Source: Magnetococcales bacterium
Lineage (GTDB): Bacteria; Pseudomonadota; Magnetococcia; Magnetococcales; JADFYX01
Assembly (NCBI GenBank): GCA_002753565.1
Contig: PEAM01000018.1
Coordinates: forward strand, 1 to 64,000
Direction of reading: 5' to 3'
Length of the DNA: 64,000 nucleotides
Below the pieces are notes generated by a model. That model did no database searches and was not told where the DNA came from. It worked only from the letters and a program-made list of their open reading frames with translations. Both the position numbers and the translations under genes were made by a program. Positions 1-64,000 of this stretch are shown in pieces. Position 1 is the stretch's first letter, and each line of letters opens with the position of its first letter.

Positions 1-2
1 GT

Positions 3-176
3 TTAGCTGCTGCCATAGAAAAAATCGACGTCACCCAATGGGTGATGAGACTTTTTTCTATGACAGCAGGTGAATCAAGAGGTTATGCCAAGTATGGGCT
101 AACAACTGCCGTTTCTAGGTTAAAACATACAAGCTGTCCACCGCTTATGCAAATATCAGGTGAAATGAAATTTTAA
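3..176 (+). CDS. Possible 3' end of an unidentified gene cut by the window edge
   Basis: Frame 3 is open from the window edge to a TAA at 174-176, giving 57 residues that end in ISGEMKF. I do not recognise the family. Codon use looks plausible for a protein, but the first third overlaps a long inverted repeat (7-69), so the reading may be fortuitous. It lies on the same strand as the umuD-like gene, about 70 bases upstream of it. Confidence 0.3.
   Translation, partial: LAAAIEKIDVTQWVMRLFSMTAGESRGYAKYGLTTAVSRLKHTSCPPLMQISGEMKF
7..69. repeat. Long inverted repeat (18-base arms)
   Basis: Arms 7-24 and 52-69 pair at 17 of 18 positions (CTGCTGCCATAGAAAAAA against its complement). An inner inverted repeat TCACCCA/TGGGTGA lies at 31-45. 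The outer arms end in A and T runs, so an RNA copy could act as a terminator-like or attenuator hairpin. An alternative is the end of a small mobile element, but no transposase or matching second end is visible. Confidence 0.6.
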
Positions 177-195
177 GTTGAACGACATCAATAAA

Positions 196-211
196 CCTAA
201 TATATTTTAGG
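196..211. promoter_or_regulatory. Candidate operator palindrome upstream of the LexA/UmuD hybrid
   Basis: CCTAA-TATATT-TTAGG forms an imperfect palindrome with perfect 5-base arms, 33 bases before the GTG start of the hybrid repressor/UmuD gene. It is AT-rich and could overlap the promoter. The encoded protein carries a LexA-type winged helix, so autoregulation through this site is a reasonable inference. The site is not the E. coli CTGT-N8-ACAG or alphaproteobacterial GTTC-N7-GTTC SOS box. Confidence 0.35.
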
Positions 212-244
212 CTTGTTTTCTCTCTAGAGTCACAAATAGGTGCC

Positions 245-925
245 GTGGTGCGCAGAGGACCGAAACCAACAGAGGGGTTAACCCCCGCTCAAGAGCGTCT
301 GATCCGCGCGCTATCTTCCCATTTAAACACTCATGGCATACCACCCACCGTCCAGGAGGTAGCCACAAGCCTGGGTGTTACCGGTGCCACGGTTCATGAG
401 CACATTATCAAATTAAAAGCCAAAGGGGTTTTACGCCACGAACCCAAAAAAGCACGATCGCTACAACTGCTGGAGAAAAAAACAGAAGCCTGCCGGGTAA
501 CGGCGGTCCAGCCGATCTCGACAAAAACCACCCAGGCCATCCCGATGTTCTCATCCCATATACCGGCAGGGTTTCCCTCTCCGGCGGATGACTATATCGA
601 GAGTCAACTGGATTTGAACCAACACCTGATCGAACACCCAGCTGCCACTTTTTTTGTTCGGGTGGAGGGGAACTCCATGGTTGATGCGGGGATTCATCAC
701 GGCAATATTCTCATTGTCGACCGCTCTCTGGAGGCCCAAAATGGGGATATTGTTGTGGCTGTCGTTCATGGGGAGTTGACGGTCAAACGGTTACAGAAAA
801 ACAAGGGGGCCGTCTACCTTAAACCAGAAAACCCCGATTATACCCCGTTAAAAATCACCGAAGAGATGGAGCTAACCCTTTGGGGGGTGGTGACCAGTTC
901 GGTACAGGAGTTTAGAAAGCGATGA
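245..925 (+). CDS. LexA-UmuD hybrid: SOS-type autoprotease with N-terminal LexA DNA-binding domain
   Basis: The 226-residue protein joins two normally separate modules. Residues 12-75 match the LexA winged helix-turn-helix (LTPAQERLIRAL, then a TVQEVATSLGVTGATVHEHI recognition region). Residues 98-222 are UmuD-like rather than LexA-like: PAGFPSPADDY with the A108-G109 cleavage bond, DLNQHLIEHPAATFFVRVEG, nucleophile S144 in GNSM and general base K181 in LTVKRL. RecA-stimulated self-cleavage would separate the DNA-binding domain from a UmuD'-like fragment, which could both derepress the operon and activate the polymerase partner (inference). The start is GTG at 245; a second GTG follows directly. 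The stop overlaps umuC by 4 bases (ATGA), so the two are translationally coupled. Many pipelines would call this simply LexA. Confidence 0.85.
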   Translation: MVRRGPKPTEGLTPAQERLIRALSSHLNTHGIPPTVQEVATSLGVTGATVHEHIIKLKAKGVLRHEPKKARSLQLLEKKTEACRVTAVQPISTKTTQAIPMFSSHIPAGFPSPADDYIESQLDLNQHLIEHPAATFFVRVEGNSMVDAGIHHGNILIVDRSLEAQNGDIVVAVVHGELTVKRLQKNKGAVYLKPENPDYTPLKITEEMELTLWGVVTSSVQEFRKR

Positions 926-2202
926 GCGAAAACCGTGTGGCTCTGGTTGATTGCAACAATTTTTATGTCTCCTGCGAACGGCTCTTTCGTCCCTATCTGA
1001 ATAATAGGCCGGTTATTGTTCTCTCCAACAATGACGGCTGTGCCGTAGCCCGATCCAACGAAGCCAAACGCCTCGGCATCCCCATGGGGGCGCCGTACCA
1101 TCAGATCAAACCATTACTCAGCAAACAGGGGGTTACGGTTTTTTCATCCAACTACGCCCTGTATGGTGATATCTCTGCTCGGGTGATGCACACTCTGCGT
1201 GAAAGGGCTTTGAATATGGAGGTCTACTCTATTGATGAGGCCTTCCTGGATTTTACCGGATTTTCCCACCTCTCGCTCACCAACCACTGCCGCTCCATTC
1301 AGCAGGCGGTCATGCAGCACACGGGAATACCGGTATCAATCGGTATTGGTCAGACAAAAACCCTGGCAAAACTGGCCAATGGCATTGCCAAAAAATCCCC
1401 TCGCACCGGCGGCCTCTTAGACCTCTCCAACCCCGACTATTTAAATAAAGCCCTCCACACCACCCAGGTTGGGGATGTATGGGGTGTTGGTAACCGTTGG
1501 TCTGCCAAGCTTAAAAGCCATGGAATCGACACCGCCATGATGCTCCGGGATGCGGAGTTGAAGTGGGTGACGAAAAGGTTCAATGTGGTCATGGCCAGAA
1601 CCGTTATGGAGTTGCGTGGTCTGCCAACCATTCCGTTGGATAGTACCCCTGAGCCCAGCCAATCCATCACTTCATCACGCTCTTTTGGTCGCAAGGTGAC
1701 CAAGCTATCGGATCTTTGTGAAGCCACCGCCAGCCATGTGGCACGGGCGGCTGTCAAACTGCGTAAACAGGAGCTGCTGGCCAACGCCATGATGGTTTTT
1801 ATCGAGACCAGTCGATTTTTGCCCGCAGCCGAGCAGTATCGCAATGCCGGCACCTTTAAATTACCTGAATCGCTCAACGATACGGGCACCCTGACAAAAC
1901 ATGCCTTGATTATTATAAAATCCCTTTATCGCGAAGGGTTTAAATATAGTCGAGCCGGTGTCATCCTCATGGAGCTAACCCCCCTCCGACACCACCAACC
2001 CTCTCTTTTTGGGGACCAGGACAAACGACGCAGAGCTAACCGTTTAATGGAAGCCGTCGACAAACTAAACCAACAGATGGGATCGGGAACCATTCACTTT
2101 GGTGCTGAAGGTCTTGAAAAGAGCTGGCGTATGCGCCAGCAAATGAAATCACCATCCTACACCACCCATTGGCAGGAGATACCACTGGTTCATGCTATCT
2201 GA
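922..2202 (+). CDS. umuC: UmuC, Y-family DNA polymerase V catalytic subunit
   Basis: This 426-residue protein is full length for UmuC (E. coli about 422). The metal-binding motif VDCNNFYVSCER is at the N-terminus, and the catalytic SIDEAFLDF motif is near residue 102-110. Further Y-family signatures are SIGIGQTKTLAKLANGIAK and a helix-hairpin-helix-like VGDVWGVGNRW. The C-terminal little finger and UmuC-specific tail (HFGAEGLEKSWRMRQ) are present. It performs error-prone translesion synthesis, normally as UmuD'2C with RecA. It overlaps the upstream LexA/UmuD hybrid by 4 bases and should be induced with it after DNA damage. Confidence 0.95.
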   Translation: MSENRVALVDCNNFYVSCERLFRPYLNNRPVIVLSNNDGCAVARSNEAKRLGIPMGAPYHQIKPLLSKQGVTVFSSNYALYGDISARVMHTLRERALNMEVYSIDEAFLDFTGFSHLSLTNHCRSIQQAVMQHTGIPVSIGIGQTKTLAKLANGIAKKSPRTGGLLDLSNPDYLNKALHTTQVGDVWGVGNRWSAKLKSHGIDTAMMLRDAELKWVTKRFNVVMARTVMELRGLPTIPLDSTPEPSQSITSSRSFGRKVTKLSDLCEATASHVARAAVKLRKQELLANAMMVFIETSRFLPAAEQYRNAGTFKLPESLNDTGTLTKHALIIIKSLYREGFKYSRAGVILMELTPLRHHQPSLFGDQDKRRRANRLMEAVDKLNQQMGSGTIHFGAEGLEKSWRMRQQMKSPSYTTHWQEIPLVHAI

Positions 2203-2204
2203 AT

Positions 2205-2239
2205 GGGGCTACCAGGGATGGGACCTCCCTGATAGCCCC
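2205..2239. terminator. Stem-loop between convergent genes
   Basis: Arms 2205-2218 and 2226-2239 pair at 13 of 14 positions around a 7-base loop, two bases after the umuC stop. No T run follows on either strand. It probably ends transcription or stabilises 3' ends for umuC and the convergent membrane-protein gene. Confidence 0.6.
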
Positions 2240-2256
2240 CACGGCATTCCCCCTAT

Positions 2257-3198
2257 TTACCCTGATTGGGACCCCTGTTCCGGTTCGATGGTGACAGCTC
2301 TTCTTCTATTACGCTCACTTTCAATCTGCTCTTTTTTGGCCTCCAACGCCAACTTGGCTCGCAAGTTGACCATATTATAGGCCTGTTCAGAGAGAAGCCC
2401 GGCAGCAAAAGCCAGGAAATAGAGGGTCTCCCGATTGATTTCAAACAGATCGGCACTGGAGATCAAGGTGTGGGCGGCAATGTCGACCACAAACATGGCA
2501 ACCGCTAGAAAAATACCGAGTATCGGTCGAAAAATATAGGTGCCGACACTACTTGTCTCTCCGCTGATAAACTCTTTGGTCAAGAAGATCAGCGAGCCAA
2601 AAGCACCCAGAACCATCAATAAGACAAAGGTGTCGATCAGGGTACGGTTTGCCTTTTTCTTGGCAATTTTGGGACTTTCGGTCACCACCCAATTTTCAAC
2701 CTCCTTGGGCAGGCTATGGCCTTCCGCACTCTCTGCGGACCCCGCCTCGGTAAAAATCGACGGTATCATCTCTACAAAAGAGAAATAGTAGCCGCTGCTT
2801 TTCGTGCCTGGCACATGTTTTTCTGCCAACGCCGTGAGAATGTGATCAATTTTTTTAAATAGCCGTTCCCATTCAGCTTTTTTTCTATCATCATCCACTT
2901 TTGGAAGACGTGTTGCCCAATGAGGTTCGTTCATAAACAGCTCTAGAACACTCTCGATGGGGGGAGGTGAGCTACTGTAGTTTTTGGCAAGATATTTTTC
3001 CAACTCACCCCTGGGGTTGATCTCATCTTGCTGCGAGGTTATATCTGACCAAAAATTGAATCGCTTTTTGGATTCAAACATCGGGATAATCTCTTCCGAT
3101 GCGGTGTTGGAGACAGAGTAGAGCGCCGAAACGGCCAAAAGAAAAATCCAGACCAACAAGATGGACCCTTTCAGCATCATATTCAAAAATTTAAACAT
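2257..3198 (-). CDS. Unidentified inner-membrane protein with C-terminal coiled tail
   Basis: The 313-residue protein is not one I recognise. It has an N-terminal hydrophobic segment (residues about 9-30), a roughly 150-residue charged and probably periplasmic region, and two further membrane segments (about 188-210 and 225-245). A moderately hydrophobic helix (YFLAFAAGLLSEQ) precedes a charged helix of Glu/Arg/Lys that runs to the C-terminus. The last region looks like a cytoplasmic coiled coil. It is monocistronic, convergent with umuC, and preceded by an AT-rich leader. No catalytic motif is evident. Confidence 0.7.
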   Translation of the reverse strand: MFKFLNMMLKGSILLVWIFLLAVSALYSVSNTASEEIIPMFESKKRFNFWSDITSQQDEINPRGELEKYLAKNYSSSPPPIESVLELFMNEPHWATRLPKVDDDRKKAEWERLFKKIDHILTALAEKHVPGTKSSGYYFSFVEMIPSIFTEAGSAESAEGHSLPKEVENWVVTESPKIAKKKANRTLIDTFVLLMVLGAFGSLIFLTKEFISGETSSVGTYIFRPILGIFLAVAMFVVDIAAHTLISSADLFEINRETLYFLAFAAGLLSEQAYNMVNLRAKLALEAKKEQIESERNRRRAVTIEPEQGSQSG

Positions 3199-3319
3199 TT
3201 ATCGCCTCTCAGCCAATTAAAAGCAAAAAAACAATAATTAAGATGAATCAATTTTATTATAGGCGTTTAAAGCAAAAAATAAAACTTTTTTATAATAATT
3301 AACCAGATTAAATAACCAA

Positions 3320-3353
3320 GGCACTACCCGTGGTGGCCCGCCCGGGTAATGCC
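3320..3353. terminator. Stem-loop after the HIT-like gene
   Basis: Arms GGCACTACCCG (3320-3330) and CGGGTAATGCC (3343-3353) pair at 10 of 11 positions. On the minus strand the hairpin lies about 70 bases beyond the stop of the HIT-like gene and is followed by TTGGTTATTT, a weak T-rich tract. It could serve as its terminator. The opposite-strand gene further left starts at 3198, so the hairpin sits in that gene's upstream region. Confidence 0.4.
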
Positions 3354-3421
3354 ATCCCAGGCGAAACCTGTATTTTTAAGGAAGATAAAGAAGAGGAAAA
3401 AGCAAGAGAGGCGAAGCGTTA

Positions 3422-4504
3422 TTAAGGATTGGGAAAAGAGGCGGCTGTCACACTACCGACAGAAGAGAGAATATGCTCAACGGCATGATAGTCCAACAGG
3501 CCGGAATCCAGCTGTTGTTTGATTTCGTTATCGGTAAAAACCAACTCCCCCAACACTTCCAGTCCACCGATATTGACAGAAGAGGCCTGTTCGCTGTTTA
3601 AACTCTGTCGGGTTCTGGGCACAAAATAGAGATAAAAGTGGCCCGGATTGGCCTCGTCCTGGGTGGCAATCAGGTTGGCTGAAAGGTGGTGGGCCTGCGC
3701 TTCGTTACGCTGAACCCACTCATGAATCCAATCCTGGGATGCCTGCCTGACACCATCCATGGTTCCCCGCCAAATCCGGGCCTGGAGGGGGTAATCCTCA
3801 ACCCAACAGGGAAAAGCGGCATGGCGACGGGCCCGCTGCTCCAAGGGAAACAGATCATACCCTTGGGGGCGGGCAAAGGTTTGAAAATGGAGATGGTGGG
3901 GAATGGTTGCTCCAGCATCCACACCATTGTAGAAAACAACAAAATCTGGTAACTGAGAGGCAAGGGTCAGAACATGGTGCAATACGGTATCCAATGATTT
4001 TTCGGGCCCATCGGCAGCCGACAGATCGCACCTCTGAGGTACATGATTTCGCGCAGCAATAACAAGATGCAGCGGCATAAGAGGAAATGGGTTGGTCAGG
4101 GCAACATAGTGGGACTCTCCCAGTTTTAAATCCATCCCCAACTGGCGCCCCTCATGTTGCCAGAAAATATTATCTCGACACAAAAAGCAGCCCTGATGTA
4201 CTCTGGCCTCCTCTACCGGCGGCTCCCGTCGACCAAAGCCACCAAACCGTAAAGCCCGCTGTGGATTGTATTGACTGGAGTAGAACTGGCTGGGATCAAG
4301 AGGGCTGACCAGTCGGTAACGGATAACCTCATCCAGATTATCTTGAATAAAACCAGCCTTGGTCTGGTGGGCAGCCAAAGCCAAAAAAGCAGCATCCAAT
4401 CCATGACCTAGATGGGTCTGGGCCAACGCCCGATTTAATTCAGACCAGGCGTGGTCAATTTCCAGCCATCGGGAAGACCAGTTTGTTAGTTTTTGGGCAC
4501 TCAT
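3422..4504 (-). CDS. HIT/GalT-superfamily nucleotidyltransferase or phosphorylase (DUF4922-like)
   Basis: The 360-residue protein carries a histidine-triad-type HxHxQ motif (PHHLHFQTF, around residue 210). Upstream is a GalT/Ap4A-phosphorylase-like region (HLVIAARNHVPQ), and CFLC may contribute to a metal site. Family members transfer nucleotidyl groups to or from phosphates or sugar phosphates; Ap4A phosphorylase and GDP-glucose phosphorylase are relatives. The gene diverges from a kinase plus sucrose-phosphate-synthase-like operon, which suggests a role in nucleotide-sugar turnover (inference). ATG at 4504 is preferred because GGGGAG lies 12 bases upstream. An in-frame GTG at 4531 would add nine residues and has no ribosome site. 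Confidence 0.7.
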   Translation of the reverse strand: MSAQKLTNWSSRWLEIDHAWSELNRALAQTHLGHGLDAAFLALAAHQTKAGFIQDNLDEVIRYRLVSPLDPSQFYSSQYNPQRALRFGGFGRREPPVEEARVHQGCFLCRDNIFWQHEGRQLGMDLKLGESHYVALTNPFPLMPLHLVIAARNHVPQRCDLSAADGPEKSLDTVLHHVLTLASQLPDFVVFYNGVDAGATIPHHLHFQTFARPQGYDLFPLEQRARRHAAFPCWVEDYPLQARIWRGTMDGVRQASQDWIHEWVQRNEAQAHHLSANLIATQDEANPGHFYLYFVPRTRQSLNSEQASSVNIGGLEVLGELVFTDNEIKQQLDSGLLDYHAVEHILSSVGSVTAASFPNP

Positions 4505-4750
4505 TTTATCGATTTTCTCCCCGTTATTCACAAGCCGGGTTTACCATTGGTACACTATTGAGCCAGAATAGGGTAGCAGGGCCTCCTAACCCCTTCTGAT
4601 TTTGTATGCAGTTTAGTATGCAGAAATAGAGCCAAAAAAGGGATTGGGCCGTCTCTATCATCAATCGGCATACCAATTGATTCGTTATTAAACCTTCTTA
4701 AACAGAAGCCTGATTACCTGGAATACTCAAGAAGCACAAGGGAGAGAATC

Positions 4751-5407
4751 ATGCGTGGGGATAAAATTATCGTAGAGTTGCACCACCGCCAAGCAGGAAA
4801 AGGGGTTGTGGATCGTATTCTGCAATCAAACCTGACCCCCCCCTTCGGGATAACCGTTGGCGGAGAGTCCGGGTCGGGAAAATCGGAAATTGCCCAGGCT
4901 ATCGCCGATGAGCTTGGCAATCACGCTATCCAAAGCATCATATTGGGACAAGATGACTATTTCATCTACCCACCCCGTACCAACGACACCACTCGACGAG
5001 CAGACATCTCCTGGGTCGGCACCCAAGAGGTAAATCTGACACTGCTTGATGATCATATGGGCCAGATTCTGGCTGGCTGCTCATCTTTGGAAAAACCGCT
5101 GGTTATCTACGACGAAGACCGTATCGAATCCGAATCCATCCCCACATCCGGGGTTAATGTCGTCATCGCCGAAGGGACCTACGTCAGCCAACTGACCAAA
5201 GCCTCGGTCAAAGTATTTATCGATCGTAGTTTTGAGGAGACCCGAGCCCATCGAGAAAAGCGGATGCGCCATGCCTCCGAGTTGGACCCGTTTATTGACA
5301 AGGTACTGAAGATTGAGCATGAAATCATCTCAGCCCACAAGAAAAAAGCCCATGTGGTGATCGACACCAACTACCAAGCTGTTGATGGGCCGCTCCCGCT
5401 CTCCTGA
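4751..5407 (+). CDS. Uridine kinase/phosphoribulokinase-like P-loop kinase
   Basis: This 218-residue protein has a Walker A motif GGESGSGKSE at about residues 37-46. The following pattern resembles uridine kinase: LGQDDYFIYPP as a substrate-binding loop, VIAEGTYV as a Walker B/acidic region, and a lid with DRSFEETRAHREKRMRH. It should phosphorylate a nucleoside or small sugar-like substrate, but residues that set substrate identity cannot be read from the sequence. The start follows AAGGGAGAGA. It lies 26 bases before the glycosyltransferase gene, so the two probably form an operon in sugar metabolism. Confidence 0.75.
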   Translation: MRGDKIIVELHHRQAGKGVVDRILQSNLTPPFGITVGGESGSGKSEIAQAIADELGNHAIQSIILGQDDYFIYPPRTNDTTRRADISWVGTQEVNLTLLDDHMGQILAGCSSLEKPLVIYDEDRIESESIPTSGVNVVIAEGTYVSQLTKASVKVFIDRSFEETRAHREKRMRHASELDPFIDKVLKIEHEIISAHKKKAHVVIDTNYQAVDGPLPLS

Positions 5408-5433
5408 TTCACGTCACTCTTTTGGAGTATTTA

Positions 5434-6867
5434 ATGCGCATCCTGTTTATCAACCCCCAGGGCAATTTTGACCCGGCCGATAGCCACCTGACCGAACATC
5501 CCGATTTTGGGGGACAGCTGGTCTATGTCAAAGAGACGGCACTGGCCATGGCCCGAATGGGCATTCAGGCCGACATCATCACCCGACGCATCCAAGACCC
5601 GGATTGGCCAGAATTTTCAGAGAGCCAAGATCGATATGAGGGGTATCCCGACAACCCTCGTATCATCCGAATTGACTGTGGAGGCCAGGCGTTTCTTAAC
5701 AAAGAGCAACTTTGGGAGCATATTCCCGAATTTGTCGATGGGATCATCCAGTTTTATGGGGAAGAGCTGCCCCACTTTGCCACAGCCCACTACGGAGACG
5801 GAGGCTATGCTGCCGCACTGCTGAAAAAAAAGGTGGGCATCCCCTACACCCTGACTGGACATTCGTTGGGAGCGCAAAAGCTGGATAAATTAAAAATGTC
5901 CTTGGAAAATTATGATCAGATGGAGGAAAAATATCGTTTCTCCGTTCGTATTCAAGGGGAACGACTGGCCATGGAGGGGGCCTCCACCATTATCACCTCC
6001 ACCTCTCAAGAGCGCTTTGAGCAGTATGGTCACCCCCTCTATGAAGGGAGTATGGACCCACAAAACAGTGAAAAGTTTTCGGTTATTCCTCCTGGTGTCA
6101 ACACAGAACTCTTTACCACCCAAAGCGGCGAGGCCGACCCGGAGGCAGCAAGGTTGATCCAAGCAGCCCTGGGCGACACCTCTCTGCCCACCCTTTTGGT
6201 CTCCAGTCGATTGGATGAGAAGAAAAACCACCTGGAGGCGGTTCGAGCCTATGTTGACACCCCTGCCCTACAAAAAAAAGCCAACCTTCTTTTGGCAGTT
6301 CGTGGTGCGCCCGACCCCTATACCGACATCTCCATGCTCTCAACTGAAGAGCAGCGTATTCTCCAGCCCATTTTGCAGATGATCCGAGAGAACAGGCTGG
6401 AAAAGCTGGTCCGATTTATTGATATTCGTTCCCAAACCCTGCTGGCTGCGGTCTATCGCCAGCTGGCCAAACGAAGCTCCATTTTTATTCTAACCGCCTT
6501 TTATGAACCCTTTGGGTTGGCCCCCATCGAGGCAGCCGCCTGTGGCTTGGCGGTGGTGGCGACTCAAAACGGAGGGCCAAGCGAGATTTTTGCTCGTGGG
6601 GAAGGGGTTCTTTGCGACCCCTACGATGCCAAGGATATTGCCAAAGCCTACGAAAAAGCGTTAGAAAACGCCCCTCATCTCAGTCAGGCAGGGCGTCGTC
6701 TGGTTCTGGAAAAATATACCTGGGATCGAACAGCAGAAAACTACCTGAAGGCCATCCGCCGCCCCTCGGTAACAACCGGGAAGACATCCCAAGGGGAAGA
6801 GACGCTCTCGTTGGAGGGAGAGGCTCGGTTGAAGAGATATTTGAGCCAAGCCGATAAAGAGGGTTAG
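5434..6867 (+). CDS. GT4 glycosyltransferase, sucrose-phosphate synthase-like
   Basis: The 477-residue protein has the two-Rossmann GT-B layout of family 4. The N-terminal FGGQLVYVKETALAMARMG matches the acceptor-side loop of sucrose-phosphate and mannosylfructose-phosphate synthases. TLTGHSLGAQK and IPPGVNTELF follow the same pattern. The C-terminal domain has SRLDEKKNH and the donor-binding EPFGLAPIEAAACG motif. The likely reaction is glycosyl transfer from a nucleotide sugar to a sugar phosphate, giving a sucrose-type compatible solute. No sucrose-phosphate phosphatase domain is fused, and none is seen nearby. ATG at 5434 is chosen because TTGGAG lies 8 bases upstream; the frame could extend to a TTG at 5422. 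It is convergent with glgC. Confidence 0.8.
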   Translation: MRILFINPQGNFDPADSHLTEHPDFGGQLVYVKETALAMARMGIQADIITRRIQDPDWPEFSESQDRYEGYPDNPRIIRIDCGGQAFLNKEQLWEHIPEFVDGIIQFYGEELPHFATAHYGDGGYAAALLKKKVGIPYTLTGHSLGAQKLDKLKMSLENYDQMEEKYRFSVRIQGERLAMEGASTIITSTSQERFEQYGHPLYEGSMDPQNSEKFSVIPPGVNTELFTTQSGEADPEAARLIQAALGDTSLPTLLVSSRLDEKKNHLEAVRAYVDTPALQKKANLLLAVRGAPDPYTDISMLSTEEQRILQPILQMIRENRLEKLVRFIDIRSQTLLAAVYRQLAKRSSIFILTAFYEPFGLAPIEAAACGLAVVATQNGGPSEIFARGEGVLCDPYDAKDIAKAYEKALENAPHLSQAGRRLVLEKYTWDRTAENYLKAIRRPSVTTGKTSQGEETLSLEGEARLKRYLSQADKEG

Positions 6868-6893
6868 CAAGCCCAATTGGCACAAAACAGTGG

Positions 6894-6923
6894 CGGATGG
6901 GTGTGGAAAGGCATGGATGCCTT
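6894..6923. repeat. Dispersed palindromic element, copy 1
   Basis: This 30-base stretch matches 37007-37036 in reverse complement at 28 of 30 positions. Its core AAGGCAT-GG-ATGCCTT can form a hairpin. It sits between the convergent ends of the glycosyltransferase gene and glgC, so it may work as a bidirectional terminator or be a REP-like element. Confidence 0.7.
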
Positions 6924-6944
6924 CAAGACCAATACCAACACACC

Positions 6945-8219
6945 CTAATAGCTGGGATAGGACTCTTTTTGTCCCAACATTTCACGGGTAATGAGCACAA
7001 CCCCCGCTTTGGTTCGTTCAAAGCGGGCTTCGTCATCATGGGGATCCTCGCCAACAACCGTCCCATCGGGCACACTGCACCCTTTATCGAGAATAACCCG
7101 GCTTAGACGGACATTTTTCCCTATATTGCAATGGGGAAGCGCCACCACCTGATCCAGGCGACTACCCGGTCCCACTTCGACGGCTGAGGAGAGAATGCTG
7201 TTTTCAACCTGGGCACCCAACACTACACACCCCCCGCTCACCATGGAGTTCAACGCCACACCGGGAAGACCTTCCAGACTGGAAAAGCGGGCTGGAGGGA
7301 GCTGTTCGGGATGGCTATAGATGGGCCAATCTCGATCGAAAAGATCAAAGGGGGGCTTGGACGCCAGCAGCTCCATATGGGTATTGAAAAAAGAGTCCAA
7401 TTCACCCACATCCTGCCAGTAGGGTACTTTGTCCCCCCCTGCCGGATTTTGAAAAGGGAAGGCAAAAGCCCGGTGGCCCTCGGCTACGGCATGGGGAATA
7501 AGATCTTTGCCAAAATCGTGGCTGGACTCCTTTAAGCGGGCATCCCGCTCAATCTCTTTAATCAGGTAGTCCATGGAGAACACATAGACCCCCATACTAG
7601 CCAGGGCATGGTCCGGTTTGCCGGGTATGGGGGGTGGGCTGTCCGGTTTTTCGGTAAAGTTGATGATTCTCTGCTGCTCATCCACCTTCATCACCCCAAA
7701 CCCCTTGGCCTCTTCTCGGGGGACAACGGTACAGGCGACGGTAAAATCGGCCTGGCTTTTCACATGAAACGCCAACATTTCGCCATAGTCCATTTTATAG
7801 ACATGGTCACCGGACAGAATGAGGGCATATTGGGTGTAGTGGCTTTTTAAAATATCCAAGCTTTGATAAACCGCATCGGCGGTGCCAGCAAACCACTCTT
7901 CACTATCGTTCCACTGTTGGGCCGGAATCACCTCAACAAAGCCTCCCAACTCCCCACGCAAAAACCCCCACCCTTGATGAATATGGCGAATCAGGGAGTG
8001 TGCCTTGTATTGGGTAAGAACACAGACCTTTCGTACCTGGGAGTTCATACAGTTGGAGAGGGCAAAATCGATAATTCGAAACTTTCCGCCAAAGGGTACC
8101 GCCGGTTTGGCTCGCCAGTCCGTCAACCCTTTCAGTCGGGAACCTTTACCCCCGGCCAAAATGATACTCAAGGTTTCGGAGGTGATACGGCTGATGAAAC
8201 GGCTTCCCTGGGGAGTCAT
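6945..8219 (-). CDS. glgC: Glucose-1-phosphate adenylyltransferase (ADP-glucose pyrophosphorylase)
   Basis: The 424-residue protein is standard GlgC length. Residues about 17-40 hold the nucleotide-binding [26 protein letters not shown]. Next come [14 protein letters not shown], the catalytic [15 protein letters not shown] and the sugar-phosphate-binding [10 protein letters not shown]. The C-terminal left-handed helix is indicated by [19 protein letters not shown]. It makes ADP-glucose from ATP and glucose-1-phosphate for glycogen synthesis. The neighbouring sucrose-phosphate-synthase-like enzyme may draw on the same hexose phosphate pool. No other glg gene is adjacent. It is followed on its strand by the dispersed palindrome at 6894-6923. 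Confidence 0.95.
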
Positions 8220-8513
8220 GAATAGTTCGCTCTCTGATTCAGGTTGAGGTAGTCTAGGGAGATGGGGTAAAAAAGTCTGTAAAACAGCAGGTTGATCGCT
8301 AATATGGCTACAAAAACAACCCCAACTTCAACATCAATAGCCTACTACAAATCGACAAGATTTTCCAGTAGCTATTCAACCAAATAGACATAAGGGTAAC
8401 GACAAGCAGACAAATTGGGGTGAAGAGAACACACCCTTTAGCCGATAAGCCCATACAAGGGTCAAACATTGTCATGCAACCCGACACGTCAAGCCAAGGA
8501 AAAGAGTGAAAGG

Positions 8514-8963
8514 ATGGTGAACCAGGTGACAAAGCATGTAATCAGCAGGTTTTTGGCAGGCGGGGCTATCATCGGCATCCTGCTTTCCCTACCTTCCCAG
8601 GCCAAGGCTGGTGTCGTAGGCACCGTAGTGGGTACCGGCTTGATGGTGCAATATGTCACCATGATAGGAATGTCCATGCGTGCCTCTCAACGAAAAAAAG
8701 AGGATGCGTTAGCGATAGAAAAAGCCCTTGCGGAAAAAAAGGCCGAAGCAGAAGCGGAAAAAAAGGCGCTTGAGAACTATCTCTCCTGTTCCCAGCCCCA
8801 AAAAAAGCGGGTTGAAAAGGTTGTTGCGGTGAAAAAAAGGGTTGACGTCCCCCCTCCCCCCAAACACATTTGGCTGGTTCCGGTGCAACCGGCCTACTCT
8901 CACCTGAACCAACCCATTCGCACCCACTATTCAACCCCTCCTGGCTTTATCATCTACCGGTGA
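8514..8963 (+). CDS. Small exported or membrane-anchored protein, charged coiled region and Pro-rich tail
   Basis: This 149-residue protein is unrecognised. Residues about 10-32 form a signal-peptide-like hydrophobic segment ending in SQAKA-G, followed by a second hydrophobic stretch (VVGTVVGTGLMVQYVTMIG). A Lys/Glu/Ala-rich helix (residues about 60-90) is probably a coiled coil. The tail is proline-rich (VDVPPPPKHIW) with aromatic residues. ATG at 8514 is chosen because it gives a clean signal sequence; an in-frame TTG at 8469 would add 15 residues. The next gene, 134 bases downstream, is a small lipoprotein, so both are probably envelope proteins. Confidence 0.6.
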   Translation: MVNQVTKHVISRFLAGGAIIGILLSLPSQAKAGVVGTVVGTGLMVQYVTMIGMSMRASQRKKEDALAIEKALAEKKAEAEAEKKALENYLSCSQPQKKRVEKVVAVKKRVDVPPPPKHIWLVPVQPAYSHLNQPIRTHYSTPPGFIIYR

Positions 8964-9097
8964 GGATTAGCATTAAGCCGCCCTGGCAATTCTTGAAAGG
9001 TTGTTTTTTAGCGGTAGTTTCCCGCTCTCGATGGTGATAGACTGGCCTTTGAAATCAAAAACCGGGGCGGTCTCTTAACGATTGGAAGGTAAGAAAT

Positions 9098-9403
9098 ATG
9101 TTCAAGATCCTTACACTTTTCTTGGTATCACTGGCCCTTTTCGGATGTGCCTCCCAAGAGAAGCAGATAAACAAAGATAAGTTGCTCGACATCAAAAAAG
9201 CACGAAGCTATTGCGATGAAAAAGGGCTGAAAAGCGGATCAGAGGCCCATGATCAATGTCTCACCTCTATTTCGAACCAGTTAGGCACCTCTCGCCAGAT
9301 GGCACTGGAAGAGGAGACCCGCATCATGAAAAACATCAGAAATGATCGGGAAAACCTTAACAGCACCCACGACAAATTTATGGATATGTTCAGAGAGAGA
9401 TAG
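9098..9403 (+). CDS. Small lipoprotein, unknown function
   Basis: The 101-residue protein has a classical lipobox (SLALFGC, Cys16) after a short basic and hydrophobic signal, so it should be lipidated and anchored to the membrane. The mature part is helical and highly charged, with two Cys (in ARSYCDEKG and HDQCLTS) about 19 residues apart that could form a disulfide. GGAAGG lies 10 bases before the ATG. I do not recognise a family. Confidence 0.75.
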   Translation: MFKILTLFLVSLALFGCASQEKQINKDKLLDIKKARSYCDEKGLKSGSEAHDQCLTSISNQLGTSRQMALEEETRIMKNIRNDRENLNSTHDKFMDMFRER

Positions 9404-9446
9404 TATCCACCTGAGAGCTTGTGAAAAAATGAAATCCTTACCCAAG

Positions 9447-10877
9447 CTAAAGACGGTTTAGCAGTCCACAGAGCGGCTCAGTCTTATAAACCAAGGGGGA
9501 TATCTGCCCCTTGATGAGGAAAAAGACGCTTACCTGATCGGTCATACCGCTGAAAATGATATGGTGGTTGACAATTTTTCCCACATCCATCCAGACCGAA
9601 ACATCCCGAGAAATGGGGTTATGGGCAACAATAAAGGGAGTGTTGGGTGCTACCTCCAGCCCTTTTCTAAAGCGGACCACATCCAAACGGGTATAGCCCG
9701 CCGGATAGTTGGGGCGACGCAGTCGGTTCCAGGTCAGCTCTCGCACCAAACCAGGATATTTATACATGTTGATCAGCAGTTCTTCGGTCGCCTTGGCTTT
9801 GGGGGGGCCGGCATGGCAGGCAATAAAGTTATCGGACCGCACACAATAGGGCAGGCTTTCGTAGAAGAGATCCATGGCCTCCTTGTAGGCCTCTCCCCGC
9901 CTTTTTCGAATCTCCCTTTCCCACAAGATACCTTGAGGAACACCGGCTTTACCCACCTCTTCTGAAAAGCTATCGTGGTTACCACGCACATAAAAAACCT
10001 GGGAGGGAAACCGAATTTTAAGCCGAAAGATAAAATCCATCATCAAAAGAGAGCTCTCCATCTCTCCCATCTGACCATCCACCTCTGAATGCACCGCATC
10101 CCCCAGCAGAATCAGACAGAGGGTTCCCTGCTCCAACCCCTCTAAAAAATGGTTCTCAGTTAATATTTTAAGCAGATTGTCCACCTGGCTATGCAGATCT
10201 CCCACCACCAGGGGAGCCAGGCCAACCGGCAGGTTTAACAATCCCCCCGGCATGCCTCGGTCGTCAACCGGGCGACTAGCCTCCATTTTCAAGATTTCAT
10301 TGACACTGTTCAGGGTAGCCATGGCCTCGGCTGTCGGCAGCAGAGCGATGGGTCCGCCGTATATTTCACGCAATCTGGCCAGACGACCCACCCGCTGAGA
10401 GATAACCTTCTCTTCCTCCATGCTCTCTCCCAGCGGACCGATGTAGGTACCGCTTTCCGCGGTCAGATCTTTAAAAACAAAGGCATCTCCCGTATGGGCA
10501 ATGGTCAGATGGCGACGGGCTATGTTGCGAGGAAAATGAAAAAAACGCTGCTGCTCTTCACTCTCTCGGCCCAAAACCAGGGAATCCCCCGGTTCCAGAC
10601 GAAAAAAACCGGTGGCCTCCTTAAAAAAATGGTCCGGGTCAAACAGAATATAATCTTCATTATCTCGGGAAACATCCGGGTCCAGAAAAAAATCGGGACA
10701 GAGCCAAAGGGTCTTTCCCTGTCGACCTCTTCCCATGATAAGACGCATGGGTAGCCCATTGAAGGGGACTCGAATTTCATCTCCCATCAAATGAACTTCT
10801 TGAATAAGCTCTACCTCATCAACCACCTTGGGAGCTAAAAAAACACTGCGTAATCGTTCAAATAGAGCGGACACCAA
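9447..10877 (-). CDS. FHA domain fused to a PPP-type metallophosphoesterase
   Basis: The 476-residue protein has two recognisable parts. Residues about 95-150 form an FHA phosphothreonine-binding domain: G103-R104, R122-H123, then SGTY at 142-145. Residues 222-440 are a calcineurin-like phosphatase: GDLH (226-229), GDAVH (259-263), GNHD (299-302), H355 in FIACHAGP and H417 in FIVAHNP. All expected metal ligands appear present. The protein would recognise a phosphorylated partner through FHA and hydrolyse a phosphoester. It could reverse Ser/Thr kinase signalling or act on a nucleotide; the sequence does not decide. No Ser/Thr kinase lies nearby. It has no signal peptide, so it is probably cytoplasmic. 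Confidence 0.8.
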   Translation of the reverse strand: MVSALFERLRSVFLAPKVVDEVELIQEVHLMGDEIRVPFNGLPMRLIMGRGRQGKTLWLCPDFFLDPDVSRDNEDYILFDPDHFFKEATGFFRLEPGDSLVLGRESEEQQRFFHFPRNIARRHLTIAHTGDAFVFKDLTAESGTYIGPLGESMEEEKVISQRVGRLARLREIYGGPIALLPTAEAMATLNSVNEILKMEASRPVDDRGMPGGLLNLPVGLAPLVVGDLHSQVDNLLKILTENHFLEGLEQGTLCLILLGDAVHSEVDGQMGEMESSLLMMDFIFRLKIRFPSQVFYVRGNHDSFSEEVGKAGVPQGILWEREIRKRRGEAYKEAMDLFYESLPYCVRSDNFIACHAGPPKAKATEELLINMYKYPGLVRELTWNRLRRPNYPAGYTRLDVVRFRKGLEVAPNTPFIVAHNPISRDVSVWMDVGKIVNHHIIFSGMTDQVSVFFLIKGQISPLVYKTEPLCGLLNRL

Positions 10878-11388
10878 ACTCTCCTCAAGGAGGGACTGTT
10901 TTCAGATAGCAAGCAACTGATGGAAAATTACAAATCCTTAATATTTAACGGCAAGTTCCAAATTAGAACAGTGCCCAGACTATGACAATATGGCGCTTAG
11001 TTCCAATATTTTTTTTATCCTTGAAAAAATGGAATCTTCCCCCCCGTAATGGAGAGTGGTTTCAATCCCATAATGTTACCCATCGGTTTGGATGCGAGCA
11101 GATGCAAAGAGCCTTTTCTAAGCTGATTTCAGGTTGATTGTTAAGAAAAAAATAGCCACACCCTTGCACTTAAATAGGATTGCCATCTGCCTTCTCTTCT
11201 ATTATAAATGATAGCATTCGATTTTTTTCAGCCTGATACGATCACACATTCACCTGCCAACAGGCTCTGCCTATCCTCTCTTTCCATATGGCAACAAGCA
11301 GGAAAGATTTATGATCGGTACTACCTTGATTTTTTTTACAAAACAAACAAACGTTATCATTAATCTTTTTTTTCAGGAAGGATGCTCA
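10878..11388. other. Intergenic region between the FHA-phosphatase gene and sqr (divergent)
   Basis: This 511-base stretch between divergent genes should hold both promoters. A TATAAA-type box lies near 11203-11208 in an AT-rich run, and AGGAAGG lies about 6 bases before the sqr ATG. A GG-N10-GC pattern near 11178 could be read as a sigma-54 -24/-12 element but is too weak to claim. I see no RNA gene or credible short gene. Confidence 0.4.
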
Positions 11389-12666
11389 ATGGCTCATATT
11401 GTGGTCTTAGGTGGTGGTATTGGTGGTTGGCCCGCAGCGTACGAATTGCGGGGCGCGCTGGGAACAGAACATAAAATTACGGTTATTCACAACAGCGAAT
11501 ACTTTCAATTCACCCCTTCCAACCCCTGGGTAGCGGTGGGATGGCGCAGCCGAAAAGATGTCACCCTGCCCATGAGAAAATATCTAGAGAAAAAGGGTAT
11601 CCGTTTTATTCCCAAGGCCGCCAAAAAACTCAACCCCAATGAGAACAGCCTGACCCTTATCGACGATGAGGTGGTAACCTATGACTATCTTCTCATCACC
11701 ACAGGACCCAAATTGGCTTTTCACGAAGTGGATGGGTTGGGGCCAGAACACCACACCCACTCTGTCTGTACCACAGACCATGCCGAACGCTCCTATCAAG
11801 ACTGGAAAAAATTCATCAAAAAACCCGGTTCCATTGTTGTCGGAGCCACTCAAGGAGCCTCCTGTTTTGGTCCGGCCTATGAGTTTGCCTTTATCATGGA
11901 TGCCGATTTGCGCAAACGTAAAATTCGCGACAAGGTACCCATCACCTTTGTCACCTCGGAGCCTTATATCGGCCATTTGGGTTTGGGTGGTGTGGGTGAC
12001 TCCAAGGGCATGCTGGAGTCGGAACTCCGTCAGCGGCATATTCCCTGGATCTGCAACGCCAAGGTGACACGGGTAGAGCCGGGAAAAATGTTTATCGAAG
12101 AGCTGGATGTCCAGGGCAAGCTTCTCCGAGAGCATGAACTCCCTTTTGACTACTCCATGATGCTCCCAGCCTTTTTGGGGATCGATGCGGTCATGGAGGT
12201 GGGTGACGATCTGTGCAATCCTCGGGGCTTTGTCAAAGTGGATGAGTTCCAGATCAACCCGAAGTGGCGCAACATCTATTCGGCGGGTGTTTGTGTCGCC
12301 ATTCCTCCGGTTGAAGCCACCCCTGTCCCTACCGGCACACCAAAAACCGGCTATATGATCGAATCCATGGTCACGGCTGTTGTCCATAACATCAGGGATG
12401 AACTCAAGGGGCTGGCCCCAACCCACCAAGGAACCTGGAGCGCCATCTGTCTGGCCGATATGGGGGATACGGGGGCGGCTTTTGTGGCTATTCCGCAAAT
12501 TCCACCACGGAATATCGCCTGGATGAAAAAAGGCAAATGGGTACATCTGGCTAAAATTGCCTTCGAAAAATATTTCCTGCGTAAGATGAAAAAAGGTTCT
12601 ACTGAGCCGATGTTTGAAAAATTCTTACTGAGGACTGTTGGCCTCTCCCGCCTTAAAGACAAATAG
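11389..12666 (+). CDS. sqr: Sulfide:quinone oxidoreductase
   Basis: This 425-residue flavoprotein opens with the FAD-binding VVLGGGIGGWPAAYEL. It has the three cysteines expected of sulfide:quinone reductases: C127 (HSVCTTDH), C159 (GASCFGPAYEF) and C354 (SAICLADMGD). The last two form the redox disulfide/polysulfide site in the family. PKTGYMIESM is the quinone/FAD-side motif, and a basic amphipathic C-terminus (KYFLRKMKK) fits peripheral attachment to the membrane. It oxidises sulfide to sulfur or polysulfide and feeds electrons to quinone, as expected for chemolithotrophic or microaerophilic growth on sulfide. ATG at 11389 is preferred; an upstream ATG at 11311 would add 26 non-homologous residues and has no ribosome site. 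Confidence 0.93.
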   Translation: MAHIVVLGGGIGGWPAAYELRGALGTEHKITVIHNSEYFQFTPSNPWVAVGWRSRKDVTLPMRKYLEKKGIRFIPKAAKKLNPNENSLTLIDDEVVTYDYLLITTGPKLAFHEVDGLGPEHHTHSVCTTDHAERSYQDWKKFIKKPGSIVVGATQGASCFGPAYEFAFIMDADLRKRKIRDKVPITFVTSEPYIGHLGLGGVGDSKGMLESELRQRHIPWICNAKVTRVEPGKMFIEELDVQGKLLREHELPFDYSMMLPAFLGIDAVMEVGDDLCNPRGFVKVDEFQINPKWRNIYSAGVCVAIPPVEATPVPTGTPKTGYMIESMVTAVVHNIRDELKGLAPTHQGTWSAICLADMGDTGAAFVAIPQIPPRNIAWMKKGKWVHLAKIAFEKYFLRKMKKGSTEPMFEKFLLRTVGLSRLKDK

Positions 12667-12681
12667 TTGCTTTTTTTAACC

Positions 12682-12720
12682 GAAAAGAAGGGGGGGTGAT
12701 CATCCATTCCCCTTCTTTTC
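12682..12720 (+). terminator. Terminator hairpin after sqr
   Basis: Perfect 12-base arms GAAAAGAAGGGG (12682-12693) and CCCCTTCTTTTC (12709-12720) are followed by TGGTTTT. The hairpin lies 15 bases after the sqr stop. Confidence 0.7.
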
Positions 12721-12834
12721 TGGTTTTCACCTGCCCACCTAACCCAATAGGGTGAAAGGTAACCTCTGTTGTGTTAGCCTGTTTTGGTTTCGTTGAGGTT
12801 AACCATCCCTTTTCCAACTTTTGGTCTTGATGTT

Positions 12835-14043
12835 ATGCATTTTACGATCGGCACCCTTTTTTTTCGAACCCCTTCAACAGGCCGCTACCCGCTGATTTTT
12901 CTTCTGCTGGCCACCCTTCTTTTGCCCAGTTGTGTAACCGCAGACTCTGGCTTGGCCCCGCTCACACCAGAGCAGCAGGCCCAGAAGCAGGAGCGTGTTT
13001 TCAACCGCCTCTGGAACGACTCACTCCCCAAGCTAGAGAAGGCCCTAACCCTTAAAGATGAGATTAAACAGGCCCCAGATCACGCTTTTTTCAGCAAAGA
13101 CAAGGTCTCTCTCACCAAGGATTTTAACGAAATTCTTGATGGACTCTCCATCATCCTCTCTGAACGGAGCTTGAGTGAACTTCAAGATAAGATGGCCCAA
13201 CTGAAAGGGGATATTAAATCACGCCGGGATGATATCGCCCAGTACAAAGAGAATCGCCTTGGGGCACCGCTGGAACACATGGTCAAAACCACCAAGAGCG
13301 GTTATGACGCCAAAATAGCTTCGGCTCAAGCGGATATTGTCGGCTATGAGGCAGGTATTGTCTCGTTGAAAGAGTCGTTCAGTCGGGAGTTGAAAAGCTA
13401 CGGAATCAACCTTACCCCAGCCCAGACCGATGTACTGCTCACCCGTGTGGATGCCAATGATATCCTACAGATGACCATGGTCTTCGATAGCGTGAAGGGG
13501 ATCACATCCAAACTGATGCAGTTAACCAGCGATTCGGGTGAGGATATTCAGTACGCTAAAAAATACTACGGCTTGCATGTGGTTTTGGTGGAGTTGATCG
13601 TCCATATGCAAAACGGTTATCTAACCCAGGTCACTCAACGCTATCTGCCCAAGTTGGAGGAGATCATCTCTCGAACCCGAGCCGTATCCAGCGAGGCCAG
13701 GCGGGAGTTGCGACGGGAAAAACAGCCATCCCGACGCCAAATCTACCAGGCCAACCTGAGCGCCCATGATTTAACCATCAAAACCGCCAAACTCTATGCC
13801 AAGGCATTAAGCCAACAGCAGGGAAAAGTGGCCAGCGCCCGCCAAAAAGCTTTGCGTGATCTGGCCTTGGCAAAAAACACCTTGGAAACGGTCATGGTGA
13901 GTGCCGACCTGCTGGGACTGCTTCAGAGTAGCCAAAAAACATTCAAGGCTCTTCTCAATCTTCAGGTACCGGAGCTGGTCCCCTTTAAAAATCTGGCCAT
14001 GCGTAAAAAATTTGAAGAGTTATCCACTCTTTTAGCCAAATAG
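12835..14043 (+). CDS. Coiled-coil lipoprotein, unknown function
   Basis: The 402-residue protein has an N-terminal signal ending in a lipobox (ATLLLPSC), so a lipid anchor is likely. The mature region is almost wholly helical and charged, with heptad-like runs (RSLSELQDKMAQLKGDIK and several long Lys/Glu/Gln helices). I recognise no catalytic motif. ATG at 12835 keeps a normal signal length; an in-frame TTG at 12784 is possible, and neither has a clear ribosome site. It is followed at 38 bases by the AIM24-family gene, so the two may be cotranscribed. Confidence 0.65.
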   Translation: MHFTIGTLFFRTPSTGRYPLIFLLLATLLLPSCVTADSGLAPLTPEQQAQKQERVFNRLWNDSLPKLEKALTLKDEIKQAPDHAFFSKDKVSLTKDFNEILDGLSIILSERSLSELQDKMAQLKGDIKSRRDDIAQYKENRLGAPLEHMVKTTKSGYDAKIASAQADIVGYEAGIVSLKESFSRELKSYGINLTPAQTDVLLTRVDANDILQMTMVFDSVKGITSKLMQLTSDSGEDIQYAKKYYGLHVVLVELIVHMQNGYLTQVTQRYLPKLEEIISRTRAVSSEARRELRREKQPSRRQIYQANLSAHDLTIKTAKLYAKALSQQQGKVASARQKALRDLALAKNTLETVMVSADLLGLLQSSQKTFKALLNLQVPELVPFKNLAMRKKFEELSTLLAK

Positions 14044-14081
14044 ACCATACCAAAAGACGATAAAACAAGCGGGAGATAACC

Positions 14082-14822
14082 ATGAAATGCGATGAAGTGG
14101 ATTATGAAATTATCGGTAACGATATCCAGGTGGTAGAGGTCGAGCTAGACCCTGGCGAAACCGTGATTGCCGAAGCGGGCGCCATGAACTATATGGAAAG
14201 CGCCATCACCTTCGAAACCAAGATGGGCGATGGCTCCGAGGCCACCAGCGGTCTGTTTGGCAAACTGTTTAGCGCCGGCAAAAGATTGATGACGGGAGAG
14301 TCCCTTTTTCTCACCCATTTTACCAATCAAGGAGAGGGAAAACGCCGGGTCGCTTTTTCAGCCCCTTTTCCCGGAAAGATCATTCCTCTGGACCTGATGC
14401 AGCTAGGAGGAGAGGTGCTCTGTCAGAAGGATGCCTTTTTGGCGGCAGCCTTGGGAACCCATATCAGCATCGCCTTCACCAAACGGCTGGGAGCCGGTTT
14501 TTTTGGTGGGGAGGGTTTTATTCTTCAGAAGCTCTCTGGTGATGGCATGGTGTTTACCCACGCCTGTGGTGCGGTTGTTGAAAAAAAGCTGAACAATGAG
14601 ACCATCCGCATGGATACCGGTGCGCTGGTCGCCTTTACACCGGGGCTGGACTACTCCATCGAGCTTTCTGGCGGGCTTAAATCCATGTTTTTTGGGGGAG
14701 AGGGTCTTTTCCTGACCACCTTGAGAGGAACCGGTACGGTTTGGATGCAGAGCCTCCCCTTCTCCCGTCTGGCAGAACGGATCAACAGAGCCCAGTTAGC
14801 CTCCCAGGGGGAAGATAACTAG
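14082..14822 (+). CDS. AIM24/TIGR00266 family protein
   Basis: This 246-residue protein has the family pattern throughout: the start [26 protein letters not shown], the central [17 protein letters not shown], then [17 protein letters not shown] and [22 protein letters not shown]. The fold is a repeated beta-sandwich related to tryptophan RNA-binding attenuator-like proteins. The molecular role in bacteria is unclear; the yeast homologue Aim24 supports mitochondrial inner-membrane organisation. GGGAG lies 6 bases before the ATG. It follows a coiled-coil lipoprotein gene by 38 bases. Confidence 0.88.
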
Positions 14823-14856
14823 TTAAGGAAAAAGAGGCCGATTCAGGTTGAAAACA

Positions 14857-14881
14857 GGGGAGGTGGCCGCCCACCCCTCCC
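14857..14881 (+). terminator. GC-rich stem-loop after the AIM24-family gene
   Basis: GGGGAGGTGG (14857-14866) can pair with the C-rich CCACCCCTCCC (14871-14881), with one or two mismatches and a 4-base loop. There is no T run. It lies 35 bases after the stop codon and could be a weak or factor-assisted terminator. Confidence 0.35.
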
Positions 14882-14925
14882 AGGAGAGAGTGTACCCTTT
14901 TCAATGAGAACCACCATAACGATCA

Positions 14926-15699
14926 ATGAAACGACTGCTACTACGACCTCAGCCTCGCCTGTTTCTTCTTCTTATCGGGTTGACCACTCTCCTGCTCTCA
15001 CCCAACGGCCTGGCTTCCGAAACAGGTATAGGCCCGATTATGGTTGACAACCCACTTTGCCGTTTTGAATCCAACCTGCAACAGCAGTTAACCGGTTATT
15101 ATCTGGGCATGGCGCTTTTAACCGGAATTGGCGGCTTGATGCTCTATCTTGGCTTTTTTACCCCAAGCAGTGGCAAGCCCTACCTTTTATTCGCCGCTGT
15201 CGCTTTTTTTTCTCTGGCGGTTTTGGTAGTACACACCCTCAAGGTTAAACGGGATTGGCAGCAGTTTGGCTCTGTTACCCTGACCTTAAACAGTTGTCCG
15301 GCCCAGAGCGGAAAAAAAATGGCCTGGCAGATCGAACTTCCCGCCCAGACCAACCTTACCGGCGGGTTAGAGGCAACAGTTCGCTGTCAACAGCTCTATT
15401 GGGACAGCGGGCTGCTGCGGGGGGATGAGAGTGACAGTGAATGGCGAGAAGAGTCGACAACCCTGTGGCAGACAGAACTCTCCTCAACAGAGGAGTTTGC
15501 CGGAGGTAGCCACCTTTTTCTCTTTACTACCCTTCTACCGGCTCAACTCCCCGGCAGCCGTCAACTGGGACCACCCCCTATCTCCACTGAAACAGAGGCA
15601 GAAAAGGGGGTCCAATGGCAAATTGAGATTCGAAACAGAGGGGAAAAAAACCTCCTGCATCGAACCTATGACATACCGGTTACAAGCAGCGGGCTGTAG
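14926..15699 (+). CDS. Membrane protein with signal sequence, two membrane segments and a beta-rich domain
   Basis: The 257-residue protein is unrecognised. An N-terminal signal (about residues 10-31, ending near NGLAS) is followed by two membrane helices (about 58-78 and 86-104). A soluble domain of about 150 residues begins with TLTLNSCPAQSGKKMAWQIEL and resembles the beta-sandwich part of DUF3592-related membrane proteins (weak inference). It converges on the repeat-protein gene at 15722-16153 with only 22 bases between the stops. Confidence 0.65.
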   Translation: MKRLLLRPQPRLFLLLIGLTTLLLSPNGLASETGIGPIMVDNPLCRFESNLQQQLTGYYLGMALLTGIGGLMLYLGFFTPSSGKPYLLFAAVAFFSLAVLVVHTLKVKRDWQQFGSVTLTLNSCPAQSGKKMAWQIELPAQTNLTGGLEATVRCQQLYWDSGLLRGDESDSEWREESTTLWQTELSSTEEFAGGSHLFLFTTLLPAQLPGSRQLGPPPISTETEAEKGVQWQIEIRNRGEKNLLHRTYDIPVTSSGL

Positions 15700-15721
15700 G
15701 GTATCCCCCCTCAGTCGCTCC

Positions 15722-16153
15722 TTACTCTTCTGGCTCAGGAGCAGGCTCGCTGCCTTCGGCTTCTCCACTCAACTCTTTGGCACGCTCCCACCCTTTTTTA
15801 CCATACTCCTTAGACTTCTCCCACCCCTTGCCACTCAGCTCTTTGGTCTTCTCCCACCCTTTGCCGCCATACTCCTTAGACTTCTCCCACCCTTCACCAC
15901 TGGCCCCTTTGGTCTTCTCCCACCCCTTGCCACTCAGCTCTTTGGTCTTCTCCCACCCTTTGCCGCCATACTCCTTAGATTTCTCCCACCCTTCGCCACT
16001 GGCCTCCTTGGTCTTCTCCCACCCCTTGCCACTTACCTCCTTGGTCTTTTCCCAAAGCTCTTTAAGCCCCCCCTCCTCTTCGGCTTGGTCAGCCCAGGCC
16101 GGTAGGGATAAAAGGGAAAAGGCAAACATCAGGGTTATCAATAAATGTCTCAC
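15722..16153 (-). CDS. Secreted Lys/Trp-rich 11-residue repeat protein
   Basis: This 143-residue protein has a signal peptide (LLITLMFAFSLLSLPAWA-D) and then about ten imperfect 11-residue repeats of the type GWEKTKELSGK, GWEKSKEYGGK or GWEKTKEASGE. It ends in an acidic tail (SGEAEGSEPAPEPEE). One invariant Trp and several Lys/Glu per repeat give an amphipathic periodic helix that could bind membranes or polyanions (inference). GTG at 16153 is chosen because GAGGAG lies 7 bases upstream and it leaves a normal signal. Upstream in-frame ATG 16210 would add 19 residues. Both protein and DNA repeats are real, and the opposite strand is open only as a by-product. Confidence 0.72.
   Translation of the reverse strand: MRHLLITLMFAFSLLSLPAWADQAEEEGGLKELWEKTKEVSGKGWEKTKEASGEGWEKSKEYGGKGWEKTKELSGKGWEKTKGASGEGWEKSKEYGGKGWEKTKELSGKGWEKSKEYGKKGWERAKELSGEAEGSEPAPEPEE
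15765..16065. repeat. 33-base tandem repeats with a 99-base higher-order unit
   Basis: The coding repeats have a 33-base period, and blocks of three form a 99-base unit that recurs almost exactly (compare 15830-15907 with 15929-16006). This points to recent unequal crossover or slippage. Copy number is likely to differ between strains. Confidence 0.75.
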
Positions 16154-16279
16154 AAAAAAACTCCTCAAACCAAAAAACAACCGACAAAAACCGTAGGATC
16201 GCAAAGCCAAAATATCTCAGAACAACCCTTACTCAACATAGGATAGGTACACCTTTTCAACCAAAAGTTCTCTTTACTC

Positions 16280-19108
16280 TTACTCTATCAGAGATTTTAA
16301 CAAGGCTTGGCTCGCCTTTTCAAACTCCGCTTCCAAAGCAACAATCATCTCGCTGGTGACCGCCCAATTTTTCATCTCAACCTTGCCTTTTAGCCGGATA
16401 GCACTGATTTTTACCCGCTTGGCCCCCACATCAGCAGCAGCTTTTTTAAACCATTCCGCCTCTTTCAACAGCTTGGTCACACTGCGGTCACTGAGAGCCT
16501 GTCGAATCATCTGCAGATGGTTTAATCCGCCATCAAGAAACAGCGACCTGCAGGTAACAAACTGTTCCGGTTCCATCTCCACTGAAAAGAGCGCAGGCAG
16601 GGGCTGTTTGGCTGTCTCCGGGCTTTTGTAATGGGTTTGGCGTTTTCTGGCATAGGGTTTGACCGTTTCGATAAGCTCAGCAGCCCGGTAAGGTTTGCGC
16701 AGATAGGCGTTCATACCCGCCTTAAGACATCTCTTCTCTTCCGAACGCATGGCTCTGGCCGTCACGGCAACGATGGGAATCTGGGGATCGCACACCCCGC
16801 CCACAGCACCTTGACGGATCTTCAAAGTGGCCTCATACCCATCCATCTTCTGCATGTGAAGATCCATCAAAACCAGATCAAACGGTTCTTGAGACAGCCT
16901 CTCCAGCGCCTCCACTCCATTGCAGGAGAGCGTGACGGTATGACCGACCCGCTCCAGAATGGTCGTAGCCAATTTTTGATTGTTGATCAGATCTTCTACA
17001 AGCAAGATACGCATGGGGATGGTCTGTCGGCAGGGTACGAAGAGAGAGGCCTTCTCCACCTCTGGCTTGGTTGCTCTGCCCAGAATAACATCGATCTCAT
17101 TGATCAGATTAAAGAGCTTGATGGGCTTTTTGATCGGGGCAATGTGTTGGAACCTCGGCTCCATCTCCTGCCGGGAGGCCCAGACATGAGTGGGTACCAT
17201 CATTAAAAGGTTGGCCCGATCCAGCAGGGGGTGGCCTGGATGATCAGGATGAGGATAGCCGACCAACGTCAGGCCAAAATCCACCAGGATAAGATCAACG
17301 GTTATTGTCTCTTGGGAACAGATCACGAGCTGGTCGAGTAGCCCTTGATTATCCCTCACCTCACACACGCTAGCCCCATAGCGACTGAGCATGGCAACCA
17401 GTATTCTTCTTCCGGTCTCATGGGCATCAGCTACGATAATGTGCAACCCCTGAAGGTGGGAAGAGCCTGGCTCTTGTTGACGGACATCCATTCCCCCAAA
17501 CAGACGAGCGTCGGCTGGATCCCCGCGCTGACCCACCCCGAATTGGGCCGTAAAGTGAAAAATGCTCCCCTCCCCCTCTTTGCTCTCAACCCAAATCTCT
17601 CCCCCCATCAACTCAACCAGACATTTGGAGATGGTCAAACCCAAACCGGTTCCCCCATACTGACGGGTGGTGGAGCCATCCACCTGGGTAAATTGATTGA
17701 AAATGGCCTTCATCCTATCCTTGGGAATACCAATGCCGGTATCGGCGATCAGAAAGTGCAACACAACCGTCTGGTCCCCTCTGGGTTGACCAGCCATCCG
17801 CTCAACAACAATGGTGATTTCACCCTCGGAGGTAAATTTGATGGCGTTGTTGACCAGATTGAAGATGATCTGATTCAACCGCAGAGGGTCTCCCACCAGA
17901 GTTGGAATATCCGGGTCGATATCACAATAGAGCTCCAGCTCACTCTTATGGACCAGCACCGCCAGCATTTCACTGACATTTTCAATCCGACCTCGCAGAT
18001 CGAAGGTGAGCCGTTCCAGAGTCAGCTGACCCGCCTCAATTTTGGAAAAATCGAGAATATCGTTGATAAGTCGCAGCAGGGTATTGGCAGAGTTTTGAAC
18101 TATTTCCAGGTTTTCTCGCTGATCTTCGGTCAGGTTTGAGGTTAAAACCAGCTCGGTCATTCCCATGATGGCGTTCATGGGGCTACGGATTTCATGACTC
18201 ATATTGGCTAAAAATTCGCTTTTGATCCGATTGGAAGACTCTGCCACATCCAAGGTTTCAAGCAGGGAGCGCAAGAGCTGTTTGCGGTCGGTGACATCTT
18301 GCAAAAAAGCGGTAAAAAAGTGCTTTCCATTTCGTGTAATAGAGGCAACCCCCACCGACAGTTCAACCGAGTTGCCATCCGAGCGAACTCCAATCGCCTC
18401 AAATCTTCGTTTAAAGACCGGCTGACTCTCGCCAGGGAGGGTGGATTGAAACCGTTTATCCTGATGCAGGTCAGGGAGATCCAGCATATTGGCCAGATCC
18501 CGTCCGATAACCTGGTGTTTGGCATAGCCAAACAGCTCTTCGGAGGCCGGGTTGAAATCCATGATCTGTCCTTCATCGTTGATGGTGATGATGGCATCCA
18601 TGGCATGATCCAAAATGGATTGCAGCTGCTCTTCCTGACTTTTCAACGTGGCGGTACGCTCTTTAAGGGCGAAAACAGCCTGAGAGAGTTGGTTTCTGTT
18701 CTGCTCCAAGGCCTGTTTCTGCCGTTGCAGGTCGAGATGCACCCTTACCCGGTTTTTCAGGCGTAAAGGGTGGGTCGGTTTCACCAGAAAATCGATCGCA
18801 CCCAACCCAAAACCAACCGACTCATTCTCCACATCCTGCATGGCAGAAATAAAAATAACCGGTATCTCTTTTAACGCTGGGTCGGCTTTGAGCAGACGAC
18901 ACACTTCATAGCCGTCCATATCCGGCATTAAAATGTCCAGCAAGATGAGGTTGGGACGCTGCAAGTCAGCTATTTTCAGGCAGTCGGAGCCATTGGTGGC
19001 AAAAAAAATGCGGTACTCATCTGCCAAGATTTCATGGAACAGTTCAATGTTATCCGTCTCGTCATCCACAACCAGAATGGATTGAACATTCTGCTCCTCT
19101 CTGTTCAT
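16280..19108 (-). CDS. Hybrid histidine kinase: REC-PAS-HisKA-HATPase-REC-REC with degenerate Hpt
   Basis: This 942-residue cytoplasmic protein has no membrane segment. A receiver domain comes first (residues about 8-125, VVDDETDN and [13 protein letters not shown]). After a coiled linker is a PAS domain (about 165-285). The kinase core follows: HisKA with [18 protein letters not shown] and an HATPase with DTGIGIP and [10 protein letters not shown]. Next is a divergent receiver (VADAHE, LILVDFG) and a canonical receiver ([25 protein letters not shown]). The C-terminal 90 residues resemble an Hpt domain, but Glu near residue 885 ([13 protein letters not shown]) replaces the phosphorylated His. 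Its start overlaps the preceding kinase gene by 4 bases (ATGA), so it is the last gene of a three-gene signalling operon. Confidence 0.88.
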
Positions 19109-22100
19109 TTAAGACCATTCCCCGGCAAGCCAAGTCTCTTGACCAGAAGAGAGAGAGAGTCCAGGGCCGTAGCAAAGTCGAGCCTGCCGACATTCTCTGA
19201 CAATCGTTGGATCTCCTCTTGGTAGCCATGGCCTTGGAGAGCATCCACCAACTCTCTCACCTGCTTACCTGCTCCCATATCGTTGGTTTCAAGAGAGTGT
19301 TTCAAGCCTGAAACCATTTGCGATACCATATGGATGTCCAGCCCCCCTCCCCCCACCAACTTGGGCTCCGGGGTCGGCTCAATATTGAGTTTTTCCAGCT
19401 GTTCAGCCGACGCCAACACCGTTTTCAACGCCGCTTCGAAGGGGATGATTCCTGCCACCACCTCACGACTCTCACCCTTTTTGATGGTCTGCTCCCACTT
19501 GATTGCCGCATGATACAACCCCTCGGCACCAATATTTCCCGCACTGCCTTTAAGGGTATGAACAAGACAGGTGGCTCGCTCAAAATCCCCTCGATCAAGG
19601 GCTTCTCGCACAATTTGAATGGTGTTTTGGTTCTTTTTTCTAAACGATCCAATCAACTTTTTCTGCAACACCCGATTACCCTTTACCCGCACCAGACCCT
19701 TTTTCAGATCGATCCCCGGCAGACTATCCGGCATAACCACCTCCTCCCCCCGATCTTTTTCAATCTCTCGCTCGGGGGTGTACCCCTCCCGCTTGCTTGG
19801 CTTGAGCCACTGCAGGAGAGACTCATACAACGGTACCAGCTCGATGGGTTTGGTCAGATGGTCGTTCATACCCGCTTCAAGACATTTTTCCCGGTCGCCG
19901 GTCATGTTATGGGCGGTCATGGCGATAATGGGAATAGGCCCTATTTGGGGGTCGCTGCGCAGGATTCTGGTTGCTTCCAACCCATCCATCTCCGGCATTT
20001 GCAGATCCATTAAAATCAAATCGAAGTGAGCCTCCTTGTTGTGCAGGGTCTCGACAGCCTCCCGACCATTCTCCACCACGGTCACATGAAAGCCCAAATC
20101 GTCGAGGATCTCCTGGGCAACCTGCTGGTTGATAAGGTTATCTTCCGCCAACAAAAGGCGCGAACCCGATCGACTCTTTCGCAGTTCAGACTCTAAAACC
20201 GCCTCCCGCGATGGGATTGCAGGGGTGAGGGTCGTGGGCTGGGTCATGTGGGTCAGGATGGTGTCCAACAGAGTGGAGGGGGTAACCGGTTTGCTTAAAA
20301 AACCATCCAACGACACCTCATCAGCCCGAGCCATCACCTCCTCTCGAGAGTAGGAGGTGACCATCACCAGGGTGGGAACGGCTGACGTGCCGTAGTGTTC
20401 TTTCACCTTGGCCAAAGTCTCGATACCATCCATCTGTGGCATCTGCCAATCCATCAAGATCAGATCAAACGGTGGCTGCTCCTGTTGGTTGGCCAAAGCC
20501 TCCAAGGCCGCCGGCCCCGAACGGCAGGCGGTGACTTCGAAGGAGAAGGAGGTGAGCAGTGACTGGAGTATCTCCAGGGAGGTAGGGTTATCATCCACAA
20601 CCATCACCCGCAATCGACCCAAGGTCGTTAGCAAGGATGGGCTTTTTTTAGCCTGCTGGGCGCGGTGACCAAATGCGGCAGAAAAAGAGAAAATCGACCC
20701 TTCGCCCTCTTGACTCTCCACACCAATCTTTCCCCCCATCATACCCACCAGACGTTGGCAGATGGTCAAGCCCAATCCGGTCCCGCCATATTTGCGGGTA
20801 ATGGAACTATCGGCCTGACTAAAGGCCTTGAAAAGATTCTTCAGTTGATCAGGGGTCATGCCGATTCCGGTATCTCGGATGGAAAACCCAAGCCAGGAAA
20901 AATGGTCCGTCTGGTGGCGTGGCTCAATGGAGATGACAATCTCCCCGGAGTCGGTAAACTTGATGGCGTTATTGGTCAGATTGATCAATATCTGCGTCAA
21001 CCGCAGCGGGTCCCCGGTTAGATAGAGGGGGGTATCGGGGTGGAAGTGATAGAGAAATTCAATCCCCTTCTCCTCGGCTTTAATCACACTTAATTCCGCC
21101 ACATTTTTTAAAACATCTTCCAGGCTGAAATCGATATTTTCCAGTGTCAACCGGTTGGCCTCGATCTTGGAGAAGTCGAGAATATCATTTAAAATACCCA
21201 AAAGAGACTGGGCAGAGCGTTGAATCATGCTCAAATAATCACTCTGCTTACGGCTGAGCTTGGTCTTGAGCAGAAGGTGTCCCATACCGACGATGGCGTT
21301 CATGGGGGTACGAATCTCATGGCTCATATTGGCCAGAAATTCACTTTTGGATTGGCTGGCCATCTCGGCTGTTTTCTTGGCATCCGCCAACTCCCGGTCA
21401 CCCTTATAACGTATCAGCAATACCGCCAGGGTGTGTGAAATACTCCAGAGGTACGCCTCCTCTTCCTGTCGACGCCGATGGCCCTCGGGCAGATAGATTG
21501 AGATCACACCCAACACCGAACCCTGAGCCAAAATGGGCACACAATAGTGACCGTGGGGCTGCATGGAGGGGGTTTTAAAGTCGTGCAAGGCATTGACATG
21601 GTCGGCAAACACCATCTCCCGACTCTGAGCGGCCCGCCCACATAAGCAGTGTCCTACCTCCACCTCCGTGCAGTTTTTGATCAAATCCAAAGTAAGGCCA
21701 AATTGCGTCGCCATCTCCAACTTTTCCGACTGCTCATTCATCAGAAAAATGGCCCCCTTATCCCGTGTCATCAACCAGGCATCATCCAACACCAGCCTCA
21801 GGGATTTTTGCAGCAGAAAGGGTAGAGGGTGGTTCTCCATACCCAATCGCAAGATTTCTGTAATAATCTCTCTGGAACGCAAGGCCCGGGCGTTTCTCAC
21901 CTCCAGATCCGACATGGCCTCATCCAGAATACGCAGTTCATCGCCGTATGATCGGGTGTTGAGGGTGGAGCCTAATCGGGTTTGAGCCGATCGGTTCACC
22001 CCGGCGGTCAACTTCCGAACACGGGCCACAACAATAAAAGCCAGCCCCAACAGAGCAGCAACCAAACTAATGGCCATGGCACCCCGCAGCAACCGCTCCT

Positions 22101-22944
22101 CTGCCAGCAACTGGTCGCTGAAATTCTTGGCCCGGCTTCGCTGGACCATGACCGATAAATTGAGAGCAACTTCCGAGCTGCCATAATCCTCGTACTCTTT
22201 GCCAACCAAGACATATTCGGACAAAAGATCGGTAAATCGATCCTCTGTATGTACCTCGTGAGGAATATTGTCTGCAACCACGCGGGGCGGGGTGTCAATG
22301 GTGATGACAACAGCCAGATCATCCGCCCCCGTCAAGGGGTAGATGGTGTTCATCAGGTCATCATCCACCTCCCGGATCAACATTAAATAGGCAAGGGTCT
22401 GCCTCTCTCCATCCCTGATGGGGGACGTAGTCATAAAAAGAGGGTCATCCTGATTGGCTGTCGTTAAAACCTGACCCTGACTTTTTTCCAGAAAAAAAGG
22501 GAGATTTGCCAATACCCAGGAAGGGGTCGGCTTTTGCCGGACTGAGTAAGACTCCAGAAGGGTGCCATCAACGGAAAAGAGCAAAAAATGGCTAGGCAAA
22601 ACCTGTCGCCATAAGCTGACAGGAGGCAACCAACGGGGTGGGCGGCGATGAAGAACAACCTCTCCACCGGTTGAGGCCTCTGCCCTGTCGAGAAAATAAT
22701 GGATGGTATTGTAGTTGCTGGTCAACAGGCGGGAGAGGCCTTTAAACTGGATCTTATACTTATCCATGGCGCCGCGGACCGAACGCAAACCCCGCCCCAG
22801 CTCGGCATGCAGCGCGTTGGTTGCCAACTCCTTAAAACGGTAGGATTGAAATCGGTCCATCCCCCAACTAACCAGCAGGCTGACCAAAATCCCGGCCACC
22901 ACCGCCTGAACAGCCAGGGGAAATTTATCCAACCACCGCCTCAC
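19105..22944 (-). CDS. Membrane hybrid histidine kinase with GAF, two receivers and Hpt
   Basis: The 1279-residue protein has an N-terminal membrane helix (about 12-30), a periplasmic sensor of about 250 residues and a second helix near 290-312. A cytoplasmic GAF-like domain follows (about 370-515; contains [16 protein letters not shown]). The kinase core has [15 protein letters not shown] (His near 545) and [12 protein letters not shown]. Two receivers follow (VVDDNPTS with [13 protein letters not shown], and [10 protein letters not shown] with [13 protein letters not shown]). The Hpt domain is intact, with [11 protein letters not shown] near 1130. All phosphorelay residues are visible. The upstream gene encodes a periplasmic binding protein and overlaps it by 4 bases, so that protein is probably the ligand receptor for this kinase (inference). 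Confidence 0.9.
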
Positions 22945-23951
22945 GAATCGGGCTCTCCAATCAACTCATCGCCCACAAAACGCCATCCTGCCTTACGCAG
23001 ATGGTCGGCAGGAATAATAAACATGGCGGGATCATATGACTCTTGATGTGACAAAAGATAACGCACCAGTTTTTGCGCCTCCTCCTTTTGCGAGGCGCCA
23101 CTCCAGGTGGTGATATTGACCACATTATAAAGAGGATAGCGACCATCGACGACCACCCCTGATTGATCGGGATGGAGGTTGTCGAGGGTTAATATTTTCA
23201 GCCGCTCAAGCTGTTTTGGTGTCAACAGCCAGCGGGCCAAAAAGCCAACGGCTTTGGGGTCGGCTGCCACCGTATCCATCATGTCGGGAATGCTGCTGAC
23301 GTTATGGATCATGGGGGAGTGAAGGTCTTCGTTGTCTATCAGCAGTCGCCAATGGCCTGGGCGAATTTTGCAGTGCATCCGGGTAATGGGTTTAACCGGA
23401 CCCTTGACGGATTGGGCCTTGGGGTCAGCCAAGCCGTTCCAGTAGGGGATCTCCCCAGAAAAAAGATGCTGCGCCTCTTGGAGCGAGAGATTGTCGACCG
23501 GATTGGTCGGGTGGGCAATTAAAACATTGGGGATAATGCCTACCGTATGAAAAACCAGACCCGGAAGCCGATCAGACAAGGCAGGTGGACAGCAAAAGCC
23601 GGCAATATCGGCACCCTTGCTGGCAATCAAGCCGGTACTGGTTCCACAGGTTCCCTCCACAACCACAATAGAGAGGCCATGTTTTTTTCCATAGGCCTCA
23701 ATAAGGATCTTGGCTGCGGGATAGAAGTGCTGGTCTAGAGAGACAAACAGGTCGGGGCTGCCCAGATGGCTGGGATAGGTGATGCTCTTCTCCTGCCACC
23801 CTGGGGAGACCAACCATTTGGACTCCTTGGGCTCTGAAAAGGCTGGCCCCTGCAAAGAGGGGTTCAGGCTATCGGCTACAGCCTGCATGGAGAAGGTTTG
23901 AAAAAAAATGACCCACAATAATGCCCAACAACATCGTCCGACCAGCTCCAT
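22941..23951 (-). CDS. Periplasmic substrate-binding protein, PstS-like, signalling-associated
   Basis: This 336-residue protein has a signal peptide (ending near SMQAVADS) and a type II periplasmic-binding fold. [27 protein letters not shown] resembles the ligand-binding loop of PstS-type proteins, as do [30 protein letters not shown] and the C-terminal GRYPLYNVV and [12 protein letters not shown]. No transporter permease or ATPase lies nearby. Two giant sensor kinases follow with 4-base overlaps, so a role as soluble receptor for the membrane kinase is more likely than import. The ligand is probably a small oxyanion or metal complex but cannot be read from sequence. GGAGG lies just before the ATG. 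Confidence 0.8.
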
Positions 23952-24092
23952 GATCCACCTCCTGCATTTTCCATCCTTAAGGATGTTTTATCTCATCGAT
24001 AATGAAAAAATTCAGGGTTCATTATGGCATAGGCCAACGGGTAGGAACAGAAAAATTGTCTAGTCGGTCCATCCACCCCTCTCCATAAAACG

Positions 24093-24141
24093 CCAAGAGG
24101 ACAAGAGATGCCACAGCACGCCCTTGTCCTCTTGGTTTTTT
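24093..24141. terminator. Perfect 13-base hairpin with T run, bidirectional
   Basis: CCAAGAGGACAAG (24093-24105) pairs perfectly with 24123-24135, and TTTTTT follows on the plus strand. On the minus strand it lies 35-80 bases after the mamC stop and is followed by CGTTTTA, so it should end mamC transcription before the binding-protein gene. Confidence 0.8.
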
Positions 24142-24175
24142 ACCTGGCACTAGTTGAGTAGTGGAAACATCCTGC

Positions 24176-24643
24176 TTAGCTGGACTTCTCTTCTTCCTTG
24201 GCTGGCTCTGGCAGGTCGGTTTTGGCCCCTTCAATCATCATGGTCTCTTGGGGTTCAGACTCTTTCTCATCATGGGAGGCGGCAAAAGCCTCATCCATTT
24301 CATCGTCGAGATCACCCTGAAAATCTTTATTGATCTGGGTTTCGACATACTCTACACCATAATCCCACGCATATTTTCCCGCCGCAGCAGCCACAAAAGC
24401 GGTCCCCAAAGAGAGGGCCAACCCACCCCCAACCACACCGGCTGTAAAAGCACTGAAAGCGGTAGCGACACCGGCTCCAACCGTCTCCTTACCGGTATCG
24501 ATTGCCAACTCCCTGTTAGTCATTTCGCCCTTTCTGACTTTACTGATATTTTTGGCTAAAGCGGCCGAACCACCCACGACGCCACCCAAGACACCAACCC
24601 CACCGACACTCTTGGAAAGAAACATTGCAAGGTTAAAAGACAT
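24176..24643 (-). CDS. mamC: MamC (Mms13) magnetosome membrane protein
   Basis: The 155-residue protein matches MamC along its first 105 residues. It has KSVGGVGVLGGVVGGSAALAKN as membrane helix 1, then a short charged loop (SKVRKGEMTNRELAIDTGKE). A Gly/Ala-rich helix pair (VGAGVATAFSAF, VGGGLALSLGTAFVAAAAGK) and the hallmark KYAWDYGVE follow. In magnetotactic bacteria MamC is an abundant magnetosome membrane protein, and its loop between helices contacts magnetite and affects crystal size. The C-terminal 45 residues are very acidic (DDEMDEAF, HDEKESEPQE). A -10-like TATAAT lies 37 bases upstream, and GGAG precedes the ATG. No other mam or mms gene is in the window, so this copy stands outside an obvious magnetosome cluster. 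Confidence 0.92.
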   Translation of the reverse strand: MSFNLAMFLSKSVGGVGVLGGVVGGSAALAKNISKVRKGEMTNRELAIDTGKETVGAGVATAFSAFTAGVVGGGLALSLGTAFVAAAAGKYAWDYGVEYVETQINKDFQGDLDDEMDEAFAASHDEKESEPQETMMIEGAKTDLPEPAKEEEKSS

Positions 24644-24679
24644 TCAAAATACTCCAGAAAATAAGTTTTTATCACGATT

Positions 24680-24685
24680 ATTATA
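24680..24685 (-). promoter_or_regulatory. Candidate -10 element for mamC
   Basis: TATAAT on the minus strand, 37 bases before the mamC start codon, matches the sigma-70 -10 consensus exactly. The sequence 16-18 bases upstream has no good TTGACA match, so the promoter may need an activator or be weak. The predicted leader is about 30 bases and contains GGAG. Confidence 0.45.
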
Positions 24686-24888
24686 GACTAATAAACAGAC
24701 ATCGCCCCCCCCTGACTGACGGTCTCATCGGGAGCAGGTCTTCAACAAGCAGGAGATATTATCACCACTCAAACACCCGATTATATCGTCAAGAACCCTC
24801 CTTGTCCAACCCATTGCTACACACCATGCAACATGGACTGATGGTCTTTGCCATGCGGCCGCCTTGGTTGAGATTGGAAAAACAGCCT

Positions 24889-24913
24889 CGACTGGAAAAA
24901 AATTTTCCAGTCG
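24889..24913. terminator. Perfect 11-base hairpin in the mamC upstream region
   Basis: CGACTGGAAAA (24889-24899) and TTTTCCAGTCG (24903-24913) pair perfectly around AAA. The arms end in A and T runs, so an RNA in either direction would have terminator character. It would insulate mamC from the right-hand gene or end a short untranslated transcript. Confidence 0.5.
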
Positions 24914-25139
24914 CTCTAACTCTCCAAAATTCAAAACAAAACAATTGTAACAACTCTGTATCATCTCTGGAACGGTAGATTCTTTTCCAGGGGGTCAGGT
25001 GATCTTTTGACAGAGATTAATCAGCCAAGAGACGAATATTAAACAACTGTTCCATGGTTATGGGGATTGGCACGATTCATGAGATGTACTTCATAACACA
25101 TGATGTCAATCAAAAGGTCACGGCAGTTTCGTGACTGGA

Positions 25140-25293
25140 ACCAGGAACCTTGGCTCCTACCCCCCCTACTCTGGCTGCCGAGGTTCCTGGTCGATCTTTA
25201 AACAGGGAACAAGAAGGGTTGAGCTACGGGTTTCCCGTACCTCTCACCAAGGGCCCGGCCATCCATCTTTTAACACGGTTGCCGGGTCCTTGG
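25140..25293 (+). ncRNA. Three consecutive stem-loops: candidate structured leader or small RNA
   Basis: Three hairpins lie in a row: 25140-25154 with 25177-25191 (14 of 15 pairs), 25225-25230 with 25234-25239 (TACGGG-TTT-CCCGTA, perfect) and 25247-25259 with 25281-25293 (12 of 13 pairs). They end 54 bases before the ATG of the 118-residue gene. The gap from the last stem to the ribosome site is unstructured. This could be a regulatory 5' leader, a small RNA or REP-like DNA. No known riboswitch core was recognised. Confidence 0.4.
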
Positions 25294-25347
25294 CGCAGAA
25301 GAGAACATCACCAGCTATTCACCCCCCTTTCATCTCAAGGAGACCCC

Positions 25348-25704
25348 ATGAACGGCAAAGGCAGACAGCGTGAGCAAGAACATGATAACAACGACACCCA
25401 TCTGTGGATGGCCGTGTTGGATAGAGCCGTTCGTGATCTGATCTCATTAGAGCGCATTCGCAAAGAGAACAGTGCCGTAGAAGAAGATCCGGTTTTCCGC
25501 TATGACTACCGTAGCCTGAAAAAGTGGTTTTTTTCTCCATCCATGGACCCAGGGGCCTTCAACTGGATCTGCTCTTTGGTCAATATCGACCCCAACTGGG
25601 CATTGAAACGGTTGGAAGTTCGACTGAAAGTCGGGTTGAAAACCCAACCTCAAACCAAAAAAGAGACCTGCTCGTCCGCTCCATCCCGAGCCATTGCCGC
25701 CTGA
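25348..25704 (+). CDS. Small soluble protein of unknown function
   Basis: The 118-residue protein is not recognised. It is polar, with no signal or membrane segment. The central part (FRYDYRSLKKWFFSPSMDPGAFNWICSLVNIDPNWALKRLE) looks like a compact helical domain. WICSLVNIDPNWALKRLEV resembles the helical pattern of small phage or regulator DNA-binding proteins, but this is weak. ATG at 25348 is preceded by AAGGAG at 7 bases, which fixes the start; the frame extends upstream without a ribosome site. It is preceded by three stem-loops and followed by a perfect 17-base hairpin, so it looks like an independent unit. Confidence 0.65.
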   Translation: MNGKGRQREQEHDNNDTHLWMAVLDRAVRDLISLERIRKENSAVEEDPVFRYDYRSLKKWFFSPSMDPGAFNWICSLVNIDPNWALKRLEVRLKVGLKTQPQTKKETCSSAPSRAIAA

Positions 25705-25710
25705 GTAGCA

Positions 25711-25748
25711 CCCTTGAACCTGGAAACAGCCGTTTCCAGGTTCAAGGG
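25711..25748. terminator. Perfect 17-base hairpin with AGCC loop
   Basis: Arms 25711-25727 and 25732-25748 are fully complementary (CCCTTGAACCTGGAAAC). The hairpin starts 6 bases after the stop of the 118-residue gene. There is no T run, so it may act as a 3'-stabilising structure or a factor-dependent terminator. Confidence 0.7.
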
Positions 25749-25948
25749 AACGTGCCAGACCCCTGGTAGGTTTTTAAGGTGTGCCACTATGGTCGACACT
25801 CTTCGGTCCGGTTGCTGACGGGCCGAAGAGCCCTAAACAGCCCCCCTTTTTTTCTCTCTTCTGCCATTGCCCCCGGCGGTTTCCCATAGTGATGACCGGT
25901 CTATTCACAGCCCACCGGCTTAGCCAAGGCTCACGGCCAAAAAGCAGG

Positions 25949-26779
25949 CTATTGGGGCTTTTTTTTCAAGGTGAGGGTCAACTGCCAGGGTAGGGAGGGA
26001 AGGGCCAAAGTGAGGGTTTTTTCCTGGTGTGTGTTACCGCTGTTGGTGGGTGCATAAATAGCCGAAGGATAACCGGCCTCTAAAATTTTGTTCATCTCAT
26101 CCGTTGTCAGGGTCACCTTTTGCTGCCCCGACTCTTTAGCCAACTGTTTCAGTTGCTCTAAATCCCGCCCCGCCTGTCTTCCCTCCTCCTGAGCAGAGGG
26201 AGATGGGTTGTAGACCGGTGTCGGGTAATAGTCCTGAATGATATCATCACGCTCCTGCTCGGAGGGGCGCAGGGAGACATTCAGTGGCTGATCAATGGCA
26301 GATTGGATCTCTTTTTGTCGGATGGAGATGACGATGGCAAGACCAAAAAACAGCACCGCACTGGTAATCCAAACCAGGGTAAAGCCCAAAGCCGGGGACC
26401 GTTCCACAATTTCATCGCTGGGATTGACCGGGTTATAGAAGACAGTCACCATTTTATCTTTGGGGTATCGCTCAACCACCTTTTGGGCAAACTGTTCAAA
26501 CAAAAAAGAGTTCACCCCGATCCCATATTGTATGCGTGTACCAACATAAGGCTTGCCATCCACCCGATAGAGAAAATGAATTTCAGTATGGTAGACCCCA
26601 CCAATATTTAGAAACAGCGGCTTTTTTTTAACCAACTGCGAGAGAATGATATTCCCCTTCACACTAGGCCAGTCAGACGTTTTATTGTGTTGGATAACGG
26701 GGTGGGCAGCAAAAATAAAAAAAGTGACGGACAAGACAACGGACAGATTGCGCAACAGCAGATAAAATTTATATCCCAT
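25949..26779 (-). CDS. DUF3592-domain membrane protein
   Basis: This 276-residue protein has a membrane helix at residues about 9-27 and a second near 128-148. The intervening domain fits DUF3592: WPSVKGNIILSQ, FLYRVDGKPYVGTRIQYG, ERYPKDKMVTVFYNPVNPSDEIVE. After the second helix is a cytoplasmic tail with a Pro-rich stretch (YYPTPVYNPSPSAQEEGRQ) and a C-terminal beta-rich end. The family is of unknown function. It is monocistronic, on the minus strand and not linked to neighbours by close spacing. Confidence 0.8.
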   Translation of the reverse strand: MGYKFYLLLRNLSVVLSVTFFIFAAHPVIQHNKTSDWPSVKGNIILSQLVKKKPLFLNIGGVYHTEIHFLYRVDGKPYVGTRIQYGIGVNSFLFEQFAQKVVERYPKDKMVTVFYNPVNPSDEIVERSPALGFTLVWITSAVLFFGLAIVISIRQKEIQSAIDQPLNVSLRPSEQERDDIIQDYYPTPVYNPSPSAQEEGRQAGRDLEQLKQLAKESGQQKVTLTTDEMNKILEAGYPSAIYAPTNSGNTHQEKTLTLALPSLPWQLTLTLKKKPQ

Positions 26780-27246
26780 CCAACTCTCCTCTCTGTAACA
26801 CCCATCAATCTCAGGTAAAGGAAGGCTTCCCTTCCACTACACTATACACTACCTAGTTTTTTCCTGCATCACTAGGATTGATAATTATAAATAACAAATA
26901 ATTAAGATAGTAAGATTTTAGCCTGTTGAGAAGGTTGCGTTAGCTGCTTGGAAACCCACACGATTCCCCTTAATGCCTAGCACAGAACAGACCTGTGGAG
27001 AGGAGTCACAGCTCCTCTGAGCTCTCCTGATCTACTTTTTTTCACCAATCAAACACAAAAAAAAGGTTTATTATTCATAATTTAATATGGAAATCTTATT
27101 TTATACAAATTTGTTACCGTATTATTTTTGCTTTTTCCAATTCAAAATGGATAATAAGAACATCATTTGGTCAGCATTTCTCTAGCGGCACTATTCCGCT
27201 CTATTTCTTAAAACTACGTATACTTTTAGAATAAAGGGGTTAGATC
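26780..27246. other. AT-rich intergenic region before the repeat-protein gene
   Basis: The 467-base region separates divergent genes. It is strongly AT-rich (for example near 26880-26915 and 27060-27130), unlike the surrounding genes. A short stem-loop AGAGGAG (26999-27005) with CTCCTCT (27012-27018) is followed by a T run at 27036-27042. The region likely holds the promoter of the repeat-protein gene, whose GGGG ribosome site lies 7-10 bases before the ATG. No gene was seen. Confidence 0.4.
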
Positions 27247-28212
27247 ATGGCTGAAGAGTTTCCAAAGAACGAGGATGATTTTCCACAGGATGGTGAGCAG
27301 CCCCCAATGGATGAGGGCGAACACCATGATGAGGGTGACGAACACCATATGGATGATGGGCAACCGCCCATGGATGGACAGCCGCCAATGGATGGTGGGC
27401 AACCACCTATGGATGATGGGCAGCCACCTATGGATGGACAGCCGCCAATGGATGGACAGCCACCTATGGATGGACAGCCACCTATGGATGATGGACAGCC
27501 GCCTATGAATGATGGGCAGCCACCTATGGATGATGGGCAGCCACCTATGGATGGACAGCCACCTATGGATGGACAGCCACCTATGGATGGACAGCCACCT
27601 ATGGATGGACAGCCACCTATGGATGGACAGCCACCTATGGATGGACAGCCACCTATGGATGGTGGCGAACACCACCATGAGGGTGACGAACACCACATGG
27701 ATGATGGGCAACCACCTATGGATGATGGACAACCACCTATGGATGGACAGCCACCTATGGATGGGCAACCACCTATGGATGGACAGCCACCTATGGATGA
27801 TGGACAACCGCCTATGGATGGTGGCGAACACCACCATGAGGGTGACGAACACCACATGGATGATGGGCAACCGCCTATGGATAGTGGTGGATGGGGTAGT
27901 GAGCAAGAGGGTGGGGATATGGATGGAGGTATTCCAGAATTTGGTTCTGGTGACGCACCCATGGGTGGTAATGTCCCACCAAGTGGGGATGATCCCTTCT
28001 CACCAGAGGGTGGAGGAGAGCCACCAATGGGTGGTGATGAGCCACCACCTCCCCCACCGAATGAAATGGATGACGCCAGTGATGCCATGGGTGAAGCCAT
28101 GGATGAAACAGCTGGTGACGGCAAGCCGCCACCCGATGACCCAGAAGGTGGTATGGATGATCCAGGTGCAGGGGGCATGCCAGATCCTGATGCAGGAGGA
28201 GATGCCATCTAA
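27247..28212 (+). CDS. Acidic, His- and Pro-rich hexapeptide-repeat protein
   Basis: The 321-residue protein is mostly repeats of PPMDGQ and the heptad-like PPMDDGQ, about 28 units in all. Three acidic His islands interrupt them ([16 protein letters not shown] and two near-copies). The C-terminal third is degenerate repeats rich in Gly, Pro and Asp, ending [12 protein letters not shown]. There is no signal peptide, cysteine or predicted fold, so it should be disordered and strongly acidic. Asp and His clusters suggest divalent-metal binding (inference). It lies 206 bases upstream of a type I secretion set and has its own terminator. Leaderless acidic glycine-rich proteins are typical type I substrates, which makes it a candidate cargo. 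Confidence 0.75.
27355..27890 (+). repeat. 18-base and 21-base coding tandem repeats (PPMDGQ units)
   Basis: The unit CCTATGGATGGACAGCCA is repeated in tandem, with 21-base variants carrying an extra Asp codon. Larger blocks that include the His island recur at about 27660-27710 and 27820-27870. Array length is likely to vary by slippage. Confidence 0.85.
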
Positions 28213-28243
28213 CACACCTTTTTCAATCTGATGTTTGTTTAAC

Positions 28244-28282
28244 AAGGGAGGTCTTTCCCAAAAGGGGGGCCTCCCTTTTTTT
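28244..28282 (+). terminator. Rho-independent terminator after the repeat protein
   Basis: AAGGGAGG (28244-28251) pairs with CCTCCCTT (28270-28277), and a T run extends over 28276-28282. It lies 32 bases after the stop codon, so the repeat gene is mostly transcribed apart from the secretion genes. Confidence 0.8.
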
Positions 28283-28417
28283 ATGCTGAATCGTTGATTT
28301 TATTTATCTAATCGTTGCAGTTAACCGAAAAGAGCGGTTAGGAGTGTGGCAATGATAATCTTGCTCTACACTCAAGAGTCGTGCCACTCTCCATCAACCC
28401 CGAGACGCGGATAGATT

Positions 28418-30691
28418 ATGCAGTCAGCTTTTAAAAGCCTCTTTCTCGTAGCCAGACAGCACGGCATTGAACTGAATGTCGAACACCTCCAGCATGAGTT
28501 TGCAACCGGAGATACGGAAGCTGGAGATAAAATATTGGTCAAAGCGGCTCTAAAGTATGGTATGGAGGCCAAAAAGGTCCGCTTTCAATGGAAAAATCTT
28601 GCCCAGATGGGAAAAGCCTTTCCTGCCATTGCCCGACTTAAAAGTGGTCGTTGTGTGGTCATGACCGGTTTTCAGGCCGCCTCCGAGAAAAAAAACACGC
28701 CCGATCAGGTTCTCATCATCGACCCCTCCTCTCCCAACCCACGAATGGAGAGAGTCCCGGAAGACAAATTTACTACCCTATGGGATGGGGATCTGGTGCT
28801 TGTCAGAAGGGACTACAGCCTGACGGATGACACTCAACCCTTTTCAGCCGGGTGGCTGGTAGCCGGTTTTTTGAAACAGAAAGGGTTGATGGTTTCCCTG
28901 TTTTTCATTGCGGCTATTCTTCATGTTTTTGCCGTATTACCGGTTGTCTTTATTATCATTATTCTCGACAAGGTGGTGAACTATCAGGCAACCTCTACCC
29001 TCTATGTGGTGACAGTCGGTGTGATTATCGCCTTTGGCTTTAATGCCGTATTGGGCTATTTAAGACAATACATCATCCTGTTTGTCTCCAGCCGGGTTGA
29101 TATTCGGCTGAATGCCATGGTGTTCAATAAACTACTCAACCTTCCCATGAGCTATTTTCAGAAGAAGGATAGTGCCACCATCATTAAAACCGCCCAACAG
29201 ACCAATACCATTCGCAACATTCTCGCCGGCAAATATTTTGCCGCCATTCTCGACTCCACCGCCCTGATTATTTTTATTCCAATTCTCTTTTATTACAACC
29301 CCCTGCTCTGTGCCATTGTTGTTGCCTTCTCCATCATGATTGCAGCCAACGTCATTCTCTCGGCCCGCATTCAAAAAAAAGCCCTGAACCGAGCGGTCAG
29401 AGCCGATGGTCAAAAGGTCTCCATACTGACCAACTCGGTATCCGGCATCGAGACCATCAAAGCCCTAGCCATTGAGCCGATACAAAACCGCCTATGGGAA
29501 GAGGCAATCTATCAACACACAGAAGCCAATTTTGATATCGGAAAACTCAACGCTCTTTCGGCACAAATTAGTGGTTTTCTTCAGCAGATCATGACCGTTG
29601 CCCTACTGTTTTTTGGAGTACAGTTGGTTTTTAGCGGCGAGTTGAGTGCGGGCGTTTTGATCGGTGTCAATATGTTGGGAGGCCGGGTTACCGCCCCCCT
29701 GGTCCAACTTGTCACCCTGAGAATGGATATCGAAAAACTCAAGAATGCCATCCAATCCTTAGAGGGTATTCTCAATACCACCGGAGAGTCGACCCGCAAG
29801 GGAAACACCGCAGAAATAGCCGGAGGCATCCGTTTCAAATCGGTCAGCTACAGCTATTCTGATGGTACCCAAGCCCTGCATGATGTCTCTCTCTCCATCC
29901 GCCCTAGAACCCGGGTCGCCATCGTCGGCTCACCGGGGTCAGGCAAGTCGACCCTGGTTCGACTGGCTCAAAAATTAATGAAACCCAGCTCAGGTACCAT
30001 TCTGATCGATGAGCAGGATATTCGTGTGATGGATACGGGAAAACTGCGCACCAGTGTAGCGGTGGTCAATGAGGATACCCTGCTGTTTGGCGGCTCGATT
30101 CGTGACAATATTCGCATGCCCTACCCCAATGCTTCCATGCCTCGAATTACCTGGGCATCAAAAACCGTCGGACTCCATGAAGAGGTGGAACAGCTACCAG
30201 AGGGTTACGAGACCCAGTTGATTGATGGTGGCACCAACTTGACAGCCGGGCAAAGGCAGAAGGTTGCCATGGCCCGTGCCTTGATCCGCAACCCAAAGAT
30301 TCTTATTCTCGATGGTGTCTTCTCCCATTTTGAGATAGATGGTGTGATGGATCTCAAGCAACATATGAAAGAGATCGCCAGCGGTCGAACCTTGCTGCTC
30401 ATCTCCAAGCAGCTGGCTCCCATCAGCGATTTTGAACTGATTTTGGTCATGGATAAAGGTCGATTGGTGGAGTGGGGCAACCATCAATCTCTTCTGACCC
30501 GCAACCGAACCTATGCCGGTTTATGGAGAAAAGAGCTGGCCATCTGGAATCAGCCCGAGGCACCCACCCAAGCCGGGCAGACCAAAAGCCACCCAACACG
30601 CCAACAGGCCACTGCGGCAGCATCTCGCTCACCACAACCACCCCCTACCCGACAGCCCCAACCTACCAGGGAGGGAGTCAACAGCCCATGA
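28418..30691 (+). CDS. Type I secretion ABC exporter with C39-like domain and degenerate ATPase motifs
   Basis: The 757-residue protein has the bacteriocin/RTX exporter layout. An N-terminal C39-peptidase-like domain (residues 1-130) lacks the catalytic Cys and His. A six-helix membrane domain spans about 150-430, and a nucleotide-binding domain about 470-690. The Walker A GSPGSGKST (K510) is intact, but other catalytic motifs are changed. The Q-loop has N551 (VVNEDTLLF), the signature reads LTAGQ (608-612) and Walker B is LILDG with Gly633 where the catalytic Glu should be. The switch His is Lys664 (LISKQL). ATP may bind but hydrolysis should be weak or absent. The C-terminal 60 residues are Pro/Gln/Thr-rich. 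The stop overlaps the HlyD start (ATGA). Confidence 0.85.
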   Translation: MQSAFKSLFLVARQHGIELNVEHLQHEFATGDTEAGDKILVKAALKYGMEAKKVRFQWKNLAQMGKAFPAIARLKSGRCVVMTGFQAASEKKNTPDQVLIIDPSSPNPRMERVPEDKFTTLWDGDLVLVRRDYSLTDDTQPFSAGWLVAGFLKQKGLMVSLFFIAAILHVFAVLPVVFIIIILDKVVNYQATSTLYVVTVGVIIAFGFNAVLGYLRQYIILFVSSRVDIRLNAMVFNKLLNLPMSYFQKKDSATIIKTAQQTNTIRNILAGKYFAAILDSTALIIFIPILFYYNPLLCAIVVAFSIMIAANVILSARIQKKALNRAVRADGQKVSILTNSVSGIETIKALAIEPIQNRLWEEAIYQHTEANFDIGKLNALSAQISGFLQQIMTVALLFFGVQLVFSGELSAGVLIGVNMLGGRVTAPLVQLVTLRMDIEKLKNAIQSLEGILNTTGESTRKGNTAEIAGGIRFKSVSYSYSDGTQALHDVSLSIRPRTRVAIVGSPGSGKSTLVRLAQKLMKPSSGTILIDEQDIRVMDTGKLRTSVAVVNEDTLLFGGSIRDNIRMPYPNASMPRITWASKTVGLHEEVEQLPEGYETQLIDGGTNLTAGQRQKVAMARALIRNPKILILDGVFSHFEIDGVMDLKQHMKEIASGRTLLLISKQLAPISDFELILVMDKGRLVEWGNHQSLLTRNRTYAGLWRKELAIWNQPEAPTQAGQTKSHPTRQQATAAASRSPQPPPTRQPQPTREGVNSP

Positions 30692-32481
30692 ATACACCAC
30701 CCATAACACCAAATGATCGTGGGGGAAACACCCCGAATGCCACGAGGGAAAAACGGCTGGCACCTGGTGATTTTATCTTTAAGGAGGGGGAGGTCGGACA
30801 GCTGGCCTATGTGGTGGTCTCTGGCGTGGTAGAGGTGTGCAAACTCAGCGGGGGAAACTATGTCAAACTCCAAGAGTTGAAAGAAGGCACGATGTTTGGT
30901 GAGATGGCCATCATCGAAAAAACAGCCCGCAGCGCCTCTGCGCGGGCAGTCACCGATGTGATTGTTCGGGAGATCGACGAGCAGGCTTTAATGGCCCATA
31001 TACGCCGCTCGCCAGAAGTAGCCATGAACATGATGCATCGGCTGGCCAGCTATGTGCGCTCATCACACGACAGCCTCTCTGGCAGCACCTTTGAAAAACT
31101 AAAGAAAGATCCCACCCCCTCGGATAAGGTAGAGGTGATCGAGAGTGATGGGCGGCCGGAAAAATGGCAAACGGATATCGACTTTATTCTCAATGAGTTT
31201 CAATCTCCCAAGGAGATCCTGGAGAGGCGACCTTTTCCACCCATCCTGATTGGTATGCTTGTTGTCATCATCGCCTTGCTGGTTATTATTGTCTTTTGGT
31301 CCTCCTTCTCCATTATCGATACAACAGTCTCAGCCCGAGGTCGTCTCTCCACCAGTGTACCGACCATTTCAGTTCAGGCAACGGATAGTTCTGTTGTGAA
31401 AAATGTATTGGTTTCGGTGGGTGATCTGGTTAAAAAAGGGGATGTACTGGTTACACTCGATGAGACCTTTACCGAGTCGGACTATGCGCGAACCCAGATG
31501 GAACTGGATACGTTAAAAACCAAGATTCAAAGACTAACTGCCGAAATGAACCGCGAAGGTGTGGAGAGTGCAAAACAGATTGGCAATGAGATTGAGCGCC
31601 GAGTATATCTCAACCGTACCGCAGAATATTCTGCCCGCATCACCTCCTTTGACCTGGACATGCGGGCACTGGAGCAGAAACTCTACACCACAGCCAATGA
31701 TATCCGGCTAGCCAATCAACAACTGGGTATTCAAAAAGAGCTGGAAGAGGCCCGACTCAAACTCTATCAGCAGAAGGTCGGCTCCTATGTCAACCTGCTT
31801 GCTGCCCGAGAAAAACATCTGACAACCGCGCGATCCTTTCAGAACCTTCAGGATTCCATCGGCGAGTATAACAGCAAAATAGAGGCCATAAGAGCCAAGA
31901 AACAGGCCTTTATCAGCCAATGGTTCTCCTCCATCGGCAAACAGCTCTCCCAAGCCATCGAGCTACGAAACAGCAAGCTGGAGGAGATGGTCAAGGTTGG
32001 GCGTCGCCGGGAGAATGTCGCCATTCTCGCTCCAGCCGATGGCACCATCATGGAACTCAACGACCTGTTTATCGGTGCCATCGTTAATAAGGGGGCCACC
32101 GTCATGGCTCTGGTTCCAGGCAATGTTCCCCTCAATGCCGAGATCGACATCAACCCACGAGATATCGGCAATGTCATGATGGGAGCCGAGGTCTCCCTCA
32201 AGCTAGACGCCCTACCTTTCCAAAAACATGGCGATCTGGCCGGAGAGATCACCTTTATCTCCGAAGATACGGTTGATACCTCGACCGATGGTAAACCGGG
32301 CACCTACTACCGAGCCATTGTCACCATCATGAGTGATGACTTGAGAGATCTTCCAGTGGATTTTCGTTTGATACCAGGCATGTTGCTCAGCGGAGATATT
32401 CTGGCCGGGCGCAGAAGGTTGATCACCTATTTTATCTATCCGGTCATCCGCACCATCAAAACCAGCTTTTCAGAACCGTAA
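30688..32481 (+). CDS. HlyD-type membrane fusion protein with N-terminal cyclic-nucleotide-binding domain
   Basis: This 597-residue protein combines a cytoplasmic cyclic-nucleotide domain with an adaptor of type I secretion. Residues 25-110 have the cNMP fold with FGE at 70-72 and the phosphate-contacting Arg81, although the usual PRxAT reads ARSAS. A linker and single membrane helix (about 186-206) follow. The HlyD part has a lipoyl-like barrel half (SVQATDSSVVKNVLVSVGDLVKKGDVL), a long coiled hairpin (about 265-410) and the second half (ILAPADGTIMELNDLFIGAIVNKG). A nucleotide signal could gate secretion (inference). GGGAGGGAG precedes the ATG, which overlaps the exporter stop. Confidence 0.88.
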   Translation: MNTPPITPNDRGGNTPNATREKRLAPGDFIFKEGEVGQLAYVVVSGVVEVCKLSGGNYVKLQELKEGTMFGEMAIIEKTARSASARAVTDVIVREIDEQALMAHIRRSPEVAMNMMHRLASYVRSSHDSLSGSTFEKLKKDPTPSDKVEVIESDGRPEKWQTDIDFILNEFQSPKEILERRPFPPILIGMLVVIIALLVIIVFWSSFSIIDTTVSARGRLSTSVPTISVQATDSSVVKNVLVSVGDLVKKGDVLVTLDETFTESDYARTQMELDTLKTKIQRLTAEMNREGVESAKQIGNEIERRVYLNRTAEYSARITSFDLDMRALEQKLYTTANDIRLANQQLGIQKELEEARLKLYQQKVGSYVNLLAAREKHLTTARSFQNLQDSIGEYNSKIEAIRAKKQAFISQWFSSIGKQLSQAIELRNSKLEEMVKVGRRRENVAILAPADGTIMELNDLFIGAIVNKGATVMALVPGNVPLNAEIDINPRDIGNVMMGAEVSLKLDALPFQKHGDLAGEITFISEDTVDTSTDGKPGTYYRAIVTIMSDDLRDLPVDFRLIPGMLLSGDILAGRRRLITYFIYPVIRTIKTSFSEP

Positions 32482-32536
32482 AACAGTCTCTGAAGGGTAG
32501 CCACCATGGATTTGGATGGTGGCTACCCTACGGTTC
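32473..32536. repeat. Nested inverted repeats after the HlyD gene
   Basis: An outer pair GAACCGTA (32473-32480) and TACGGTTC (32529-32536) encloses a perfect 14-base hairpin (32494-32507 with 32516-32529). The HlyD stop codon lies in the left outer arm. No T run follows. The structure separates the HlyD and TolC genes and may modulate read-through to TolC. Confidence 0.65.
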
Positions 32537-32679
32537 ATAAAAGAAAATAACGAACCCACCCCCCTCTCCTCACCCTCCAACTTGGCCCTGATTCTGCTTA
32601 CATTTTACTCATCAAAGTGTGAACACCCTTTTTACATTCGTTCATAATAATAATTTTTTCATCATAAATACAGTGACTT

Positions 32680-34911
32680 ATGGAAATAAAGCTGCAAAAA
32701 TTCCTCTGGATGGTCATGCTCTTTGCACTACCAGGAGTTGGTTGGGGGGGCAATAACCTCCATCAACCGTTTCTTGCTGCCCTGCAAAAAGCGCTCACTT
32801 TCAATCCAGAGATTCTTGCCGCACAGGATCAACTTGCCATCCAGCAGGAAAAACTGGGACTGGCTCAAGTGGAGCTGCTCCCCGACCTATCCCTGAACCT
32901 CTCGGCTAAATACAATCAAGATGAGTGGAAGGGAGGAAAAAGCAGTCGTACTCCGGCTACCCTCTCTGTTTCACTCTCCCAGCCCCTGATCGATTTCAAC
33001 CAATGGCGCAGCATAGACAACGCCCACCTTCCCATCAAAAAAGCTGAAATGGATCTGCTGATCTCTACAGAAAACCTTTTTTTTAAAGTGGTGGAGGAGA
33101 CAGTGGCTATTTTGCAGGCCAAAGAGGTCTTGCAACGGTCTCAAAGCAATCTAGCCCTTACCCAAGAACACTTGAGAGCCACCCGATTACGGTTTGATGC
33201 AGGAGAGCTGACCCAGACCGATATCAGTCAGGCAGAGTCTCGTGTGGCCTCCATTCAAGCTGAGTTGATCTCCACACACAATCAGATCAAGATGAGCATG
33301 GCCCGCTTTGAAGAGATTACCGGCATACCGGCCCCAGCCAATTTATCCATCCCTTCAGTCTTACCTGCCGTACTCCATCATCTGGAACAATCCCCCATTC
33401 ACCAGGTAGCCCTGCGACCCGATGTCGCCTCTGCCCTGATTCAGTTGGAGGAGTCTCGCCGCAATATCGATATCCAACGGGGGGGGATGTTACCAGTATT
33501 AACCCTTACTTCGGACGCCTCCCGTACCTGGCATTCCGATAGCAGCAGCCGTCCCGGTGCCAACAGCGCCCTCAATGTCAGCCTGGGGCTGACCATGCCT
33601 ATTGATGCCAGAGGAAAATATTCTCGCAAGGGTCGCCAAGCCATGTGGGAGCGGGATGAAAAGTTGGCAAAACTGGACCAGGTCAGGCAACAGGCGATCC
33701 GAGAGGTCAAACATGCCTTGCTGGGGCTCTCTTCGGCCAGGGCCAGAGATAAAGCCCTCAAGCAGGTTGAGCAGGCTGCCAAGATGGCGCTAAGCGGGGT
33801 GGAGAAGGAGTTTACGGTGGGAACCCGAAGCTCCCCCGATCTGCTCAGCGCACAGAACGAACTGTTCGAAGCTCAAAGGGACCTGACCAAAAGCCACTAT
33901 GACCTGATTCTAGAACAGTATAAACTGCTCAAAGCCAAAGGCCAGTTGACCCTCTCCAAACCGGTGTTCGATCTGAACCCACAACCACAAGCGCCCAACA
34001 ACCAGCCGGCCATGGCCCAACACAACCCCGCCAACACCCAATATGGCCGGGTATTAAACCAGGCTCTCAATCAAAATTGGAGTGGTCACCCCCCCCACGC
34101 CAACCTCCAGAACCATCCAACCCCCACATCATCCACCAGACCGGGACTCTCCAACAAGGCTGCGCTCCCCCCTTCTGCTTCGAACCCCTTGCCCCCCATG
34201 CCGAACAAAATAGAAGAGATGGACTCCTTTTCACAGGCCATCCAACCTGAAACGGTCCAACCTCTTCCTCAACCACAGGCTCAAGGTGGTGGTGGCTCAC
34301 TTTATGCTCAGTCCAACATTCAGGCTATCCCTGCCCATCATCCTGGCCTTATCATCCGGGTAGCCAGCTTTCCCAAGCCAGCCGAAGCCATTGCCGAGCA
34401 GTTGGCAAGACATCTGGTCTCTGACCAGTTTTCTGTTATTAAAACAGCGGAGATGATCCAAGGCTCCCCCTATATCCATATCTTGAGCGGCCCTTTTGCC
34501 CACCAGGATGAGGCAGAGAGGGTCAAACAGATTCTTCAACAGGTCTACCATGCCCAGCCCTTGATCGAAAACTGGAATCCACAGGCTGCTGCCCTCCACC
34601 CCACCCCACCTCCCATGGTCCAAACAGCCTCAACCGTGCAGCCAGTGGCACACAACATCTATAGCGCATCCCAACAGCCACTCCCCGAGCCATCCCTGCA
34701 AGAAGGCATGATGATGCAACCCAAGGAGCAGCCCCAAGAGCAGCCTTTCGACCCCTCCTTTCTAACCGCTCCCCTCTCATCAAACCAGCCTCTGGCAAAG
34801 GAGTTGACAAAGGATAAACCAATCCCAGAACCTGTGGTGGTCGCCAAGGAGCGGGTTATCGTGACGGAATCGGGGATAAAAATTGGGGTGGGAAGAGTAC
34901 GGAAGAGGTGA
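32680..34911 (+). CDS. TolC-family outer-membrane efflux protein with C-terminal SPOR-like domain
   Basis: The 743-residue protein is much longer than TolC (about 470-495). A signal peptide (ending near GVGWGGN) is followed by the two TolC repeats. Features include AALQKALTFNPEILAAQDQLAIQQEKLGLAQVELLP at about residues 28-63, LRFDAGELTQTDISQAESRV and VGTRSSPDLLSAQNELFEAQRDL. After residue 430 come about 120 Pro/Asn/Gln-rich residues. A SPOR-like domain then spans about 550-630 (IIRVASFPKPAEAIAEQLARHL and YIHILSGPFAHQDEAERVKQIL), followed by a second disordered stretch. SPOR domains bind denuded septal peptidoglycan glycan, so this export channel may be placed at division sites. It completes the type I secretion set. 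Confidence 0.85.
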   Translation: MEIKLQKFLWMVMLFALPGVGWGGNNLHQPFLAALQKALTFNPEILAAQDQLAIQQEKLGLAQVELLPDLSLNLSAKYNQDEWKGGKSSRTPATLSVSLSQPLIDFNQWRSIDNAHLPIKKAEMDLLISTENLFFKVVEETVAILQAKEVLQRSQSNLALTQEHLRATRLRFDAGELTQTDISQAESRVASIQAELISTHNQIKMSMARFEEITGIPAPANLSIPSVLPAVLHHLEQSPIHQVALRPDVASALIQLEESRRNIDIQRGGMLPVLTLTSDASRTWHSDSSSRPGANSALNVSLGLTMPIDARGKYSRKGRQAMWERDEKLAKLDQVRQQAIREVKHALLGLSSARARDKALKQVEQAAKMALSGVEKEFTVGTRSSPDLLSAQNELFEAQRDLTKSHYDLILEQYKLLKAKGQLTLSKPVFDLNPQPQAPNNQPAMAQHNPANTQYGRVLNQALNQNWSGHPPHANLQNHPTPTSSTRPGLSNKAALPPSASNPLPPMPNKIEEMDSFSQAIQPETVQPLPQPQAQGGGGSLYAQSNIQAIPAHHPGLIIRVASFPKPAEAIAEQLARHLVSDQFSVIKTAEMIQGSPYIHILSGPFAHQDEAERVKQILQQVYHAQPLIENWNPQAAALHPTPPPMVQTASTVQPVAHNIYSASQQPLPEPSLQEGMMMQPKEQPQEQPFDPSFLTAPLSSNQPLAKELTKDKPIPEPVVVAKERVIVTESGIKIGVGRVRKR

Positions 34912-34933
34912 TTTTTTGTCTAGAAGGGAGGCG

Positions 34934-35035
34934 TTAGACCATTAGAATAGAGATTATTTCTGAGAGAGCAAAAAGAGCCATCAGACCTAAAACCCCCAAC
35001 TCCAGCAGAATGGCATATTTAATAAAGGAGATCAT
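34934..35035 (-). CDS. 33-residue membrane micropeptide A, phasin-linked
   Basis: The peptide begins MISFIKYAILLELGVLG and ends LSEIISILMV. It is a single hydrophobic helix with one acidic residue at position 12 (ELG) and another at 26 (SE). AGGAG lies 6 bases before this ATG; an ATG one codon earlier has poorer spacing. A paralogue at 43259-43360 has the same length and aligns without gaps: MISF-K-AI-LELG--L-ALFAL-E--S-L are identical columns. Both lie downstream of a phasin gene on the same strand. Conservation at the protein level with different codons indicates a real gene. The function is unknown; it should sit in the cytoplasmic membrane or at the granule surface. Confidence 0.72.
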   Translation of the reverse strand: MISFIKYAILLELGVLGLMALFALSEIISILMV

Positions 35036-35093
35036 CATCAGCTCCTATTATCAGGTTTTTTAAAAAGAGTGTGTGTCAAACAAATCTCTCAGC

Positions 35094-35153
35094 TAACAGG
35101 GCCAGGTCTCTTGAATCACAAGTATTCAAAAGCAACCTGTTTAAACCCTGTTA
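35094..35153 (-). other. Conserved hairpin between phasin A and micropeptide A
   Basis: TAACAGGG (35094-35101) pairs with CCCTGTTA (35146-35153). Inside are CAGGT with ACCTG and TTGAAT with ATTCAA. The equivalent structure at 43447-43505 has TAGCAGGG/CCCTGCTA, a compensatory A-T to G-C change. A 21-base block (35136-35156) matches 43488-43508 at 19 positions. It may terminate, stabilise or process the phasin transcript ahead of the micropeptide. Confidence 0.55.
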
Positions 35154-35173
35154 TCTGACAGATACGTTTACAA

Positions 35174-35530
35174 TCAGACCGAGGAAGCCTTGGCTTTGGC
35201 CATCAACGCGTCAGTTTCAGTTTTAAGCAGTGCTTCCAATTGTGTGCGGCTTTGGTCTAGAATAGCCATATTCTCTTTAGCTTGAGCCACAATGCTCTCA
35301 CCGATCTCATTCACAATCTTCAGCTGTGCAGCGGCTGCATCGGTGGGGTTCTTGATCTGAGCCAGCTCCTGCAGTTGGCGGCTGGAGTTGGAGATCAATC
35401 CCTCAACACCGCTGAGTTGTTGATTAACCAAGGATTGAACGGCATCATTGTTAATCTTTTGAAGATTACTGACGGTACTGAGAATCTGATTGCTGATTCC
35501 GTTAAACTGTTCGGCAAAATTGTTGGTCAT
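35174..35530 (-). CDS. Phasin family protein A (PHA granule-associated)
   Basis: The 118-residue protein is all-helical and amphipathic with the phasin_2 pattern. It starts NNFAEQFNGISNQILSTVSNLQKINNDAVQSLV, has RQLQELAQIKNPTDAAAAQ in the middle and a C-terminal LDQSRTQLEALLKTETDALMAKAK. It has no Cys or Trp. Phasins coat polyhydroxyalkanoate granules and control their number and size. ATG at 35530 is preceded by GGAG at 9 bases; an in-frame start 45 bases earlier would run through the operator. It has a paralogue at 43533-43892. Two TGC-N3-GCA sites lie upstream (35562-35589), consistent with control by a PhaR-like repressor. No PHA synthase is in the window. Confidence 0.82.
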   Translation of the reverse strand: MTNNFAEQFNGISNQILSTVSNLQKINNDAVQSLVNQQLSGVEGLISNSSRQLQELAQIKNPTDAAAAQLKIVNEIGESIVAQAKENMAILDQSRTQLEALLKTETDALMAKAKASSV

Positions 35531-35557
35531 TTCGATGTGCTCCAGTATTGAATAAGT

Positions 35558-35593
35558 TATGCTGCACTGCAGCAATTGTTGCGGTGCAGCATA
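35558..35593. promoter_or_regulatory. PhaR-like operator upstream of phasin A
   Basis: Perfect arms TATGCTGCAC and GTGCAGCATA flank the near-palindrome GCAGCAATTGTTGC (35569-35582). Within it are two TGC-N3-GCA units, CTGCACTGCAG (35562-35572) and TTGCGGTGCAG (35579-35589), 17 bases apart. The same core and spacing occur before phasin B. Known PhaR sites in PHA-producing proteobacteria are TGC/GCA-rich and of this type. Confidence 0.65.
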
Positions 35594-35744
35594 GAGCTAT
35601 CTTTAGCACGAGTCAACCTCTTTTTTCACTTAGGGATAAAAAAAACAAAAAAGGTCTCACCACGACTGCTGTTGACGATCTACCAATACCTATGGTTTCC
35701 TCTTGGCTTTGTGGACAAACGAAACAGAGTGGTCAGACGAAACA

Positions 35745-36134
35745 ATGGGAACAACCCGCCTATTCCTGGTTGCTGGAGCAATCAACGCCTTTCTTGCTGT
35801 TGGCTTGGGAGCGATCGGAAAACACACCGTTCGCAACCAGTTCGATGCCTATGCCTTCGAACTTTTTCAAACAGCTGGCTACTATCAGATGAGCCACGCT
35901 TTGGGGCTGATCTTAATTGGTACTCTTCTCCAATCATCCCCCACATCCCCTGCCTTGCGTTGGGCGGGATGGTTGATGTTGATTGGGGTTGTTCTATTTT
36001 CTGGCAGCCTCTACCTGTTGGCTGTCTCCTCCTTTACCCCTCTGGGTTGGTTGACCCCAATTGGTGGAACCACCTTGTTAGCCGCTTGGATTGTCCTTGC
36101 CTGGGGTAGCCTGAAGAGGGAGCATTCCCCATGA
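35745..36134 (+). CDS. DUF423 family membrane protein
   Basis: This 129-residue protein has four predicted membrane helices and the family features near the N-terminus (FLVAGAINAFLAVGLGAIGKH) and FELFQTAGYYQMSHALGLILIG. TPIGGTTLLAAWIVLAWGSL closes the last helix. The function is unknown; homologues such as YgdD are small inner-membrane proteins. ATG at 35745 gives the normal family start; a TTG at 35703 would add 14 residues. The stop overlaps yaaA by 4 bases (ATGA). It diverges from phasin A across the operator. Confidence 0.85.
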   Translation: MGTTRLFLVAGAINAFLAVGLGAIGKHTVRNQFDAYAFELFQTAGYYQMSHALGLILIGTLLQSSPTSPALRWAGWLMLIGVVLFSGSLYLLAVSSFTPLGWLTPIGGTTLLAAWIVLAWGSLKREHSP

Positions 36135-36904
36135 TTTTATCCTTGATCTCACCCGCCAAAAAACAGCTTCCCCCCCCCTCATCCACCAAGATTGGTCATC
36201 ACCCCCCTCGGTTTCCATCCCAAACCAAGGCATTGATGGATATTCTCTCGCCATTCGATGAAAAGCAGCTGATGGACCTGATGAAGATCAGCCCCAAGCT
36301 GGCTGAATTAAACGTGGAGAGAAACCAGCTTTTTTCGTTCCCCCATCTGCCCAGCAATAGCTGCCAAGCGGGTGTGGCGTTTCAGGGGGATACCTATGTG
36401 GGTTTGGATAGTGACTCTTTTACGGAGGAGGATTGGCAGTTTGCCCAGCAGCATCTGGCTATTCTATCCGGCCTTTACGGCCTGCTCGCCCCCCTGGATT
36501 TGGTTCAACCCCACCGCCTGGAGATGGGCACCCGGTTAAATAACGCCCATGGTAAGAGTCTCTACCCTTTTTGGGGAGAGGTCGTCACTCAAGAGATCAA
36601 TACCCTACTGGATAACGACCCCAACCATTGGGTGGTCAATCTGGCTTCGCAGGAGTATTTCAAGGTGGTTTTGACCGCTAAACTCCGCCCCCAGCTTCTC
36701 ACCCCGGTTTTTAAGGATAACCGAGGGGGAAAGCTGAAGGTTATTGGAATCAAGGCTAAAAAAGCGCGGGGGAAAATGGCCCGTTTTATCATTCAAAACC
36801 GACTCACCTCCCCAGACTCTCTTCAATCCTTTGCTGAGGATGGCTACCGCTTTAACCCCACGCTCTCTAACGAAAGAGAGTGGGTCTATGTCTGTGATGA
36901 CTGA
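36131..36904 (+). CDS. yaaA: YaaA (DUF328) peroxide-stress protein
   Basis: The 257-residue protein matches YaaA end to end: the start LISPAKKQ, then LMKISPKLAELNVERNQ, AFQGDTYVGLDSDSF, ILSGLYGLLAPLDLVQPHRLEMGTRL and a C-terminal IGIKAKKARGKMARFII. In E. coli YaaA is induced by OxyR and lowers free intracellular iron during H2O2 stress; it binds DNA. This role would suit an iron-accumulating cell. It is translationally coupled to the DUF423 gene and converges on lpd. Confidence 0.92.
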   Translation: MILSLISPAKKQLPPPSSTKIGHHPPRFPSQTKALMDILSPFDEKQLMDLMKISPKLAELNVERNQLFSFPHLPSNSCQAGVAFQGDTYVGLDSDSFTEEDWQFAQQHLAILSGLYGLLAPLDLVQPHRLEMGTRLNNAHGKSLYPFWGEVVTQEINTLLDNDPNHWVVNLASQEYFKVVLTAKLRPQLLTPVFKDNRGGKLKVIGIKAKKARGKMARFIIQNRLTSPDSLQSFAEDGYRFNPTLSNEREWVYVCDD

Positions 36905-37001
36905 CTATAGACAGGAAAAACCATTGCCAGTTAAAACCAAATTTGGACAATGGTTAAAGGCAACGTCAAAGGCTTAGGAGCTTGAGCGCTGCCCAAACCC
37001 G

Positions 37002-37036
37002 CTGGGAAGGCATCCATGCCTTCCCAGACCCATCCG
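37002..37036. repeat. Dispersed palindromic element, copy 2, with 12-base perfect hairpin
   Basis: CTGGGAAGGCAT (37002-37013) pairs perfectly with 37016-37027 over a CC loop. Bases 37007-37036 match the reverse complement of 6894-6923 at 28 of 30 positions. Like copy 1, it lies between convergent gene ends (yaaA and lpd). The flanking sequences differ, so the unit is about 30 bases. Confidence 0.7.
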
Positions 37037-37091
37037 ATAGGTTTTGCATAGATTTGGGCTTGGAATTTCTCTATCCTCAATAGAGGGAAAA

Positions 37092-38501
37092 TTACATGTG
37101 GATAGCCCGCTTATCCACCGCCAAAGCGGCCTCTTTAACCGCTTCACCCAGACTGGGGTGAGAGTGGCAGGTGCGGGCGATATCTTCAGCAGAGATGTCT
37201 GACTCCATGGCTAGAACAATTTCTGCCAGAAGATCTCCGGCGTTGGGGCCAATAAGGTGGGCGCCCAAAATTTGATCGGTCTCTTTATGGGCTAGGATTT
37301 TTACAAAACCATCGCTCTCGCCAATAGCCCTTGCCCGTGCGTTAGCCCCGAAGGGAAACTTACCTACGTTGTAAGGTATACCGGCCTCTTTAAGGCTCTC
37401 CTCACTACGACCCACCGAAGCGATCTCTGGGTGGGTATAAACAACCCCCGGAATGGTCTTATAGTTCACATGGCCCGACTGGCCTGCCAGCGTTTCCGCA
37501 ACACAGACCCCCTCCTCTTCAGCCTTATGAGCCAGCATCATGCCGCCAATCACATCGCCAATGGCATAAATGCCGGGAACACTGGTCTGAAAATGACCAT
37601 CCACAGTGATGAATCCCTTCTCATCCATCTGGACACCTACCTGCTCCAACCCCAGATTTTCGGTGAAGGGTCGACGTCCCACAGCCACTAAAACCACATC
37701 CGCCGGGAGAATCTCCTTCTTGCCGTCTGAAACCGACTCCACCGAGAGCATGACACTGTTGTTGTTCATCACCGCTGCACCCGTGACTTTGGTACCCAAC
37801 AAGAAGGTCAACCCCTGTTTAGCCAAAATCATTTTGGAGCGCTTGCGGATCTCTCCATCCATACCGGGAAGAATGGCATCCAGATACTCGACAACAGTCA
37901 CCTGTGCGCCCAATCGACGCCACACCGAACCCAACTCCAGACCGATGACTCCAGCTCCGATCACCACCATCTTTTTAGGCACAGCCGCCAACGCCAAGGC
38001 GCCGGTGGAGGAGACAACATGCTTTTCATCTATTGTTATGCCAGGAAGAGAGGCCGCTTCGGAGCCGGTGGCAATTAAAATGTTCTCCGTCGTCAAGGTG
38101 GTCGTAGTCCCCTCTTCCGAGGTAACCTCTACCGTATCAGAAGCCGTAATGGTACCGGAGCCGACCAGATGGTCTACCTTGTTTTTTTTGAATAGGAACG
38201 CGATCCCCTGGGTCAACCCTTCCACCACCTCATCCTTGCGTTTCATCATGGTGTCCAGATCGGCGGAGACCCGCCCAGTCTTCACCCCATGAACCGCCAT
38301 CTCATGCTTGGCTGCCTCCAGATGGTGAGATGACTGCAGTAGTGCCTTACTGGGAATACAGCCCACATTCAGGCAGGTACCCCCCAGTGTGGACCGCTTA
38401 TCCACACAGGCCACCTTCTGGCCAAGTTGGGCTGCTCGAATAGCCGCTACATAGCCGCCAGGACCACCACCGATAACGACCAGATCATAGATATCACTCA
38501 T
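37092..38501 (-). CDS. lpdA: Dihydrolipoyl dehydrogenase (E3)
   Basis: The 469-residue protein has the FAD motif VVIGGGPGGYVAAIRAAQLG and the redox disulfide GGTCLNVGCIPSK. The NAD motif is VVIGAGVIGLELGSVWRRLG. GIYAIGDV follows, and the dimer-interface catalytic pair is HSHPSLGE near the C-terminus. It reoxidises the lipoyl groups of the 2-oxoglutarate complex and probably of other lipoyl enzymes. ATG at 38501 gives the normal family start. It is the third gene of sucA-sucB-lpd, 32 bases after sucB. Confidence 0.95.
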   Translation of the reverse strand: MSDIYDLVVIGGGPGGYVAAIRAAQLGQKVACVDKRSTLGGTCLNVGCIPSKALLQSSHHLEAAKHEMAVHGVKTGRVSADLDTMMKRKDEVVEGLTQGIAFLFKKNKVDHLVGSGTITASDTVEVTSEEGTTTTLTTENILIATGSEAASLPGITIDEKHVVSSTGALALAAVPKKMVVIGAGVIGLELGSVWRRLGAQVTVVEYLDAILPGMDGEIRKRSKMILAKQGLTFLLGTKVTGAAVMNNNSVMLSVESVSDGKKEILPADVVLVAVGRRPFTENLGLEQVGVQMDEKGFITVDGHFQTSVPGIYAIGDVIGGMMLAHKAEEEGVCVAETLAGQSGHVNYKTIPGVVYTHPEIASVGRSEESLKEAGIPYNVGKFPFGANARARAIGESDGFVKILAHKETDQILGAHLIGPNAGDLLAEIVLAMESDISAEDIARTCHSHPSLGEAVKEAALAVDKRAIHM

Positions 38502-38533
38502 TGAACAGAATTCCTTGTCACACTCAATTGATT

Positions 38534-39868
38534 TTAGGCGCCCAGCATAATACGGGTTGGATCTTCGATACACTCCTTGACCCGAACCAAAAAGGAGACC
38601 GCCTCTTTACCATCAATGATCCGGTGATCATAGGAGAGAGCCAGATACATCATGGGCCGTGCCGCAATGGTACCATCGGGCATCACCATGGCCCGTTGTT
38701 GAATTTTGTGCATACCCAAAATAGCGGATTGGGGGGTGTTGAGAATCGGGGTAGAGAGGAGAGAGCCGAAAATACCGCCATTGGTGATGGTAAACGTGCC
38801 TCCCTGCAGATCATCCAGGCCCAGCTTACCCTCTCTGGCCCGACGTCCCAGGTCGTTGATGCTCCCCTCAATTTGTGCCAGAGAGAGCTTATCGGCATCC
38901 CGAACCATGGGAACCACCAATCCCTGCTCGGTACCAACGGCAACACCGATATCGTAGTAGTTTTTATAGACCATCTCATCCCCTTGAATCTCAGCATTAA
39001 CCGCCGGATAGCTCTGAAGAGCCGAGACGCAGGCCTTGGTAAAAAAGGACATGAAGCCCAGACGGATACCGTGGAGTTTTTCAAAGCTCCCCTGGTACTG
39101 TTTGCGCAGAGCCATGACGGCGGTCATATCCACCTCGTTGAAGGTAGTCAACATGGCCGCAGTATTCTGGGCCTCTTTTAACCGCTCGGCAATTCGCTTG
39201 CGCAGACGACTCATCCGAACCCGCTCTTCCCGTGGGCCTTCGACACCCGGCGGAAATTGAGCACCCAGGGAGAGAGCCGGTTTCGAGGCCGGTGTTGGAG
39301 CTGGGGCTGAAGCCGCTGCCGGTTTGGGGGCTGCTGGTGGCGGTGGAGCGGCGGGTGCCTGGGTTGGGGCCGGGGCGGCTGGGGCCGAAGCTGGAGTTGC
39401 ATGGGACTTCAGGTAGTTCAATACATCTACCTTGGTCAACCGTCCCTTGGCTCCGGTCGGGACAATAGCCGTGGCGTCCAGATTGTTCTCTTCCAGCAGC
39501 TTACGCACCACGGGGGAGAGTAGCGGTGTCTCTGCAGAGGCTGAAGCTACTTGAGAAGAGGAGGCCGAAGCCGAATCCACTTGAGAAGAGGAGGCCGAAA
39601 CCGTCTCGGACTTGGAAGCCGTCGCACCTGCCCCTTCTGTAACCAGAGCCAAAACCGCACCCACCTCAACATCCATCCCTTCCGATGCCACAATCTGGGT
39701 CAGCTTACCCGCTACCGGAGAGGGTACTTCAACAGCAACCTTATCCGTTTCCAGTTCGACCAGAAGTTCATCCACCGCGACCGATTCACCCACACCTTTA
39801 AGCCATTTGATAACGGTTGCTTCGGTAATCGATTCGCCTAGAGTGGGAACCTTAATTTCAGTTGCCAT
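38534..39868 (-). CDS. sucB: Dihydrolipoamide succinyltransferase (E2 of 2-oxoglutarate dehydrogenase)
   Basis: The 444-residue protein has an N-terminal lipoyl domain with lipoylated Lys in [11 protein letters not shown] (about residue 43). A peripheral-subunit-binding domain follows ([34 protein letters not shown]). An Ala/Pro-rich linker leads to the catalytic core, with [17 protein letters not shown] at its start and the active-site His-Asp SYDHRIIDG near the end. It transfers succinyl groups to CoA. A duplicated Ser/Ala stretch ([10 protein letters not shown] and its neighbour) lies between the lipoyl and binding domains. It sits between sucA and lpd. Confidence 0.96.
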
Positions 39869-39951
39869 AATATCCTCGATGTCACTATTGGTAACAATTA
39901 ATAATCAGTATTCAAACGACCTCAATGAGAGCAGGCCAAACAATCCTTAAC

Positions 39952-42885
39952 CTATTTTTTCAAGACAGCCATGGGCGTCAGGCGAGAAAAAGGTCGAACC
40001 AGATCCTCGCTCTTTCCCGTCAAAGCCTGTTCAACCAACTGTTTCTGCTCGGCAGCATGTACCGAAGCCAGTCCAGTGGCTGGAGAGGCAGAAGCTTTGC
40101 GTCCAGCATAGTGGGGCCGTAGTTGCTTCTTGTTACCCATATCTTCGAGAATAAACTCCAACCGGGGATAGATAAAGCTCCAGGCCCCCATGTTGGCCGG
40201 CTCTTCCTGACACCAATATAACTCGGCATTTTTATAACGGCGAACAATCTCGTAAACCGTATTCCGGGGCCAGGGATAGAGCTGCTCGATTCGAACCAGC
40301 GCCACATGATCAATCTTTTGCTCACGCCGTGCCATAAGAAGATCGTAGTAGACCTTACCAGTACACAGAACCACCCGCTTCACCTTTTTGTCTGAAACCA
40401 GATCATCCACCTCACCAATGACCCGCTTCAGAGTAGTGTCTTCAGTAAAATCATCCAGCTTGGAGACACAGAGTTTGTGGCGCAACAGGGATTTGGGAGT
40501 AAAAATAACCAAAGGTTTGCGAAAGTTACGACTTAACTGTCGACGCAACGCATGAAAATAGTTGGCCGGCGTGGTCAAGTTGCAAATCTGCATGTTATCC
40601 TCGGCACACAACTGCAGAAAACGCTCCGGACGGGCAGAAGAGTGTTCTGGCCCCTGGCCTTCATAACCATGGGGAAGTAACAACACCAAGCCGTTAAGCC
40701 GAAGCCACTTGGACTCACCAGAACTTAAGAATTGATCAATGATCATCTGGGCGCCATTGACAAAATCGCCAAACTGGGCCTCCCACATGGTCAAACAGTG
40801 AGGGTCCGCCGACGCTACGCCATACTCAAACCCCATAACCGAAGCCTCAGCCAGGGGGCTGTCCACCACTTCATAGGTTCCTTGGGCGGGACGAATGTTG
40901 TTTAACGGTCGATATTTGGCCTCGGTTATTTGATCCACCAGTACCGAGTGCCGCTGAGAAAAAGTTCCCCGTCCGCAATCCTGGCCCGATAGCCGAACCG
41001 AATCACCATCTTGAAGAATCGTTCCAAAAGCCAACGCTTCACCGGTTGCCCAGTCAATATTTTCGCCGGTTTCAAACATTTTCGCCTTGTTCTTGAGCAG
41101 GCGAACAATTTTTCTATTGAGGTTGAACCTGTTCGGAGGGGTAGAGAGGGCTCTGCCCACCTCGAGAAGATCCTCTTTATAGGCACCGGTATCAAACTCC
41201 CGCGTGCTCTCTTCTTCGCCGGAAAGCTGAACCAACCCTTCCCATTTACCCTCCAGCCAGTCTGCCCGGTCCGGCTTGTAGGCAGGAGCCTCTTTGAAGG
41301 CCTGTTCCAACTCTTTGGAAAACCGTTTGACCATCTTGTCCGGGGTGTTTGCATCTATTACCCCCTCGTCAACCAACCGCTTGGCATAGATTTCACGGGT
41401 GGTGGGGTGGTTGGCAATGGTTCGGTACATAATCGGCTGGGTAAAAGCCGGTTCATCCCCTTCATTGTGACCATGACGACGATAGCAGAACATATCGATC
41501 ACCACATCCTGACCAAACTCCTGCCGGAACTCCATGGCAATACGGGCAACGTGGACCACCGCTTCCGGGTCATCTCCATTGACATGAAAGATGGGCGCCT
41601 GAATCACTTTAGCCACGTCAGAGGGATAGGGAGACGAACGAGAACTGGAGGGGTTGGTGGTAAAACCAATCTGATTATTGACGATAATGTGGATGGTTCC
41701 CCCGGTTTTGTACCCCTTGAGACCAGAGAGAGCCAAACTCTCTGGAACAATACCCTGCCCCGGAAAAGCGGCATCACCGTGGAGAAGAATCCCCATAACC
41801 TTACGACGGTCCCAATCTTCCATCAACGCCTGCCTGGCCCGCACCTTACCCAGCACCACCGGATTGACAATCTCCAGGTGAGAGGGGTTGGGATTCAGGG
41901 AGAGGTGGATGGTGTTGCCGTCAAACTCTCTGTCGGACGAGGTGCCAAGGTGGTAGCGAACATCCCCCGACCCCTGGACATCATCCGGGTTGGAGGAGCC
42001 ACCCTGAAACTCGGAAAAAATGGCTTTGAAGGGTTTGCGCATCACGTTGGCCAGCACATTGAGCCGGCCCCGATGGGCCATACCCAACACACACTCTTGA
42101 ACCCCTAACTGCCCACCTCGCTTAAGAATCTGCTCCAAAGCCGGAATCAGGGACTCCCCACCATCCAGGCCAAAACGTTTGGCACCGGTATATTTTATCT
42201 GCAGAAACTTTTCAAAACCCTCTGCCTGGGTCAGCCGTTCCAGAATCGCCTCTTTACCCCGCGCACTGAATTGGGTCTCGTTGGTAACCCCTTCAATACG
42301 ACGTTGAATCCAGGACTTCTGGTCTGGCTCCTGAATATGCATGAACTCCACCCCAATATTGTGGCAATAGGTGGCGTTCAGCACCTTCATGATCTCGTTT
42401 AAGGTGGCATGCTCCAACCCCAAAACATAATCAATGAAAATTGGCCGATCCATATCCGCTGCCGTAAACCCATAAGCCTTCGGGTCCAGCTCTGGATGGT
42501 TCCCCTTACCCTCAATGCCCAATGGATCGAAGTTGGCATTGAGGTGTCCCCGGACCCGATAGGTTCGAATCAACATCAAGGCCCGGATGGAGTCCAGGGT
42601 GGCCTGTTGCAGCCGTTGCGGATCTTTCCAGGCACACTCACTCTCACCATCGGCAAAGCCAATATCATCCTTGGCGGCTGTTTTTCCGATGATCCCCTGC
42701 TCCTCTTGGGACCAGCTCGCCCCTTTGAGTTCATGGAGAATATTGGCCTCATCACTCTCCAGGTTGGCAAAAAACTCAGCCCAGGATACCTCGATAGATC
42801 GGGGGTCGTCCTGATATCGGGCGTAGAGCTCCGAAACATACATTCCATTGGTTCCGTTAAGAAACGAATCCATCTCAGCAGACAT
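39952..42885 (-). CDS. sucA: 2-oxoglutarate dehydrogenase E1 component
   Basis: The 977-residue protein is full length for SucA. The N-terminal E2-binding segment contains YVSELYARYQDDPRSIEVSWAEFF. Core motifs include YVLGLEHATLNEIM, GMAHRGRLNVLANV, and the thiamine diphosphate motif GDAAFPGQG continued by NNQIGFTT. HSSARPERFLQLCAEDNM and QEEPANMGAWSF mark the C-terminal part. It decarboxylates 2-oxoglutarate in the TCA cycle, so this organism has a classical oxidative branch at this step. It is the first gene of sucA-sucB-lpd. AAGGTGAG lies just before the ATG. Confidence 0.97.
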   Translation of the reverse strand: MSAEMDSFLNGTNGMYVSELYARYQDDPRSIEVSWAEFFANLESDEANILHELKGASWSQEEQGIIGKTAAKDDIGFADGESECAWKDPQRLQQATLDSIRALMLIRTYRVRGHLNANFDPLGIEGKGNHPELDPKAYGFTAADMDRPIFIDYVLGLEHATLNEIMKVLNATYCHNIGVEFMHIQEPDQKSWIQRRIEGVTNETQFSARGKEAILERLTQAEGFEKFLQIKYTGAKRFGLDGGESLIPALEQILKRGGQLGVQECVLGMAHRGRLNVLANVMRKPFKAIFSEFQGGSSNPDDVQGSGDVRYHLGTSSDREFDGNTIHLSLNPNPSHLEIVNPVVLGKVRARQALMEDWDRRKVMGILLHGDAAFPGQGIVPESLALSGLKGYKTGGTIHIIVNNQIGFTTNPSSSRSSPYPSDVAKVIQAPIFHVNGDDPEAVVHVARIAMEFRQEFGQDVVIDMFCYRRHGHNEGDEPAFTQPIMYRTIANHPTTREIYAKRLVDEGVIDANTPDKMVKRFSKELEQAFKEAPAYKPDRADWLEGKWEGLVQLSGEEESTREFDTGAYKEDLLEVGRALSTPPNRFNLNRKIVRLLKNKAKMFETGENIDWATGEALAFGTILQDGDSVRLSGQDCGRGTFSQRHSVLVDQITEAKYRPLNNIRPAQGTYEVVDSPLAEASVMGFEYGVASADPHCLTMWEAQFGDFVNGAQMIIDQFLSSGESKWLRLNGLVLLLPHGYEGQGPEHSSARPERFLQLCAEDNMQICNLTTPANYFHALRRQLSRNFRKPLVIFTPKSLLRHKLCVSKLDDFTEDTTLKRVIGEVDDLVSDKKVKRVVLCTGKVYYDLLMARREQKIDHVALVRIEQLYPWPRNTVYEIVRRYKNAELYWCQEEPANMGAWSFIYPRLEFILEDMGNKKQLRPHYAGRKASASPATGLASVHAAEQKQLVEQALTGKSEDLVRPFSRLTPMAVLKK

Positions 42886-43258
42886 ATCTCACCTTGGCTC
42901 CCTAAAGCCTCTATAGCACAAGCCGCTTAGGACACAACGGCCCTCTTCTTGCGCAGACAACCGTCCTAAACATAAAAAAAATTTTGCCGTACAAATTAAT
43001 TCTTATCCTGGGATAAGTTCATTAAATCAGCACCATATTTCCTTAAACCATGGTGAATAGGAAAGTCAACGCTTTATCTTTGTGTAGAACTTTATCAGTA
43101 TACGCTAATTATCTAGGTAAAAGGGGGGTAGGTCGGGGTGGAAAAGAGCATCAGGCCAAGTAAGGAAAGCGATGGTCTGGCAACGGTAAGAGGGTGAAAA
43201 ACAAAAAAAACGTTAAAAATGGGAACAGGGCAAAAAAAGCAGAGACCAGCCTCTGCTT
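42886..43258. other. Upstream region of the suc operon
   Basis: The 373-base region holds the suc promoter and has two notable repeats. CTTATCC-TG-GGATAAG (43002-43017) is a perfect-armed palindrome 117 bases before sucA, a candidate operator. TTAGGAC (42927-42933) and GTCCTAA (42963-42969) are the arms of a hairpin in the 5' leader. The left half of the suc leader is GC-rich and the 43020-43110 part is AT-rich. I see no gene. Confidence 0.45.
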
Positions 43259-43360
43259 TCAGGCCAGTAGCAGCGAGACCATTTCGTGGAGGGCAAACAG
43301 AGCCAGTAGGGATACGGCTCCCAATTCGAGAACAATCGCTATTTTAAGAAAAGAGATCAT
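43259..43360 (-). CDS. 33-residue membrane micropeptide B, phasin-linked
   Basis: The peptide begins MISFLKIAIVLELGAVS and ends HEMVSLLLA. It is the paralogue of micropeptide A (34934-35035), of identical length. Shared residues include MISF, Lys6, Ala8-Ile9, LELG at 11-14, ALFAL at 20-24 and Glu26. GAG lies 11 bases before the ATG, a weak ribosome site. It follows phasin B by 172 bases on the same strand, the same arrangement as copy A (138 bases). Synonymous differences outnumber replacements in the LELG and ALFAL segments, which supports coding constraint. Confidence 0.7.
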   Translation of the reverse strand: MISFLKIAIVLELGAVSLLALFALHEMVSLLLA

Positions 43361-43446
43361 TGTTATCGCTCAATAGTTAGGGTGAAACAGTTACCAACTA
43401 TGACCAAACATCAACCATTCAGTTCCCAAAAAGGTAAAAAAACCAA

Positions 43447-43505
43447 TAGCAGGGTCGGGCATCTTGGCACGAAACGCGACAAAACACCCTGTTAAAACCC
43501 TGCTA
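43447..43505 (-). other. Conserved hairpin between phasin B and micropeptide B
   Basis: TAGCAGGG (43447-43454) pairs with CCCTGCTA (43498-43505); the stem extends to 10 pairs with ATAGCAGGGT (43446-43455) and ACCCTGCTAT (43497-43506). Copy A has TAACAGGG/CCCTGTTA at the same place relative to its phasin, with almost equal loop length (about 43 versus 44 bases). The changed base pair is compensatory. Confidence 0.55.
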
Positions 43506-43532
43506 TCTCTCAATCCTCTTCAGTAAGGGGGG

Positions 43533-43892
43533 TCAAATCGTGGTTTGACTGGCTTTTCTGACCAAGGATTTCATTTCACTCTTATACAGATAGTCCAACT
43601 GGTCCCGACTCTCGTCTAGAATGGCGAGGCTACCCTTGGTTTGGGCCAGGGCATTTTCACCCATCTCGTTAAAAATTCGAACCTGAGTTGCTATGACCTC
43701 TTGGGTAGTTGGAGATTGCGCCAACTCCATCAAGTGACGGCTGGAGTTGACCACGAAATCTTCAATGCCATGAATCTGCTGGCTGACCAGGGACTCAACT
43801 GTCTGGCTGCTGATTTTTTGCATGTTATTGAGTGCTTTTAAATATTGGCTGCTCATTCCAGAAAAGGTTTCCATATAGTTATGATGATTCAT
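43533..43892 (-). CDS. Phasin family protein B (PHA granule-associated)
   Basis: The 119-residue protein is a paralogue of phasin A. The shared pattern is (L)NNMQKI---(T)VESLVSQQ--GIE-(F)-(V)NSSR-L-ELAQ in the first half and IFNEMGENALAQTKGSLAILDESRDQLDYL in the second. It is helical and amphipathic throughout. ATG at 43892 is chosen because GGAG lies 6 bases upstream; a longer frame runs on upstream through the operator and is not credible. The gene diverges from selO. Two TGC-N3-GCA sites lie upstream at 43925-43952 with the same 17-base spacing as in copy A, so both phasins are probably co-regulated. Confidence 0.82.
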   Translation of the reverse strand: MNHHNYMETFSGMSSQYLKALNNMQKISSQTVESLVSQQIHGIEDFVVNSSRHLMELAQSPTTQEVIATQVRIFNEMGENALAQTKGSLAILDESRDQLDYLYKSEMKSLVRKASQTTI

Positions 43893-43923
43893 TGTTGGCT
43901 CCAGCATGGGGATAAAAAATGAC

Positions 43924-43953
43924 ATTGCACCGCAGCAATTGTTGCAGTGCAAT
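43924..43953. promoter_or_regulatory. PhaR-like operator upstream of phasin B
   Basis: ATTGCAC and GTGCAAT flank GCAGCAATTGTTGC (43932-43945), identical to the 14-base core before phasin A. The two TGC-N3-GCA units are TTGCACCGCAG (43925-43935) and TTGCAGTGCAA (43942-43952), 17 bases apart. It lies 32 bases before the phasin ATG and 150 bases before selO, so it could affect both. Confidence 0.65.
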
Positions 43954-44102
43954 ATAATCCTCCTGATAACCACCGTCAACCCTTTTTTTCTATACCCCAT
44001 CAAAAAAACAGTAAGCCCTTTGGCTGGCCGTTCCATCAAAAAAATGAGCCTTTCACTCTTTAGAACGCTCCATTTGGCGATAAAACCGGTTATAGTGAGC
44101 TG

Positions 44103-45671
44103 ATGAAACCATTCAACCTGGACAATCAGTTTATCCAAGAGTTACCCGGCGATCCCGAAAAGAGCAACCATCCCAGGAGTGTACAGGGTGCCTTCTGGTC
44201 TTCGGTGCTACCCAGAAAGGCCTCAGCCCCCAAACTCATCGCCCATGCCGCCGACATGGCAGCGCGGCTGGACCTCTCCCCTCAAGATGTCGATGACGAC
44301 GCCTTTGTGCAGCTTTTCTCAGGAAACCGCCCCCTCTCTGGCATGCACCCCTATGCCACCTGCTATGGTGGGCATCAATTTGGCCACTGGGCCGGTCAAC
44401 TGGGGGATGGACGGGCTATTTTTCTGGGAGAGGTGGTTAACAAGGCAGGGGAACGGTGGGAGTTACAGCTTAAAGGAGCCGGGCTGACCCCCTACTCTCG
44501 AGGGGGAGACGGACTGGCGGTATTGCGCTCCTCTCTGCGTGAGTTTCTCTGCAGCGAAGCCATGCACCATCTCGGCATTCCCACCACCCGAGCCTTGAGC
44601 CTGATCGCCACTGGCGACACGGTTATTCGAGATATGTTCTATGATGGCAATCCCCAGCCCGAAGCCGGTGCCGTCGTCTGTCGTGTTGCCCCCTCCTTCA
44701 TCCGTTTTGGCCATTTTGAACTCTTCAGCAAACGGGGTGAGCTGCCGCTTCTGGAACAGCTGCTCACCTTCACCCTCTCCCGAGATTTTCCTGAACTATC
44801 CTCCTCTACTCCCCTCAATGAGCAGCGACGCCAGTGGTTTAGAACGGTCTGTGAACGGACCGCCACCCTGATGGTTGAGTGGATGCGGGTGGGGTTTGTC
44901 CACGGTGTGATGAATACCGACAACCTCTCCATTCTCGGGCTCACCATCGACTACGGCCCATACGGCTGGATAGATAATCTGGACCCAACCTGGACCCCCA
45001 ACACCACCGACCTGCCAGGCAGACGGTACAGTTACGGTCGCCAGCCCGAGGTGGCCCGCTGGAACCTGGAACGACTGGCTGACGCCCTCACCCCCCTGAT
45101 GGACCAGGCCGACCTTTCAGAGGGGCTCAAATGTTTCGATCAGGCCTATTTTCACCATATGACCACCATGTTGGCTGGCAAGTTTGGCTTGCAGAGCTGG
45201 CAGGAGAGTGATGGCGCGCTGATTGAGACGGGATTTTCTCTGATGCATGAGGCCGAGGTCGATATGACCGATTTTTTCCGGCGTCTGGCCGACCTGCCCA
45301 CGGGAGGGTTTACCCTGGAGCCTCTACGCCACGCCTTTTACGATCAAGGGCTGTATCAGCACCACCATTCCGCTCTTTCTCACTGGCTCAGCCAACTTTC
45401 CCAGCGGGTTCAGACTGGGAACACCGCTTCGTTCAATGCCAACCGTTCCCAACATATGAACCAGATCAACCCACGGTTTATTCTACGCAACTATCTGGCC
45501 CAGCAGGCCATTGAAGCTGCAGAAAAGGGGGATTATCAACCCATCCATGACCTTCAAGAGGTGATGAAAACACCCTATGAGGAGAACCCTGCCCACAGTC
45601 AGTGGTATGGCCTCAGACCCGATTGGGCGAAAAAAAAGGCTGGCTGTTCCATGCTCTCCTGTAGCTCATAA
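44103..45671 (+). CDS. selO: SelO/YdiU protein adenylyltransferase (pseudokinase fold)
   Basis: The 522-residue protein matches SelO/YdiU. It has YATCYGGHQFGHWAGQLGDGRA, ELQLKGAGLTPYSRGGDGLAVLRSSLREFLCSEAMHHLGIPTTRAL, the catalytic VHGVMNTDNLSILGLTIDYGPYGW and the C-terminal NPRFILRNYLAQ. SelO transfers AMP from ATP to hydroxyl side chains of proteins and takes part in redox control. The C-terminus is KKAGCSMLSCSS; a Cys near this end is the usual bacterial replacement for selenocysteine. The start codon follows GTGAGC only weakly. It is divergent from phasin B across a shared upstream region. Confidence 0.93.
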   Translation: MKPFNLDNQFIQELPGDPEKSNHPRSVQGAFWSSVLPRKASAPKLIAHAADMAARLDLSPQDVDDDAFVQLFSGNRPLSGMHPYATCYGGHQFGHWAGQLGDGRAIFLGEVVNKAGERWELQLKGAGLTPYSRGGDGLAVLRSSLREFLCSEAMHHLGIPTTRALSLIATGDTVIRDMFYDGNPQPEAGAVVCRVAPSFIRFGHFELFSKRGELPLLEQLLTFTLSRDFPELSSSTPLNEQRRQWFRTVCERTATLMVEWMRVGFVHGVMNTDNLSILGLTIDYGPYGWIDNLDPTWTPNTTDLPGRRYSYGRQPEVARWNLERLADALTPLMDQADLSEGLKCFDQAYFHHMTTMLAGKFGLQSWQESDGALIETGFSLMHEAEVDMTDFFRRLADLPTGGFTLEPLRHAFYDQGLYQHHHSALSHWLSQLSQRVQTGNTASFNANRSQHMNQINPRFILRNYLAQQAIEAAEKGDYQPIHDLQEVMKTPYEENPAHSQWYGLRPDWAKKKAGCSMLSCSS

Positions 45672-45932
45672 TCAGCCCCCCGCTCACTTTTGGCTGCTGA
45701 CAACCAGCTGAAATAAAAAACAAGGGTTTCCAGGTTAAAGAGTGAACACTCCCAGGAACATTCCCCAATGCCACGAAATATGGCAGTATGAAGAATGGTT
45801 CGGAGAACAGGGGCAAACCAGATCTTGTCGAAGGGTGTTGTCCGTGGTATCTCAAACAGGATGGCAAACAGGATGGGGTGAGCCCCCAGGTTTTTTTGCG
45901 TGCAGTTTTTTTTAAATGAATGGAGCGATAGA

Positions 45933-46097
45933 ATGAAAAAGTATGAGTGTACCGTCTGTGGATTTGTTTACGATGAAGCCAAAGGCATGCCCGATCACGG
46001 TATCGACCCCGGCACCTTGTGGGAGAACGTACCGGCGGACTGGGAGTGCCCGGACTGTGGCGTATCGAAAGCCGAGTTCGAGATGGTCGAAGCTTAA
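45933..46097 (+). CDS. Rubredoxin
   Basis: The 54-residue protein is a typical one-iron rubredoxin. Two CxxC pairs, CTVCG and CPDCG, bind Fe, and the fold residues YVYDEAKG-like ([27 protein letters not shown]) are present. It carries single electrons in the cytoplasm. GGAG lies 11 bases before ATG 45933; a longer in-frame start lacks a ribosome site. A rubredoxin reductase follows at 73 bases, so the two form an electron-transfer pair, probably for superoxide or O2/NO detoxification. Confidence 0.97.
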
Positions 46098-46170
46098 GAA
46101 GCCCTTTTTGGCTTGGCCTGGACAATGGTGAGCAGCGACCCAGCAATCACCCCCTTTTAAGGAGAGAGAG

Positions 46171-47304
46171 ATGAGACCAACCGTTATCATAGGAACCGGA
46201 CTGGCCGGTTATACCCTTGCCAAAGAGTTGCGTCGACTACAGTGGCAGGGGCCATTGGTGTTGGTCACAGAGGATGAGGGTCAATTCTATTCCAAACCGA
46301 TGCTCTCTGGCGCCCTGGCCAAAAAGAAGGATGTGGCGGCTTTGACCATGGCTTCGGCAGAAAAAATGGCTGCCGACCTGGATGCCCAGATTCTAACCCA
46401 GAGCCAGGTAACAGCCATCGATACCCAGGAGAAACAGCTGACCATCAACGGCCAGAAGCAGCCCTACGACAAGCTGGTTCTGGCCATCGGCTCTTTCCCC
46501 ATTCGGCTGCCCCTCACAGGCAGTGGGGCTGAAGAGGTGGTTTCGGTCAACAATCTCACCGATTATGGCCACTTTCTAAACCGTCTTGAAAAGGCTCACC
46601 ATGTGGCCATTATTGGTCCCGGCCTGATCGGTTCGGAATTTGCCAACGACCTCCTCCTCTCCGGACGGCAGGTCACCATGATAGGCCCGGATAAATGGCC
46701 CATCAACACCCTGATTCCCGAGGAGATTGGTCGGGCTGTACAGAAAACTTTGGCAGAAAAAGGGGCCACCTGGCATCTGGAGACTTTTAACGGCCCTATC
46801 GAAAAAGAGACAAAGGGCTACTCGACTGTTTTGAAAAGCGGCGTCAAGGTAGAAGCCGATCTTATCCTCTCCGCCGTCGGAGTCCGCCCCACTGTCGAAC
46901 TGGCCAAAAAGGCCGGCGTGGAGGTCAACCGGGGTATTGTCACCGACAGCTTCTTAAAAACCAGCGTCGACTCCCTCTATGCCCTGGGAGATTGTGCCGA
47001 AGTGGCGGGACGGAATCTTCCCTTTATCGCCCCCCTGATGATCCAGGCCAAAGCGCTGGCCAAAACTCTGGCAGGCACCGAGACAGAGGTGGTCTATCCT
47101 GCCATGCCGGTGGTGATCAAAACCACACTCTATCCTGTGGTTACCCAGCCCCCCCCCATGGGTGCCCAAGGGGCGTGGCGGATTGATGCCACCGACAAGG
47201 GAATTATCGGTCGTTTTTATAATAAAGAGGACAAGCTGATTGGCTTTGCCCTGGGTGGAGAGGCGACAGACCAGAAAGCGGCTCTGACCAAAGAGTTGGA
47301 ATGA
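46171..47304 (+). CDS. NAD(P)H:rubredoxin reductase (FAD-dependent)
   Basis: The 377-residue protein begins with an FAD-binding TVIIGTGLAGYTLAKELRRL. The central NAD(P)H-binding motif is VAIIGPGLIGSEFANDLLLSG, and the second FAD motif is LYALGDCAE. It is close to AlkT/RubB and NorW-type reductases. It passes electrons from NAD(P)H to the adjacent rubredoxin. AAGGAGAGAG lies just before the ATG. The CPA2 antiporter gene starts 22 bases after the stop, so a three-gene operon is likely. Confidence 0.9.
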   Translation: MRPTVIIGTGLAGYTLAKELRRLQWQGPLVLVTEDEGQFYSKPMLSGALAKKKDVAALTMASAEKMAADLDAQILTQSQVTAIDTQEKQLTINGQKQPYDKLVLAIGSFPIRLPLTGSGAEEVVSVNNLTDYGHFLNRLEKAHHVAIIGPGLIGSEFANDLLLSGRQVTMIGPDKWPINTLIPEEIGRAVQKTLAEKGATWHLETFNGPIEKETKGYSTVLKSGVKVEADLILSAVGVRPTVELAKKAGVEVNRGIVTDSFLKTSVDSLYALGDCAEVAGRNLPFIAPLMIQAKALAKTLAGTETEVVYPAMPVVIKTTLYPVVTQPPPMGAQGAWRIDATDKGIIGRFYNKEDKLIGFALGGEATDQKAALTKELE

Positions 47305-47325
47305 TGCTCTGGTTGCTGCCATAGA

Positions 47326-48999
47326 ATGGATACCTATCTCATTCTCATTGTGGGGGCCATGGCTATTGCAGTTCTGCTCAACCTGATTCTTCACTACCTC
47401 TCCATGCCACCGGTGTTGGGCTACATTGCTACCGGCGTGACGGTCTCTGCTCTCTTTGGGCTGGGAGGTTCGGGGCCAGACCCCCTTCTGCAAGAGATTG
47501 GCGAGTTGGGCATCGTCTTCCTGATGTTTACCATTGGTCTGGAATTTTCCATGGAACATTTGCGGGAGATGCGCCGGGAGGTGCTGCTTCACGGAGGGCT
47601 TCAGGTTCTGTTAACCGGTACCCTGTTAGGCACCCTGGCCCACACCTTTTTGGATGTTTCCACCCGAGGCGCCATCATCATCGGTCTGGCTTTGGCGCTC
47701 TCCTCAACAGCCATTGTCCTTAAATGGCTTAACGACGAAAAAGAGTCCCACAAGCCCTACGGCCGTCATGTCATGGGTATCTTGATCTTTCAAGATCTGT
47801 CTGTCATTCCCATTTTGGTGATGATCCGGTTTTTTACCAATCAGGATCACACCATCACCTTTCTTCTTTTAGAGACGATGGTCGGGGCTGCCGCCGCTTT
47901 TACCATCATCTATCTGATGGGAAAATTTGTTATCGATCGTCTGCTCAAAGCGGTGAGCGATGCCCGCTCCCACGAACTGTTCGTGGCAGCCGTCCTGCTT
48001 ATTGTCGTCGCCGCCGCTCTGCTGACCCATAGCTTGGGCTTTTCCTATTCGTTGGGGGCCTTTCTTGCCGGTTTGATGATTGCAGAGACCAAATACCGCT
48101 ATCAGGTCGAGGCCGACCTGGTCCCCTTTCGCAATCTGCTGTTAGGGGTTTTTTTCGTCACGGTCGGCATGCAGGTTCAACTAAGCTATCTGCTTGATCA
48201 CTGGCTACTGATTTCGACCTTGGCAGCCGGACTCATCTTAATTAAAGGGTTGATGGTTTTTGCTCTGATTCGACTGACAGAGAACAGCTCTACCGCCATT
48301 AAAGCCGGGTTGGCTCTGGCTCAAGGGGGGGGCTTTTCGTTTGCTGTTTTTCAAATCTCCAACCAGGAGGGGCTTCTGGCGTCTGATCTGGTACAACTGC
48401 TGGTCATCGTCATGGTCTTGACCATGTTCCTGACCCCTCTTATCCTCCGTCACCTGGATCGTCTGGGCGATTTTTTTTCAACGGCTGTCGATGAGGACCC
48501 CAAAGAAGCAAACTTTTCAACCCTGGAGAACAACCGGCTGGTCACCTGCGGGGTCGAGCGCTGTCTATCTGTTGAGATGGAAGATAAACATGTGGTGGTG
48601 ATTGGCTACGGAGATTTGGGGAAACTGATCATGAGGCAACTCAAAGAGCAGTCGTTCCCTGCTGTCGCCATCGAATTTCAGCGCAGGACGGTCCAAGAGG
48701 GAATGGAGGCCGGTGATGCGGTTATCTTCGGTAATGCCGCCCAGCGAACCATCCTGGAGAAAGCCTTTGTTGGTGATGCCCTGGCGGTTATCATTGCGAT
48801 GGAGGATAAACACAGCATACGCTTGGTTTGCGAAGCGGTGGCGGAGGTGGCCCATGAACCGGTCATTGTGGTCAGACAGTCCGAAAAAATCGCCCGCACC
48901 CTCTTGGAAGGGTTGCCGATTAAAAGTTTGGTAGATGAAAACAAGGAGGTAGCCAGAATTTTGATTGAACATGCGACCCAGTGCAACCTTCCCTCCTGA
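47326..48999 (+). CDS. CPA2-family monovalent cation:proton antiporter with TrkA-N domain (KefB/YbaL type)
   Basis: This 557-residue protein has a sodium/proton-exchanger domain of about 12 membrane helices (residues 1-380). It contains LGELGIVFLMFTIGLEFSM, ALALSSTAIVLKWL and GAFLAGLMIAETKYRYQVEADLVPFRNLLLG. A C-terminal RCK-type Rossmann domain follows (HVVVIGYGDLGKLIMRQL). It exports K+ or Na+ in exchange for H+, gated by a nucleotide or glutathione-like ligand on the Rossmann domain. It is probably cotranscribed with the rubredoxin reductase and may protect against electrophile or redox stress, as Kef does (inference). Confidence 0.88.
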   Translation: MDTYLILIVGAMAIAVLLNLILHYLSMPPVLGYIATGVTVSALFGLGGSGPDPLLQEIGELGIVFLMFTIGLEFSMEHLREMRREVLLHGGLQVLLTGTLLGTLAHTFLDVSTRGAIIIGLALALSSTAIVLKWLNDEKESHKPYGRHVMGILIFQDLSVIPILVMIRFFTNQDHTITFLLLETMVGAAAAFTIIYLMGKFVIDRLLKAVSDARSHELFVAAVLLIVVAAALLTHSLGFSYSLGAFLAGLMIAETKYRYQVEADLVPFRNLLLGVFFVTVGMQVQLSYLLDHWLLISTLAAGLILIKGLMVFALIRLTENSSTAIKAGLALAQGGGFSFAVFQISNQEGLLASDLVQLLVIVMVLTMFLTPLILRHLDRLGDFFSTAVDEDPKEANFSTLENNRLVTCGVERCLSVEMEDKHVVVIGYGDLGKLIMRQLKEQSFPAVAIEFQRRTVQEGMEAGDAVIFGNAAQRTILEKAFVGDALAVIIAMEDKHSIRLVCEAVAEVAHEPVIVVRQSEKIARTLLEGLPIKSLVDENKEVARILIEHATQCNLPS

Positions 49000-49178
49000 C
49001 CCCCTTTCCTTCTCTTTCCCCATCAAACCGCACTATTCTTATATATATTTCTTCTTGTTGCCCCCAGTCTGCTGGGTACGGTACTGTGTTGGGTGAATGT
49101 TTTCTCATCCATGGAGTGATGTGTCTAATTTTCCTTATAATAACAACGATATAAGTCAGATGTTACAGGGAGATGATA

Positions 49179-51080
49179 ATGGTTTTCAATGCCGGCAACT
49201 GTAGAAACACGACTAAAAGCACCCTCCATGGAGTGGGCGACAAGAACCGACGACTCAAAGTGTGGTATCTGCGTAACTGGCCCATTCTTCCCAAGATTCT
49301 CTTTATCTCTTTTTTGGGTGTGACCCTGATTCTTGGCGTCACCTTCTCTTTCTTCATACCCTACGTTGAGAGCCATATCATCAGTGGCAAAAAAAATGCC
49401 ACCAAGCAGACTGTGGAAGTGGCCTATGGGGTTCTGGAACATTTCAATTTTTTGGTCACCAACGGAACCTACCAGCCCGAACAGGCCCAGGAGTTGGCTA
49501 AGAGTGCCATCAAGCAGCTACGTTATCATGAAAAAGAGTATTTTTGGATCAACGATGAAACCCCCAAAATGGTCATGCACCCAACAGTACCTGATCTGGA
49601 CGGCAAGGATTTAACCGACTTTTCCGATCCGAACGGGGTGTTTCTTTTTCAGGAGTTTGTGCGGGTCACCCAGAGTAAAGGGGGTGGGTTTGTTCAATAT
49701 ATGTGGCCCAAACCGGGCGGAAAAGAGAATGTACCCGTCTCGAAGATATCCTATGTCAAACGGTTTAAGCCCTGGGGGTGGATTATCGGTAGCGGCATCT
49801 ATCTGGATGATGTGGAACGGGATATCTCTGACCTTCGCTCCATTACCATGTGGGGGGCAATCTTTTTTACCTTTGTCACCATGATGCTCTCTTTCTGGAT
49901 CGGCCGCAGCATTACCCTCCGTCTGGACAAGGTGATCGACGGTCTCAAAGAGGTGGCGCAAGGTAAGGGGGATGTGGACCAACGAAAATGTATCGCCATC
50001 ACCTCCATCGATGAGATCGGCACCCTCTCCTCCGAGTTTAACGCCCTGATGGAGTCTATCAGCAACCTGACCCGTTTCAGAAAAGTGATTGAAGAGGATG
50101 AAAACATCAATGAGGTCTACTCGCGTCTCTGGGATGTTTTTACTCTGGAGATCGGTTTTAAAGAGGTTGTTATCTTTGAGGTAGATGAAATTCACGGGGT
50201 CATGAAGTTGGCCTACCCCTTGAACTTTCAAGAAGATAGGATGTACTGCAGCCCGGATATTCTCGACCAGTGCGGCCTCTGCAAAGCCAAACGAACCGGT
50301 CACGAAATCTCTTCGTTGGACTTTCATAAAATTTGCAAACAGTTTCTCCATATGGATGAACCCATCCACCATGTCTGTCTGCCCATGACCATTGGGGGTG
50401 GAATTATGGGGGTGGTGCAGTTTATTTTCAATCAGCGCGAAAAAGGGGGAATCAATCCCGAGTTGATTGCGGGGCAGGTGGATAAGGCAAGCCAGTTTAT
50501 CAAAGAGGCTCTTCCGGTTATTGAGTCCAAACGGTTGACCGCCACCTTGCGGGAATCAGCCCTGGTTGACCCCATGACCGGCCTGCATAATCGTCGCTTT
50601 TTGCAAGAGTGTGCCAACGGCCTCTGTTCTGGCAGCAAACGGCGTGGCAAGAGCATTGGCATACTCATGGGCGATCTGGACTTCTTTAAACAGGTCAACG
50701 ATACCCACGGTCACGATGTCGGGGACGAGGTATTGAAAAAAACCGCCAATATTCTTAGAGATACCGTCAGAGAGTCCGATTTGGTGGTCCGGTTTGGTGG
50801 AGAGGAGTTTATTGTTATTCTGGTGGATATTGAAGAGGAGGAGCTGGTACCCCTGGCCGAAAAGCTGAGAAAACAGATTGAAGCCGCCGAATTTGCCATT
50901 TCCGGTCAGCCACCCCTCAAAAAGACCATCAGTATCGGCGCCAGCATCTACCCCGAAGATGAGGATGGATTTTGGAAAACCCTCAAATTTGCCGATGTCG
51001 CCCTCTATAAAGCCAAGGAGGAGGGTCGCAACCGCACCGTGCGTTTTACCAAAGAGATGTGGGAACAGCAGCAATACTAA
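49179..51080 (+). CDS. Cache-HAMP-GGDEF diguanylate cyclase
   Basis: The 633-residue protein has a membrane helix (about 38-60), a periplasmic single-Cache domain (YHEKEYFWINDETPKMVMHPTVPDLDGKDLTDFSDPNG, then KRFKPWGWIIGSGIYLDDVE) and a second helix (about 225-245). A HAMP region follows (LRLDKVIDGLKEVAQGKGD). A GAF-like domain of about 150 residues precedes the GGDEF domain. The active site is GGEEF. An RESD motif (the RxxD inhibitory site) lies five residues upstream, so product inhibition by c-di-GMP is likely. There is no EAL domain. ATG at 49179 is preferred because AGGGAG lies 6 bases upstream. Confidence 0.92.
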   Translation: MVFNAGNCRNTTKSTLHGVGDKNRRLKVWYLRNWPILPKILFISFLGVTLILGVTFSFFIPYVESHIISGKKNATKQTVEVAYGVLEHFNFLVTNGTYQPEQAQELAKSAIKQLRYHEKEYFWINDETPKMVMHPTVPDLDGKDLTDFSDPNGVFLFQEFVRVTQSKGGGFVQYMWPKPGGKENVPVSKISYVKRFKPWGWIIGSGIYLDDVERDISDLRSITMWGAIFFTFVTMMLSFWIGRSITLRLDKVIDGLKEVAQGKGDVDQRKCIAITSIDEIGTLSSEFNALMESISNLTRFRKVIEEDENINEVYSRLWDVFTLEIGFKEVVIFEVDEIHGVMKLAYPLNFQEDRMYCSPDILDQCGLCKAKRTGHEISSLDFHKICKQFLHMDEPIHHVCLPMTIGGGIMGVVQFIFNQREKGGINPELIAGQVDKASQFIKEALPVIESKRLTATLRESALVDPMTGLHNRRFLQECANGLCSGSKRRGKSIGILMGDLDFFKQVNDTHGHDVGDEVLKKTANILRDTVRESDLVVRFGGEEFIVILVDIEEEELVPLAEKLRKQIEAAEFAISGQPPLKKTISIGASIYPEDEDGFWKTLKFADVALYKAKEEGRNRTVRFTKEMWEQQQY

Positions 51081-51083
51081 CCC

Positions 51084-51128
51084 CCTCCCCCTTGTTGCCG
51101 CCAGGGATGGTTGGCAACACGGGGGAGG
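51084..51128. terminator. Bidirectional terminator hairpin
   Basis: CCTCCCCCTTGTTGCC (51084-51099) and GGCAACACGGGGGAGG (51113-51128) pair at 15 of 16 positions. It lies between the convergent diguanylate cyclase and ferredoxin genes, 4 and 11 bases from their stops. No T run. Confidence 0.7.
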
Positions 51129-51138
51129 CTATCTCCCT

Positions 51139-52650
51139 CTAACCGATTCCATCCAAGATCATCCGGTTCTTTTTCGACCGACTCTCCCCAACCGATGTAA
51201 CCCGGATGGCGGCCTTGTCCATGACCGGGCACTTATTTTCACAGATGCCGCAACCAATACAGGCCGATGGTTCGACATAGGGCTGTTTAACCTGACGCAT
51301 CGCCCCCTTGCGATCCACCACCTGAGTCGACCGATACCAGATGGCCTTGGGAGAGGTGGGACAGACCTCCTCACAGACAATACAGGGGGTCTGCATGGCC
51401 CAGGGCAGACAGCGACCCCGATCAAAAAAGGCGGTCCCCAGGGTGATCGGTTTTTCAAAGGGGCTTTGGCCAACCTTCTCTTCCACCGAGATAGGGCGGA
51501 TGGCTGCCGTGGGGCAGACCTGACCACACAACACACAGTGGTGTTCACAATAGCCCTGGCGGTTGATGAGAATGGGGGTCCACAACCCCTCAAAGCCCGA
51601 CTCCAACAGAGCCGGCTGCAAAACGTTGGTCGGACAGACCCGCATACAGGCAGCACACTTGATGCAGCGGGCCAGAAAGTCCCCCTCCTCCAAGGATCCC
51701 GGTGGTCGGATCACCTCGGGGGTTGGTGAGGCCTGGGCCGTTGTCGAACTTCGGAGCATGGGATAGAGAACCACCCCACCCACGGCGGTTTCCAACAGTC
51801 GCCGCCGGCCCACATCCAACGGCTTACCCACGGAGCTTTGCGCACGGGGGAGACCAAAATGCAGAGCCGACTCCGGGCACTGCTCCAGGCAGTTCATACA
51901 GAGGTGGCACTCGGTCACCCGCAGCTCATGGTGGGGATCACACCCCCCCTGACAATCGTGAAGACATTTTGAACAGTCGGTACATTTGTCGATATCCCGG
52001 CGGATTCTAAACAGCGACCACTGGGAGAAAACCCCCAACAACGCCCCCAAGGGGCAGAGTACCCGACACCAAAAACGGGTTAAAAAGCGGTTGGCAATCA
52101 GCAGGATAAACAAAAGAGCAGTAACAAAAACACCGCCATGAAAAAGGGGGGCGTTCAGATAGATTCCCATACCGGCCCGGTCTGCTCCCGGCAACACAGA
52201 GAGCACAAAAGAGCGGGTAATCAGAGCAATGGGGTCCAGCAGCCCAATCTGCAACACACCAAAACCAGAGAGAACCAACAGCAAGGCTAAAAGGTAATAT
52301 TTAATCCGATACAGAGGACGATATCGGTTGACCTGATGGGATTCGGCCGGCCGGCGATGGTTGGCAAAGTGGCTCAACCACTGATTGAGAATTCCCAAAG
52401 GACAGACCCAGGAACAGAAAAATCGTCCCAAAAACAGGGTGGGAATAAGAATAAGCCCCGAGAGAGCCAGCCCTTTGTAGAGGGTTCCGCTGGTTAAAAA
52501 AGTGGCCAGTGCTGTCAGGGGGTTCATCTCCAAAAAGAGCGAGACCTCATACCCTTTCAGATGGTTGAAATCGGTAGAAAAGAGAAAAAACAGAAAGAGG
52601 CCGAAGAAGAAAAAGGCATAAATTCGGCGAATGGTACGCAGCCCCGGCAT
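51139..52650 (-). CDS. NapH/NapG-like membrane ferredoxin fusion
   Basis: The 503-residue protein has an N-terminal polytopic part of four membrane helices (about 12-30, 62-80, 115-135, 175-195). Two FCSWVCP and WCRVLCPLG motifs are characteristic of NapH/MauN/CcoG-type proteins. The C-terminal part carries many 4Fe-4S motifs: CTDCSKCLHDC, CHLCMNCLEQCP, CIKCAACMRVCP, CEHHCVLCGQVCP, CIVCEEVCP and CIGCGICENKCP. The chain should move electrons from the quinone pool to a periplasmic partner. Start is 10 bases after the stop of the DUF362 gene. It is the last gene of the operon with AKR, DUF6599 and DUF362. Confidence 0.88.
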   Translation of the reverse strand: MPGLRTIRRIYAFFFFGLFLFFLFSTDFNHLKGYEVSLFLEMNPLTALATFLTSGTLYKGLALSGLILIPTLFLGRFFCSWVCPLGILNQWLSHFANHRRPAESHQVNRYRPLYRIKYYLLALLLVLSGFGVLQIGLLDPIALITRSFVLSVLPGADRAGMGIYLNAPLFHGGVFVTALLFILLIANRFLTRFWCRVLCPLGALLGVFSQWSLFRIRRDIDKCTDCSKCLHDCQGGCDPHHELRVTECHLCMNCLEQCPESALHFGLPRAQSSVGKPLDVGRRRLLETAVGGVVLYPMLRSSTTAQASPTPEVIRPPGSLEEGDFLARCIKCAACMRVCPTNVLQPALLESGFEGLWTPILINRQGYCEHHCVLCGQVCPTAAIRPISVEEKVGQSPFEKPITLGTAFFDRGRCLPWAMQTPCIVCEEVCPTSPKAIWYRSTQVVDRKGAMRQVKQPYVEPSACIGCGICENKCPVMDKAAIRVTSVGESRSKKNRMILDGIG

Positions 52651-52659
52651 ATCGTCCCC

Positions 52660-53664
52660 CTACCCGATCTGGGATTCAGAAAAGTGAAGAGATCGCCAAT
52701 CAACCTGACCCAGATTGCGCCTTTGGGCCAGAGATAAAAAAGGCACCTGTTCAGGCGTCAGCCCCAAAAAGGCCAGGGCAAAACTATCCAGGGCCACCTC
52801 ATCCAGAGAGGCGATAACGGTGTTTTCCCGTGCCACATCGGCCGGATTGCCGCCAGATGGCCCGTTGCGCTTTAACACCCTCACCGCATCCATAAGGGTC
52901 AGGGTCGGTTTAAAGGCGTTGGCCAGATCGACAATCGAGGTATGAATATCCTGATGGAGCTGATTACGACGCCCTCCCAACACCCCATACCAATTTTTCA
53001 TGGCCAGGGTACAGCCACTTAAAGAGTGGTGTTTGACAATGGGTAGGTTGATGATTTTATCCGCCTGCAACACAAAACGAGAGATCGGCCACTGTTTTAA
53101 AAGATCCCCCCCCATGTTGGCCACCCTAAAGTCCTCTTTGTCACACAACACCACCTCACCGCCGGCCTGTTGAACGGCCTGGAGGATGCCCGAGCGGCTA
53201 AAACAGCGCTGGGGGTCATTCATGGAGATATCACTTACCCAGATCGCCCCGGCTCCGGCCTCCCGACAGAGATTGACCACCGCCCCCACCACCTCTGGGC
53301 CGGTATTGGCGGCCTGCTCCGGCATGCGGTCCCAGCCAACATTGGGCTTGAGCAGAACCCGATCTCCCTTGTTGATAAAGCGACCGATTCCACCCAGCTT
53401 CTCTACCGCCTGCCGCACCATGGCATCCACCTGGCTACCACGAACAATGGCAAGCATGGGATAGTGCAGGGAGCGCTCTACCCGAAAATCCGGTAGATCG
53501 GCAACCGGTTCGGCACGGTGACGGAGGGGTTGGTCGGAGTAGGTAAAATAGCCGCCGGCCGCCAACAAGGCTGCCGAACCGGAGAGTATACCGGCACGCG
53601 TTAAAAAAAACCGCCGCCCCTGATCCAGCTCACGCCTATTGCGCTTGATGATCCGTCTGGCCAT
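52660..53664 (-). CDS. DUF362 protein, Tat-exported
   Basis: The 334-residue protein has a twin-arginine signal (GRRFFLTRAGILSG followed by SAALLAAGGYFTY). The body carries DUF362 features: VLLKPNVGWDRMPEQAANTGPEVVGAVVNLCREAGA, DKIINLPIVKHHSLSGCTLAMKNWYGVLG, and a C-terminal ASLDEVALDSFALAFLG. DUF362 proteins are often tied to iron-sulfur redox chains, but the reaction is unknown. The start overlaps the end of the DUF6599 gene by 29 bases. A TTG at 53715 could extend it by 17 residues, but the ATG at 53664 fits the Tat signal better. It feeds naturally into the NapH/NapG-like gene. Confidence 0.85.
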   Translation of the reverse strand: MARRIIKRNRRELDQGRRFFLTRAGILSGSAALLAAGGYFTYSDQPLRHRAEPVADLPDFRVERSLHYPMLAIVRGSQVDAMVRQAVEKLGGIGRFINKGDRVLLKPNVGWDRMPEQAANTGPEVVGAVVNLCREAGAGAIWVSDISMNDPQRCFSRSGILQAVQQAGGEVVLCDKEDFRVANMGGDLLKQWPISRFVLQADKIINLPIVKHHSLSGCTLAMKNWYGVLGGRRNQLHQDIHTSIVDLANAFKPTLTLMDAVRVLKRNGPSGGNPADVARENTVIASLDEVALDSFALAFLGLTPEQVPFLSLAQRRNLGQVDWRSLHFSESQIG

Positions 53665-54649
53665 CTTGGAAAAAACCTTTAATGTGTGCCATGCTCTCTT
53701 CAGGAGAGACACCAAAAAGCCCTAAAAGCCGCTCCCCCACCGGTAGATAAAACCAATCCCCTTCATAAGGGTCCTCAACCCGAACCAGACGCAACCCGGC
53801 TATTTCTGTTTCTGAAAAAGGGATCTGGTCCTGTTGGAAGAAAGTCAGCAGTGCCTGATCCTTCTGCCTGATCAAGGCAGGATCGGCCAACAGCAGAAAG
53901 GCGATGATCTTCTTTTCTCCCACATTGAAGGTCCTCTCGAGAATATTACCAAGAAAAGACAGCCCTCTATAGTTCTCTTTGATAAAGCGGGTGGAGTGGG
54001 TCTGGCCCAGGAGGGGAAAATCGAAGCTCAAAAGGGCTTCACCCTGAAGGGGGCTCAACGTCTGCGTCAGCGCTTCCACCGCACGTTCCAGCGGCAGTGA
54101 GTCGGCAAAAGCGGAGATTTTAATGTAGTAGGCCCCTTGGATAAAGCGCAGATCCCGCTCGCTGCGAAACCCCATGCTACCCGCCTCGACCGGAACCGCC
54201 TCCGCACCGGTTTCATCCATCAGGGTGCCAAAGGCGTGGAGGGGTTTTCCCATGTGGTATAGCTCGACAGTGGCCTGAGGCGTACCACTCTTGGCAGCCT
54301 CCTCTGGGCCATACTCAGCCAAGGCCAGGGAGAGAAAACCGGAACTGATGAAAAACTCTGCATGACCGTTGACATACTCGTAGAGGTTCTCTTTGTCAAA
54401 ACGCTGAATCTCACCAACCCGCTTCAACCCACCCCATCGGTCGGGAAAAAGGTTCGCTGGGATCATCTGCTCCTTGGCTTGGGACTGAAACACCAACAGA
54501 CCCGGATCGTAGTGCTGCCCATCCCAATAAACAAGAAAGGCCACAACCGGTAACAGAGCCAGAAGAGCGGCTCGGGTCTGCCAAGAGGGTGATCCGGTCA
54601 TGGCGTCTGGTTGAGTCATGGCCTGACTGTCGTCATCCCTGGCTTCCAT
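53636..54649 (-). CDS. DUF6599 family protein, membrane-anchored
   Basis: The 337-residue protein has one hydrophobic anchor near residues 26-42 and a large soluble domain. The signature IPANLFPDRWGGLKRVGEIQRFDKENLYEYVNGHAEFFISSGFLSLALAEYG matches DUF6599. It has no cysteine, so it is not itself an iron-sulfur protein. Its ATG shares one base with the stop of the aldo/keto reductase gene. DUF6599 and DUF362 proteins often occur together in redox operons of this kind; the function is unknown. Confidence 0.8.
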   Translation of the reverse strand: MEARDDDSQAMTQPDAMTGSPSWQTRAALLALLPVVAFLVYWDGQHYDPGLLVFQSQAKEQMIPANLFPDRWGGLKRVGEIQRFDKENLYEYVNGHAEFFISSGFLSLALAEYGPEEAAKSGTPQATVELYHMGKPLHAFGTLMDETGAEAVPVEAGSMGFRSERDLRFIQGAYYIKISAFADSLPLERAVEALTQTLSPLQGEALLSFDFPLLGQTHSTRFIKENYRGLSFLGNILERTFNVGEKKIIAFLLLADPALIRQKDQALLTFFQQDQIPFSETEIAGLRLVRVEDPYEGDWFYLPVGERLLGLFGVSPEESMAHIKGFFQDGQTDHQAQ

Positions 54650-55896
54650 CAGATAGAGTGGTCCTTATCCTTTTGAGGAGTCGTTTGACTCAGGCTCTGC
54701 ATGGTCAAAGTCCGATGGGCGGCCCGCAGCTTCTCTCCTACCGCCAGACCATAACGGCAGGCGCTATCACATTGGGGCTGTTCACACCCCAAACACCCTT
54801 CAGCATTGTTGTCGAGGTTGGAATAGGAGACCATGGCCTTTTTTTCATCACCATAGCTCTCAAAGTACATCTGATAACGGAGTATGGCGGCAATATCCAC
54901 CCAATCCGGGCAAGATGACGCACACTCACCACAACCGGTACGGCAATAGTTGGAGCCATGCAGAGCGGCATAGCGGTCCAGGTGGCGTTGGTCATTCCAG
55001 GTAAACACCTGCCCGGAGGCAGGAAGATAGTCGTTGAGATGGTTGACCGATTTAAAGGTGACCACCAGCCCATCCACCTCTTCATGGTGCAAAACCCACC
55101 TGAGGGCCGACTGCTCAAACACCCCCGGTTCAAACGCTACGCCACTATCTCGGGCGCCAGCCAGGGTTTTCATGGCAATAACCCCAACCCCTCTCTTTTT
55201 GGCCTCTTTGAGCACCTCGGGAATACGAGGAAATTTCATAAAATTAAAACTGGGCATGATCAGATCGAAATGGTTGGAGTTGACCGCCTCCAGCATCAAC
55301 TCCTCCAGATGGTACGGCCCATGAGAGGAGACAGCCAGATAGCGCATTTTGCCCGCTTTTTTCAGGCTCTCCACAGCAGCCAACATATTGGGGTCCAACA
55401 GGCGTCTTTTTTCTGCATCCAACTGGTTTCTCTCTCCGATGGCATGGACAAAGACCACATCCAGATAGTCAACCCCCAACCGCTTGAGAGAACCGTCGAC
55501 ACTGGCGATATAGTCAGCCTTGCTGGCACCCACTTGCAGATGGCTCTTGCCCGCACTATAAGAAATGGGATCACAAAACTTGGAAGCCAGATAGATTTTT
55601 TCCCGGTTTTCAACCCGCTTCAACGCCTGACCAATCAGCTTTTCACTCTCGCCATAATCGGGGGCGGTATCGAAATAGTTGATACCCCGGTCAATCGCTC
55701 GCAAAACAAGGGCGCTGGAGGAGAGTTGCCCGGCCCCAAAAGAGATGTCGCTTATTTTCATCTCGGTCCTGCCCACTCTTTTATACTTCTTGATGACACT
55801 TTTATCTTCTCGGGCTTCGCCTTCACTCGGCACAGCGCCTGCAACCGCACCAACAGCCAACGCCGCAGAAGATTGGATGAATTCCCTTCGTTTCAT
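54649..55896 (-). CDS. Tat-exported aldo/keto reductase with ferredoxin-like C-terminus
   Basis: The 415-residue protein starts with MKRREFIQSSAALAVGAVAGAV, a Tat-type signal. The AKR barrel follows (NYFDTAPDYGESEKLIGQAL as the catalytic Asp/Tyr region, KIYLASKF with Lys and VDYLDVVFVHAIG with His). The C-terminus has two cysteine clusters, CRTGCGECASSCP and CLGCEQPQCDSACRYG, which should bind iron-sulfur clusters. ATG at 55896 follows GGGGAC and is chosen over an upstream start that would mask the signal. It is the first gene of a four-gene redox operon and may reduce or oxidise a periplasmic carbonyl with electrons from the NapH/NapG-like partner (inference). Confidence 0.87.
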   Translation of the reverse strand: MKRREFIQSSAALAVGAVAGAVPSEGEAREDKSVIKKYKRVGRTEMKISDISFGAGQLSSSALVLRAIDRGINYFDTAPDYGESEKLIGQALKRVENREKIYLASKFCDPISYSAGKSHLQVGASKADYIASVDGSLKRLGVDYLDVVFVHAIGERNQLDAEKRRLLDPNMLAAVESLKKAGKMRYLAVSSHGPYHLEELMLEAVNSNHFDLIMPSFNFMKFPRIPEVLKEAKKRGVGVIAMKTLAGARDSGVAFEPGVFEQSALRWVLHHEEVDGLVVTFKSVNHLNDYLPASGQVFTWNDQRHLDRYAALHGSNYCRTGCGECASSCPDWVDIAAILRYQMYFESYGDEKKAMVSYSNLDNNAEGCLGCEQPQCDSACRYGLAVGEKLRAAHRTLTMQSLSQTTPQKDKDHSI

Positions 55897-56150
55897 TTTG
55901 GTCCCCACACACATCTTGAAAAGTAACAGGTTTTTACCAACCGGCTTGTCCGGCAGGATATAACAAAAAAGAGGTGATCTTCCACACCTGCAGTATATAG
56001 GAGTAAAGAGGGTATCGAAAGGCTTGCAGCCCTTAGCCGAACGGTTGGAAGGGAGCAATCCCGACAGCAGGTTTGTGTGCTGTTGCAATCGTTACAAAAA
56101 GATAGGATAATAGAGTGACAATTGTGTAATCTTGAAGGGAGGCCACCCCA

Positions 56151-56492
56151 ATGGGAGAGCCGAAGATTTTTTTTTGTGAAGCCTGCAACCCCGAAAAGTT
56201 TCACCAAAAAGATAGACGAAAGCACACCACCCACCAACCTTCCGCTCAAATCATCCCTTTTCCCACCGGTGACCGACGGGAAAACCGCGACCGTCGCCAA
56301 ATTCCAGATCGCCGTATTGTTGAAAAGCCCCACCCAAAAACAGCCTCTCTTCGGCGCTCCATCGGTCGTCGCCCCTTTGATGGACACGCCTGGTTTATCG
56401 GCACGGTAGACCGAGCCATTGACGAAAAGTGGTTATTTAAAAAGGATGGGGAGCGGCTGATCTGCCCCCGCTGTTCTTATAAAATGGGATAG
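56151..56492 (+). CDS. Small Arg-rich zinc-ribbon protein, unknown function
   Basis: The 113-residue protein has CEAC at residues 9-12 and CPRC at 106-109, a split pair that could bind one Zn. Between them is a strongly basic low-complexity stretch (GDRRENRDRRQIPDRR, then LRRSIGRRPFDG). It likely binds nucleic acid or acidic protein (inference). GGGAGG lies 10 bases before the ATG. The sigma-54-type regulator begins 31 bases after its stop, so the two may be cotranscribed. I do not recognise a family. Confidence 0.65.
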   Translation: MGEPKIFFCEACNPEKFHQKDRRKHTTHQPSAQIIPFPTGDRRENRDRRQIPDRRIVEKPHPKTASLRRSIGRRPFDGHAWFIGTVDRAIDEKWLFKKDGERLICPRCSYKMG

Positions 56493-56523
56493 GATAAGCA
56501 CACCCTCAACAACTGAGAAACCT

Positions 56524-58239
56524 GTGACCAAAAAAAGAATCCTGATCGTTGAAGATGAAGAACCGATACGCAATCTGTTCATTCGTATCCTTACGACCCA
56601 AGGATTTGATGTCAGCGGTGCCGATGGCTATGACCAGGGGCTACGAGCATTGCAAAAGAGCCCCTTCGATTTACTGATTACCGATATCAATCTGGGAGAA
56701 AAAACCGGGCTGGATCTGCTCAAGGCCAGCCAGGAGCTACCCTATTTGGTCTGTACGGTCATGGTAACCGGATTTCCCTCCCTGGAATCGGCTCAAGAGG
56801 CGTTGCGCCACGGTGCAACCGATTATCTGACCAAGCCCCTCCTCAAAGATGACCTGATTCGTATCGTCGACTCTGCCCTTAAACATAAAGCCCTTCAGGA
56901 TGAAAAAGAGCAACTACGGGCCAACTTGGAGGCGATTTTCCAAAGTGTGGAGGATGCCATCATCACCGTCGATCAAACCTTTAACCTGCTGGAGGTCAAC
57001 AAGGCGGCTGACGGACTTTGCCACATTCAACCCAGCGAAGTTGGCGCCCCCTTTTCCACAGACCACCGCCCCTGTGAGGGTGCCTGCCTGCCTCTGTTGA
57101 AGGCCGCTTTTGAAAGCAAAAAAAAGATCAAAAACCAACGCATATCCTGCCACAAGCTGAGCCGACCCACTCAGATTGTTCGACTGTCGGCCTCTCCTCT
57201 CATCAACAATCGTGGCCAGGTAGCCGGAGCGGTCATGGTGGTTGGTGATGAGACCAAAATGGTCTTTATGGAAAAAGCCCTGCAGGAGCGGCGCCGATTT
57301 CATCGCCTGGTGGGTAGCAGTCGGGCCATGCACGCCCTCTTCTCTCTTATCGAAGATCTGGCCGATGTGGAGACCACCGTACTGATTACCGGGGAGAGCG
57401 GCACCGGAAAAGAGTTGGTCGCCGAAGCGATCCACCACCAGGGAAACAGAAAAGAGAAACCCTTTATACGGGTCAACTGCGGGGCCTTGACCGAAACCCT
57501 GCTGGAAAGTGAACTGTTTGGTCATGTCAAGGGCTCGTTTACCGGCGCATTGAAGGATCGGATGGGCCGTTTTGAACTGGCTGACAAAGGAACCCTGTTT
57601 CTGGATGAGATTGGCGATATCTCCCCCGCCATGCAGATCAGGCTGCTTCGGGTTTTGCAAGAAAAACAGTTTGAACGGGTGGGTGATGCCCAGACCATTC
57701 AGGTGGATGTACGGGTGGTGGCGGCTACCAACCGAAACCTGCCAGAAGCCATCCGCCAGGGTCGATTTCGGGAAGATCTCTACTACCGGCTTAAAGTGGT
57801 CGAGATCCCCATCCCCCCTCTCCGAGAGCGTCGAGAAGATCTACCGTTATTGGTTGAACATTTTATTCACGCTTTCAATACAACATTCAACAAGACCATC
57901 AAAGGTGTCTCTCGTGTTGTCATGAGCTGTTTTATGAACCACACCTGGCCGGGTAATATTCGCGAACTGGAGCATGCCATTGAACACGCTTTTGTAGTCT
58001 GCCGATCTCCCATCATCGAATCAAACCATCTGCCAATCAACCTGCAACCCAAAGAGCCCATACCAGAGGATCTTGACCTTCTTGCCCTGAAAAAGGATGA
58101 CGAGGAGGCTTCCATTCGGCTGGCTTTACAGCAAACCAACTGGCGACGGGAAGAGGCGGCCAAGCTTTTGGGAATGGGGCGAAGTACTTTTTTTAGAAAA
58201 ATTAAAAAGTATGCTATCAACCAGAGGAAAACAGACTGA
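56524..58239 (+). CDS. NtrC-family sigma-54 activator (REC-PAS-AAA+-HTH)
   Basis: This 571-residue protein has a receiver (residues about 4-120, IVEDEEP and [13 protein letters not shown] with phosphorylated Asp), then a PAS-like domain (about 145-250). The AAA+ ATPase has Walker A GESGTGKE, Walker [11 protein letters not shown] and [10 protein letters not shown]. The sigma-54-contacting loop reads GSFTGA rather than GAFTGA. The C-terminal Fis-type helix-turn-helix is [21 protein letters not shown]. It should activate sigma-54 promoters on phosphorylation. Start is GTG at 56524. It converges on the small receiver gene and sits near the multi-PAS kinase, which may be its partner. Confidence 0.93.
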
Positions 58240-58242
58240 TGT

Positions 58243-58635
58243 TCACTTAGAGGTCGGTTTACCGGGCTGTCCGATGGAGGCCTCGACGGCGGAGAGAATT
58301 TCTTGATTGGAAAAGGGTTTGAACAGAGTCTTCTCTACCCCAAAACTATGGGCCATCTGCAGGGTAAAGTCAGCGGAGAGATGTCGGCTCCCCCCTGAAA
58401 TGGCTATAATCTTGACACTTTTATGATCTTCTAAAAAAGTGCGGATAACATCGATACCGTCCATCTCTGGCATCAGGATATCGGTGATGATCAGTTTTGG
58501 CTGAACCTCATTGAACACCTGCAGCCCCATCCGGCCATTTTCTGCCGTAGCCACCGAATAGCCAGCCTCTTCCAAAACCCGTTTTAACAGGTTGAGCAAT
58601 CTGGGTTCGTCGTCAATGACTAAAATTTCGCTCAT
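58243..58635 (-). CDS. Single-domain response regulator
   Basis: The 130-residue protein is a lone receiver: acidic pair in VIDDEPR, phosphorylated Asp in LIITDILMPEMDGID, and Lys in LFKPF near residue 107. No output domain follows. It may be a CheY-like or phosphorelay intermediate for the multi-PAS kinase located 480 bases upstream on the same strand. ATG at 58635 is chosen; GGAG lies only 3 bases upstream. A longer in-frame ATG (58662) also lacks a good site. It converges with the NtrC-type gene, 3 bases apart. Confidence 0.85.
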   Translation of the reverse strand: MSEILVIDDEPRLLNLLKRVLEEAGYSVATAENGRMGLQVFNEVQPKLIITDILMPEMDGIDVIRTFLEDHKSVKIIAISGGSRHLSADFTLQMAHSFGVEKTLFKPFSNQEILSAVEASIGQPGKPTSK

Positions 58636-58730
58636 GGCTCCATTCCAATCGGTCCCAACCATTTTTTCAGAGGAGTAATGAGGGTAACCCTACCCACGTT
58701 CTCTCTGATCATGAACAGGATGAGTAAGGG

Positions 58731-58778
58731 CCAGAAGTCCAGCAGCCGAGGGGGGGGAGAGGCTGCATGGACTTCTGG
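58731..58778. terminator. Long hairpin upstream of the receiver gene
   Basis: CCAGAAGTCCAGCAGCC (58731-58747) pairs with 58761-58778 over 17 positions with one bulged base. The loop is a G run. TTTT follows at 58779-58782 on the plus strand. Confidence 0.6.
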
Positions 58779-59040
58779 TTTTGAGATACGATACACTGTA
58801 TCTTCTTTGTTCTACCTACTTTAAACAATGACAAAAAGGTACTGAAAGAGAGCCTGACTGGAAACAATACCATGCACTTCTCTGTGCGCGAACCTGCTTA
58901 CCTTAGCTTACCCAAGCAGAACACTCTTGCCTGAATATACTGCAAAGAGAGGGCCAACACGCCTCGCACAAAAAAATACATTTAATAGTCATAGTGTTAA
59001 ACAAAACATCCACCCATTAACACCTGATCAAACAAGAGAT

Positions 59041-59095
59041 AAAACGGGACGAAACGTATCATGTCGCACTATAGCGGGACGTTTCGTCCCGTTTT
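59041..59095. terminator. Perfect 17-base hairpin after the multi-PAS kinase gene
   Basis: AAAACGGGACGAAACGT (59041-59057) and its full complement (59079-59095) flank a 21-base loop. It starts 22 bases after the kinase stop on the minus strand, where the last arm ends in GTTTT then ATCTC. The arms run A to T, as in a bidirectional terminator. Confidence 0.75.
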
Positions 59096-59117
59096 GCGTG
59101 GCAGAATCCACGGCTGT

Positions 59118-62100
59118 TCAACCGGAATCTGTTCCGGTTGGTTCAGAGCTCTTTTGAAAAATGGAATGGAGCGCATCGGAAAGATCGTTGATCAGCAACG
59201 GTTTTTGCAGATCAAACCGTATATCCAGATCCTTAATCTGCTTTTTGGTCAGGTTGTTACGCTTGCCCGAGCAGAGAATTTTGGGGAGAGCATACCCCTC
59301 TTTGCGCATTTTTTTAAAAAACTCCATCCCGGTCATGCCCGGCATGGTCTGGTCAGAGATAACCACATCAAATCGATCTGGGTTTGCGACCAAATGCTTC
59401 CACCCCTTTTTAGAGTCGGTAAAGGAGTCGACCTGGTAGCCCAGGGCATTGAGCTGCAGGGTCCCAAGCCTGGCAATCCCCTCTTCATCATCCAGAAAAA
59501 GCACCCTGTAGGGTCTGGATGGCCGTCTGAGCTCCCCCTTCCCCTTGACAACCCCCTCCTTCTCCTTGATGCGCGGCCAATAGACCTGAAAAACCGTCCC
59601 TTGACCCGGCGCACTCTCCACCCGAACAAATCCCTTGGCAGCCGTCACAATGCCATGCACCACCGCCAACCCCAAACCGGTTCCCCGTCCCACCTCCTTG
59701 GTGGTAAAAAAGGGGTCGAAAAGTCGATTGGTAATCTCCGGAGGGATACCAACCCCGGTATCGACAACCGATAACATCATATACTCTGCCATCATCCCCC
59801 TAACCTCTGTGGTACCGTCAGCATTCAAGACCGCACTATCCAAGATCAGATCCATCCTTCCCCCCTCCTCCTCCATGGCAAAGGCTGCGTTGGTGCAGAG
59901 GTTCATAATCACCTGGTGGAGTTGGGTGGGGTTGGCAAAAACCGTCATTTCCGCATCACGGATATGGGTATTGATCTCAATGGTGGAGGGGAGCGTTGCC
60001 CGCATAAACTTGATGCTCTCCTTTAAAATAGGGACAATCTTGATGGGCTTGATCTCCCCTTCAGATTGACGACTGAAGGTTAACAGTTGGGCCACCAGAT
60101 CTTTCGCTCTCTTTCCGGCCAAAAAGACATCTTGGAGATCCTGATGTTTCTGATCCGACACCGGGATCTGATCCATGACCAGCTCGGTATAACCCAAAAT
60201 AATACCAAGCAAATTATTGAAATCATGAGAGATGCCCCCGGCTAAAGTACCAATAGCCTCCATTTTTTGAGCTTGACGCAGCTGTCTCTCCATCCCCTTC
60301 TGTTTACTGATATCCCGATAGACCGCCACATAATTTTTCACCGCCCCTTCCGGGCTTCTGATGGGTGAAATGGAGGCTTCCACTTCAAAAGAGGTGCCAT
60401 CCTTTTTCAGGTTGATAAAGTGACCATTCCAGGTCTGCCCCTGAGAGAGCGATAACCACAACGCCTTCTCCTGCTGAACAGACGTGATGTTATTTCTTAA
60501 AATCTTGACATCCTTGCCGATCACCTCCAGCGGATCATAGCCGGTCACCAAACTAAAGGAGCGATTGATATATTGAATGATACCCGATGTATCAGAAACC
60601 AAGACCATATCCTCGATCTGCTCCAGAGCCGAGGCCAGACGTCGGTTGTTAAGCTGCTCACGGATGGAGCGAATTCCGAAAGAGATGTCGTTGGCCAGAT
60701 CCATCAAGAAGCTGGTCTCTACCTCATCAAAGGCGTCCTGTTCGGCGGCAAAGACCGATAACACCCCAAAGCTTTTACCCTCCATGATCAGGGGAAGAGA
60801 GAGTGAGGAGCGATAGACCGGTTTTCTGCTCTCCTGGGACCAGGTGGTCGGGAGATCATCATCAAAAATATTACGCTCAATAGAGGGACGTCCGCTCTGA
60901 ATCGCCTGGACAGCCGGTCCCTGGTCTCCCCCCGCAGATGCCCAACTGATGGTCAATCCCTCCAGATAGCCCTCCTCAAAACCATACTGAACGACCGGGC
61001 GAATCGATTGGGCCTCATTGTGCTCGGCAAACCCGATCCAGGCAGAGAGGTAGCCGGCATTCTCAACCACCAATTGACACAAAGTGTACATAAACTGCTC
61101 TTCATCTACCGCATGAACCAACGCCTCACTGGCCGCACTCAGCGCCTTGAGCGCCCGATTCATCCGCTTCAACTCCACCTCGGAATGCTTACGGTCGGTA
61201 ATATCCTCTCCGGCAAAAAGAATCTCACTGATCAGGCCAAATTCATTGCGAATAACCGTATTATTGAAAGCCATGAGCCGCTCCTCGCCCTCTTTGGTCA
61301 AGACGGTATTTTCATGATAACTGGCCATCTCGACCTCCCCTTTGATCAGGCGGTCAAACACCTCTCTCACCTCCTTACGGCGATGTTGAGGAATACAGTG
61401 GGTGATCCAATCCTTGCCAATCAGATAGCTGGGGTCATAGCCCAAAATAGCCCCGCCTTTTTTATTTATCAGGGTGATGACCCCCTCTCGATTGAGGGTG
61501 GCGACCATAAACCCGGCAATATCCAGATATTTTTGAGAGCGCTCCATGGAGACAAGAAGGTCGATGCGGTTTTTATAGGCCTGGGTCACATCGCGAAAAA
61601 CCAAGACAGCACCAACCCTCTTGCCGTCAGCATCGAGAATGGGCGCCCCACTTTCATCGATCTGTTTTTCTGTTCCATCACGAGCAACCAGGGTGGTCCC
61701 ACTGAATGGTTCAACCGTTGAATCGAGTTTTAAAACCTGTTCTACCGTGTTGGCAACCGGCTTTTTGGTGAGGGTGTCCACACTGGTATAAATGGTGGCA
61801 ATTGGGCGACCCTTCGCCTCTTGGAGGGACCAACCGGTCAACCGTTCCGCCACCGGGTTGATCGAGACAATCCGCCCCTGTTGATCGGTGGAGATCACCC
61901 CATCGCCAATGGAGTTCAGGGTAATGAAATAGTTGGCTTCAGACTCTTTAACAGCCTTTTCCAGCGCTCTTTTTTCTGAAATATCCAGCACAATGGCAAC
62001 AAAAACAGCGGGGGTCTCATGATGAAAAAGTTGCAAGCGAATCTCGACCGGATAGAGGCTGCCATCTTTTCGCCGGTTGGCGGACTCAAAAGTGAGCTGG

Positions 62101-62960
62101 GCCTCCTTACCTGCCACTAAAGGAGCTACCGACGCTTTAAAGGTCGACTCATTCATATCAGAGACCACCTGCCAGGGAACCATCTCTGTCAGCTCCTCCT
62201 GGGTATACCCCAGGTTATTCCTGGCCCCTTCGTTGACTGACAAAAAATGGTAGGTAGAGGTCGTAAAGATATAGATTTCATTGCTGGAAGATTCGAGAAT
62301 TCGCCCCAAACGGTGATGCTCTTCAATCCGTTTCAAAAGGGGGCTGCTCAGCCAAAAAAAGAGCAGGCCACCGATGATAATGATGGCCAGAGACAGCCCC
62401 AGCAAGAGCATGCCTGCCTCAATGAACTGGGCCTGCACCTCCGCCATGTCAATCTTGGCCACCACCCCCATATCCAACTCGGCAACCGGACCATAGGCTG
62501 CCAACACCTCCACCCCCCGATAATCCAGTCCGATGATGGAGCCGGAATGGCCCAGCAACGCCAACCGCATGGGTTCCGCCCATTTCCCTTGGAAGGGGAT
62601 GGTATCGGGTTGATCCAGACTGGTGTGGCGATGACTGAGGACAAAGTGGATGCGCTCATCCTCCCGTCGGGCCAGGACAAACTCTCCGGTATCTCCGAAC
62701 CCCCTGAAACGTTCGTGGGCTGTGCGAATCTGTGAAAGGGTGGCCGCCACGGGACGGCCGGGAAAACTGGAACGGTACTGCTGGTTGAAGGTGGTGATGG
62801 ACTCCATCAAACGAGCCTGACTTTCGGAAATTTCGATCAGGCGGTTGCGGCTATCATCGATATGGCTGACATAAAGCACCCGGATGGTAATGCCACCAAC
62901 AGCAAGGGCAACAAGAACCATCACCAAACCTAAAAGCAAAAAATTTTTCTTCAATTTCAT
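59118..62960 (-). CDS. Membrane multi-PAS/GAF hybrid histidine kinase with receiver
   Basis: The 1280-residue protein has a membrane helix at about 8-28, a periplasmic sensor of about 155 residues and a second helix near 186-208. The sensor contains FRGFGDTGEFVLARREDERIHFVLSHRH and resembles periplasmic Cache-type modules. Four PAS domains and one GAF-like domain follow (PAS near 225-340, 345-465, 475-600, GAF near 610-760, PAS near 765-885). HisKA has LAGGISHDFNNLLGIILGYTELV. HATPase has DTGVGIP and GRGTGLGLAVVHGI. The C-terminal receiver has LFLDDEEGIARLG and DVVISDQTMPGMTGMEF. ATG at 62960 follows GGGTGG. It may pair with the NtrC-type regulator or the single receiver nearby. Confidence 0.9.
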   Translation of the reverse strand: MKLKKNFLLLGLVMVLVALAVGGITIRVLYVSHIDDSRNRLIEISESQARLMESITTFNQQYRSSFPGRPVAATLSQIRTAHERFRGFGDTGEFVLARREDERIHFVLSHRHTSLDQPDTIPFQGKWAEPMRLALLGHSGSIIGLDYRGVEVLAAYGPVAELDMGVVAKIDMAEVQAQFIEAGMLLLGLSLAIIIIGGLLFFWLSSPLLKRIEEHHRLGRILESSSNEIYIFTTSTYHFLSVNEGARNNLGYTQEELTEMVPWQVVSDMNESTFKASVAPLVAGKEAQLTFESANRRKDGSLYPVEIRLQLFHHETPAVFVAIVLDISEKRALEKAVKESEANYFITLNSIGDGVISTDQQGRIVSINPVAERLTGWSLQEAKGRPIATIYTSVDTLTKKPVANTVEQVLKLDSTVEPFSGTTLVARDGTEKQIDESGAPILDADGKRVGAVLVFRDVTQAYKNRIDLLVSMERSQKYLDIAGFMVATLNREGVITLINKKGGAILGYDPSYLIGKDWITHCIPQHRRKEVREVFDRLIKGEVEMASYHENTVLTKEGEERLMAFNNTVIRNEFGLISEILFAGEDITDRKHSEVELKRMNRALKALSAASEALVHAVDEEQFMYTLCQLVVENAGYLSAWIGFAEHNEAQSIRPVVQYGFEEGYLEGLTISWASAGGDQGPAVQAIQSGRPSIERNIFDDDLPTTWSQESRKPVYRSSLSLPLIMEGKSFGVLSVFAAEQDAFDEVETSFLMDLANDISFGIRSIREQLNNRRLASALEQIEDMVLVSDTSGIIQYINRSFSLVTGYDPLEVIGKDVKILRNNITSVQQEKALWLSLSQGQTWNGHFINLKKDGTSFEVEASISPIRSPEGAVKNYVAVYRDISKQKGMERQLRQAQKMEAIGTLAGGISHDFNNLLGIILGYTELVMDQIPVSDQKHQDLQDVFLAGKRAKDLVAQLLTFSRQSEGEIKPIKIVPILKESIKFMRATLPSTIEINTHIRDAEMTVFANPTQLHQVIMNLCTNAAFAMEEEGGRMDLILDSAVLNADGTTEVRGMMAEYMMLSVVDTGVGIPPEITNRLFDPFFTTKEVGRGTGLGLAVVHGIVTAAKGFVRVESAPGQGTVFQVYWPRIKEKEGVVKGKGELRRPSRPYRVLFLDDEEGIARLGTLQLNALGYQVDSFTDSKKGWKHLVANPDRFDVVISDQTMPGMTGMEFFKKMRKEGYALPKILCSGKRNNLTKKQIKDLDIRFDLQKPLLINDLSDALHSIFQKSSEPTGTDSG

Positions 62961-63021
62961 GATAACCACCCACAGGGCTCACCTGTTGACCATGGAACAG
63001 TTTCAAATCGCTGCTTTCAGG

Positions 63022-64000
63022 CTAAATAAACACCCTACCCACCAACACAATCAGAGCCGAGAGCAACCAAGCCAACGTCAGGGAGAAGAGGACCGAAAAG
63101 CCTGCCCAGGGCCAACCCACCTCTCGCTTGATGGCGGCAATGGTGGAAAGGCAGGGAACATAGAGCAACAAAAAGACCATGAGGGCCAAAGCGGTTACGG
63201 GGGTCATGGCGGTGGATATGGCACTTCGCAACCCTTCAGAGCCGGTCTCGCTGCCATCATCCTGCCCATAGAGCACACCATAACTGGCTACGATCACCTC
63301 TTTGGCAAAAATACCGGAGATAATCGCGACGGAATCTTTCCAATCAAACCCCTGGATGGCAAAAAACGGGGTGATCGACTGGCCAATCTGCCCAAGATAG
63401 CTTTTCTCCATTCTCTCTTTCTCTTTGGCCCCCAGCCACTCTGCCACCGCCTGTTGACGCTCCTCTTTATTGCTCACCCTCTGGGCCTGCTCTATTTTGG
63501 CCTCATAGTTGATGCTGTAATCGACATCTCTTGGAAACTGCTGGAGAAACCAGATTGTGATGGAGCCTACCACAATGACCCCCCCCACCATTCGGACAAA
63601 ATCCACCGCTCGTGAGCTGATATGGGTCAGGATGGACTCCAGAGTTGGCAGGCGATAGGGTGGAAGCTCCATGACAAAGGACTCTTTCCCCCCCTTGACC
63701 ACAACCCGACTTAAAAAGACCGCCGCCCCCATGGCGGTTGCAATGCTGACCATGTACATCAAAAAAACCATCTGTCCGGCATTGTCGGCAAAAAAGGCGC
63801 CGCTCAATAGGATAAAAGCCGGTAAGCGCTGGGAACAGGAGATGAACGGATTGATCAAAACAGCCACCAACCTGGCCCGAGGGCTTTCGATGGTTCGGGA
63901 GGCCATGATAGCCGGAACATTACAGCCAAACCCCATAACCAGAGGGATGAAGGCCTTTCCGTGCAGGCCAAAAAGATGCATGATCCGGTCGAGAAGAAAA
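63022..64000 (-). CDS. feoB: Ferrous iron transporter FeoB, C-terminal part (runs off the window)
   Basis: The frame is open from the window edge to a stop at 63022, giving about 325 residues that correspond to the membrane half of FeoB. GKAFIPLVMGFGCNVPAIMASRTIESPRARLVAVLINPFISCSQRLP is the signature of the first gate region, and GVLYGQDD with FLLLYVPCLSTIAAIKREVGW covers the second. The N-terminal G-protein domain is outside the window. FeoB imports Fe(II) across the inner membrane with GTP hydrolysis. In a magnetotactic organism it could supply magnetite formation as well as general metabolism; the sequence here cannot tell which paralogue this is. The ATG at 63981 is internal, not the real start. 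Confidence 0.95.
   Translation of the reverse strand, partial: FLLDRIMHLFGLHGKAFIPLVMGFGCNVPAIMASRTIESPRARLVAVLINPFISCSQRLPAFILLSGAFFADNAGQMVFLMYMVSIATAMGAAVFLSRVVVKGGKESFVMELPPYRLPTLESILTHISSRAVDFVRMVGGVIVVGSITIWFLQQFPRDVDYSINYEAKIEQAQRVSNKEERQQAVAEWLGAKEKERMEKSYLGQIGQSITPFFAIQGFDWKDSVAIISGIFAKEVIVASYGVLYGQDDGSETGSEGLRSAISTAMTPVTALALMVFLLLYVPCLSTIAAIKREVGWPWAGFSVLFSLTLAWLLSALIVLVGRVFI

Follow-up and report, generated by a model that had tools for sequence, protein, structure and literature searches.

Two phasin genes in a 64,000-nucleotide stretch of a Magnetococcales genome (the window) each have behind them, on the same strand, an open reading frame (ORF) of 33 codons for a hydrophobic peptide, and the two peptides are paralogues of equal length. 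We read each phasin–peptide pair as a PhaR-controlled, lineage-specific two-gene module, the second gene of which would make a single-pass membrane microprotein during polyester storage, probably binding a larger membrane protein; we put the probability of this reading at about one half.

The window is part of contig C81 of a genome of 3.87 Mb in 92 contigs. On its minus strand, phasin B (43533..43892, 119 aa) and micropeptide B (43259..43360, 33 aa) lie upstream of sucA, sucB and lpd (names assigned by eye from the sequence). Phasin A (35174..35530, 118 aa) and micropeptide A (34934..35035) lie further along, also on the minus strand, with peptide A tail to tail with a TolC-like gene. This neighbouring outer-membrane efflux ORF (32680–34911) has an unusually long C-terminal extension, which is proline-/glutamine-rich and includes a SPOR-like stretch as judged by eye.

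Both phasins belong to the Phasin_2 family (PF09361, gathering score 24.9), phasin A with an E value of 6e-12 (46.1 bits) and phasin B with an E value of about 5e-7 (4.6e-7, 30.4 bits); phasin A also matches TIGR01841 (E 5.7e-7), slightly below the cut-off of that model. They are 45% identical and come out as sisters in a maximum-likelihood tree (support 99/87), within a clade that includes phasins of the congeners G008 and G010 (support 100/99), the position of phasin B being less sure because of its long branch. In the second phasin of G010 (L049, G010:C72:2650-2994) the match contains one TAA, which probably falls at the extreme end.

The two copies share a sigma-70-like promoter of the form TTGACN-17-TATNNT, found by promoter scan on the minus strand at 35588..35616 (TTGACT-17-TATGCT) for phasin A and at 43951..43979 (TTGACG-17-TATATT) for phasin B. 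Its −10 end runs into TGCACNGCAACAATTGCTGCNGTGCA, and by eye the phasin promoter is conserved in the congeners. Operator A (35557..35594, minus strand), an inverted repeat made of a paired TGCNNNGCA, overlaps the −10 element; this palindrome is a hairpin-forming element and falls inside the interval (34934–35594) marked in an earlier note on this DNA. Operator B, also a paired TGCNNNGCA, lies at 43926..43951 on the minus strand. When the whole genome was scanned, the paired pattern TGCNNNGCA-N6-8-TGCNNNGCA occurred at five places, three of which are the promoters of phasins A, B and C; one of the other two lies upstream of an arsR-type gene, and the last differs in composition and has no apparent connection with a phasin. 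Across the order, one or two TGCNNNGCA sites precede most phasins, about 40–75 bases before the start.

This pattern resembles operators that have been described before. A TGC-N3-GCA-type operator has been reported for R. sphaeroides PhaR and H. seropedicae PhbF (PMC3206438), the sites being CTGC-N3-GCAG for PhaR and TG-N-TGC-N3-GCAA for PhbF (PMC3206438; also PMC12542648). The main PHA locus of this genome, on contig C79 (L048:107-3350), consists of an acetoacetyl-CoA-reductase-like SDR gene, phaR, phasin C and phaE. Here phaR, which has both of its Pfam domains (PHB_acc_N 2.5e-27), stands just upstream of phasin C, and phaE, encoding a class III synthase subunit, stands downstream. A peptide gene behind phasin C as well was considered and rejected, as phaE follows that phasin. 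The genome carries a TGC-N3-GCA operator at the promoters of phasins A, B and C together with a phaR gene, the two features expected of a PhaR regulon. Since the shared operator matches the published site and phaR lies beside phasin C, control of phasins A and B by PhaR is well supported as an inference.

The arsR-type regulator (L104:1497-1938, contig C86) has a phasin-type promoter and a paired TGCNNNGCA operator directly upstream, which suggests that it is a member of the PhaR regulon. In the congeners G008 and G010, the phasin is flanked on one side by an O-acetylhomoserine sulfhydrylase-like gene and on the other by arsR (named by eye), whereas the arsR counterpart in the present genome, clearly alike over 95 residues, is on a different contig from the window and has the phasin-type operator straight upstream with no phasin. 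The congeners' arsR sits just behind a phasin with that operator, and the operator on contig C86 looks like a remnant left after the phasin moved away. From the operator kept without a phasin at this arsR, it appears that the phasin left its old place, came beside sucA, gained the peptide and was then duplicated, in an order of events that we infer. Phasin, promoter, hairpin and peptide were duplicated as one, and the duplication probably took place within the lineage, since the peptide is found in no other genome searched and the closest phasins of the congeners adjoin arsR without one.

The peptides are MISFIKYAILLELGVLGLMALFALSEIISILMV (A) and MISFLKIAIVLELGAVSLLALFALHEMVSLLLA (B). Aligned without a gap, their starts and stops coinciding, they have 20 of the 33 residues (61%) in common, so the equal-length paralogy and the gap-free alignment with differing codons that the earlier note had described are both borne out. 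With peptide A as query against the whole 3.87 Mb genome, peptide B is the sole match, and its E value of 1.3e-6 makes the resemblance more than chance. Peptide A may start at the ATG at 35035 (33 aa) or at an in-frame ATG one codon upstream, at 35038 (34 aa). The ideally spaced AGGAG claimed earlier holds for copy A, where it lies six bases before the ATG at 35035, but not for copy B, whose ribosome site is weak (at best GAG eight bases upstream of the ATG). The GRAVY value of the peptides is about 2.0 and the net charge of peptide A is −1. The peptide is predicted to form a single hydrophobic helix, the structure model of peptide A giving one helix over residues 2 to 32 with a mean pLDDT of 94.7, although almost any sequence of this kind would give a lone helix. 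The residues that might make contacts with a partner are a conserved glutamate within the predicted membrane span, E12, together with K6 and E26.

The codon comparison indicates that both peptides are probably real coding genes. Of the 33 codon pairs, 11 are identical, 9 are synonymous and 13 carry replacements, and the differences are distributed 10/5/16 over codon positions 1/2/3. The Nei–Gojobori method gives dN 0.293 and dS 0.853, and LWL85 gives dN 0.276 and dS 1.656, while the maximum-likelihood dS is saturated; the resulting dN/dS of about 0.17–0.34 is not near 1, the value that the earlier note had named as part of a refutation. When the observed substitutions were placed at random in peptide A, 14.4 ± 1.9 residues were kept against the 20 observed (P 0.003), the observed BLOSUM score of 102 was reached in 0 of 20,000 trials (null 53 ± 11), and a stop was gained in 39% of trials. 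Just one further frame, on the reverse strand, is free of stops in both copies, with 16 identical residues and 7 synonymous codons, fewer than in the ORF frame. At the DNA level, the copies are 69% identical over the peptide ORF against 56% over the aligned phasin codons, and the peptides are better conserved between the copies than the phasins (61% against 45%). There is thus good evidence for protein-level selection on the peptide pair, within the limit of one paralogue pair and 99 aligned bases, to which the case is confined because no homologue is found elsewhere.

The same comparison bears on the idea that there is no working protein here at all, and that the ORF is a 3′ UTR element or a decaying frame carried along by the duplication, with the RNA being what is conserved. 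The orphan status of the peptide, the conserved hairpin and the weak ribosome site of copy B would all fit, and yet the ORF frame has an excess of synonymous change and conservative replacements, and the frame is still open in both copies when more than a third of random mutants would gain a stop. Moreover, A/B likeness above the shuffled level is seen in the promoter region, the hairpin and the peptide ORF, but not in the spacer just before the ORF or in the 100 bases 3′ of the peptide. We consider such an explanation improbable.

In both copies, the stretch separating phasin from peptide forms a much more stable fold than its shuffled versions (z −5.7 for A and −4.1 for B), confirming the hairpin that had been noted as part of the unit. 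Hairpin A (35075..35160, minus strand) has an MFE of −32.5 kcal/mol and hairpin B (43430..43515, minus strand) one of −36.3 kcal/mol. By eye, they share the strand GATARCAGGGTTTWAACAGG and a closing CCCTGYTA, and the outer stem shows one A-U to G-C double change between the copies, although an alignment of two rows can reveal little about such changes. Rfam gave no match over the region, and no third copy of the hairpin or of the peptide was found in this genome. Hairpin B is followed within a few bases of its stem by seven U, and may for this reason be a partial terminator; hairpin A has no such run. A hairpin like these could set the ratio of phasin to peptide. A terminator scan also found an intrinsic-terminator-like stem at and just past the end of peptide B (43245..43268, minus strand), and the stem AAGCAGAG...CTCTGCTT with T after it is visible by eye at the same position.

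These elements can be put together as follows for the PhaR-controlled module. When polyester formation begins, PhaR would be drawn off the operator onto the granules, and the module would be derepressed. For most transcripts, trimming or termination at the hairpin would leave phasin as the product, and a minority would read through and give small amounts of the microprotein. This would insert in the inner membrane, most likely bind a larger membrane protein or complex through contacts at E12, K6 and E26, and thereby adjust a membrane function during storage. Computation shows both ORFs, the selection, the duplication, the operator motif, the hairpin and the helix; co-transcription, PhaR binding, membrane insertion, the partner and the effect belong to the proposal. 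What weighs against this reading is the orphan status of the peptide, the dependence of the selection signal on a single pair and 99 aligned bases, the weak ribosome site of copy B, and the possibility that hairpin B with its seven U ends the phasin transcript before peptide B, for which the promoter scan recognised no promoter of its own after the hairpin.

In addition to the comparison within the genome, relatives of the peptide were sought widely. No homologue was detected in the order's 47 other genomes, four of which belong to the same genus, in a 399-genome sample of the phylum, or by a pattern scan covering about 85,000 species. Single-sequence and two-row profile searches of the order, the phylum, GTDB r220 contigs, plasmids and viral contigs gave none either; since the pattern is strict and two-row profiles have limited reach at 33 residues, diverged relatives could be missed. 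The best foreign match (L092, E 0.002) was rejected as a chance hit lying antisense inside another ORF. Profile searches of Pfam, PHROGs and PDB gave no peptide match, and the sole NCBIfam match was PetN with peptide B, at chance level (13 bits against a cut-off of 56), with Pfam and NCBIfam inspected to E 10; the peptides thus match no described family. Independently of similarity to the peptide, the regions behind 68 phasins in the order's other genomes and 29 further phasins of the phylum were inspected for a small hydrophobic ORF preceded by a plausible ribosome site, and none was seen, nor was there a hydrophobic small ORF after the closest phasins, those of G008 and G010. The absence of homologues beside the phasins of related genomes, which the earlier note had named as a refuting outcome, is thus what was observed in every relative examined. 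The expectation that such peptides go with phasins generally is therefore not upheld, and the peptide looks like an orphan private to this lineage rather than a general phasin partner. As for a partnership with sucA instead of the phasin, this was rejected, as in the sole congener where sucA could be detected the gene upstream of it is ald, and no such ORF is present.

This distribution also tells against the peptide being a membrane tether or granule-surface peptide that links granules to the membrane or modulates the phasin, as the earlier note had proposed, since it is absent from every other phasin locus examined, including the closest ones of the congeners, and its portions beyond the helix are too short to bind a granule protein. 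Its duplication together with the phasin, the shared PhaR-type promoter and the hydrophobic helix are in keeping with such a role, which we nevertheless find doubtful. Also unlikely is a newly arisen membrane microprotein of one Magnetococcales lineage, drawn into its PHA regulon, acting at the interface of polyester granule and inner membrane and kept in two copies, each with its own phasin promoter.

Annotation routinely passes over genes as short as 33 codons. The peptide pair carries its own internal control: selection on a tiny gene is visible in it without orthologues, because the duplicated copies can be compared with each other. Our literature search found no small membrane protein tied to phasins, and we know of no described phasin operon with a 33-aa membrane peptide. 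Should the peptide work with the phasin, we know of no earlier case in which a phasin has a membrane-embedded micropeptide as its partner; should it not, it remains a tractable case of a young small-protein gene that a storage regulon has captured.

Among known systems, the type I toxins Ldr, TisB, Fst and TimP provide the main rival reading, in which the peptide would be a toxin-like membrane peptide whose translation is held low by structured upstream RNA, perhaps together with an antisense RNA. The resemblance lies in about 30 hydrophobic residues, a strongly structured leader, two diverged copies in one genome and a restricted distribution, such elements being often duplicated and confined to a lineage. 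However, consensus-based scans, which an antisense RNA could escape, gave no notable antisense promoter or terminator (a lenient scan of the opposite strand found three weak 8/12 sites at A and none at B). Many known type I toxins are cationic, unlike peptide A with its negative charge, and a site behind, and coupled to, a storage-protein promoter is atypical for them. We regard a toxin of this type as possible, with perhaps one chance in a handful. The phasin genes themselves are like those of PhaR regulons in their Phasin_2 family, the paired TGCNNNGCA over the promoter and phaR beside the third phasin, and unlike them in the 33-aa membrane peptide, which has a counterpart at 0 of the 97 phasin loci of other genomes. 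The genes of bacterial single-pass small membrane proteins that modulate larger membrane complexes often adjoin related genes or share their regulation. Although the peptides match no curated family and the module contains no membrane-complex gene, unlike the single-pass modulators MgtS, AcrZ, CydX and KdpF, they share with these the size range and the single hydrophobic helix.
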